Positions 1-30,721 of a stretch of 30,721 nucleotides of DNA are shown here, piece after piece. The translations under genes and the position numbers were made by a program. Source of the DNA: a virus. Within the stretch, counting starts at the first letter, position 1, and every line of letters begins with the position of its first letter. The stretch spans positions 1 through 30,721 of IMG/VR virus record IMGVR_UViG_3300033806_000025; one strand, written 5' to 3'. A model generated the notes under the pieces. That model made no database searches and had not been told where the DNA came from. It was given only the letters and a program-made list of their open reading frames with translations.

Positions 1-200
1 AGCAGACCGAGGCCGTGTGCCTCAAGGCGGTCGAGAGAGACGGCTATGCGCTCCGGTACGTCAAGGAGCAGACCGAGGCCGTGTGCCTCAAGGCGGTCGA
101 GAGGAACGGCGATGCGCTCCAGTACGTGCTCTCCTTGGAACTCTTCATCAGCATAGCCGCAAGGTTCCGGATAAAGACCGATCAAAAGGAAATCGCATAA
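1..200 (+). CDS. Partial tandem-repeat protein, DUF4116-like, C-terminal end
   Basis: The reading frame is open from the left edge (codons from base 3) to TAA at 198-200, so the true start lies outside the window. The visible part is two copies of a 22-residue unit, each with the core AVCLKAVER(D/N)G-ALxYV, then about 25 non-repeat residues. The unit resembles the DUF4116 repeat (alternating A-V, G and AL-YV positions), which forms short helical pairs in proteins of unknown role. The next gene starts inside this stop codon (TAATG), so the two are translationally linked. The function is unknown. The family call rests on pattern only and could be wrong in detail. Confidence 0.6.
   Translation, partial: QTEAVCLKAVERDGYALRYVKEQTEAVCLKAVERNGDALQYVLSLELFISIAARFRIKTDQKEIA
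3..134 (+). repeat. 66-bp tandem repeat, two visible copies
   Basis: Copy 1 begins at base 3 and copy 2 at base 69. The first 35 bases (starting CAGACCGAGGCCGTG) are identical between copies, and the rest differs at several bases. The period is 66 bp, or 22 codons. More copies probably continue to the left of the window. Confidence 0.85.
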
Positions 201-529
201 TGCCCAAACCCTTTGAAATCCTGCTGACCGAGATGCGCAACGGGCGCATTGCGGAGCAGCTAACCGACGCATGGGGCGAACTGATCGCAGCCGTGCGCCA
301 TACCGGGAAAGCCGGAAGCATGACCGTCACCTTCTCCGTCAAGCCCAGCGGCGAGAATGGTATGGAGATCGAGGCCAAGGTCAAACTGAATGATCCGAAG
401 CCCGATATTGGCCCGGCCTTCTTCTTCGTCAGTCCGGACGGCGAGCTTACCCGGACCGACACGCGCCAGCGCGACATGTTCGCGGCGGAAGGCGTGACCA
501 GCTTCAAGAGCCGGGCGGCGGGCGAATAA
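200..529 (+). CDS. Hypothetical phage protein, 109 aa
   Basis: The ATG at 200 overlaps the previous stop (TAATG) and follows an AAAAGGA ribosome site about 8 bases upstream, which decides the start over the longer in-frame opening to the left. The protein begins MPKPFEILL and ends SRAAGE. Its middle has an alternating hydrophobic pattern (SMTVTFSVKPSG, EIEAKVKL) suggesting a small beta-sheet domain. I see no signal peptide, membrane segment or catalytic motif. It lies just upstream of the DUF2303 gene with a 22-base gap, so it is probably in the same operon. No function can be assigned. Confidence 0.75.
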   Translation: MPKPFEILLTEMRNGRIAEQLTDAWGELIAAVRHTGKAGSMTVTFSVKPSGENGMEIEAKVKLNDPKPDIGPAFFFVSPDGELTRTDTRQRDMFAAEGVTSFKSRAAGE

Positions 530-551
530 TTTTCATTTCGAGAGGGAAATC

Positions 552-1373
552 ATGACCAACGAAGACACGCAGAACGTAGACTACCTGAACCGGGTGTTCA
601 ATCTTGGCGCGCTCACTCGCGTTATCATGGAGAAGCCTGACCAGTCCGGCTCTTTCGTGATCGTGCCGGAAGGCATGACCGTCAAGGACATCCCGAATCA
701 AGAATGGATCGGGAACCACGTCCGGCAAAGCATCGCGCTTGTGCATCCGGGCTCGCTCTCTGAGTATCTGAACACCTATAAGGACTGCGACGGACGCACG
801 GCGATCTTCGCCGACCCGGAGAACAGCGTCATCACCGCGATCCTCAATTATCATGAGGCGGGAGCCGTCAACCGCTGCGACCATCGCGCAACGCTCAAAA
901 TCCCGTTCGATGAGACCTATGCGCGCTGGGCGAAGATGGATGGCGTTGCGACTGATCAGGTGGACTTCGCCCGGTTCCTCGAAGAGCACGCCATCGATAT
1001 TGTCGAGCCTGACGCCGGAAGCATCGTAGAAATCGCCCGTTCCCTCGAAGTATCGACCGCCATCGACTTCAAGAGGGCGGTGAACCTGTCGAACGGCAAT
1101 GTTCAGATCCAGTACGTCGAGCAGGATAGCACGCGCGTCAACGGCAGCTTCGAAATCCCGAAAGCGATCACGATCCGCACGCCCGTTTATTTCGGCGGCG
1201 ATCCTGAACCGGTCAAGTTCTACTTCCGCTACATCGCGCGCCAAGGCAGCCTGAAATTCCGCCTGGACATGCACCGCCGGACCTATGTCGAGCGAGAAGC
1301 CTTCCTCAAGATCAGCGGCAGCATCGGCGATGCCACGTTCGTCCCAGTCTATCTTGGCAGGGCAGCGTCATGA
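552..1373 (+). CDS. DUF2303 family protein (YfdQ-like)
   Basis: This 273-aa protein starts at ATG 552 after GAGAGGGAAATC. Its layout matches the DUF2303/YfdQ family of phage and prophage proteins: an N-terminal segment with a VIVPEGM motif, a central NYHEAG segment, a helical region, and a C-terminal domain with TPVYFGGDPEPVKFYFRY. The biochemical role of the family is unknown. In other phages it often sits near recombination and early genes, which agrees with this early-type operon. The length is usual for the family and no disruption is visible. The stop overlaps the next start as ATGA. Confidence 0.85.
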   Translation: MTNEDTQNVDYLNRVFNLGALTRVIMEKPDQSGSFVIVPEGMTVKDIPNQEWIGNHVRQSIALVHPGSLSEYLNTYKDCDGRTAIFADPENSVITAILNYHEAGAVNRCDHRATLKIPFDETYARWAKMDGVATDQVDFARFLEEHAIDIVEPDAGSIVEIARSLEVSTAIDFKRAVNLSNGNVQIQYVEQDSTRVNGSFEIPKAITIRTPVYFGGDPEPVKFYFRYIARQGSLKFRLDMHRRTYVEREAFLKISGSIGDATFVPVYLGRAAS

Positions 1374-1609
1374 ACAGTGGCATGAATGCTACATCCCCGG
1401 CCACATCCATCACCGATGAGGAATTCAATCGAGGCTGCCAGATGATCGTCGAAAACTTGACCCGCGCCGCAGCGCTCAGGGAAAGGATGGCGTGCGCCGC
1501 GATCGCGCGCACGGCCTATGAGGCCTGGCAAGCGGACCCGGATTGCGAGATCGATAGCGACACTAGAGCCTGCGATGACATCGCCAGGAGAATCGAGGCA
1601 CGCCAATGA
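1370..1609 (+). CDS. Hypothetical phage protein, 79 aa
   Basis: The ATG at 1370 overlaps the DUF2303 stop (ATGA) and the TGA at 1607-1609 overlaps the next ATG the same way, so the gene is held between two translationally coupled neighbours. The protein is largely helical and alanine-rich, with paired acidic and basic residues (RAAALRERMACAAIARTAYEAW, given here only as a landmark region around residues 31-52 by its first residues RAAALRER). I recognise no motif. It is probably a small soluble early protein of unknown role. Confidence 0.7.
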   Translation: MNSGMNATSPATSITDEEFNRGCQMIVENLTRAAALRERMACAAIARTAYEAWQADPDCEIDSDTRACDDIARRIEARQ

Positions 1610-1615
1610 CAGACG

Positions 1616-1807
1616 GTGCTGAGACAGAGGACGAGAAGGCCGCCCCGGCCCCCCATCGTCTATATCAGGATGCCGCTTCGCGATTGGTTCGCGGGGCAGG
1701 CGCTCGCCGGGCTTCTGGCGAGTTCGGAAGATGAGATCGATCTTGGCAATCTTGCAAAGGCATCCTATCGCACTGCCGATGTCATGACGCGCGGGCTTTC
1801 ATCATGA
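1616..1807 (+). CDS. Small conserved phage protein (LRDWFAGQALAGLL type), start uncertain
   Basis: The C-terminal 45 residues match a small family common in alphaproteobacterial phages: MPLRDWFAGQALAGLL, then a helix ending YRTADVM. The start is unclear. GTG 1616 gives an arginine/proline-rich N-terminus that looks out of frame. ATG 1670 gives just the conserved part but has no well-spaced ribosome site. ATG 1606, coupled to the previous stop by ATGA, opens an acidic peptide (MTDGAETEDEKAAPAP) in another frame that ends at 1734. A +1 shift at the C6 run 1649-1654 would join that peptide to the conserved part. The function of the family is unknown. The end overlaps the next ATG. Confidence 0.6.
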   Translation: MLRQRTRRPPRPPIVYIRMPLRDWFAGQALAGLLASSEDEIDLGNLAKASYRTADVMTRGLSS

Positions 1808-2025
1808 CCTGCGGATATCTCACCGAGGAAGAGATTCGCGTGAAGCTGCGCGAAGCCTGCGAAAAGGCCGGGAACCAATCGGCCTTCAGCAGGAAGTACA
1901 ACGTGGACAGGTCTCTGTTCAACGGAGTCTTGTCTGGATGCAGACCAGTGCCTGCCTCCATGGCAAACGCCATAGGATACCAGAAAGCGATTGTGTTTAT
2001 CCCGGTCAAGGATGAACAGGCATGA
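1804..2025 (+). CDS. Small Cro/C1-type helix-turn-helix protein, 73 aa
   Basis: The ATG overlaps the previous stop (ATGA). The protein has the usual form of short phage helix-turn-helix proteins. Residues about 10-22 form a first helix (VKLREACEKAG); NQSAFSRKYNVDRSLFNGVL then gives helix, turn and recognition helix; a GCRPVP loop and a final strand (AIVFIPV) follow. It is likely a DNA-binding regulator or accessory early protein. It is not the immunity regulator, since a separate CI/Cro pair lies at 28.7-29.7 kb. The target is unknown. The stop overlaps the next ATG. Confidence 0.75.
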   Translation: MTCGYLTEEEIRVKLREACEKAGNQSAFSRKYNVDRSLFNGVLSGCRPVPASMANAIGYQKAIVFIPVKDEQA

Positions 2026-2171
2026 ACTACACCGTGCACCACATCATAGGCTTGAACAAATATGCGGGCTTCCGGTCTGGTGTGCGCGTCACGGTCCTAT
2101 TTGACACCGCAGACGAAGCGTGGCGCGCAATCGAGAGGTTAAGGCTTGCTCGCTTGCGCGAATCCTCATAA
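2022..2171 (+). CDS. Hypothetical small protein, 49 aa
   Basis: The ATG at 2022 overlaps the previous TGA (ATGA), and the frame ends with TAA at 2169-2171. The product starts MNYTVHHIIGLN and contains a VRVTVLFDTADEAWRAIERL segment, a strand followed by an amphipathic helix, as in very small alpha/beta phage proteins. It is kept as real because the overlap continues the coupled chain and the residue pattern is protein-like. No function can be given. Confidence 0.55.
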   Translation: MNYTVHHIIGLNKYAGFRSGVRVTVLFDTADEAWRAIERLRLARLRESS

Positions 2172-2197
2172 GCCCGGCGCAAGATGGAAAGATCGAT

Positions 2198-2362
2198 ATG
2201 AGACCTGTTATACTTCTGCTCGCAATGATTGTGAGCTACATCTCTTTTTCGAACGGATTGACGAAAGAATTTGAGCGTGGCGCATTTGTTGGCGGCGCGC
2301 TGATTTACGCCATAGCGACAACCAGGAAAAAGCCAATGCGCCAATCTTGGGATCAGCCATGA
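2198..2362 (+). CDS. Small membrane protein, 54 aa
   Basis: The ATG at 2198 has GGAAAG 8 bases upstream. The product begins MRPVILLLAMIVSYISF, a membrane segment, and has a second, weaker hydrophobic stretch (GAFVGGALIYAIATT) before a basic tail. It overlaps the lipoprotein gene by the four bases ATGA. A small membrane protein overlapping a lipoprotein recalls spanin pairs. However, this pair is short, on the opposite strand from the lysis cassette, and lacks an obvious coiled coil, so that reading is weak. Confidence 0.65.
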   Translation: MRPVILLLAMIVSYISFSNGLTKEFERGAFVGGALIYAIATTRKKPMRQSWDQP

Positions 2363-2607
2363 AGACCGCAATCCTGATCGCAGTCCTTGCTTTCACCCTG
2401 GCAGGCTGTATGAGCCACGCGCAGCTCGCGCAGAGAGATGATGAGCAGTGCAAGGGATATGGTTTGCAGTTGGGAACGCCAGCCTATGGGGACTGCCGGT
2501 TGAGGCTGGAAGGGATGAGAGCGCAGTCCTATGCCGCGCTCGCGAACTCCACGACACAGACCACTTGCCAGACCTCCCACGGCACTACGACCTGCCAATC
2601 CTACTGA
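2359..2607 (+). CDS. Putative lipoprotein, 82 aa
   Basis: The protein starts MKTAILIAVLAFTLAGC. The signal peptide ends in the lipobox LAGC, so Cys17 would be lipidated after signal peptidase II cleavage. The mature part has a short cysteine-containing module (QCKGYGLQLGTPAYGDC) seen in small alphaproteobacterial lipoproteins, then a Thr/Gln/Cys-rich end (TTCQTSHGTTTCQSY). The ATG overlaps the previous stop, which fixes the start. It is the last gene of the plus-strand operon, facing the lysis end of the late operon. The role is unknown; an envelope or superinfection function is possible. Confidence 0.75.
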   Translation: MKTAILIAVLAFTLAGCMSHAQLAQRDDEQCKGYGLQLGTPAYGDCRLRLEGMRAQSYAALANSTTQTTCQTSHGTTTCQSY

Positions 2608-2610
2608 TCC

Positions 2611-2952
2611 TCAATGAGTCTCAGAAGTCTGCTGAGGCCGCTTTTTCTTGACGGCCACCTTGACGCCGGTATGTTCGGCAATTGCCCTCAGATCGCCCTC
2701 AATCGTGTCGAGGCGGCCAAGGATTTCGCTTCGCTCCGTCTGATAGGACGAGAAGATGCCGCCCACGTGAAAAGCGGCGGCGGCAATCGCCAAAGAGAGC
2801 GCCACCGCGACCATGAGCGGGATGTTGCTCTTGGTGATGTCCGGCGATACTTTTGCCGCCGGGCACTCTCCGGCCGGACACTCGATTCTGAATGTCCGCT
2901 CGTTTTTGAACATCGGCACGCCATTTCCGCTATGCGCTAGTGGATCAGCCAC
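2611..2952 (-). CDS. Membrane protein with coiled-coil tail, late/lysis end, 113 aa
   Basis: The start is GTG 2952, chosen because a GGGGGGA ribosome site lies 4-5 bases upstream; an internal ATG 39 bases later is the alternative. Residues about 1-42 are hydrophilic with two cysteines (ECPAGECP). Residues about 44-70 form one membrane segment (NIPLMVAVALSLAIAAAAFH), followed by a heptad-like region (EILGRLDTIEGDLRAI) and a basic end. One membrane segment plus a coiled coil next to endolysin and holin would suit a spanin-like or holin-accessory role, but no family is recognised. It is the last gene of the late operon. Confidence 0.65.
   Translation of the reverse strand: MADPLAHSGNGVPMFKNERTFRIECPAGECPAAKVSPDITKSNIPLMVAVALSLAIAAAAFHVGGIFSSYQTERSEILGRLDTIEGDLRAIAEHTGVKVAVKKKRPQQTSETH
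2618..2646 (+). terminator. Possible intrinsic terminator of the plus-strand operon
   Basis: GTCTCAG (2618-2624) and CTGAGGC (2632-2638) pair over 7 bp with one G-T pair and a 7-base loop. A run of five T follows at 2642-2646. It lies 11 bases after the lipoprotein stop, inside the 3' end of the opposing gene. The stem is short, so confidence is moderate. Confidence 0.45.
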
Positions 2953-2970
2953 CTGTCCCCCCTTATTGAC

Positions 2971-3420
2971 TTAAGCCGCCACAAGAACCGCAGCAGACGG
3001 CGCGGATGGAGCAGGAGGAGCTGTCACTGGTGCCGATGCCGCCAGCGCTGTTGCCTTGGCGGCTGCGGACTGCGCATTCTTGATCGCCGAATAACCAGCC
3101 ACGACGGCCGCGGCTGTTCCCGTGCCTGACTTGTAGGCATTCGCGAATGCATTGAGACTGGCAACAGCCGTGTTCGCCGCGATAACCGCAGCCTGAACTT
3201 CCGGCTCAGCAAGCGGATCGATGACGCCCGCAAGCTGAATGAGTGAGGCTGCTTGCTGAATATCGGCGGCAATCGCGGGCGTGTTGTCGGCAATCCAGCC
3301 GAGAGCCGCGTTGATTTCATGCGCGACCAGTTCGGCGCCTTGCTTGACCTTGATGACGATGGCGACGACATCGGCCTCGCCGACCGAAATCTTGCTTTCC
3401 AGCCACGTTAGAATTGACAT
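2971..3420 (-). CDS. Hypothetical Ala-rich protein of the lysis region, 149 aa
   Basis: The ATG at 3420 is preceded by AAGGAGG. The protein is almost entirely helical. The N-terminal half has an amphipathic pattern (VVAIVIKVKQGAELVAHEI), and the C-terminal half is very rich in alanine, ending with a Pro/Ala tail (APPAPSAPSAA). No signal peptide is clear, and the hydrophobic stretches are interrupted by charge. It lies between the holin-like gene and the last membrane protein, so a lysis or late accessory role is inferred from position only. I do not recognise the family. Confidence 0.65.
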   Translation of the reverse strand: MSILTWLESKISVGEADVVAIVIKVKQGAELVAHEINAALGWIADNTPAIAADIQQAASLIQLAGVIDPLAEPEVQAAVIAANTAVASLNAFANAYKSGTGTAAAVVAGYSAIKNAQSAAAKATALAASAPVTAPPAPSAPSAAVLVAA

Positions 3421-3430
3421 CGGAGCCTCC

Positions 3431-3643
3431 TTAAGCCGCGCGCCTGGTGAAGCCCTCTTTCATGCCGATGAGCGCGGCGCCGAAGAGGAGTGTGAAGGCG
3501 CTCGTCAGATTGGCCTGCACATGCGGGTTGAGATAAATCCCGTATGACGTTGAAAGCGTCAGCCACAAGCCGGCATAGGTCGAGCCTTCGCCAAGGCGCT
3601 CAAGCGCCCAGCGCCCGGCGAGTTTCATAAGCAGCGTGTTCAT
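3431..3643 (-). CDS. Holin-like small membrane protein, 70 aa
   Basis: The ATG at 3643 follows GAGGAAC with good spacing. In-frame starts further upstream run into the endolysin gene and lack a ribosome site. The product starts MNTLLMKLAGRWALERLGEG. It has two hydrophobic segments (STYAGLWLTLSTSYGIYL and ANLTSAFTLLFGAALIG) and ends in a charged, basic tail (MKEGFTRRAA). Two short membrane segments, a basic tail and a place right after the endolysin gene fit a class II-like holin that would permeabilise the inner membrane. Sequence alone does not prove this. Confidence 0.7.
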   Translation of the reverse strand: MNTLLMKLAGRWALERLGEGSTYAGLWLTLSTSYGIYLNPHVQANLTSAFTLLFGAALIGMKEGFTRRAA

Positions 3644-3681
3644 GATGTTCGTTCCTCTGGTTGCGGATTGTGCGGACGGCT

Positions 3682-4365
3682 CTACGCTGCCGCCGCGGAT
3701 AAAGGGATTGGTTTCGCTTCCTTTGCGGCAAGAGCGGATTGAATAGCTGTGCATGTCAGGGGACCGGCTGCGCCATCCACATCGAGCCCGTGTCCGGCCT
3801 GGAACCGTTTCACTGCGGCTATAGTGAGTGGACCATCATCGCCATCGGCGGAGAGATTTTCGCCCAGCTTGTTGAGCGCGGCCTGCACCCAAGCCGTATC
3901 GAAGACAGGCTGCCCAGATGCGAGCGCTTCAGCGTTCTTGCGGACGAAAGCCATGCGCGTTCCCCAGCCGCCGCCGAAATAACGCCATGTCCGCAGACCC
4001 TTAAGAAAGCGCAGGCGCATGTCGCAAAGGGCCGAGATCGAGGAACCGGACTCTTCCAGCCATGCTTTCGCACGGGAGACGCCACTGTTCACCGCAGCAT
4101 CGAACACGCAATAATCCAGGCCAGCCGGAAGCGCATCGCAGTTCATCGCGTCCCAGTAGCTCTTGCGGTAGATTTCATCGCGCTCAGCCGGGTGAATGAA
4201 GCGCACGGACTGATGTGGAAGGCCATGCTGCCGGAGATAGGCGTCATACTCGGTCTGGATGATGCCCCACATAGTGGCGCCCCCAGGATCGTGCGGGTCG
4301 TCGGTCCATCCGCCTTCTGATTGCAGAATCCACTTTAGCGATTGATCGAAGTTTGAGGCCGTCAT
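3682..4365 (-). CDS. Endolysin, GH108 family muramidase with peptidoglycan-binding domain
   Basis: This 227-aa protein has three parts. Residues about 5-90 match the GH108 (glycosyl hydrolase 108) lysozyme fold, with the hallmark SEGGW in which Glu17 is the expected catalytic acid, followed by DDPHDPGGATMWGI. Residues about 90-145 resemble the PG_binding_3 partner domain. Residues about 155-215 are a PG_binding_1-type repeat (VQAALNKLGENLSADGDDGP and FQAGHGLDVDGAAGP). It would cleave the glycan strands of host peptidoglycan. There is no N-terminal signal, so release through the neighbouring holin is expected. The ATG at 4365 has a modest GAGAGTAA site upstream. Confidence 0.92.
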   Translation of the reverse strand: MTASNFDQSLKWILQSEGGWTDDPHDPGGATMWGIIQTEYDAYLRQHGLPHQSVRFIHPAERDEIYRKSYWDAMNCDALPAGLDYCVFDAAVNSGVSRAKAWLEESGSSISALCDMRLRFLKGLRTWRYFGGGWGTRMAFVRKNAEALASGQPVFDTAWVQAALNKLGENLSADGDDGPLTIAAVKRFQAGHGLDVDGAAGPLTCTAIQSALAAKEAKPIPLSAAAA

Positions 4366-4379
4366 GATTTACTCTCATA

Positions 4380-5435
4380 TTATTTGATCTTGTAAGCGCG
4401 ATAATTCGCAAGATTGAATGTGCTTGCAGAAAGCGAGAAAAGCAAATCAGACACAAGAGATGTATTAGAAGTATTTGTTCCAGATGTTGATGTAATTGTC
4501 GTAGTAGAATTATTGTACATACAGAACAAGTTTTTGTAGTTTCCAGATTGTATTCCTGACACCTTCAATGTAAATGATGCTCCGTTTGATGTCGGAAGAG
4601 AGGAGCCTATTGGCCAATTGCTTCCCGATGTAGCGCTTGCGCCAGTTACCGTTGTGCCAGTATTATTTATTGCGCTATAATTATAAGCAGTTGTCTGAGT
4701 TGTTCCGCCAGTCTTAAACTGCAGATTTAGATTAGCGCCCGCAACAAGACTTACGTTATAAAGCTCAACCTCAACTTCCTGGGCATCTGATGGCACGGAA
4801 ATATCCAAAGAAGACCCAGACGCAGCGCCGGAAGAAAACAAAAACTTACCTGTTGTGGCAGCAACCTGCGATGGAACAAACGATGTGAGCTGAAATGCTG
4901 TGCCGTTGTATCTGGCTACGCAATGAAGACTGGATGCGAGATCTCCCGATACAAGCGCAGCACCATCGTTCCGAAGCAGGTTAACGGCCGTCAAGCCATT
5001 CACCTGCATCGTGCAGGCGCTGGAGTTGGAAGCCGCAGCGAGAAAGGCAATTTCCATGCCCGTGGTAAGGGACGATGGCACGGGTGTAAGCGTCACCGTG
5101 AGCGCGTTCGCCGTCCCGCCTGCCGTCCCGCCCCACTGCGGCGCGGCTTTCTGGATGCCGTAATCGACATATTGCTTCGTCGAGGCCTGCAATGCCGACG
5201 CTGGATCGGCATTCAGGCCAATCGAGGCCACGTTCGTCAGGGTCTGCGCATTCCAGTTTATCGACGCCGTTGGCATCCCCTGGCCGTCGCGCGTGATGCA
5301 ATTCGAGAGGCCAGCCGCGAAGCCGTTGTCCTCGGTGTCCATCCGCGATGCGGTGATGTTGATGCTGTTCGCTTTGTCCGTGACCCACGAGAAATACCTC
5401 TGGTAGGTGCCACTGCCGTTCCAGCCGCCTGACAT
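4380..5435 (-). CDS. Tail fibre / receptor-binding protein
   Basis: This 351-aa protein starts at ATG 5435, overlapping the previous stop (TAATG). Residues about 1-100 form a conserved virion-anchoring type of N-terminus (GSGTYQRYFSWVTDKANSIN, later STKQYVDYGIQKAAP). The middle is a Thr/Ala/Val-rich fibre module (TANALTVTLTPVPSSLTTGM). From about residue 190 the protein becomes Ser/Thr/Asn-rich and ends NYRAYKIK, like beta-sandwich receptor-binding tips. The DNA for this last part (about 4380-4860) is visibly AT-richer than the GC-rich N-terminal part, which suggests an exchanged tip module. The chaperone-type S74 domain is not in this gene but in another virion gene. Confidence 0.8.
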   Translation of the reverse strand: MSGGWNGSGTYQRYFSWVTDKANSINITASRMDTEDNGFAAGLSNCITRDGQGMPTASINWNAQTLTNVASIGLNADPASALQASTKQYVDYGIQKAAPQWGGTAGGTANALTVTLTPVPSSLTTGMEIAFLAAASNSSACTMQVNGLTAVNLLRNDGAALVSGDLASSLHCVARYNGTAFQLTSFVPSQVAATTGKFLFSSGAASGSSLDISVPSDAQEVEVELYNVSLVAGANLNLQFKTGGTTQTTAYNYSAINNTGTTVTGASATSGSNWPIGSSLPTSNGASFTLKVSGIQSGNYKNLFCMYNNSTTTITSTSGTNTSNTSLVSDLLFSLSASTFNLANYRAYKIK

Positions 5436-7264
5436 TATTGCGCTCCCTGCATCTGGTTCTGAGCCGCCACCGCAGAGCGCGTGACAGGCGTGCGATTGAG
5501 GATTTCGGCCAGCATTTGCCGGGTTTGCGGTGAACCTGCCATCACCGACCGCATGAGCGCCTGGCCCGGCTGGCTGTAAGCGCCTATCCCTGCTAAGCCT
5601 CCAAGCATAACGCCGGGACCAACGCCCGCAGCATGTCCACCCAAAAGCGCCATAGCCAGCTCCGTGAGGTTCCGCCTGTCCGTGGTGCCGCTGTTGCCTA
5701 CGCTCTGAGGCAGAACCGCGCGGCCAGCGTCAGCCAAGTCTTGCATGATCCCGTTGCCGGTTGCGGCCTGGTTGGCTGTGCGGGCATCGCGGACGGCCGC
5801 GCCGGAGAGCTGGGCAGGCGAGAACACGCCGTTGTTGGCTGTCTTCGCCGCATCGCGCACACGTACCCATTGCGCATAGGCCGCGTTTGCCTGGTTCAGC
5901 GCATCGACATGGGGCGAATTCTGGTTGACGCGCTGGATCATCTGCCGGAACGAGTCCTGCAAGTCTTCGACGCGCTGCCCAAGCTGCTGATTGAAATAGC
6001 CAGGGTCTTTAGCCAGCCCCCGGCTAATCTTGCCAAGTTCGCTATCGACGCCCTTCAGGTTGTTCCCGTTTATCGGGCCGGTGAATTGACCGAACGGAGA
6101 GTTTGCCTGGAATTGACCGAGCACATAATCGTCGCGAATTTTTTTGAACTGGTTGAATTGATCGGGTGGCAGCTTCGATGCCTGCTGCGTGACCGTGTAA
6201 AGGTCGTTCTGAAGCGGCGTATCGAGCTGCCCGGAAAGATGCGTCAGCGCCTGGTCGTACCTGTCCGATACGCGGCCATTGACATAATCGAGCGCGTCTC
6301 TCCCCATCGCTGTGCCGCGAGGTAGCTCCTCGCCAAGCGGTTCGAGCACCCGGTTGAGCGCCGCCTTGTTCAGGCCCAAGGAGGCTTCGGCCTGGCGCTC
6401 CTTGATCATGTCGCCGAGGAGGGGAGCGCTCGCCATCTTGTCTTCCGTGGCTTTCCAGACGCCGCTTGCGGCCTGCCCCGGCTTCACGTCCGCCAGCATT
6501 TGACCTGTGGTAAGAGGCACGCCCTCATCAAGCAGGAGGCGTTTCTGCGGGTCCGTGACGCCCTGGAGCGCGCGGCCAAGAGCCGCCGCCACGGGCTCAG
6601 TGACGCCGCCCACGCCAGCGCCCCACATAAGCTGGTTGCCTTTGTCTCCCCAATAATTGCCGGAATCGCGAACAGGCTCAGCCGCCGCTATCGCTGCGCC
6701 CGTGCCAGCCCCGCGCAAAAGCATGCGGCCAAGCGCGGTGGGCACGTTCTCAGCCAGCGCCGCAGCCCGCACGCCTGCCGCCACGTTGAAGGGAGAGAAG
6801 ATGTTCCCGGCGATGCGGCCAACATCGATGCTGTCAGGTGCCGCTCCTGCCGCTTGCCTCTGCGCCTCATACCGCTGGTTCTGCTGCGCAACCGTCTGGT
6901 CTATCGCATCAGCCAAACCCTTGGTGAAGTCCTGAGCATGATCGCTGCCAACCTTGCCAGCCGCCCATGCTGCGCCGTGCGCGCCAAGCTGCGATAAGCC
7001 GGCCGCAGGATCGACAATAGCGCCCTGAAAGAGCGAGGATAGCGCGGCATCCTGATCGCGGTTCCAGCGCTGAGAATCAGAATCCAGCCGGCCGCGAATG
7101 CTACGGCGGCCGGCGTCTGGTTGCGGCTGTGCCTGTGGCGCGGTCTGCGCGGAAAGTTGCTGATCAGGGTCGAGCGTGAAGCCGGGTGGGAGCACAGCGC
7201 CAAGCGGCTGCTGCGGTTGGGGCGCGGGATCAAGAGTGAAGCCAGGAGGAAGGTCTGCGCTCAT
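5435..7264 (-). CDS. Large internal virion / DNA ejection protein
   Basis: This protein of about 609 aa begins with two copies of the motif LPPGFTLDP (near residues 5 and 25), often seen at the N-termini of large phage internal proteins. A Gln/Pro-rich linker follows, then a long mostly helical body with Gly/Ala-rich stretches (GRMLLRGAGTGAAIAAAEP, GVMLGGLAGIGAYS) that could insert into membranes. ATG 7264 is chosen because it overlaps the upstream stop as ATGA; ATG 7276 is an alternative. It sits last in the ejection-protein block, as large ejection proteins do in P22-like phages. It would leave the capsid with the DNA and help form the periplasmic channel. The role comes from composition and position. 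Confidence 0.7.
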   Translation of the reverse strand: MSADLPPGFTLDPAPQPQQPLGAVLPPGFTLDPDQQLSAQTAPQAQPQPDAGRRSIRGRLDSDSQRWNRDQDAALSSLFQGAIVDPAAGLSQLGAHGAAWAAGKVGSDHAQDFTKGLADAIDQTVAQQNQRYEAQRQAAGAAPDSIDVGRIAGNIFSPFNVAAGVRAAALAENVPTALGRMLLRGAGTGAAIAAAEPVRDSGNYWGDKGNQLMWGAGVGGVTEPVAAALGRALQGVTDPQKRLLLDEGVPLTTGQMLADVKPGQAASGVWKATEDKMASAPLLGDMIKERQAEASLGLNKAALNRVLEPLGEELPRGTAMGRDALDYVNGRVSDRYDQALTHLSGQLDTPLQNDLYTVTQQASKLPPDQFNQFKKIRDDYVLGQFQANSPFGQFTGPINGNNLKGVDSELGKISRGLAKDPGYFNQQLGQRVEDLQDSFRQMIQRVNQNSPHVDALNQANAAYAQWVRVRDAAKTANNGVFSPAQLSGAAVRDARTANQAATGNGIMQDLADAGRAVLPQSVGNSGTTDRRNLTELAMALLGGHAAGVGPGVMLGGLAGIGAYSQPGQALMRSVMAGSPQTRQMLAEILNRTPVTRSAVAAQNQMQGAQ

Positions 7265-9369
7265 AGCGGTCCCCATGCTCCATTCCTGAAGACGATCTTT
7301 TGCCCATTCTGCCCAGATGCAGTCTGGCCTTCACGGAACTGCTGCGCTGGGGGCTGCATCTGTTGCGGTGGCGATCCTGCGGGCGGCTGAATTTGCGCGG
7401 GAGCGGCCTGAAGCGGTGTCGAGTTGAACTTCCCGGCCCGGATGGCTTCAGCCCTCTGCTGATTGTAGATCGCCGGGAAGTCGTTGTACTCTTCCGGCTT
7501 CAGTCCCGCGCGCTTGGCCTGCAAAAACGCGCCCTGCTCAGCAATCGTGTCGTTCGCCGCGCCTTCCATGAATTGCGTGACGCGCTTCAGGCCTTCTGGC
7601 GTTTGAAGAATGTTCGGATTTGCTTCCAGGAAGCGCTGAAACTCCATTTGCGTCGGGCGGCTGCCGAGTTGCTTCACCGCTTCAATGGCCATCTGCGCGG
7701 TGAGCTTGTTTGTTGCTTCGAGGTTGCCAGGGCTTACCTTCAGATATTGCTGGATCGTGTCATCTGGCACGCCAACTGATCGGAAGAAGCGGCCTACGTC
7801 TTCCTTCACGCCCGCGAACATACCAGGGTTCGTGTTGAGATTGCGCATTTCGGAAATCGTGCGCAGCATGCCGGTTGCATTATGCGCGCGGTCGTTCAGT
7901 TCTGCCGGGTAGCCGCCAGATGCTTCGCCCGCTTTCTTAGCTGCCGCCGTGGCCGCTTCCATCTGGCTGGCGGCTGCGGTCGCACCGGGGATGTTACTCT
8001 TGACCGGCTGACCGTCCGCTCCCCATGAGACCTGCGTGCCCGCGCCGGGCTGCACCAGGCCGGACTTTTCGCGGGCCGACGCTGCAAGGATTTGTTGCTG
8101 CTGGGCAGGCGGCAGGCCAGAGCCAGCCAGTATCTTCTCAAGCTCCGCAGGCTGGAACGCGCGCGCCGCGACCTGGCCCCAGGCTTGCCGGTCGCTTATG
8201 AAGAGCTGGTAAGCCTGCCTGTCATCCATGCCGGGAATGTAATAGACCGGGCGCCCTGTCGTGGGCGATGTAGGCATATTCTGGCCCGGCTGCTGGCCGC
8301 CCTGAGCGAACGGATTGGGAACAGACTGCGCGCCGGGTTGCTGTTTCGGCTGGATGCTGAGAGCACCTTGCAAGCGCCCGTTCACCCTGTTCGTGTTGCC
8401 CTGCTCGCCATAGACTCCGCTCTCTATCGCGCTCTTGAAGTCGTTCTGCCAGTTGCGCGGGTCCATGTCGCTTTGGGACATGGCGCGCAGGAAGTTGGCA
8501 GGATCGCCGCCGGACGCCTGGAAAGCCTGGGTGATGCGGCCGGCATGGTTCTTGATGGACTCCGGCCCCTGCTGGTCGAGGCGGTCTGCGAAGTATGCCT
8601 GCACTTGCGGATTGTTGGCCACGCCGGAGGGAATGCCGATGCTGGCCAAGTCCGGCGCCGCTCGGGCCAGGATGTTGCGATTATACCAGTCCACCTCAGC
8701 CGCCCGCAGGCCTTGCGGATTGGCCGAGGCAGCATTCCGCCACTGCGCATCGAAAGCCTGCGATCCGGGGTCAGCCGTGATGCCGAGACCGCGCCCGTAA
8801 TTGTCCCGAAACTGCCACGCGCTGCTGCCCTGCTTGCTGTTCAGGCCGAAATTGCCATAGCTCTTGGAGCCGCCGCTGTCTTGCGCGATTGACCCAAGTC
8901 CCTGTATCGGGTTCGCGCTGCCGGTCTCAAGCCGCCCCGTGATGTCAGCCGCTTGCGTGTTCCCGGCGCTCGTGTTGTTGCCCGGCACGAAGCCGCCGCC
9001 GGGCTGCATGGGGCTTCCCTGCGTCTGCCCAGCGCCTGGATTGAGCCGTCCAATAAGCGCGTTCCCATAGTCCTTGGCGAGCTTCTGGGAGTCCTCAATG
9101 TTCTGCTGCATGGACCATGCTCCAAGGCCGCCAGAAAGCGCCCTGGCAAGCCCTTCGAGCGGCGAGACCCGGTAAGCCATGCCACGGGCGCCAACGCCAC
9201 TGGACATCGCCTGGTTGCTGTCCTGAAGCAGAGACTTGGCCAACTCCTGCCGGTATTCGAGAGCCTTCTGCTGGTTTTGGTAGTCGAGACCGGCCAGGGC
9301 CATTTGCGGGTCGGCCGCAGCCACCGCAGGGTCAAAGGGATATTGCGCTTGCGATGTGTTGGCCGGCAT
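7261..9369 (-). CDS. Virion-associated muralytic protein, VgrG3-like lysozyme domain
   Basis: The ATG at 9369 has GGAGG 8 bases upstream and is preferred over ATG 9390; the protein is then 702 aa. Residues about 140-330 carry the pattern of the VgrG3 C-terminal/chitosanase-like lysozymes: RLETGS with Glu148 as likely catalytic acid, then GGSKSYGNFGLNSKQGSS, then an FDAQWRNAA helix and a QVQAYFADRL segment. The rest is long, helical and Gln/Ala-rich, with a C-terminal Pro/Gln tail ending FRNGAWGPL. In a virion such a domain would open the peptidoglycan locally during DNA entry. The neighbours are the Q-rich protein and the large ejection protein. Confidence 0.75.
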   Translation of the reverse strand: MPANTSQAQYPFDPAVAAADPQMALAGLDYQNQQKALEYRQELAKSLLQDSNQAMSSGVGARGMAYRVSPLEGLARALSGGLGAWSMQQNIEDSQKLAKDYGNALIGRLNPGAGQTQGSPMQPGGGFVPGNNTSAGNTQAADITGRLETGSANPIQGLGSIAQDSGGSKSYGNFGLNSKQGSSAWQFRDNYGRGLGITADPGSQAFDAQWRNAASANPQGLRAAEVDWYNRNILARAAPDLASIGIPSGVANNPQVQAYFADRLDQQGPESIKNHAGRITQAFQASGGDPANFLRAMSQSDMDPRNWQNDFKSAIESGVYGEQGNTNRVNGRLQGALSIQPKQQPGAQSVPNPFAQGGQQPGQNMPTSPTTGRPVYYIPGMDDRQAYQLFISDRQAWGQVAARAFQPAELEKILAGSGLPPAQQQQILAASAREKSGLVQPGAGTQVSWGADGQPVKSNIPGATAAASQMEAATAAAKKAGEASGGYPAELNDRAHNATGMLRTISEMRNLNTNPGMFAGVKEDVGRFFRSVGVPDDTIQQYLKVSPGNLEATNKLTAQMAIEAVKQLGSRPTQMEFQRFLEANPNILQTPEGLKRVTQFMEGAANDTIAEQGAFLQAKRAGLKPEEYNDFPAIYNQQRAEAIRAGKFNSTPLQAAPAQIQPPAGSPPQQMQPPAQQFREGQTASGQNGQKIVFRNGAWGPL

Positions 9370-9370
9370 C

Positions 9371-9745
9371 TCATTGGCCTCCAAATCCATTGATGAGGCC
9401 GCTCAGCCAGCCCGGCTGCTGTTGCGTGCCAGGCAGGCTTGTGCCGCTCAGGAAGCCGGGCTTCTGCTGCTGTTGCTGTTGCGTTTGCCACTGCTGGAGC
9501 GGCATTGCCTGCGGCATCGTTTGCCAGGGTTGTGGCTGCGGCTGCGCCGGGCTTTGCTGTCCCGCGTCCTGCGTTGATGTCTGCCAAGGCTGCTGCATTC
9601 GCACTTGACCCAAGTCCAAGCCGCTATCGCGCACTTGGCCCGGGTCGTCGCCCTCATCGCCGCGCTGCAACGCTTGCTGCTGCTGCCTCTGCAAGAGAAG
9701 CTGGCCCAACGTCTGCGCGGTTATGCTCTGTCCGCCAAGCGCCAT
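9371..9745 (-). CDS. Gln-rich low-complexity virion-block protein, 124 aa
   Basis: The ATG at 9745 overlaps the upstream stop (TAATG). Residues 1-30 are a helical, Gln-rich segment (LGQLLLQRQQQQALQR). The rest is dominated by Gln, Pro, Trp and Gly, with repeated PWQT (three spaced copies) and a QQQQQQ run, ending in GWLSGLINGFGGQ, a short hydrophobic tail. No family is recognised. Its place between the S74 protein and the muralytic protein suggests a small internal or ejection protein. The composition also fits a flexible linker or assembly peptide. The function is not assigned. Confidence 0.65.
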   Translation of the reverse strand: MALGGQSITAQTLGQLLLQRQQQQALQRGDEGDDPGQVRDSGLDLGQVRMQQPWQTSTQDAGQQSPAQPQPQPWQTMPQAMPLQQWQTQQQQQQKPGFLSGTSLPGTQQQPGWLSGLINGFGGQ

Positions 9746-11457
9746 TATCTGACCCTCGAATAATCGACCATGCGCAAGCCATCGGGTCTGCGATAGACCG
9801 CTTCGGGCTGCGTCTTCTCAACCTCTTGTGCCATGACGCCGATCTGCCTGCGGTCTGGATCTCCGCCAAGGTCAAATACAAGCGGCGCATATTTGTCTTT
9901 GTAGTTGAAGGCGAATAGCGTATGGCCGCCTGGCGTCTCGCCTATCTCTTCGATGTCCTTCTTCATGCGTTCATCGGAAAAGGCCGTATAAAGCGCCGGA
10001 GCCGCTTTCAGGCCCGCCCCAGCCAAGCTGAACAGGCCGCTGTTCATGCTGTTCTGCGCGCCCATCTGCGCATCGTAGGTGTTGAGCGCGCCCTGATATG
10101 AATTATAGACATCGCCGGTCAGGTCGGCCGGAGCGATGGATGCGCTCGGCACGGATGAGAACGTGGGCATCGAGGGCTGGCTCAACCCGGTCAGCGTGGC
10201 GTAGTCTTGGAGCGGAAGCTGGTTGAGCGCGGTGGCTTGCTGTAGGGCTTGCGCGTTTGCCGAGTTCTGAAGGTTCGCGCTCGACAGGCCCTCGTTATAG
10301 CCCTGCAAGTTGGCCGAATTTGCCAGATTGGCGTTGGACAGGCCCTGGCTGTATCCTTGCGAGTTCGCGGCGTTCTGAAGCTGCGCATTCGACAGGCCCT
10401 CGCCGTACCCTTGCGCATTTGCGGCGTTCTGAAAGGTGCCCAGCGCCTGCCCCTGGTTGAAACCCTGTTGGTTCGCCGCGTTCGTGAATTGACCGCTTGC
10501 CAGGCCCTCGTTGAAGCCCTGAAGGTTCGCTGCGTTCCCGAATTGTCCTAGAGCCTGCCCTTGCCCGAAGCCCTGCTGGTTGGCAGCGTTTTGCAGATTG
10601 GCAGCCGAAAGACCTTGCCCGAATAGCGTGTTCTGCTCCTGCTGACCGGCAGCGACCGCCGCGTTCTGTGCGCTCTGATTGGCAAACGTCTGGCCCTGCT
10701 GCATGAGGTTCCAGGCGTTGTTATAGGCTTCCGTTCCAGGCTGAAGGCCTTGGTTCACGAGTTGGCCTTGGAGTTGCTGGCTCTGTTGCGCTTCCTGTGG
10801 CGCAAGATACTGCATCTGCGTGTTGTATGCGGCATTCTCAGCTTGCTGGATAGCCCACGGATTGGCCGCGCCGTTCGTGACGCTGCCGGTGATGCCCGGT
10901 GTGCCTGCCACGCTCGAAAACGAGCCGAACAGACCAGGCGTCCCAGCCGCGTTCTGAAGATAGCCTTGCAGGTTTGGCGTCCCGCTGGCGCTGGAGAAGC
11001 TGCCTGTGATCCCCGGCGTGTTGGCCGCGTTCTGGACTGTGCCCGTGGCGTCCGGCGTCCACGATGGATTTGTCACCGACGACACGCCATTTTGCATCCA
11101 GGACGGGTTGAGCCCGGTCGATGTGATGCCCGGCAGGTTCGAGGTGTTGATGTTGCCCGCGTTCTGAAGCGAAGGCAGCAGACCCGACGCCGCGTTTGCC
11201 GCGCCTTGCTCATTGCCAACAGTCGTGTTGAACAGAGACTGCATCTGCGGGCTGAGAGACGTGTTCTGCGTGTACTGCGGCGTGCCATCGGCATTGTAGC
11301 CCGTGATGGCATACGTACTTGACCCGAGTGGCGAGTATTGATTGACCCGGTTCATCTCCGCAGTCTGTGTCGCGGACTGCTGATTTACCTGCTCTTGAGC
11401 CGCTGCGGTCGCATATGGGTCAGGAGGCGTGGGCGCTGAAGGGCTGTTCTTGGACAT
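9745..11457 (-). CDS. Virion protein with 18-residue repeats and C-terminal peptidase S74 chaperone domain
   Basis: This 570-aa protein starts at ATG 11457 after GGGGAGA. Residues about 1-70 are a Pro/Gln-rich leader. About 100-200 holds TPG(I/L)xGSFSS-type motifs. About 295-405 is a tandem array of 18-residue units of the form QGFxxGxALxxFxNAANx. Residues 494-570 form a short intramolecular chaperone domain of the S74 type (SDERMKKDIEEIG, later IGVMAQEVEKTQPEAV). The Ser494/Lys499 spacing of five equals the Ser-Lys dyad of endosialidase-type S74 domains, so cleavage before Ser494 is predicted. Such domains fold trimeric fibres and then release themselves. Here the gene sits in the ejection block, not beside the tail fibre. 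Confidence 0.75.
   Translation of the reverse strand: MSKNSPSAPTPPDPYATAAAQEQVNQQSATQTAEMNRVNQYSPLGSSTYAITGYNADGTPQYTQNTSLSPQMQSLFNTTVGNEQGAANAASGLLPSLQNAGNINTSNLPGITSTGLNPSWMQNGVSSVTNPSWTPDATGTVQNAANTPGITGSFSSASGTPNLQGYLQNAAGTPGLFGSFSSVAGTPGITGSVTNGAANPWAIQQAENAAYNTQMQYLAPQEAQQSQQLQGQLVNQGLQPGTEAYNNAWNLMQQGQTFANQSAQNAAVAAGQQEQNTLFGQGLSAANLQNAANQQGFGQGQALGQFGNAANLQGFNEGLASGQFTNAANQQGFNQGQALGTFQNAANAQGYGEGLSNAQLQNAANSQGYSQGLSNANLANSANLQGYNEGLSSANLQNSANAQALQQATALNQLPLQDYATLTGLSQPSMPTFSSVPSASIAPADLTGDVYNSYQGALNTYDAQMGAQNSMNSGLFSLAGAGLKAAPALYTAFSDERMKKDIEEIGETPGGHTLFAFNYKDKYAPLVFDLGGDPDRRQIGVMAQEVEKTQPEAVYRRPDGLRMVDYSRVR
10230..10570 (-). repeat. 54-bp (18-codon) tandem repeats inside the S74-ending gene
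   Basis: About six consecutive units encode QGF/QGY-(G/N/S)-(Q/E)-G, a variable middle, and NAAN or NSAN. The unit length is constant at 18 residues, while the DNA copies have diverged. An 18-residue period equals five turns of an alpha-helix. Boundaries are approximate. Confidence 0.75.
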
Positions 11458-11460
11458 GGG

Positions 11461-11904
11461 TCAAATCTCCCCTGCACTTGACCCGAGTGCATCCGGCAGC
11501 CACCTGCACTCTTTGCGCAGCATCCCGTAGATGACCATATTTCCCCCATCCTTGCCGCGCTCCCGCAGCACGCCTTCGACCTGGAAACCAAGCTTGCAGA
11601 CCAGCGTGCGCGAGGCAGTGTTGTCGGCCTCGACCAGCGCCGTGACCCGGCGCAAACCAAGCTGCTTAAAGAGGTAGAAAAAACACACCTGAAAGAACCG
11701 GCGAGTGCCCCAATACCGGCCAGGCTCGCCCGCGATGTTGCACATGATGTCCAGGCCAGGCTGGCAATCCGTGGCGACAAAACCGCCGATAATCTCACCG
11801 CCCTCTTCGACGCCGATGGATACTGGAGTTGTCCAATTCGTGACGCCGCAGCGCTGCTTGACGAAATTGGTCACGCGCTGATCGTTGAAAAGCACCTTCT
11901 TCAC
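11461..11904 (-). CDS. GNAT-family acetyltransferase-like protein, 147 aa
   Basis: The start is GTG 11904, overlapping the nozzle gene stop as GTGA. The C-terminal half shows the GNAT pattern: a long helix after GTRRFFQVCFFYLFKQLG, the strand RRVTALVEADN, then the classic NTASRTLVCKLGFQVEGVLR with the KLGF-x-EG(V)LRE signature. The N-terminal half carries the beta-strands (ETVSIG-like VSIGVEEGGEIIGG). GNAT enzymes move an acetyl group from acetyl-CoA to an amine. Acetyltransferase-like genes recur beside tail genes of short-tailed phages, and their substrate is unknown. Both catalysis and a structural role are possible. Confidence 0.8.
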   Translation of the reverse strand: MKKVLFNDQRVTNFVKQRCGVTNWTTPVSIGVEEGGEIIGGFVATDCQPGLDIMCNIAGEPGRYWGTRRFFQVCFFYLFKQLGLRRVTALVEADNTASRTLVCKLGFQVEGVLRERGKDGGNMVIYGMLRKECRWLPDALGSSAGEI

Positions 11905-13466
11905 AGCACGGACCCCTGCGCAATTTCATAAAGGTAGTCGATGGATTGAAGCTGCTGCGTGGTTCCGTTTGAGATAACGGTCATATTGAGCGTGCCGGAG
12001 AATCCGACGCCATCCGCCCCATACCAGTTTGAGACTTGGGACGAAGTGCCACCCCATTGCGCCGTATCCCATGGGGTGACATCCCATGCCGGGCCGCTCA
12101 GTGGCGGCGGCGTCAGCGGGTAGGCTGGCGCGAAATCTGCAAAGTCCGTGTTGACGATAATCGATAGCGTGGGCGTGCCATTGCTCGCATAGATCGGCCG
12201 CACCATCTTGAACTCTTTTTGCTGCCCCTCACTGTCGAAGTAGGAGAAAGCAGGCTTCACGCGCGCCGTGATCGCCACGCCATTGTCTGTCCCAACTCCG
12301 GCCATGTCAGCCTGCACGATGACGCCACTTGTGCCGAAGTACAGTGCGCTCCCCTGCGTCTCGAAGCAGGCTGCATTCCAGCCCGTGAACCTACTCCATC
12401 CTTTTGTCGTGGTGCTCATCACATGCTGATGCGAGAGGCTATCTGAAACCTCCGGCGTGTTGATGATGAGCTTGTTACCCGTGGGGTAAACTATCCCTTG
12501 CCAACCCCAATTGCTGCCATAGGTCTGCACATCCGAATTGATCAAGGGCCTGATCTTGGCTGACAGAGCCGCGGCCGGGTTATCGCGTTCAGCCGTCATC
12601 GCCGCGGAGACAGGCATGAAGCCGTCTTCGTTTATGATGATCGTGTCGCCATCCAGCCGGAAGAAAGGGCGGCGGCCGACCGGGCGTCCCATCTGAAACC
12701 GGCCAACCATGCCGAACGAGCCCGAGAACGCCGGGTCCGTTCCCCGGAACATGACAAGCTCGCCCATAGTGGATAGGAAGCCCACATAATCGTCGGTGGA
12801 GCTTGCGTCCGTAATCGAGACTGTGAAGCCCGCCTGAAGCTGACCGCCCTTTGCGAAATAGCTCTGCAAGAATAGAGGCTGCGCAGCCCCGCCAACGGAC
12901 TGAATGGGAAGATACCAGGCCGTTAGCGTGCCATCCTGAATAGCAAAGAGACGGTTCTTCCAGACCCACGGATTGCGAAGCTGCGAGGTGGTCACGCCCG
13001 TTATCGCTATGGGCGCGCTGATGCCCGTGACCTGCTGCCACGTGCTGCCGTTGTAAAGCAGCGGGCTGTCAGATGCGTTCATCGCGTAGAGATAAGCCCC
13101 GGCGGGGGTGTCGATGTGGGTGTATTCGAAGCGCGAATTGCTGAGCCCGGAAACCAGCGCCGCTCCAATCGCGCCCGTGAGCGTGGCGTCGTAAAGCTGG
13201 CCAGCGGCGATCCCGAAAAGCTTGGTGCCGGTCAAGCCGTTGTACGCGATGATCGTCTCAACCCAGCCCGGAAAGCCCGTTGCCCAATTGCTTGACCCGT
13301 TTCTGATATCCACAGAGCCCGGCTGGCAGAAATAGTTCTCCAACGTGATGGCGTCGGTTGGCGGCATCTCCGCCAAGGCGTTGACGGCATTGAGGCCACC
13401 GACAGGAGCGGGAATGCTCTGCGTTCGGTAGTTTGGTGGCCGGGGATGTCTGCGAGGCCTCCTCAT
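11901..13466 (-). CDS. Tail nozzle / tail tube-like protein (P22 gp10 or T7 gp12 type)
   Basis: This 521-aa protein starts at ATG 13466, overlapping the adaptor stop as ATGA. After a basic leader it shows the start typical of nozzle proteins of short-tailed phages (SIPAPVGGLNAVNALAEMPP, then an ENYFCQPGSVDIRNG segment). A long series of beta-strand blade-like segments follows (VWKNRLFAIQDG, LDGDTIIINEDGFMPVS) and the end is rich in Trp/Gly. The family forms a hexameric tube below the adaptor ring through which DNA leaves. The position directly after the adaptor supports this. The exact family assignment needs a profile search. Confidence 0.75.
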   Translation of the reverse strand: MRRPRRHPRPPNYRTQSIPAPVGGLNAVNALAEMPPTDAITLENYFCQPGSVDIRNGSSNWATGFPGWVETIIAYNGLTGTKLFGIAAGQLYDATLTGAIGAALVSGLSNSRFEYTHIDTPAGAYLYAMNASDSPLLYNGSTWQQVTGISAPIAITGVTTSQLRNPWVWKNRLFAIQDGTLTAWYLPIQSVGGAAQPLFLQSYFAKGGQLQAGFTVSITDASSTDDYVGFLSTMGELVMFRGTDPAFSGSFGMVGRFQMGRPVGRRPFFRLDGDTIIINEDGFMPVSAAMTAERDNPAAALSAKIRPLINSDVQTYGSNWGWQGIVYPTGNKLIINTPEVSDSLSHQHVMSTTTKGWSRFTGWNAACFETQGSALYFGTSGVIVQADMAGVGTDNGVAITARVKPAFSYFDSEGQQKEFKMVRPIYASNGTPTLSIIVNTDFADFAPAYPLTPPPLSGPAWDVTPWDTAQWGGTSSQVSNWYGADGVGFSGTLNMTVISNGTTQQLQSIDYLYEIAQGSVL

Positions 13467-14410
13467 GTGGTAGCCCCGAAACCCGTGTCAGGAACATTTG
13501 CAGAACTGAGCAGCGACAGATCTCCCGAATCGGCGTTGAGCGGCAGAGACCGCATGCCGCCGTCGCGCGCCACGAGCATATCGGCGCGGTCCTCGTAGTC
13601 ATCCTGAAGGTCGTCATAGACGAAGCCCTTGGCCTTCTTGAACCGCCATTGCAGGCCCATGATAAAGAGGTCTTCGTCAAGCAAATATGTGTCGGTGTCG
13701 GCAGCCCAGAGGTTCTGAGATGCCAGCGCCGCGCTCTGGCACCAATTTGCGGAGATGTATGTTAAGGCTACCAGATCGGTCTGCGTGGTTCCCGGCGCCG
13801 GGTTCAGATAGACCAAGCCGCCTCTGATCTGAAACCGCATGCGCGGGCCGACCGGAGAGATGCCGTACTGCAGCACGTTCCACTCTTGCGCGGAGAGCGG
13901 GCCAAGCATCTGCCATCTGAAATTGGAGTCCCATATCGTCTGGGGGACCATCCAGCCATAATCGGAAGGCACGCTATATACTACGGCGTAGTTGCCCATG
14001 ATCGACATCACGCCAGAAGGAGAGCTTAGGGCCGTGTAGGTGAAGGTTGTCGAGGTCGCGCCGGTCAGAATGAATGTGCCGTTGTAGGCGGACGGCGTGG
14101 CTCCCCACACATTCACAATGTTTCCGATGGAAAGCCCATGAGCGGTGGCCGTCGTGATCGTGCAGACGTTGCCCGCGGCAGAGCCAGAGGAAATGACCTG
14201 GCTTGGCACCATGTTGAACGTCCAGTCTTTGCGCAGCGCAGACCATCCGCCCCGGCTGTTCGCCCGTCCCGAGCAGTCCTTTCCTTCTCGCTGCGCCAGC
14301 GCCAGAAGTTGAGCAATGTTCTTGTCCTGGTTGCCGAAGACGGTCGAAGGCTGGGCAAGGGACATTTCCCCGCATGCAGCCTGGACGAGTTGGAGCAGCG
14401 AGCGCGCCAT
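13463..14410 (-). CDS. Head-tail adaptor with inserted FCCH-like domain
   Basis: This 315-aa protein starts at ATG 14410. The flanks (residues 1-70 and 140-315) look like the adaptor rings of P22/T7-type phages: a helical N-terminus MARSLLQLVQAAC, a strand-rich middle, and a C-terminal helical hairpin (LLDEDLFIMGLQWRFKKAKG, then DDYEDRADMLVARDGG). Residues about 72-133 are an inserted beta domain with TATAHGLSIGNIVNVWGATP and STTFTYTA, like the modules annotated as E1 FCCH-type in phage proteins. Two more copies lie in the gene at 15780-16895. The protein would join the portal to the nozzle, with the insert exposed on the surface. Confidence 0.75.
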   Translation of the reverse strand: MARSLLQLVQAACGEMSLAQPSTVFGNQDKNIAQLLALAQREGKDCSGRANSRGGWSALRKDWTFNMVPSQVISSGSAAGNVCTITTATAHGLSIGNIVNVWGATPSAYNGTFILTGATSTTFTYTALSSPSGVMSIMGNYAVVYSVPSDYGWMVPQTIWDSNFRWQMLGPLSAQEWNVLQYGISPVGPRMRFQIRGGLVYLNPAPGTTQTDLVALTYISANWCQSAALASQNLWAADTDTYLLDEDLFIMGLQWRFKKAKGFVYDDLQDDYEDRADMLVARDGGMRSLPLNADSGDLSLLSSANVPDTGFGATT

Positions 14411-14413
14411 GCC

Positions 14414-14677
14414 TCACCCGATCACGAAGGTGCCTTGAGCGCTGCCGCCAAGCGTTGCATACAGGCCTGTTCCGAAGCCCACAGGGATTGGCACATACGA
14501 CCCCGCCGTGACTGTCAGCGTGCCGGGCAACATCTGCGTGCCGGCCGTGCTCAGCCCGTCATAAAGCTGAATGTTCCCGGATGTGGTGCAAAGGAAGCCA
14601 AGCAGCGCCCCTGACGTATTTTTGACCACGCCAGAAGCGGCCATCGGGACCGGAGCGCCAATGCTTGCCGTGTACAT
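14414..14677 (-). CDS. Small virion protein, possible head decoration, 87 aa
   Basis: The ATG at 14677 follows AGGAGG with ideal spacing. The protein is all beta-like and small: LLGFLCTTSGNIQLYDG, then GSYVPIPVGFGTGLYATLG, ending GTFVIG. Short proteins with this arrangement of a CTTSG-x-LYDG strand and a GxGLYAxLGG end recur among capsid genes of short-tailed phages, and decoration or fibre-socket roles are plausible. I cannot name the family. It lies between the adaptor and another small head protein, and its stop is 4 bases from the adaptor start. Confidence 0.65.
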   Translation of the reverse strand: MYTASIGAPVPMAASGVVKNTSGALLGFLCTTSGNIQLYDGLSTAGTQMLPGTLTVTAGSYVPIPVGFGTGLYATLGGSAQGTFVIG

Positions 14678-14687
14678 GCCAAGCCTC

Positions 14688-15056
14688 CTAGCTCGATAGA
14701 ACCGCCGTGAAGGCTAGTCCATCTATGGACCGGAACCGCGCCGTCTTATTGGTGCCGACCGAGAAGCCCGCGTTGACAGAGCCGTTCTGGATTTTCCCGC
14801 CCACGGGCGGATAGACGGTCAGCGCATTCGCCCCATAATTCGCCGCCTCCTGCTCATCACCTGGCCCAAGATCGGCGCGGAGAATGGCGCCGGAGCTTGC
14901 CGCAACCGTGGTGAACACGTTCATCTCGTCATAGATGGCAAGCGCTGTGCCCTGCGTTGTGCCGGCCGCTGTCAGGTTGTTCGACACGTTGCCGGCGACG
15001 TTCTGAGCGGTGAGTGGCGCGATTCCCGTGCCCGTAAGCCTCGATCTGATGGCCAT
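14688..15056 (-). CDS. Small conserved virion protein, 122 aa
   Basis: The ATG at 15056 has GGAAGGCGG upstream. The protein begins MAIRSRLTGTGIAPLTAQNV and contains a glycine-rich strand region with NYGANALTVYPPVGGKI and SVGTNKTARF, ending AVLSS. The segment ANALTVYPPVGG is typical of small beta proteins found in phage structural operons. I infer a structural (head surface) role from that and from position between capsid genes and the adaptor. No catalytic residues are evident. It is separated from its neighbours by only a few bases. Confidence 0.65.
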   Translation of the reverse strand: MAIRSRLTGTGIAPLTAQNVAGNVSNNLTAAGTTQGTALAIYDEMNVFTTVAASSGAILRADLGPGDEQEAANYGANALTVYPPVGGKIQNGSVNAGFSVGTNKTARFRSIDGLAFTAVLSS

Positions 15057-15058
15057 CG

Positions 15059-15724
15059 TTAAGCCGCCTTCCTGGCTGGTTGACGTGTACTGCGGTCTTT
15101 TTCCGGCGTTGCTGCTGCGGGCGTGGCCGATGCTTCAGGCGCCGCGCCAACGCGCATCTTCAAAGCCTCGTTCTCAGCCTCAAGAGCCGCCAAGCGCGAC
15201 ATGACCTGCGAGAGACCGGCGCCATCGGCGGCACGGTCGAGCCATGCCTTGGCCTTGTCACGAAGCTCCCGGCCGCCCATGCCCACATTATGCAAGGTGC
15301 TGTCAGGAACGCTGGCGAGCTGCTCGACGGTATGGATGTGCAACGCCTTTAGCTCGAACACTTGCGCCTTGCGGATTTGCGGCCACTCTTCGAGAGGCGT
15401 ACCGTTGTGGGCTGGCTCCTGCTGCGCCTTGAAGCGTTCCCACGCGACCGGAAAGCGCTCTGGATCGGACGGCGAAAGAGGATCGCTGACCATCTTGACC
15501 GGCCGCACGATTACGCGCTTCGTGTCGCCTGGAAACCTGATTTCGATATGCGGCTGATCCTCGTAGATCGGTCTCCCTTCGAGGCCGCTTTTGAACTCCA
15601 TGTGAACCGGCTGCATCATGAACGACACGATCAGCTCTCTGTCCGTCCCGTGTGTGGCCTCGAACTTATCCGGGCCGACCTTATGAATGTGTGGCATGAC
15701 GAAAGAAGGCGAATCCAATTGCAT
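15059..15724 (-). CDS. Hypothetical late protein with helix-hairpin-helix-like segment and coiled coil, 221 aa
   Basis: The ATG at 15724 is chosen because the longer in-frame opening would overlap the upstream gene by about 150 bases with an unnatural Arg/Ser-rich translation. Residues about 1-105 are beta-rich, with charged loops (FEATHGTDRELIVSF, IEIRFPGDTKRVIV). Residues about 135-175 (FELKALHIHTVEQLASVPDS, then NVGMGGRELRDKAKAWL) look like a helix-hairpin-helix or small helical bundle. Residues about 180-200 form a leucine-rich coiled coil (RLAALEAENEAL), and the tail is Ala/Pro-rich and basic. It is probably a structural or assembly protein. I do not recognise the family by name. Confidence 0.65.
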   Translation of the reverse strand: MQLDSPSFVMPHIHKVGPDKFEATHGTDRELIVSFMMQPVHMEFKSGLEGRPIYEDQPHIEIRFPGDTKRVIVRPVKMVSDPLSPSDPERFPVAWERFKAQQEPAHNGTPLEEWPQIRKAQVFELKALHIHTVEQLASVPDSTLHNVGMGGRELRDKAKAWLDRAADGAGLSQVMSRLAALEAENEALKMRVGAAPEASATPAAATPEKDRSTRQPARKAA

Positions 15725-15779
15725 GGGATGATCCCTGGAAAGAGGAAAGGGAGGAGATGACCCTCCCCATACGCAGGAA

Positions 15780-16895
15780 TTACGTGATCTGACCTTGCGA
15801 GACCGGACGGCCCATCCAGAGCACAGCCTGCCAGGCCGGTAGCGTCTTGCCTTGCGAGACCGATCCGAGCTGCCCAGACACGCCGGATGTGCCAACAGCC
15901 CACTGAGCGCCAAGCATGTGCTTGCCATTTACCGCCACGCCCGAGACAGCGCCCGTTCCGCTGTAGTAAGCCTGCCCGTTGATTGCAGGGCTGGTTACGG
16001 TGTACGTCGGCTGGACGGTGGTGACGCCACCGGGGTTAGTCAGCGCGTTGTAGGTGAACTGCGTCGCCGCAGGCACCGCCGTAATGATGGCATTGGTGAC
16101 GTTATAGGCGGCGGGCGTGGCTCCCGTGACCGTGACCACATCTCCAACCTGGAGGCCATGGTTGGTTGATGTGACGAGCGTACAGGCCAGCGTAGAGTTT
16201 GATCCAGACGACACCGTTGCTCCGGTCACAGGACCGGCATAATAGGTGTATGACCCCTGGACCGTGGCGTTGTTAGCCGGAAGCGCGGTGATCGGCAGCG
16301 TCACGGTGAAGGTGGTGGTTGTCGGGACCGAGGCCACCACATACGATCCGTTAAACTGCGTGGGCGTAAAGCCCGTCATGTTCACGATCTGGCCCACAAC
16401 CAATCCGTGCGCACTGTTCGTCGTGATCGTCGCGATTTGGCCGCTGATGGTGGCGGAGTTTACCGTCTGCCCAGCCGTTGTTGGACCATGAGCGGTCAGA
16501 GCAAATCCGTTAATCTGCACCCATCCCCATTGCCCTATGCCGATTGGCGAGATTGCTACGCCAAGCTCCTGGCCCGCATAAGCCGTGCCCGTCCATGGCG
16601 TGACCTGCAACACGCAGTTGTTGTTGCTGTCCTGGCCCATCGCGAACTGCACGATCTGAGAAGGCGCTACCGACGCGGATGCTTGGACAAAGACAAACTC
16701 CGCGCCGCCAAGGATCGGGTCCCAGCCTTCGATCACTTCCGAATAGAAGGAATTGCGGCCGAACTTGCCGATGTTGTTGATGACGCCCGGGCCAGAGACC
16801 AGAGCGAACGGGCCAGGGCCGCCGATGTCAACATCAAGCAGGTTGACCTCGCCAAGCTGAGGCGTAAATGCTGCCCAATTTGGAACGATACTCAT
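15780..16895 (-). CDS. Decoration-like virion protein with two inserted FCCH-like domains
   Basis: This 371-aa protein starts at ATG 16895, just after the capsid gene. The base protein is residues 1-140 joined to 300-371 and has a glycine-rich beta fold (GIGQWGWVQINGFAL, then NGQAYYSGTGAVSGVAVNGK). That pattern is shared by capsid-neighbour decoration proteins. Between these halves lie two related beta modules: about 145-201 (TTNSAHGLVVGQIVNMTGFT) and about 223-293 (TSTNHGLQVGDVVTVTGATP). Each has the HGL-x-(V)G-x-(I/V)V core also found in the adaptor insert. A capsid surface role is inferred from position and fold pattern. Confidence 0.65.
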   Translation of the reverse strand: MSIVPNWAAFTPQLGEVNLLDVDIGGPGPFALVSGPGVINNIGKFGRNSFYSEVIEGWDPILGGAEFVFVQASASVAPSQIVQFAMGQDSNNNCVLQVTPWTGTAYAGQELGVAISPIGIGQWGWVQINGFALTAHGPTTAGQTVNSATISGQIATITTNSAHGLVVGQIVNMTGFTPTQFNGSYVVASVPTTTTFTVTLPITALPANNATVQGSYTYYAGPVTGATVSSGSNSTLACTLVTSTNHGLQVGDVVTVTGATPAAYNVTNAIITAVPAATQFTYNALTNPGGVTTVQPTYTVTSPAINGQAYYSGTGAVSGVAVNGKHMLGAQWAVGTSGVSGQLGSVSQGKTLPAWQAVLWMGRPVSQGQIT

Positions 16896-16900
16896 GATGA

Positions 16901-17884
16901 TTAAGCTCCCAGCACCGCTTGCAAGCGGCGGTTAGATACGGTCACGTTGCCAGCAAACCCAATGAGCTTGACCATGGCATCCTGGTTGACAGCGAAGCGA
17001 TCCTCGCCGATAGGCGCGAAGTAACGGTCGCGATGAGGACGGAAGTACAAGTAATCTGTATTGAAGAAATACATGGTATTACTTGACATCCCTCCGTTAA
17101 ATCCGCCATCAAGCACAACATCTGCTTGGTCATACTTCAACGCGGTGAACCCGAGACGTCCCATCTTCGTGTCTTGGATGCGCTGGATGGCCTGCAACGA
17201 CTCCCAGTACATGCGATAGAAGTTATTGTCGGCACAGATGAGGTCCGGCTTATCGGTGCCGCGAACCTGCTGCACCCACACGCGGTTCATGTAGCTCTGG
17301 ATGTTGGCCGGAGACACGGGCGCGCCGCCATTCGTGACGCCGCTGAAGTATGTCGGCTGCCAGAAGGGATAGGTCGCGGAGTTGATGCCGCCCACCGTAT
17401 TGCCTGCCGAAGACGCCGGAATAATGAGCTGCGTGCCGCCAATCTGCCGTCCGCCGTCCGCGGTCCCGTCGCTGTAAACGTCAAGCGCCACGTTGTTGAT
17501 GAGGGTCTTTTCGGCGTTCTTGATGCGGCTCTCAAGCAGGTCGATGATGGCCTCCTCGCCGCTGTTCATCAGCATTTCGAGGCCGGAAATCGAGACAGCA
17601 ACAGCCGACTGTGCGTAGCTGAACTCCGCGCCCGTGAAGACATCTGAAGGCGCGATGTTTACCGCCTCATACCCGCTATAGCGCTTGTATGTGCCGTTGG
17701 CCGCATATTCGATCTCCTGAACAATCGTCCGGCCGCCGAATACCGGCATAACCTTGCCCTTCTCGCGAAGGCGGTTCAGCAATGCGTGGTTGATGGTCAC
17801 GTTGTCCGCCAGCTTGCCGGTCCTATTCCGCAAGGTGGTGGTGACAATTTCCGTCAGCGTGCTTGACGGGTTGACGAGAGACAT
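16901..17884 (-). CDS. Major capsid protein
   Basis: This 327-aa protein starts at ATG 17884. It has the order expected of an HK97-fold coat protein: an N-terminal helix (LVNPSSTLTEIVTTTLRNR), an E-loop-like strand region (RTIVQEIEYAANGTYKRYSG), a long spine-helix region (AIIDLLESRIKNAEKTLIN), and a strand-rich C-terminus ending NRRLQAVLGA. Position gives strong support, since it follows the scaffold-like gene and is flanked by portal and head proteins. No N-terminal prohead protease site or fused protease is visible, so assembly is likely scaffold-driven as in P22-like phages. Confidence 0.88.
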   Translation of the reverse strand: MSLVNPSSTLTEIVTTTLRNRTGKLADNVTINHALLNRLREKGKVMPVFGGRTIVQEIEYAANGTYKRYSGYEAVNIAPSDVFTGAEFSYAQSAVAVSISGLEMLMNSGEEAIIDLLESRIKNAEKTLINNVALDVYSDGTADGGRQIGGTQLIIPASSAGNTVGGINSATYPFWQPTYFSGVTNGGAPVSPANIQSYMNRVWVQQVRGTDKPDLICADNNFYRMYWESLQAIQRIQDTKMGRLGFTALKYDQADVVLDGGFNGGMSSNTMYFFNTDYLYFRPHRDRYFAPIGEDRFAVNQDAMVKLIGFAGNVTVSNRRLQAVLGA

Positions 17885-17926
17885 TCCCCTGGTTCCCTAT
17901 TAGGCCAGGGGTAAGCCCCGGCCGAA

Positions 17927-19018
17927 TTAAACAGCGCCTTGCGCGGCTCTGAAGTTTGCCGCGATCTCATCGCGAAGGGATCTGTTGGAGGGGGCACCGC
18001 TCGAAGGGTTTGAAGCTCCAGGGCCGCCACTCACAGAACCCCCCGCATGTCTCGCGGCAGTGGATTTCTGCTGAATTTCCCGGCGTTGCTTGTCCTGAGC
18101 GGCCTTCTGCTGTTCGGCCATCAGGCTGGAGCGTATTTCACTATTTGCCCAGCATGCCTGTTCGTAGGCGCCCTTCAAATCCGTTGCCAGACCGTTCAGG
18201 AGCAGATGAGCCATGTGGCTCTTGACCTGCTCGAAGTGCTGATTGGCCGGATCTGACTGAAAAGCTGCGATCTCCGACTGTAGGCGTCCTCTATGCTGTT
18301 CCTGCTGGACAATACTCGCAATGTCTTCCCGCGAAATCGGAGCTTGCACCTGCTGTTGAGGGACCGGCGCTGGAGCTTGTCGCGGATGAGAAGCGAACTG
18401 TGTTAACGCTTGAACTGGTATTCCATACTCTGAACACATCTGAGACACGAGAGCAAGCTTTTGTTGCGGCGTTCCCCGGCGCAGCAAGTATGCAGAGTTG
18501 AGCAATACTTTCATCGCCGTCGCGGGTGTGCCGCCTTCGGCCTGAATCATCGCCAGATAGGGCGAAACTACTTCCTTGACCTGCTTGCCAAGGTTTCTGT
18601 CCTCATCCAGCGACGTGAAGCCCTTATGCACTTCTGCTTCACGCTTGGATATTGCTTCACGAACGATGGCTGGAAGCTTTTCAAATTCAGCCTTTGCCGA
18701 TGCGCTCCACGATGTGGGCGGCTGGGTCTTGGGTGCTGCTGGCTCTTGCTGTTGCGGCGCGAATTGGTTTGCTTCAGAGGGCTGTTCGATTGCCGCCGCC
18801 TGCTCCTTTGCCGGCCGGACATACCGGCCTTTAGCATCGCGAGGACGAGCCTGGATGTCCTTGAACTGTTCAAGCAACTCCTCGCGCAGACTTTTCGGCT
18901 GTGGCTTTTCCTGCGCGGATACCGGGTTTTCGCCATGTTCCGCGTTCTGCTGCAGCGCTTCGCCAAGATCGGTGCCGTCCGTCTGTTGCTCAAGCGGCGC
19001 TTGTTCTTCTCTGTTCAT
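17927..19018 (-). CDS. Putative scaffolding protein
   Basis: This 363-aa protein starts at ATG 19018 (AAAAGG upstream); the in-frame TTG further upstream is rejected. It is very hydrophilic, helical, and rich in Gln, Glu, Ala and Lys. There is a long middle helix region (AIVREAISKREAEVHKGF) and a basic C-terminal segment (NRSLRDEIAANFRAAQGAV) of the kind that binds coat protein in scaffolds. It lies immediately upstream of the major capsid gene, where P22-like and T7-like scaffolds are encoded. No protease motif is visible. The assignment is by composition and position. Confidence 0.75.
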   Translation of the reverse strand: MNREEQAPLEQQTDGTDLGEALQQNAEHGENPVSAQEKPQPKSLREELLEQFKDIQARPRDAKGRYVRPAKEQAAAIEQPSEANQFAPQQQEPAAPKTQPPTSWSASAKAEFEKLPAIVREAISKREAEVHKGFTSLDEDRNLGKQVKEVVSPYLAMIQAEGGTPATAMKVLLNSAYLLRRGTPQQKLALVSQMCSEYGIPVQALTQFASHPRQAPAPVPQQQVQAPISREDIASIVQQEQHRGRLQSEIAAFQSDPANQHFEQVKSHMAHLLLNGLATDLKGAYEQACWANSEIRSSLMAEQQKAAQDKQRREIQQKSTAARHAGGSVSGGPGASNPSSGAPSNRSLRDEIAANFRAAQGAV

Positions 19019-19229
19019 CCGACAGCCTTTTAAGCTCAAAAGTTATTTGATCCTGAATCCAATCGATAAATGCCACGCCGTCTTTGCTTTGACTGGCCTT
19101 GCGTTCATCGAACCTATGCATAATGCAGCGCACAATTTGTTCCCGCATCGCGGAGGCATCGATATGCAGATGTGTGAGTGCAGAATTGATGATCTCGGCT
19201 GTGGCGCGGCGGACTTGTGTGGTGTCCAT
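18990..19229 (-). CDS. Hypothetical late protein, 79 aa
   Basis: The ATG at 19229 has GGGGAGG 5 bases upstream and overlaps the previous stop (TGATG). A GTG three bases earlier is less well spaced. The product is a small charged helical protein (MDTTQVRRATAEIINSALTH, then a DWIQDQITFELKRLS helix). Its 3' end overlaps the scaffold start by 29 bases. No family is recognised. The position between the zinc-ribbon-like gene and the scaffold gene suggests a head-assembly accessory role, which is inference only. Confidence 0.6.
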   Translation of the reverse strand: MDTTQVRRATAEIINSALTHLHIDASAMREQIVRCIMHRFDERKASQSKDGVAFIDWIQDQITFELKRLSDEQRRTSAA

Positions 19230-19582
19230 CACAACCTCCCCATCACCTGCTTGAGCGCATGCACCACGTCCTTCTGTGGTCCTTCCAAGTTGCGCGAAGC
19301 TTCGCCCTGCGGCTTGGGCTTCTCGTTTCCGATCTCCTCGTACCCATTTGCGCGCAAATATTCTTGGTGATCGCGGCGGCCGGTGATGACGGGAATTCCG
19401 CCCGTGCGCACATCATGCGCCGTGGCCCGATAGGGCTGAATGTCCTTGATGATGTTAACCTTCCCATAGACCTGCCGCATCTTCCGGCCGCAATGTTTCG
19501 GCCATTTCCCGTGATCGGCCAGCGATCGATAAACCGTCGTCTTCTCCAGACACTTCACGCACTCGATTGTGTACGTTGGCAT
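19229..19582 (-). CDS. Zinc-ribbon-like late protein, 117 aa
   Basis: The ATG at 19582 overlaps the portal stop (TGATG) and follows GGGAGAAGGG. The N-terminus has a CxxC pair (IECVKCLEKT, Cys8 and Cys11) and, after about 20 residues, a further Cys/His group (DHGKWPKHCGRKMRQVYG), as in a small treble-clef or FmdB-like ribbon. The rest contains GIPVITGRRDHQEYLRANGY, a segment recalling other phage proteins encoded next to the portal, then a charged tail. It may bind zinc. Its role, perhaps an assembly accessory, is unknown. Confidence 0.65.
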   Translation of the reverse strand: MPTYTIECVKCLEKTTVYRSLADHGKWPKHCGRKMRQVYGKVNIIKDIQPYRATAHDVRTGGIPVITGRRDHQEYLRANGYEEIGNEKPKPQGEASRNLEGPQKDVVHALKQVMGRL

Positions 19583-21879
19583 CACCCTTCTCCCGCTGCT
19601 TCCCGCGCATAGGCCGCCGCACCGTCATCCCTCGCCGCCGAAACCCGCGCGCTCTCGATCTGAGCCGCCGCCTTGATATGGGCCAGGAGGATTTGCGTCT
19701 GCTGCGTCATCTGCTGTTTCATCTGCTCCAAAGCCGCTTCCATCCGCATTTCTTGCTGCTTGGCCGCCAGCCCCACGCGGCTCTGCTGCTCGAATTGCCA
19801 CTGCTGCCACTTCTGCGCATCGGCGTCGGCCTGGCGCTGGTATTGCAGCCGCATCGCCTCCATGGCCTGCTCATTGCGCATCCGCTGCTGTTCGAGGGCT
19901 GCATCAGCCTGCACGCGCGCCTGCTCGCGTTGCTGATCGGCCTGCTGTGCCTGCTGCTGGAGCTGCAACTTGCCCTGCACTTCAGCCATCTTCGGGTCTG
20001 GCTTCTGTTGCGGGTTGGCCGCCTGCTTTTCAAGCTTGGCGATGGTGAGCTTGAATGCCTCCTCCAAATCCTTACCGACCGGGAAAGCGCGCACGCCGAA
20101 CATGAGGAGCCGGGACATGAGCGGCAGCAAAAGCGGCTGCTGCACCGTGGCCTCCATCGCCTGCTTTAGGAAGCCACTGACGGCCATCAGGAACTCAACC
20201 CGCGCCTGCTTCTCCTCCTGCTCGTCCTCTTTGATAGTGCTCTTGGTTTCGATGTCCAGACGGAAGCGCCGGGCGGGCTCATCCCGCATCAGCTTCATGA
20301 CATCCTGCCATGTCGGCTCTGCTATGATCTCCTGAAGCTCGTCCGGGTCCGCATCAGGGAAAAGCTGCTGCACAAGGTCTGACCGCTGCTGAAAGAACAT
20401 GATGGCTGCCTGCTTCGTTGGGAGAGGAATGCCCGCGATCTTGCTGGCTTCCTCAAGATCGATCAGCTTCACGCCGCTGATGGTCTTGATGGTATCCAAC
20501 TGGAAATGGTTGGCGATAATCTCGCCGATGATGCGCACCACATCACGCGAATATTCATGCACCTGGCGCTGCTTGTCATCGAGGCGCAAGGTGGCGAAGT
20601 TCGATTTGATCTTCTGCGCACCATAGGTCTCATCCGGGTCCGATGCGCCGCGGATAATGTCGGCAAAGCCGCTTATCTCGTAAAGCTCCTGTTTAACCTT
20701 GTCCTGAGCCTCGTAGATATGCAGCAGCGTCTGGGCGATTTCCTCCATGGGCAGAAGCGCCATTGCGCCTTTGAGGCCGCCCTTTTCAGCGAAAACAGCC
20801 CAGCGCTCGACCGGAATGAGCGTGTTCTGCACGCCCTCGGAAAGCAGCCGCTCGACTCCCGGAGCCGATGCATCGTAGACGCCCGCAACCTTCAGGCTTT
20901 TTGCGATGGACGAGGAGCGTGCCTTCAGGTCGTCCAACTCCATAGCCTGATCTTGCCACTGCGTATAATCCGGCGTGGGGATAAGGCTATCGTCAGCCAG
21001 GTTGGCCAGCAGCGGTTCCGGCGTCGGGAAAAACCCCTCGATCTTCAGCGGATCCTCCCGCACGTCCAGCAGCTCTGGCATATCCTTATGCAGCCAGAAT
21101 GCCACGCCGCGATTCTTGTCCCAGCCTTCGTAGATGGTCGCCCGGCCGCCATAGACGGCGCGTTCCTGCTCGTTCAGCTTCTCCGTCTTGTAGTCGAGCG
21201 GGATCTGGCCGCCAACCTTGGGAAAGCGCTCTTTCAGCTCCTGCCGGTCCAGGAAGACGCGGCGCCATACCAGATAGACCTCATCCCACACACGGGCGAC
21301 GTTGTGGCCGAAGTCCTCGAAATGCACGAAGTCGATGGCGACCTCTTCCCATTCGACCTCGTCTACCGCATCGTCAGTATCTGCGGAGTCGGTGATTTCC
21401 GCAGCCTCAATGTCCGCAGCCTTGCTCTCGCCGCTATCCTCCAGATCCACACGGTGCATGTGCGGCACATATCGCGCCCATATCGTGCCCCGGCCCGGCA
21501 GCATGTACTGCCGTACAGCCTTGCGCATCGCGCTGCCGAACCGCGCCTCAGCCACGAAATAGCTGACGCACTTCTCAAGCACATCCGCCGCACACCGGCT
21601 CACATCGCCGCTCGCACTGAAGCGGCGGCTGATGTCTGCCTTCGGATCGCGCATATAGAGCGCCGGTCCCATTGTCTGAATATTGGACCAAAGCACGTTC
21701 AATCTGCGCTGCTTATCGTTATCGCTGCGCTCATTCTTGTACCGCTTGATGATCTTCTTGCCCCGGCGCTCCCACGGCCCTGCTTCCTGCTCATAGAGCC
21801 GGATTTCTGCCATGTAGCGCCGCATATCATCGCTCTGCGCCTCATCGCTGCTGGTTTGGTCGATGTCTTCCTCAGCCAT
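19582..21879 (-). CDS. Portal protein, P22 gp1-like
   Basis: This 765-aa protein starts at ATG 21879. The size and order suit the large portals of P22-like phages. A charged N-terminus is followed by a helical clip/wing region with RRLNVLWSNIQTMGPALYMR. A core includes EVAIDFVHFEDFGHNVARVW and GFADIIRGASDPDETYGAQ. From about residue 590 to 750 runs a very long Gln/Ala/Arg-rich coiled coil (for example QAQQADQQREQARVQADAAL), as expected for a C-terminal barrel. It forms the dodecameric DNA gate at one capsid vertex and docks TerL. It overlaps the upstream gene by 8 bases. Confidence 0.9.
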   Translation of the reverse strand: MAEEDIDQTSSDEAQSDDMRRYMAEIRLYEQEAGPWERRGKKIIKRYKNERSDNDKQRRLNVLWSNIQTMGPALYMRDPKADISRRFSASGDVSRCAADVLEKCVSYFVAEARFGSAMRKAVRQYMLPGRGTIWARYVPHMHRVDLEDSGESKAADIEAAEITDSADTDDAVDEVEWEEVAIDFVHFEDFGHNVARVWDEVYLVWRRVFLDRQELKERFPKVGGQIPLDYKTEKLNEQERAVYGGRATIYEGWDKNRGVAFWLHKDMPELLDVREDPLKIEGFFPTPEPLLANLADDSLIPTPDYTQWQDQAMELDDLKARSSSIAKSLKVAGVYDASAPGVERLLSEGVQNTLIPVERWAVFAEKGGLKGAMALLPMEEIAQTLLHIYEAQDKVKQELYEISGFADIIRGASDPDETYGAQKIKSNFATLRLDDKQRQVHEYSRDVVRIIGEIIANHFQLDTIKTISGVKLIDLEEASKIAGIPLPTKQAAIMFFQQRSDLVQQLFPDADPDELQEIIAEPTWQDVMKLMRDEPARRFRLDIETKSTIKEDEQEEKQARVEFLMAVSGFLKQAMEATVQQPLLLPLMSRLLMFGVRAFPVGKDLEEAFKLTIAKLEKQAANPQQKPDPKMAEVQGKLQLQQQAQQADQQREQARVQADAALEQQRMRNEQAMEAMRLQYQRQADADAQKWQQWQFEQQSRVGLAAKQQEMRMEAALEQMKQQMTQQTQILLAHIKAAAQIESARVSAARDDGAAAYAREAAGEG

Positions 21880-22234
21880 GATGCGCGACTCCTGCCTGGT
21901 CAGCTCGCCAAGCAGGCTTGGCCGTCATGTCAGGAATAACTCCTATTACTGGCACTTTATACCGTCCTACTCTTGCCAGCCTATAACCACTGAACGGCCT
22001 ATAGTAACGCTCATCAAGCTGATTCTTGAGCGGTCTTCCCACGCCGCGTTCCGCCCTGATCGCCCGCAGCTTGTCACCCGTGTCCCGGCTATCATCGGCC
22101 CATTTCGCCTTCTTGATAAGGCGCGGCTTTGGCATGGCGCCAATGTTCCTAAGTCTAGCCCTATCTGTCTGCGCTTGTTCTCGCTGCGAGAACTCGTGCT
22201 TCCCATACCCCGTCATGACCAGCCGCATGCTCAT
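21872..22234 (-). CDS. Hypothetical late protein between TerL and portal, 120 aa
   Basis: The ATG at 22234 overlaps the TerL stop as ATGA, and the 3' end overlaps the portal start by 8 bases, so it is part of the coupled chain. The protein is basic and mixed in character (RARLRNIGAMPKPRLIKKAK, GYRLARVGRYKVPVIGVIPD). I see no membrane segment or known motif. Coding status is supported by the two overlaps and the absence of a better frame. The function is unknown. Confidence 0.6.
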   Translation of the reverse strand: MSMRLVMTGYGKHEFSQREQAQTDRARLRNIGAMPKPRLIKKAKWADDSRDTGDKLRAIRAERGVGRPLKNQLDERYYRPFSGYRLARVGRYKVPVIGVIPDMTAKPAWRADQAGVAHHG

Positions 22235-23598
22235 ATCCTCGTTTCGCCCGATCTATTGTAATGCGAATATTTGCCTTCAAGGTCAAACAGTTCCGAAGCC
22301 GTGCAGTCAGACCAGAAGCGCGGCTTAACATCTTTCGCAGCTACTTGCGGAGCGCGCCACACTTGGCCGATGATCTCGCCAGCGTCCGCAGCATGACTTG
22401 ACCAATCGTGCCTTGGTTTGCTACGGAATATCTTTTTGTCTTCGTCAAACTCGAATTGGTACTGCCGCAGAGCATCCAATCCTTGCTCACATTCCTGCTC
22501 ATCGAACCAGCAATATTCCAGCGTCTTGCGGAATGCTTCGATGGCGTTCTGCTGGTTCGTGGCTGGGACCACATACATCGTCACGCCCAGCGCCGCGGCC
22601 TGCTCCACGATAGATCGGCCGCCAGCGGCTAGGAGCTTATTCGCTGCGTCGTGTGGGACGTAGTGCTTGCCGATCTGCTTGCGGCCAATTCCGCGCTCAA
22701 GGCACCAATCATAGACCGCCTCGCAGTAGTGCCTGATGTCCTGGCCGCTGTTTTCGTAGTAACCGAGAATTCGAAGCTCCCGCGGCCCGGTGATCTGGAA
22801 AAACCAGATGGCGGTGGCGTCGTCGAAACCCAGATCCCACGCTGTGTGAACAGAAACATCGGGAAGCGGAGGCACACGCATGATGCGCCCGGTTTCCAGA
22901 GCTGCCGCAATCTGCTTGCCATAGACGGCGCCGGTAATGGCCGCCTCGAAGCTGCATTCCAGCTCCTGCGCATACTCGTTCTCGCTCATGAGTTGCCGGA
23001 GCGTGGCAAGCTCATCGCCCGGCAGGATTCCTGTTTCGCTCGCTTTCAGGATTTGCAGAAACCACTCCTGCGGCCTTGATCGCGCCAGCTTCACAAGCTC
23101 GCCAAGCAGGTTTGCCCATCCTTTTGGCGTGCCGGCCGCGTCCAGCCAGCCCTTGCGGTCGGCCAGCGCCGGTAGGATGACGGTGGTCAGAACGCTCTTC
23201 GGGAAGCCCTGCGCCTCGTCCAGGCTGATGCCGTCGAAATACAACCCGCGCATCCGCTCCGCATTTTCGGCGCCATAGAGCTTTATCGCCGCTTTGTTGT
23301 GCGGCATCGTGATCGAAAGCTCGCTCTCATTGACCTTGGCCCCGAGTTGGATTAGCGGATCGCAGTAATGCTTAAAGTATAGCCAGGCGATGTCCTTGGC
23401 CTGCACGTAATATGGCGCGACGTATCCGAAACGGGGATACGGCAGCGTGCATTCCACCGCAGCCCGGATGACGCGATTGACCCTGGCTACCGTCTTGCCA
23501 GCTCGACGGTGCGCCACAGTGACGCTGAAACGCTTCGTATCGGCGTGGTACGGTCGAAATACAGCGCGTGGAAGGTATGGGATGATCAGGTCAGGCAT
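22231..23598 (-). CDS. terL: Terminase large subunit
   Basis: This 455-aa protein starts at ATG 23598. The N-terminal ATPase has a Walker A-type loop VAHRRAGKT (residues 28-36, Lys35) and a Walker B ISLDE (124-128, Asp127 and catalytic Glu128), followed by a coupling segment GTPKGW. The C-terminal RNase H-like nuclease begins near VHTAWDLGFDDATAIWFFQ with Asp255 as a likely metal ligand, and has a later acidic residue in the RHDWSSHAADA region. It pumps DNA into the prohead through the portal and cuts concatemers. Length and order are normal. Confidence 0.93.
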   Translation of the reverse strand: MPDLIIPYLPRAVFRPYHADTKRFSVTVAHRRAGKTVARVNRVIRAAVECTLPYPRFGYVAPYYVQAKDIAWLYFKHYCDPLIQLGAKVNESELSITMPHNKAAIKLYGAENAERMRGLYFDGISLDEAQGFPKSVLTTVILPALADRKGWLDAAGTPKGWANLLGELVKLARSRPQEWFLQILKASETGILPGDELATLRQLMSENEYAQELECSFEAAITGAVYGKQIAAALETGRIMRVPPLPDVSVHTAWDLGFDDATAIWFFQITGPRELRILGYYENSGQDIRHYCEAVYDWCLERGIGRKQIGKHYVPHDAANKLLAAGGRSIVEQAAALGVTMYVVPATNQQNAIEAFRKTLEYCWFDEQECEQGLDALRQYQFEFDEDKKIFRSKPRHDWSSHAADAGEIIGQVWRAPQVAAKDVKPRFWSDCTASELFDLEGKYSHYNRSGETRI

Positions 23599-23601
23599 TG
23601 G

Positions 23602-23700
23602 TCACTGCAAGTAAAAATCAAGCACCGATGCAAGAAGAAGCCCAGCAAGAAGCGCCACGAATATACCGCCAATCATCCAGATTGGCCAATCGTCATGCAT
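23602..23700 (-). CDS. Membrane microprotein between TerS and TerL, 32 aa
   Basis: The ATG at 23700 lies inside the end of the TerS gene, overlapping it by 8 bases, with a strong GGGAGGG ribosome site about 6 bases upstream. The frame ends with TGA at 23604-23602, three bases before the TerL start. The peptide starts MHDDWPIWMIGGIF and continues VALLAGLLLASVL, then DFYLQ. This gives a short acidic head, one membrane segment of about 20 residues and a short polar tail. It fills a gap that would otherwise be empty. The function is unknown. Confidence 0.6.
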   Translation of the reverse strand: MHDDWPIWMIGGIFVALLAGLLLASVLDFYLQ

Positions 23701-24085
23701 TGCCGCCCTCCCATGCGATGGTAAGTTTGCCGGAGTTCTTCTGATTTACCTTATCGACAATGAGGCCATGAAGTTTTGCAAGTCCCATCGAAGCAGCGAC
23801 GGCAGCGCTCGTCTGTCCGAGCTTAATGGCATTCTCGCGATCTTCCTGCAGCATCCGAGTGATGGTTTCGATTGTGATTTCGAATTTCGACGCGAGAGAC
23901 TTCCGAATTTCTTCGATCCTTGAGGCCACCTTGACGTTTTTTAACAACACACACGCACTACGCCAAATCGAGGCGGGCTTCATCTTCCCGGTACTGTAGG
24001 CTCCCCGATAAGCAGCAGAAGCGTCTCCAAGCTCGATATAGAGTTGAGCGAATTTCTCCTGTTTTGGCGTCAATTGCCGCGCCAC
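23693..24085 (-). CDS. terS: Terminase small subunit
   Basis: This 130-aa protein starts at GTG 24085 (AAGGAG about 10 bases upstream); an in-frame stop lies just before it. The N-terminus LTPKQEKFAQLYIELGDASAAYRGAY is the hallmark of the Terminase_2 small-subunit family, given here as a landmark starting at residue 5 (LTPKQEKFAQLYIELG). A helix-turn-helix-like part (RSACVLLKNVKVASRIEEI) and an oligomerisation helix (AASMGLAKLHGL) follow. It recognises the packaging site on phage DNA and hands the end to TerL. The repeats upstream (24123-24770) are candidate targets. Confidence 0.9.
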   Translation of the reverse strand: MARQLTPKQEKFAQLYIELGDASAAYRGAYSTGKMKPASIWRSACVLLKNVKVASRIEEIRKSLASKFEITIETITRMLQEDRENAIKLGQTSAAVAASMGLAKLHGLIVDKVNQKNSGKLTIAWEGGNA

Positions 24086-24089
24086 TAAC

Positions 24090-24118
24090 TTGACTCCTTC
24101 GGATGAGGACTGTACGAG
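24090..24118 (+). promoter_or_regulatory. Possible promoter for a plus-strand small RNA
   Basis: TTGACT (24090-24095) is a good -35 box. A 17-base spacer is followed by TACGAG (24113-24118), a poor -10 box. No plus-strand gene follows, but a terminator hairpin ends at 24235, so a short non-coding transcript would result. Confidence 0.3.
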
Positions 24119-24122
24119 AGAT

Positions 24123-24154
24123 ATCGTTTACAACGAAAAGTGCATCGTCTACAA
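24123..24154. repeat. Paired 11-bp direct repeats upstream of terS
   Basis: ATCGTTTACAA (24123-24133) and ATCGTCTACAA (24144-24154) differ at one base and start 21 bp apart, two turns of the helix. They lie 40-70 bases upstream of the terS start. They suit a protein that binds two sites on one DNA face, such as a late activator or TerS. Confidence 0.6.
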
Positions 24155-24235
24155 TTGATTTGCAACGCGCCGCCGATAGCGTTGTCCCCCATCGAAAGCC
24201 ATCACTACCGCCCGTGAGTGATGGCTTTTTCGTTT
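24125..24235 (+). ncRNA. Candidate small non-coding RNA
   Basis: About 110 bases follow a possible promoter and end at a strong plus-strand terminator. Inside is a second stem-loop, CAACGC (24163-24168) with GCGTTG (24179-24184). There is no plausible plus-strand gene here. The RNA would be antisense to the leader of the terminase operon. Expression is unproven. Confidence 0.35.
24195..24235 (+). terminator. Intrinsic terminator, plus strand
   Basis: AAAGCCATCAC (24195-24205) and GTGATGGCTTT (24218-24228) form a perfect 11-bp stem with a 12-base loop. TTTTT and CGTTT follow on the plus strand. On the minus strand no T run follows, so it works for rightward transcripts although the neighbouring genes are leftward. 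Confidence 0.75.
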
Positions 24236-24341
24236 GTAAGTTAGGAGGCCTCTTTCGTGGGGCTTCTCGAACAAGGGAGAGAAACGACAAATCTGCCGTC
24301 GCGGCCTCCAGAGTATCAGCACCACCATTGAAGGCGGGTGT

Positions 24342-24656
24342 GTCACAGGCTTGTGACGGGGGGGGGGTTGTGACACCCCTAAGCCATTGGCGTAAAAGGC
24401 TGAATTTCGCTTTTCGCCGGGTGTCACAACCCTATGGCCACAAACTTTTTTAGAGCCGGAATTTCCCCCCTCACCGTTGATGCAGATGTCACTGTCACCG
24501 TCACTGCCCCATGAAGGGGGGGAATGCGGCTCTTGTATTATTTCTTCCATAGGGTTGTTACGGGTTGTGACAGTAGAAAAAGAGCTAGAGCCGCAAGGGT
24601 TTTCGGTGTCACAACCCCCTGTCACATCCCCCGTCACAACCTCCGTCACAACCCTG
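24342..24656. repeat. GTCACAACCCC iteron cluster
   Basis: The pentamer GTCAC occurs twelve times in either orientation between 24342 and 24649: 24342, 24353, 24370, 24423, 24488, 24494, 24500, 24567, 24608, 24621, 24633 and 24645. The last four form tandem units of 12-13 bp: GTCACAACCCCCT, GTCACATCCCCC, GTCACAACCTCC and GTCACAACCCTG. Such spacing is typical of initiator or TerS-type binding arrays. Confidence 0.75.
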
Positions 24657-24664
24657 TACTCAGG

Positions 24665-24770
24665 AATACCCCTGATGTCCGCATCCGTGGGTTTTCGGAA
24701 AATACCCCGGATATGCACATCATGGGGTTTTCGAAATACCCCGGATGTAGAGCAACAAATACCCATGATG
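24665..24770. repeat. CATCCGGGGTATTTC half-sites forming two palindromes
   Basis: Six half-sites (on the plus strand AATACCCCTGATG at 24665-24677, CATCCGTGGGTTTTC at 24682, AATACCCCGGAT at 24700, CATCATGGGGTTTTC at 24718, AAATACCCCGGATG ending 24747, AATACCCATGATG at 24758-24770) form two imperfect palindromes of about 30 bp with one single half-site on each side. Confidence 0.75.
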
Positions 24771-24868
24771 TGGAGGCACACAGTTATCTCACTAAAGAGG
24801 AATTCACTAAAAAGGATTATGCGCAGCAAGCCGCGCCGGTCGCGCAAGAGGCTTCGCCTGAGTTGCCG

Positions 24869-24988
24869 TTACAACCCCGCCCAGCGGTTTCCAAGACGGA
24901 GCGAAAGCCAGCGGGGCGGCTCTGTCGAAAAGTGGTTTGCAGGGGGAAGCTTCGGGCTGTTAGCCTGCATTCTTCGATGTTTTCTCAT
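24869..24988 (-). CDS. Possible small protein, 39 aa
   Basis: The ATG at 24988 overlaps the stop of the next upstream gene as ATGA, continuing the coupled chain, and the frame ends with TAA at 24871-24869. The peptide starts MRKHRRMQANSPKLPPANHF and ends GNRWAGL; it is basic and Pro/Trp-containing. The overlap favours a real gene. The short length and arginine-rich composition leave doubt. The function is unknown. Confidence 0.35.
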   Translation of the reverse strand: MRKHRRMQANSPKLPPANHFSTEPPRWLSLRLGNRWAGL

Positions 24989-25200
24989 CCTAGCTCGCAG
25001 ATGGCCTCAGATTTGACTCTGGGACGCTCAGGAAGCCATGTTTCGATGGTGGCAGCTACCCATGTACCGGCCATCTGTTTCGCGGCTGTAGCGCGCTCTA
25101 TCCGACGATTTGGAGGCGTGTCCTTAACGCGAGCCAGAGCTGTCTCCACCATCGCCCTGGTGATCTTCGATTGATGCATGGGTTGGCGGCGGTCAGTCAT
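24985..25200 (-). CDS. Hypothetical early protein, 71 aa
   Basis: The ATG at 25200 overlaps the upstream stop as ATGA. The protein begins MTDRRQPMHQSK and is helical and basic, with ARVKDTPPNRRIERATAAKQ followed by a GTWVAATIETWLPER segment. No motif is recognised. It is the last clear gene of the replication operon before the gene-poor region, the place where lambdoid phages keep late regulators. That position makes it a candidate, but nothing in its sequence identifies it as an antiterminator. Confidence 0.6.
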   Translation of the reverse strand: MTDRRQPMHQSKITRAMVETALARVKDTPPNRRIERATAAKQMAGTWVAATIETWLPERPRVKSEAICELG

Positions 25201-25382
25201 GACTGTTTATCCTTCGGTTTGCGAGGCGATTGCGGAGCGGGCGGAAGCTGCGGTTCTTGCGCCGGTTCACCCGGAACAATCCCAAGCTCAGCATCGACCG
25301 CAGCGAGATTCTGCTGAAATTGATCATTCGGCTTGCAGAAGCCACGGTTCGTTTGGATCGGGAAATAAGCTAAACATATCAT
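25197..25382 (-). CDS. Hypothetical early protein, 61 aa
   Basis: The ATG at 25382 follows AAAGGACC with acceptable spacing. The product starts MICLAYFPIQTNRGFCKPND and has a short helical middle (FQQNLAAVDAELGIV). It ends in a Pro/Gln-rich, then Lys-rich tail (PQLPPAPQSPRKPKDKQS). It resembles no named family. Its stop overlaps the next start (ATGA), supporting translation. It lies downstream of the lambda P-like gene after a 64-base gap. Confidence 0.55.
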   Translation of the reverse strand: MICLAYFPIQTNRGFCKPNDQFQQNLAAVDAELGIVPGEPAQEPQLPPAPQSPRKPKDKQS

Positions 25383-25446
25383 GTCATCAGGTCCTTTCAG
25401 GGTTAGTCATGGTGGCGGCTCGCAGCATGGCCTCGGCGTTCGATGG

Positions 25447-26292
25447 TCATGCTGCCTCCGCGATGCGGGTGAGACGGGCTTGCTTGGCGGCCATGGCGCG
25501 GGCCACGGGTTCGATGATCTTGGGAAACCGGCCGGCGAGCGCCCACTCTTCGCGCTGGGCAATTCGCTCGAATGCCGCTTTCCTGAGTTTGGCCGCGCGG
25601 TCGATGCCAGGAAGCTCCCGGTTCTCCCGGCAGTAATCATGCAGGGCTACGATCCAGCCTTCCTGTGCAGCTTGGCGCCCGAGGTCGCTCTGAATGAGCC
25701 GGTCAGCCTCTTCGATGCGTTCGGATGACCAAGGATCGCCGCCCATCTTGCGCGCGCCTTCGCCAGCCTCCTCGGTGAATGCCTTCTCGACAGCTTCCCG
25801 AGGCGTGTGCCCCTTGGACAGAAATCGGGCTGCCGCGATCAACCGCGTTTCGAGTTTCGCCATGGACAGGCCCGCATAGCGCTCCTTGACGATGGCCCAT
25901 ACGAATTTGAACTTCTCGGCGTTTTCGGTTTTCCCGCAGGCGAGATGGATTTTCCGTGTGAATGCGACCGTGGTCGCGATGCCGCCGTCCGGCCGACGCT
26001 CGACCCCTGCTGGCCCGGTATCCGGCGGCGGATCGCTTCGTTGCCGCTCCCAGGCCTCGGCATCCTTCGCGTCTTGGCAATACCGCAGGCACTCCGCGAC
26101 CTTCGGCAGCCAGGGGGTAAGATGGCCTCGCAGGATAGACCTGTAGGCGCGAGCAAGGACCGTGGGCGAAAACGCGCCTTCCTCGACCGCCTCTAGGTAA
26201 TCAGCGAAAAGCTCGTCCCTCTGGATGTTCTCATCCTGCGCTTGAGCCTTGAATTGACGCAACAACCCTTCGATGAATTCGATTGGCGTCAT
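25447..26292 (-). CDS. Putative replication protein, lambda P-like helicase loader
   Basis: This 281-aa protein starts at ATG 26292, overlapping the initiator stop as ATGA. Residues about 1-90 form a helical domain (FADYLEAVEEGAFSPTVLAR, then LTPWLPKVAECLRYCQ) that resembles the layout of lambda P, where a helical region leads to LPSPGQF-VAWCRE. The middle is a Pro/Arg-rich linker and the C-terminal half is helical (LETRLIAAARFLSKGHTP, REEWALAGRFPKIIEPVAR). No Walker A motif is present, so it is not a DnaC-type ATPase or helicase. The gene order after an O-like initiator supports a loader role recruiting the host helicase. The similarity is weak. Confidence 0.55.
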   Translation of the reverse strand: MTPIEFIEGLLRQFKAQAQDENIQRDELFADYLEAVEEGAFSPTVLARAYRSILRGHLTPWLPKVAECLRYCQDAKDAEAWERQRSDPPPDTGPAGVERRPDGGIATTVAFTRKIHLACGKTENAEKFKFVWAIVKERYAGLSMAKLETRLIAAARFLSKGHTPREAVEKAFTEEAGEGARKMGGDPWSSERIEEADRLIQSDLGRQAAQEGWIVALHDYCRENRELPGIDRAAKLRKAAFERIAQREEWALAGRFPKIIEPVARAMAAKQARLTRIAEAA

Positions 26293-27359
26293 GATTGAAG
26301 TTCCTTTTGGCGAGCCTCTCGTCTGCGTTGAACTATCGCTTCAGCGCGTTGAGCGCGGGTAAGGGGGGGATCGGCGCCGTTGCTGGCGGCGTGGCCGTTG
26401 GCTGCTTTCGGTACGGATGACGGTTGGCGCTCAGAAGCAGCCATGGCTTCGACAAGAGCCGTGTTCATGCATTTCGTGAGGTATCCGCTGAATCCGCTGA
26501 GGGTCGATGGACAGAGCTTCGTGCGATCCCGGTCATGAGCCCTTAGCTGCATATCGGCGAGAACTGTGCGAAGGCAGCGGAGAACAACCTCGGGAGGGTA
26601 GGACTTCGCCAAGCCAGAGAAACGGCTTGCCAAGTTGGCATCGGCATCGCGCTTGGGCATGACTGGGACGCCAGCCACCGCAAGGTACCGAGGATCACAG
26701 CTGAAGGCGTTCATGACTTCGAAGTGGAGGGCTGCGTCTTCTGGGCTCAGGTTGCCGTTTCCAGAATCCACAACTGCCTTATTATGATTATTATCTTCCA
26801 TAGTTCCATTTTGGGGGGTCACGGTGACCCCCCCTTTTGGTCGCGTTTGACCCCCTCCCAGGGGGCTACCGTGACCCCCTGGGGAGGGGGCTACCGTGAC
26901 CCCCTCCCCCCTATCTATTTTTCTGAGGATCGATAGGACCGGGTTTTCCAAGGTGTAACGGTTGAAGCCTGGGCCCCCATCGGCAACTACAGTCGGTTTT
27001 ACGGACAGGCAGCCTTTCTCTTCGAGTTTACTTCTGACGCGCTTCCATCGCCGCTCATCGATGTACATCAGGGCGGCTATTTCCTCTCTGCTCGCCACAA
27101 TGCCCTTCCCTTCGCCGTCGCCCAAACGGCTAAGGACGTACAGTTTTTTGAATTCATCGCCGGTCAGGTCCGGCAGCAGCGATGCGGCATTGAGGTTTCT
27201 CACGACAGGCGGATATTGCGAGCCAGTCCATTTCCGTAGATAGTCCGAGCGAATTTGCCCTGACCTCGTCTCCCGCGAAAAAGCAGCTAGCCGCTTGGCT
27301 TCAAGCAATTCCTTGGCGGTCCGCTCGATGTCGCCTTGCCGTTCTACCGGCCCATGCAT
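26289..27359 (-). CDS. Replication initiator, lambda O-like, with iterons in the linker
   Basis: The ATG at 27359 is chosen (AGAGG about 9 bases upstream, 356 aa); ATG 27392 is possible, and the TTG 27467 opening overlaps a terminator hairpin. Residues about 69-139 form a winged helix (LTGDEFKKLYVLSRLGDGEG, EEIAALMYIDERRWKRVRSK, then a wing with GFNRYTL), like phage replication-initiator DNA-binding domains. Residues about 151-200 are a Gly/Pro/Asn-rich linker whose DNA holds repeats and an AT-rich stretch. The rest is a helical C-terminal domain (YPPEVVLRCLRTVLADMQLR) and a basic tail. It would bind its own gene to open the origin and recruit the P-like protein. Confidence 0.7.
   Translation of the reverse strand: MHGPVERQGDIERTAKELLEAKRLAAFSRETRSGQIRSDYLRKWTGSQYPPVVRNLNAASLLPDLTGDEFKKLYVLSRLGDGEGKGIVASREEIAALMYIDERRWKRVRSKLEEKGCLSVKPTVVADGGPGFNRYTLENPVLSILRKIDRGEGVTVAPSPGGHGSPLGGGQTRPKGGVTVTPQNGTMEDNNHNKAVVDSGNGNLSPEDAALHFEVMNAFSCDPRYLAVAGVPVMPKRDADANLASRFSGLAKSYPPEVVLRCLRTVLADMQLRAHDRDRTKLCPSTLSGFSGYLTKCMNTALVEAMAASERQPSSVPKAANGHAASNGADPPLTRAQRAEAIVQRRREARQKELQS
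26778..26925. repeat. Candidate replication origin: GTGACCCCC repeats beside AT-rich DNA
   Basis: The unit GGGGGCTACCGTGACCCCCT occurs exactly at 26861-26880 and 26886-26905 (25-bp period). A third related site at 26814-26834 is a palindrome with core GGGGTCACGGTGACCCC, and TTTGACCCCCT lies at 26847-26856. An AT-rich stretch (TTATTATGATTATTATC, 26780-26796) flanks one side and CTATCTATTTTTC (26911-26923) the other. The arrangement is like lambda ori inside gene O. Confidence 0.65.
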
Positions 27360-27392
27360 GGCGGCCGCCTCTGTGGATTGTGCATGTTCCAT

Positions 27393-27421
27393 TTGCGGAC
27401 ACGCGGGGAATCGGTTAATGT
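27393..27421 (+). promoter_or_regulatory. Candidate promoter for an OOP-like antisense RNA
   Basis: TTGCGG (27393-27398), a 17-base spacer, then TAATGT (27416-27421). The same -10 sequence and spacing occur in the candidate cro promoter. It reads rightwards, against the initiator gene, towards the terminator at 27466-27502. Confidence 0.4.
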
Positions 27422-27427
27422 GCTCAC

Positions 27428-27500
27428 GTGCATATTTCCTTCGTGGTTGCGTGCGATGTGAATCCAAGCCCTTGACGTTCCCGCGTCAGGGGCTTTTTGT
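27428..27500 (+). ncRNA. Candidate OOP-like small antisense RNA, about 70 nt
   Basis: The predicted start is 7 bases after the -10 box at 27421, and the predicted end is the T run at 27494-27498. The RNA would be about 70 nt and antisense to the leader between the 97-aa gene and the initiator gene. Lambda OOP RNA has about the same length, direction and place relative to O. Expression is inferred only. Confidence 0.4.
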
Positions 27501-27502
27501 TT
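27466..27502 (+). terminator. Strong intrinsic terminator, plus strand
   Basis: AAGCCCTTGACG (27466-27477) pairs with CGTCAGGGGCTT (27484-27495) over 12 bp with one G-T pair and a 6-base loop. TTTTTGTTT follows. No T run follows on the minus strand, so the signal is directed rightwards although all nearby genes run leftwards. Confidence 0.8.
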
Positions 27503-27794
27503 ACGCAGCGCGACTTTTGCTTGATTTTGACTTCGGCTTTACTTCCGGCGACACTTCCGGAACATCATAAACGCGATCACGCGCAACCTTGGCGCCGATG
27601 GACGAGAGGCGCTTTCCGATCTGGATGGACGACGGCGCTTTCTTGCCGTACAGCGCGCAATAGGCCGTGAGCTCCGCCAGGATTTCAGATGCGAGATGGC
27701 GGCCGGGCCCCATCATGCCGACAATATCCGCGATGGGATCGAACTTCGGCGGCGCCCTTCGTCGTCGTTTGAGCGGAAAGCGGATCAGGGTCAT
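27501..27794 (-). CDS. Hypothetical early protein, 97 aa
   Basis: The ATG at 27794 overlaps the upstream stop as ATGA. The N-terminus is very basic (IRFPLKRRRRAPPKFDP). Residues about 35-75 form a helical segment (EILAELTAYCALYGKKAPSS, then IGKRLSSIGAKVARDRVYDV) that looks like the winged-helix tail of some primases and replication proteins. The end is Lys/Ser-rich. A nucleic-acid-binding role is likely from charge and pattern. It occupies the place lambda cII has relative to the initiator gene, but it does not look like CII. Confidence 0.6.
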   Translation of the reverse strand: MTLIRFPLKRRRRAPPKFDPIADIVGMMGPGRHLASEILAELTAYCALYGKKAPSSIQIGKRLSSIGAKVARDRVYDVPEVSPEVKPKSKSSKSRAA

Positions 27795-27994
27795 GCAGTG
27801 GCCACCCGAATTTTATATTCAAGGTTGTAAGCGGCTACCTTGTCAGGATTTTTCGCCTTCCAAAGGCGGCTCGCCTCACACTTTTTCAGCCGCGTTTCGG
27901 GATCGGAGGCATAGCGAGCGCGGCGCTTGGCAAGGTCCTTCTCTCTGTTTTTCGCGTACCAGCGCGCATAATATTCCGCGTTCTTTGTTCCCAT
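27791..27994 (-). CDS. Hypothetical basic protein, 67 aa
   Basis: The ATG at 27994 lies 8 bases after the nuclease stop. The protein is a single charged helix-rich chain (NAEYYARWYAKNREKDLAKR, then RYASDPETRLKKCEASRLWK and KNPDKVAAYNLEYK). This YYxxNREK and NPxK pattern is common at the N-termini of phage HNH and endonuclease VII-like proteins. No HNH or CxxC zinc-site residues are present, so it may be the detached helical part of such an enzyme or an independent small DNA-binding protein. The function is uncertain. Confidence 0.6.
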   Translation of the reverse strand: MGTKNAEYYARWYAKNREKDLAKRRARYASDPETRLKKCEASRLWKAKNPDKVAAYNLEYKIRVATA

Positions 27995-28002
27995 CGGCGC
28001 AC

Positions 28003-28374
28003 CTACGCCGCCATGATGCAGGCAGAGTTCGCGCGCAGGACGCCCCGCCGTTCGAGTACGGCAATGAGCTGGTCGAGCCCGTAAGTCGTGATAACTTCCA
28101 TGCCGGCGTAGATTTTCAGCTTGCGGTGCATGACCTTCTGAGGTTCGGAGAGGCGGCCCTTGTCTGCTTTGACCTCAATAAAACAGGAGATGCCAAGCGC
28201 CGCCGCGAATAGATCCGGCGCGCCCGCCGTTACACCTTCCTCTTTGAGCTTTTTCGCGGTTCCAATGTCCCGCAATCCCCCATTTGGAATCGCAAAAAGC
28301 ACGCTATTACTCGTGCCCCGGCCCCGGTAATGATCGAGCGCCACGGCCTGAATTTCATGCTCAGAGAGTTTCAT
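28003..28374 (-). CDS. VRR-NUC domain nuclease, 123 aa
   Basis: The ATG at 28374 overlaps the upstream stop as ATGA, so the longer opening to 28656 is not used. The whole protein is one VRR-NUC domain: Glu5 in SEHEIQ, FAIPNGGLRD (28-36), the metal-binding Asp in AGAPDLF (Asp54), FIEVKADKGRLS with Glu67-x-Lys69, then EPQKVMHRKL with Gln79, and GMEVITTYG. These match the restriction-like catalytic pattern D-ExK-Q. Standalone phage VRR-NUC proteins are thought to act on branched or replicating DNA, like Holliday junction resolvases. The position in a replication operon fits that. Confidence 0.88.
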   Translation of the reverse strand: MKLSEHEIQAVALDHYRGRGTSNSVLFAIPNGGLRDIGTAKKLKEEGVTAGAPDLFAAALGISCFIEVKADKGRLSEPQKVMHRKLKIYAGMEVITTYGLDQLIAVLERRGVLRANSACIMAA

Positions 28375-28580
28375 TCCGCGTCCCTCGCAATCAGTACAGG
28401 CCCGGTATCGAAGTGCAGGCTTCCCCGCTCCCACAGGTGTTTGATCAGGCGCCTTTCGGGGATCGGCGAGCCTTTGAGGTAATAGGCCTGCAAGGCCGCG
28501 TCCCATACCAGGCCGCCCGCCTTCCTGATTTCGGCCAACAGCGCCCCGGCCGCCGCTTCGATGTTTTGTTCCTCGCTCAT
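28371..28580 (-). CDS. Hypothetical early protein, 69 aa
   Basis: The ATG at 28580 overlaps the mini-AP2 gene stop (ATGA), and the stop overlaps the VRR-NUC start the same way. The product starts MSEEQNIEAAAGALLAEIRK, a helix, followed by GGLVWDAALQAYYLKGSPIP and a mixed C-terminus ending LIARDAE. It is soluble and mildly acidic, without known motifs. Coding status rests on the two overlaps. The role is unknown. Confidence 0.65.
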   Translation of the reverse strand: MSEEQNIEAAAGALLAEIRKAGGLVWDAALQAYYLKGSPIPERRLIKHLWERGSLHFDTGPVLIARDAE

Positions 28581-28744
28581 ACTGTGATTGTCTCAGGAGA
28601 AAGATTGAGTCTCGCGAATTCGCCGAAAAGTTCGACGGCCTTCTCGTTGTAGACACGAGCGGCTTCGTCCGCAGTCTCGAACAAACCTAGCCAGAGTTCT
28701 TTTTTGTTGAAGCCAATGCGCGCCGTTAGGTCATCGTGCTTCAT
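28577..28744 (-). CDS. Mini-AP2 domain protein, 55 aa
   Basis: The ATG at 28744 starts 3 bases after the Cro-like gene stop. The peptide begins MKHDDLTARIGFNKKELWLG and continues LFETADEAARVYNEKAVELF, then GEFARLN. The pattern LGxFxTxxEAAxxYxxxAxxxxGxFARLN is the C-terminal half of the AP2 DNA-binding domain (third strand and helix). In phages this half usually sits at the end of HNH-AP2 homing endonucleases. Here it stands alone, without HNH or the first AP2 strands. It may be a domain relic or a small DNA-binding protein. The last ten residues nearly repeat those of the Cro-like protein. Confidence 0.7.
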   Translation of the reverse strand: MKHDDLTARIGFNKKELWLGLFETADEAARVYNEKAVELFGEFARLNLSPETITV

Positions 28745-28747
28745 GGT

Positions 28748-28987
28748 TCACACCGTGATTTTTTCTGGAGGAAGATTGAGGAGCGCGGACACGCGGATTG
28801 GACGCCCGCGTGCATGACTGCGCTGAATGAGATTGCGAATGTCAGGCGTCGGGATATCGCCTTTCCAGAGCCAGCCGTAAACACGCCGCGGGCTAACGCC
28901 GGCGAGCGCGCTTGTCTCCGTAACCCCGCCCAAATCGTTGACGATTGTGAGCGCAGGCTCTTTGTAGCTATATTTGCGTTTGCGCAT
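28748..28987 (-). CDS. Cro-like regulator, 79 aa
   Basis: The ATG at 28987 is the first gene of the leftward early operon and diverges from the repressor gene. Residues about 18-45 form a helix-turn-helix (DLGGVTETSALAGVSPRRVY, then GWLWKGDIPTPDIRNLI), in the style of phage Cro/YdaS-type proteins with W-KG-IP after the recognition helix. It should bind the same operators as the repressor and shift the phage to lytic growth. The predicted transcription start falls at the start codon, so the mRNA may be leaderless. It ends LNLPPEKITV, a motif shared with the next gene. Confidence 0.8.
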   Translation of the reverse strand: MRKRKYSYKEPALTIVNDLGGVTETSALAGVSPRRVYGWLWKGDIPTPDIRNLIQRSHARGRPIRVSALLNLPPEKITV

Positions 28988-28993
28988 GCCTGA

Positions 28994-29022
28994 ACATTAT
29001 TCCGATTGGGAATAAAAGGCAA
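28994..29022 (-). promoter_or_regulatory. Leftward early promoter for the Cro-like operon
   Basis: On the minus strand TTGCCT (29022-29017), 17 bases, then TAATGT (28999-28994). Operator 1 lies between the boxes and touches the -10 box, so repressor binding would block polymerase. The start site is expected near 28987, at the Cro ATG. Confidence 0.5.
28997..29015. promoter_or_regulatory. Operator 1, between cro-like and repressor genes
   Basis: TTATTCCGATTGGGAATAA is a 19-bp inverted repeat with perfect 7-base arms TTATTCC and GGAATAA. It overlaps the leftward promoter. A weak rightward promoter for the repressor (TTGGGA at 29006, TTAATT at 29029) also overlaps it, which would allow autoregulation. 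Confidence 0.75.
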
Positions 29023-29057
29023 GGAGCGTTAATTCCGTGAGGAGTAAGGATCATTCC

Positions 29058-29744
29058 ATGGCCGCGGAGTACGGTGCGGCTATGGCGAGAGAATTAGAAA
29101 TCCTTCGGCAATGGCTGGAGAATGGTCTTAAGAAGCGCGGCAAGACGCAGGCCGCGCTTGGGATAAGGTTGAATTGTAAACAATCAACCGTCTCGAAGAT
29201 GGCATCCGGCATGAAGCCAATCCGGATCGATCAGCTTCCCCTAATCGCCGCCTATATAGAGGAACCAATCCCCGAGCAGTTCTTGATACAACTTGGTACG
29301 AAGTCTAGTGCTGGCGCAGAATCAGTTTTCCTTGTAGGAAAAATTGATTCTTTAAGCTGGAGGTTAGCTGTGGGGCAGCTGCCGGTAAAAACATACATTC
29401 CGAAATATCCGGAAGAACCATATGTTTTTATAAAACAAGAAGCTTTTCAAGTTGAGGGCGATTCCGGCGAGCCTTATGCGAGGCACGGAGAATTTGTGCT
29501 CTCGGTCGATTATGATGAGGCGGGGCTGCTAGCACAGGCTGATGACATTGTTGTGACTATCGAAAAGCGCGACTTTGACGGGGTTCCATTCGTTCGCAGC
29601 AGACTGCGGAGGGTCGTCCAGAGAGGCCGGGATTTTATTCTCATCCCCCTGTCTGGCCCGGCAGAAGCCACCCCTATTGACGCAGTGACCATCCGCTATG
29701 TGATCGGAAAAGCGCTCTATAACGCGCGGCATCCGCATCGCTAA
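29058..29744 (+). CDS. CI-like phage repressor, HTH plus S24-like domain
   Basis: The ATG at 29058 is chosen because AAGGA lies 7 bases upstream; GTG 29037 would also read. The product is 228 aa. Residues about 14-58 form a helix-turn-helix (GKTQAALGIRLNCKQSTVSK). Residues about 118-225 match the LexA/CI C-terminal fold, with VEGDSGEPYARHGEFVLSVD holding the usual Ser (Ser136), and a C-terminal strand FILIPLS. The place of the catalytic Lys appears to hold Arg (PFVRSRLRRV, 177-186), and the usual Met after GDS is Gly. A possible Ala-Gly cleavage pair is at 85-86. It should bind the three TTATTCC operators and maintain lysogeny. Confidence 0.85.
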   Translation: MAAEYGAAMARELEILRQWLENGLKKRGKTQAALGIRLNCKQSTVSKMASGMKPIRIDQLPLIAAYIEEPIPEQFLIQLGTKSSAGAESVFLVGKIDSLSWRLAVGQLPVKTYIPKYPEEPYVFIKQEAFQVEGDSGEPYARHGEFVLSVDYDEAGLLAQADDIVVTIEKRDFDGVPFVRSRLRRVVQRGRDFILIPLSGPAEATPIDAVTIRYVIGKALYNARHPHR

Positions 29745-29747
29745 AAA

Positions 29748-29766
29748 TTATTCCGATTTCGAATAA
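29748..29766. promoter_or_regulatory. Operator 2, downstream of the repressor gene
   Basis: TTATTCCGATTTCGAATAA has arms TTATTCC and CGAATAA, one base from a perfect inverted repeat. It starts 3 bases after the repressor stop and lies just upstream of the -35 box of the rightward promoter. Confidence 0.75.
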
Positions 29767-29773
29767 TTATCGC

Positions 29774-29802
29774 TTGTGCAAAATTCCGATTTGGAATAAT
29801 AT
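29774..29802 (+). promoter_or_regulatory. Rightward early promoter
   Basis: TTGTGC (29774-29779), a 17-base spacer, then TAATAT (29797-29802), four of six bases of the consensus -10. Operator 3 sits in the spacer. Transcription would start near 29809 and run through the stem-loop leader into the small genes from 29910. Confidence 0.65.
29781..29799. promoter_or_regulatory. Operator 3, inside the rightward promoter
   Basis: AAATTCCGATTTGGAATAA keeps the core ATTCCGATTTGGAAT as a perfect inverted repeat. Its centre is 33 bp from that of operator 2, about three helix turns, which would favour cooperative binding of repressor dimers on one DNA face. Confidence 0.75.
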
Positions 29803-29809
29803 CCCTCTT

Positions 29810-29884
29810 GTCACCGCAGCGGGGCGGTGACGCGAAGATCTGCACCGGGACGGCCCTAGTTGACCCCTTACTAGAAGCCGTCCC
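29810..29884 (+). promoter_or_regulatory. Structured 5' leader with two stem-loops
   Basis: Stem 1: GTCACCGC (29810-29817) with GCGGTGAC (29824-29831), loop 6. Stem 2: GGGACGGC (29847-29854) with GCCGTCCC (29877-29884), continued inside by CTAGT (29856) and ACTAG (29870). No T run follows, so these are not terminators. The RNA would begin at stem 1. Two hairpins at the start of an early transcript recall the put antitermination RNAs of phage HK022. Confidence 0.6.
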
Positions 29885-29909
29885 ATAGCCCAGGCGAGCG
29901 AGGGACGCG

Positions 29910-30122
29910 ATGCTGCTCCACAATTCACACGATGTTTCTATTTATTGCGACGGACGCGAGGACGGCAGGCGCGGATATGCTTCCTGCGCTATCGACTTCG
30001 ACGAGCGCAACCGGAAAGTTTATGTGGCCGGATACAAAGCCGGACGCGTCGTCCGCATCCGCAGGATGTCTGCCGCTGCGGATCAGATCGACTCCCTCAA
30101 ACTCGTAGCGCGGGCGTCATGA
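29910..30122 (+). CDS. Hypothetical early protein, 70 aa
   Basis: The ATG at 29910 follows GAGGGAC. It is the first gene of the rightward early operon. The product starts MLLHNSHDVSIYCDGREDGR, then has strands (KVYVAGYKAGRVVRIRR) and a C-terminal helix (AAADQIDSLKLVARAS). It is small and basic, with no membrane segment. The first gene of such an operon encodes an antiterminator in lambda (N), but this sequence lacks the Arg-rich N-terminal motif of N proteins, so no role is claimed. Confidence 0.65.
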   Translation: MLLHNSHDVSIYCDGREDGRRGYASCAIDFDERNRKVYVAGYKAGRVVRIRRMSAAADQIDSLKLVARAS

Positions 30123-30232
30123 TCGAGCGATACCCGCCCATAGAATTCGAGCAGACAAAGATGCAAGCTATCTTTGGTCTCTGCGTTCTCTCGTCAGTTT
30201 ATGCCGCCGCGATCTATTTCATCGTTACTTGA
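30119..30232 (+). CDS. Small membrane protein, 37 aa
   Basis: The ATG at 30119 overlaps the previous stop as ATGA, which decides the start over longer in-frame openings. The peptide starts MIERYPPIEFEQTKMQ and ends in one hydrophobic helix (AIFGLCVLSSVYAAAIYFIV) before a single Thr. It is a tail-anchored-type microprotein with a polar head. Short membrane peptides of this kind are frequent in early phage operons, some with exclusion or host-takeover roles. No specific function can be assigned. Confidence 0.6.
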   Translation: MIERYPPIEFEQTKMQAIFGLCVLSSVYAAAIYFIVT

Positions 30233-30244
30233 GGAAATCACATC

Positions 30245-30721
30245 ATGTCAGAACAACTCTCTATTTCAGAGCGAGTAAAACGCGCGGTCGAAACAGGGAA
30301 ATGGATTATCCGCGCCGATAATGACGGCGTTTCTCCCTTTTATGACGCTAAAGGCTTTAAATGGTCTCTGCTTGGAGAATGGACGGAAGCTCAGGACTTT
30401 AACGAAAAACGGAAATGCGGCGGCGGGCTGCATGGACAGGACCGGAACTATAGCGGTTCCATCATGGGAAGCCGCCTTGTGTTCTGCGAGACGGAAGGCG
30501 AGCACATCGCTATTGGTGATAAGGTTAAAGTTAGGCGCGCTGCGATTTTGCTGATTAACCAGCTTCCCGAAGGCCTCACCGTCGGGGGCGGCCTCGACCT
30601 CAGAGGGACGCAGATCGCGGCGCTTCCCGAAGGCCTCACCGTCGGGGGCGGCCTCGACCTCAGCGGGACGCAGATCGCGGCGCTTCCCGAAGGCCTCACC
30701 GTCGGCGGCGACCTCTACCTC
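30245..30721 (+). CDS. Partial leucine-rich-repeat-like protein
   Basis: The ATG at 30245 follows GAGGAAA, and the frame is open to the window edge (159 codons seen). Residues 1-106 form a non-repeat domain (WIIRADNDGVSPFYDAKGF, later KRKCGGGLHGQDRNYSG and LVFCETEGEHIAI, then AAILLIN). From residue 107 the sequence is tandem 20-residue units LPEGLTVGGGLDLRGTQIAA. This LPxGLxVxGxLxL form is a short solenoid repeat found in phage and bacterial proteins. The N-terminal part recalls phage domains with a GLHG motif. The target or partner is unknown. The C-terminus lies outside the window. Confidence 0.75.
   Translation, partial: MSEQLSISERVKRAVETGKWIIRADNDGVSPFYDAKGFKWSLLGEWTEAQDFNEKRKCGGGLHGQDRNYSGSIMGSRLVFCETEGEHIAIGDKVKVRRAAILLINQLPEGLTVGGGLDLRGTQIAALPEGLTVGGGLDLSGTQIAALPEGLTVGGDLYL
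30563..30721 (+). repeat. 60-bp tandem repeats, near-identical copies
   Basis: Copies start at 30563, 30623 and 30683. Copies 1 and 2 differ at one base of 60 (AGAGGG against AGCGGG). Copy 3 is cut by the window edge and has three changes in 39 bases. Such identity at DNA level indicates recent expansion. Confidence 0.9.

Follow-up and report, generated by a model that had tools for sequence, protein, structure and literature searches.

Why would a temperate phage keep a dense cluster of short repeats between its replication genes and its terminase genes? We addressed this question in a linear fragment of 30,721 bases from an IMG/VR virus record, which was analyzed at its full length and is hereafter called the window. 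The phage looks temperate and short-tailed (a podovirus), judging from its portal, which matches phrog_12082, from the kinship of its TerL, which is 53 % identical to the TerL of Rhodoferax phage P26218, and from its repressor gene. Between 28.7 kb and 3.7 kb, the minus strand encodes most of the genes, arranged as O-like gene, P-like gene, a small ORF, a non-coding interval, terS, terL, portal and more late genes (Table 1). At the right end of the record, tandem repeats encode LPEGLTVGGGLDLRGTQIAA units (30560-30721).

Table 1. Mapped features of the window discussed in the text.
Feature	Position	Strand	Basis or remark
Terminase large subunit, TerL	22231..23598	-	phrog_2472 E 3e-32 (unknown function); phrog_2 terminase large subunit E 1e-28
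Terminase small subunit, TerS (Terminase_2)	23693..24085	-	PF03592 E 5e-10; phrog_51 E 2e-17
Non-coding interval, replication module to terS	24097..24984	.	888 bp; no Pfam match, no coding signature in any frame, no Rfam match
GTCAC array: 12 words in either orientation (consensus GTCACAACCCYS), proposed as origin iterons bound by an initiator	24342..24656	.	
Four tandem 12-13 bp iterons GTCACAACCCCC	24608..24656	+	
GAAATACCCCGGATG / CATCCGGGGTATTTC half-sites, six in total: two inverted pairs, two flanking halves	24663..24770	.	
P-like partner gene	25447..26292	-	matches at its C-terminus (63 % over 41 aa) the gene after the O-like gene in L190
O-like replication initiator, winged-helix region	26289..27467	-	phrog_270 E 7e-4; phrog_678 O-like E 1e-3
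In-gene iterons AGGGGGTCACGGTAGCCCCCT, four, one degenerate, encoding the O-like linker; proposed lambda-type ori	26813..26905	-	sequence; like arrangement in L190 and L089
Repressor gene	29037-29744		

The sequence-only reading had described the region before terS as gene-poor, and had named a coding gene across the repeats as one of the results that would speak against its interpretation. The ORFs across the interval have no Pfam match, and their codon-usage scores range from -0.35 to -0.48, compared with -0.12 to +0.47 for the genes of the window and -0.54 to +0.03 for antisense ORFs. A coding gene across the repeats was rejected on these two grounds, in agreement with the earlier description, and a structured RNA was rejected because an Rfam search of the interval gave no match. 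On the plus strand at 24193-24236, a stem of 12 perfect base pairs that encloses a loop of 10 nt is followed by TTTTTCG (z -6.0), and a promoter-like TTTACA-17-TACAAT is found about 40 nt upstream of this stem-loop, at 24127-24155; the sequence makes it possible that the two specify a short plus-strand RNA just upstream of terS.

GTCAC or GTGAC occurs 12 times in the 308 bp between 24342 and 24649, exactly the number initially reported, out of a total of 57 in the whole window, while the largest 308-bp cluster never exceeded 5 (mean of 3.2) when the window was shuffled 300 times with a first-order Markov model. The four tandem iterons that had been described as closing this cluster were located as well, with GTCACAACCC copies at 24608, 24621, 24633 and 24645 that are 83-100 % alike, and extra copies were detected at 24423 and, in degenerate form, at 24868. 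One short word in many copies and in both orientations within non-coding DNA is a feature of iteron-type origins that the window displays. Such origins also have an AT-rich melting region enclosed by two iteron sets; here, groups of repeats flank 24440-24556 on both sides, but AT content, measured in 60-bp steps, reaches at most 57 % within the array. Judging from position and anatomy, we interpret the window array as a putative initiator-binding origin element of the iteron type, with a probability of about 0.55.

A second repeat set adjoins the array. Using a threshold of 11/15 or better, half-sites of GAAATACCCCGGATG were found at 24663+, 24682-, 24699+, 24718-, 24733+ and 24756+, and the nine hits elsewhere in the 30 kb are scattered, for a chance expectation of 6.7. 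As had been proposed, the six half-sites form two palindromes plus flanking halves, the inverted pairs spanning 32 and 30 bp. No match to this CATCCGGGG set was seen among the probable repressor operators of the window, and no related repeat was found in the other phages searched; pairs of ATACCCCGGAT repeats gave five matches in IMG/VR, all to one unrelated tail-gene repeat, and the inverted form of the pair gave zero matches there. The GTCAC array and the CATCCGGGG set could possibly constitute a composite site for two proteins. The palindromic half-sites resemble operators, and the region separates the early genes (replication) from the late genes (from terS onward) on one strand. Both features would also be compatible with control of the late operon, the repeats then serving as operators through which an activator or a repressor turns on terS along with the structural genes. 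We find this improbable, given that no sigma-70-like promoter was found on the minus strand in the region, that about ten words in both orientations would be unusual for operators, and that the repressor gene of the window is flanked by palindromes of another kind. The latter, TATTCCGATT.GGAATAA, are located on both sides of the repressor gene (28998-29015, 29748-29763 and 29783-29800), are probably its operators and differ from the CATCCGGGG repeats; a CI-type operator reading was rejected by this comparison.

Could the array belong to the replication module that precedes it? The O-like gene matches phage O-like initiators weakly, and a single-sequence model of its protein, which at a mean pLDDT of 43 is reliable for secondary structure only, displays a helix-strand pattern. 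The P-like gene probably codes for a helicase loader, as its position suggests, and it resembles the gene that in locus L190 follows an O-like gene carrying in-gene iterons. In the window, the AGGGGGTCACGGTAGCCCCCT iterons encode about residues 186-219 of the O-like protein, which separate the winged-helix region from the C-terminal part. The block that they form contains GTGAC, is located inside the O-like gene upstream of the array, and is probably, on sequence grounds, a lambda-type origin. A lambda-type module has iterons within its initiator gene and a loader gene after it, an organization displayed by the O-like and P-like genes, with the loader role deduced from position; the GTCAC array lies outside this module. 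The window thus already has a plausible lambda-type origin in its O-like gene, and the array before terS is a separate element. The in-gene iterons GGGGGTCACGGTAGCCCCC and half-site GGGGGTCAC differ from the array word GTCACAACCC, and we dropped a sequence-based argument for binding of the array by the O-like protein, given the difference between GGGGGTCAC and GTCACAACCC.

No RepA, primase or SF3 helicase gene is located beside the array in the window, and tblastn with the RepA proteins of relatives returned nothing significant. In array-bearing relatives, an initiator-helicase gene lies directly upstream of the array, whereas the O-like and P-like genes occupy this place in the window. The cognate reader for GTCACAACCC stays putative because of this absence and of the different iterons in the O-like gene. 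The position of the array, which equals that of RepA-read origins in relatives, the lack of RepA in the window and the separate lambda-type ori inside the O-like gene would all suit a functionless vestige, namely the former origin of a RepA-type ancestor in which the O/P module took the place of the replicase. Such a vestige seems very doubtful here, as functionless non-coding repeats should diverge and the tandem copies have retained their 83-100 % likeness.

The window array does not lend itself to direct comparison, because no close relative was found. None was detected in IMG/VR by portal, O-like or P-like protein (L190 excepted), the O-like protein had no match in IMG/VR, in phages or in 398 genomes of one phylum, BLASTN of 23600-25600 against the phage collection gave no match, and the GTCACAACCC pair was absent from the same 398 genomes. 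A search with TerS recovered about 90 distant loci. Significant clusters within 1 kb upstream of terS were counted using a blind search for clustered 7-mers, and were found at 14 of 68 TerS loci versus 21 of 896 background tiles, the 14 loci not being independent since they include several of one marine family. The array word differs from group to group among these loci. The two nearest named phages by TerL, P26218 and ctfPj964, both carry an array between repA and terS, made of GCTAC-type words in the former and of ACTCACA in the latter. Dense short tandem repeats are also present upstream of terS in L016 (430-740) and L010 (15-300), with 19 copies of AGATTAG and AGATCAG, and the upstream word cluster of L100 is GGCATCA.

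Data mining with the window word itself located two close GTCACAACC words at 10 places in IMG/VR. Most of these GTCACAACCC-pair matches were discarded as protein-coding repeats or chance, and the two informative ones are located at replication genes. In L083 (58-317), 12 GTCACAA words, identical to the window word, are found at the 3′ end of a gene coding for a 1079-aa DnaG-type primase-helicase. In L089, four copies of the window word with a spacing of about 11 bp are found inside an O-like initiator gene, whose winged-helix region exhibits weak similarity to that of the window (34 % over 41 aa, E 0.1). The window word probably corresponds to origin iterons in both loci, and these two uses of it may be convergent.

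The marine family provides the opportunity to investigate which protein reads such arrays. Its replicase is a PrimPol-AAA_25 RepA, and 80 loci with RepA were collected. The frame of the array is conserved, and nearly all of its sites carry GGGTCA, GGTGCA or GGGGCA. RepA residue 647 predicts the word in all 51 distinct loci (among L111-L189), Q or K (the latter once) corresponding to GGGTCA, M to GGTGCA and R to GGGGCA, compared with a mean of 19.7 and a maximum of 33 in 20,000 shuffles. When words were called blindly, with no choice among the three, 55 of 57 calls agreed with residue 647, and the other two had picked unrelated clusters. A RepA tree from which the C-terminal part was excluded shows at least 17 switches of the word, and in phylogenetically independent pairs residue 647 switches along with it (9/9, 9/9 and 7/7). 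This residue carries all 1.50 bits of word information; the next RepA column, 643, located in the same helix, carries 0.92 of 1.50, and the best TerS column 0.45 of 1.51. The predicted C-terminal domain of RepA (mean pLDDT of 79) is a winged helix in which residues 643 and 647 start the third helix, the predicted recognition helix, and a Foldseek search with this domain gave weak matches, with many winged-helix domains (e.g. Cdt1, ORC, Fur) among the best. In the close pair L119/L121, the sequence from RepA to terS is mostly 80-99 % identical, yet the array word has changed. Because the words covary with RepA residue 647 and not with TerS, this comparison of sequences identifies the marine-family array as a predicted RepA-read origin, not a pac site. 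One recognition-helix residue would have been repeatedly switched together with about ten copies of the origin word, consistent with a natural recognition code for origin specificity.

The place directly upstream of terS is also that of lambda cosB and of some pac sites. The window array has the same location, and TerS binding typically uses repeated sites, which would be compatible with a cos or pac region where TerS, bound to the GTCAC repeats that precede its gene, directs TerL to cut close by. We nevertheless regard this interpretation as unlikely. In the relative family where it is testable, the words follow RepA rather than TerS, and the closest TerS relatives (L002-L007, 48-55 % identity) have no such array upstream of terS where the upstream sequence suffices. 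The ends of the P26218 record are uninformative on packaging because this genome was closed as a circle (PMC4657236).

A TerS-bound cos/pac region, a second origin and a late control region had all been put forward for this locus in the sequence-only reading. Our results favor an origin, since same-position arrays of relatives covary with the initiator and not with TerS, and disfavor TerS binding, given the absence of the array next to the closest TerS homologues. The origin role is best supported because the window array matches the origins of relatives in position, size, two-orientation layout and non-coding setting, and the term "second origin" fits because the upstream O-like gene has its own lambda-style in-gene iterons. 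The lack of an adjoining RepA, primase or SF3 helicase gene, the weak AT-rich core and the absence of the array in the closest TerS relatives argue against an origin. If the array works like the origins of relatives, as we infer, its short-word copies in both orientations would be bound cooperatively by a phage replication initiator, which would open the DNA and bring in the helicase at the boundary of the replication module with terS, the location of the origin in many relatives. The reader may be the O-like protein or a protein absent from the 30.7-kb fragment; alternatively, the origin may have been kept from a RepA-type ancestor beside the lambda-type ori in the O-like gene. A more elaborate arrangement, in which the lambda-type ori coexists with an iteron origin before terS that is joined to the second, palindromic repeat family and its other reader, is a tentative possibility that we rate as rather unlikely; if true, a single site could link replication to packaging or to the onset of late genes.

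If the window array is an origin, a temperate podovirus with a lambda-type ori would have a further origin, made of iterons read by an initiator, where its replication genes meet its packaging genes. In an uncultured phage family, the origin word can be predicted from one winged-helix residue of the replication initiator across at least 17 changes, and the joint change in specificity of an initiator and a multi-copy origin is now directly testable with natural protein and DNA variants. Two aspects appear to be new, namely an in-gene origin combined with a distinct array ahead of terS in the window, and the one-residue code for the origin word in the relatives; no report of either was found among papers listed by literature searches of an open-access library.

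Several known systems resemble parts of this organization. The origins of SaPI/PICI elements contain short iterons downstream of the Rep helicase, which reads them by its C-terminal domain (PMC7581432, PMC6092414). Likewise, the relatives carry words of either orientation immediately after the replication gene, and the C-terminal winged helix of RepA covaries with the word. However, these are phages and not satellites, the RepA of the relatives combines PrimPol and AAA_25 and is not a SaPI-type Rep, and the window is devoid of such a gene. The alpha protein of phage P4 is a fused primase-helicase acting at a cognate origin with short iterons (ori/crr). The pairing of a fused primase-helicase with a cognate short-iteron origin is common to both cases, the P4 ori being named in PMC6092414. 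The present array differs in being located before terS. Lambda-type in-gene origins are classical. In phage lambda, the iterons of ori-lambda are located inside the O gene (PMC7466680), and the window similarly has an O-like gene with four linker-coding in-gene iterons, followed by a P-like gene. Unlike ori-lambda, the GTCAC array is located 2 kb away, outside the O-like gene, and is built from another word.
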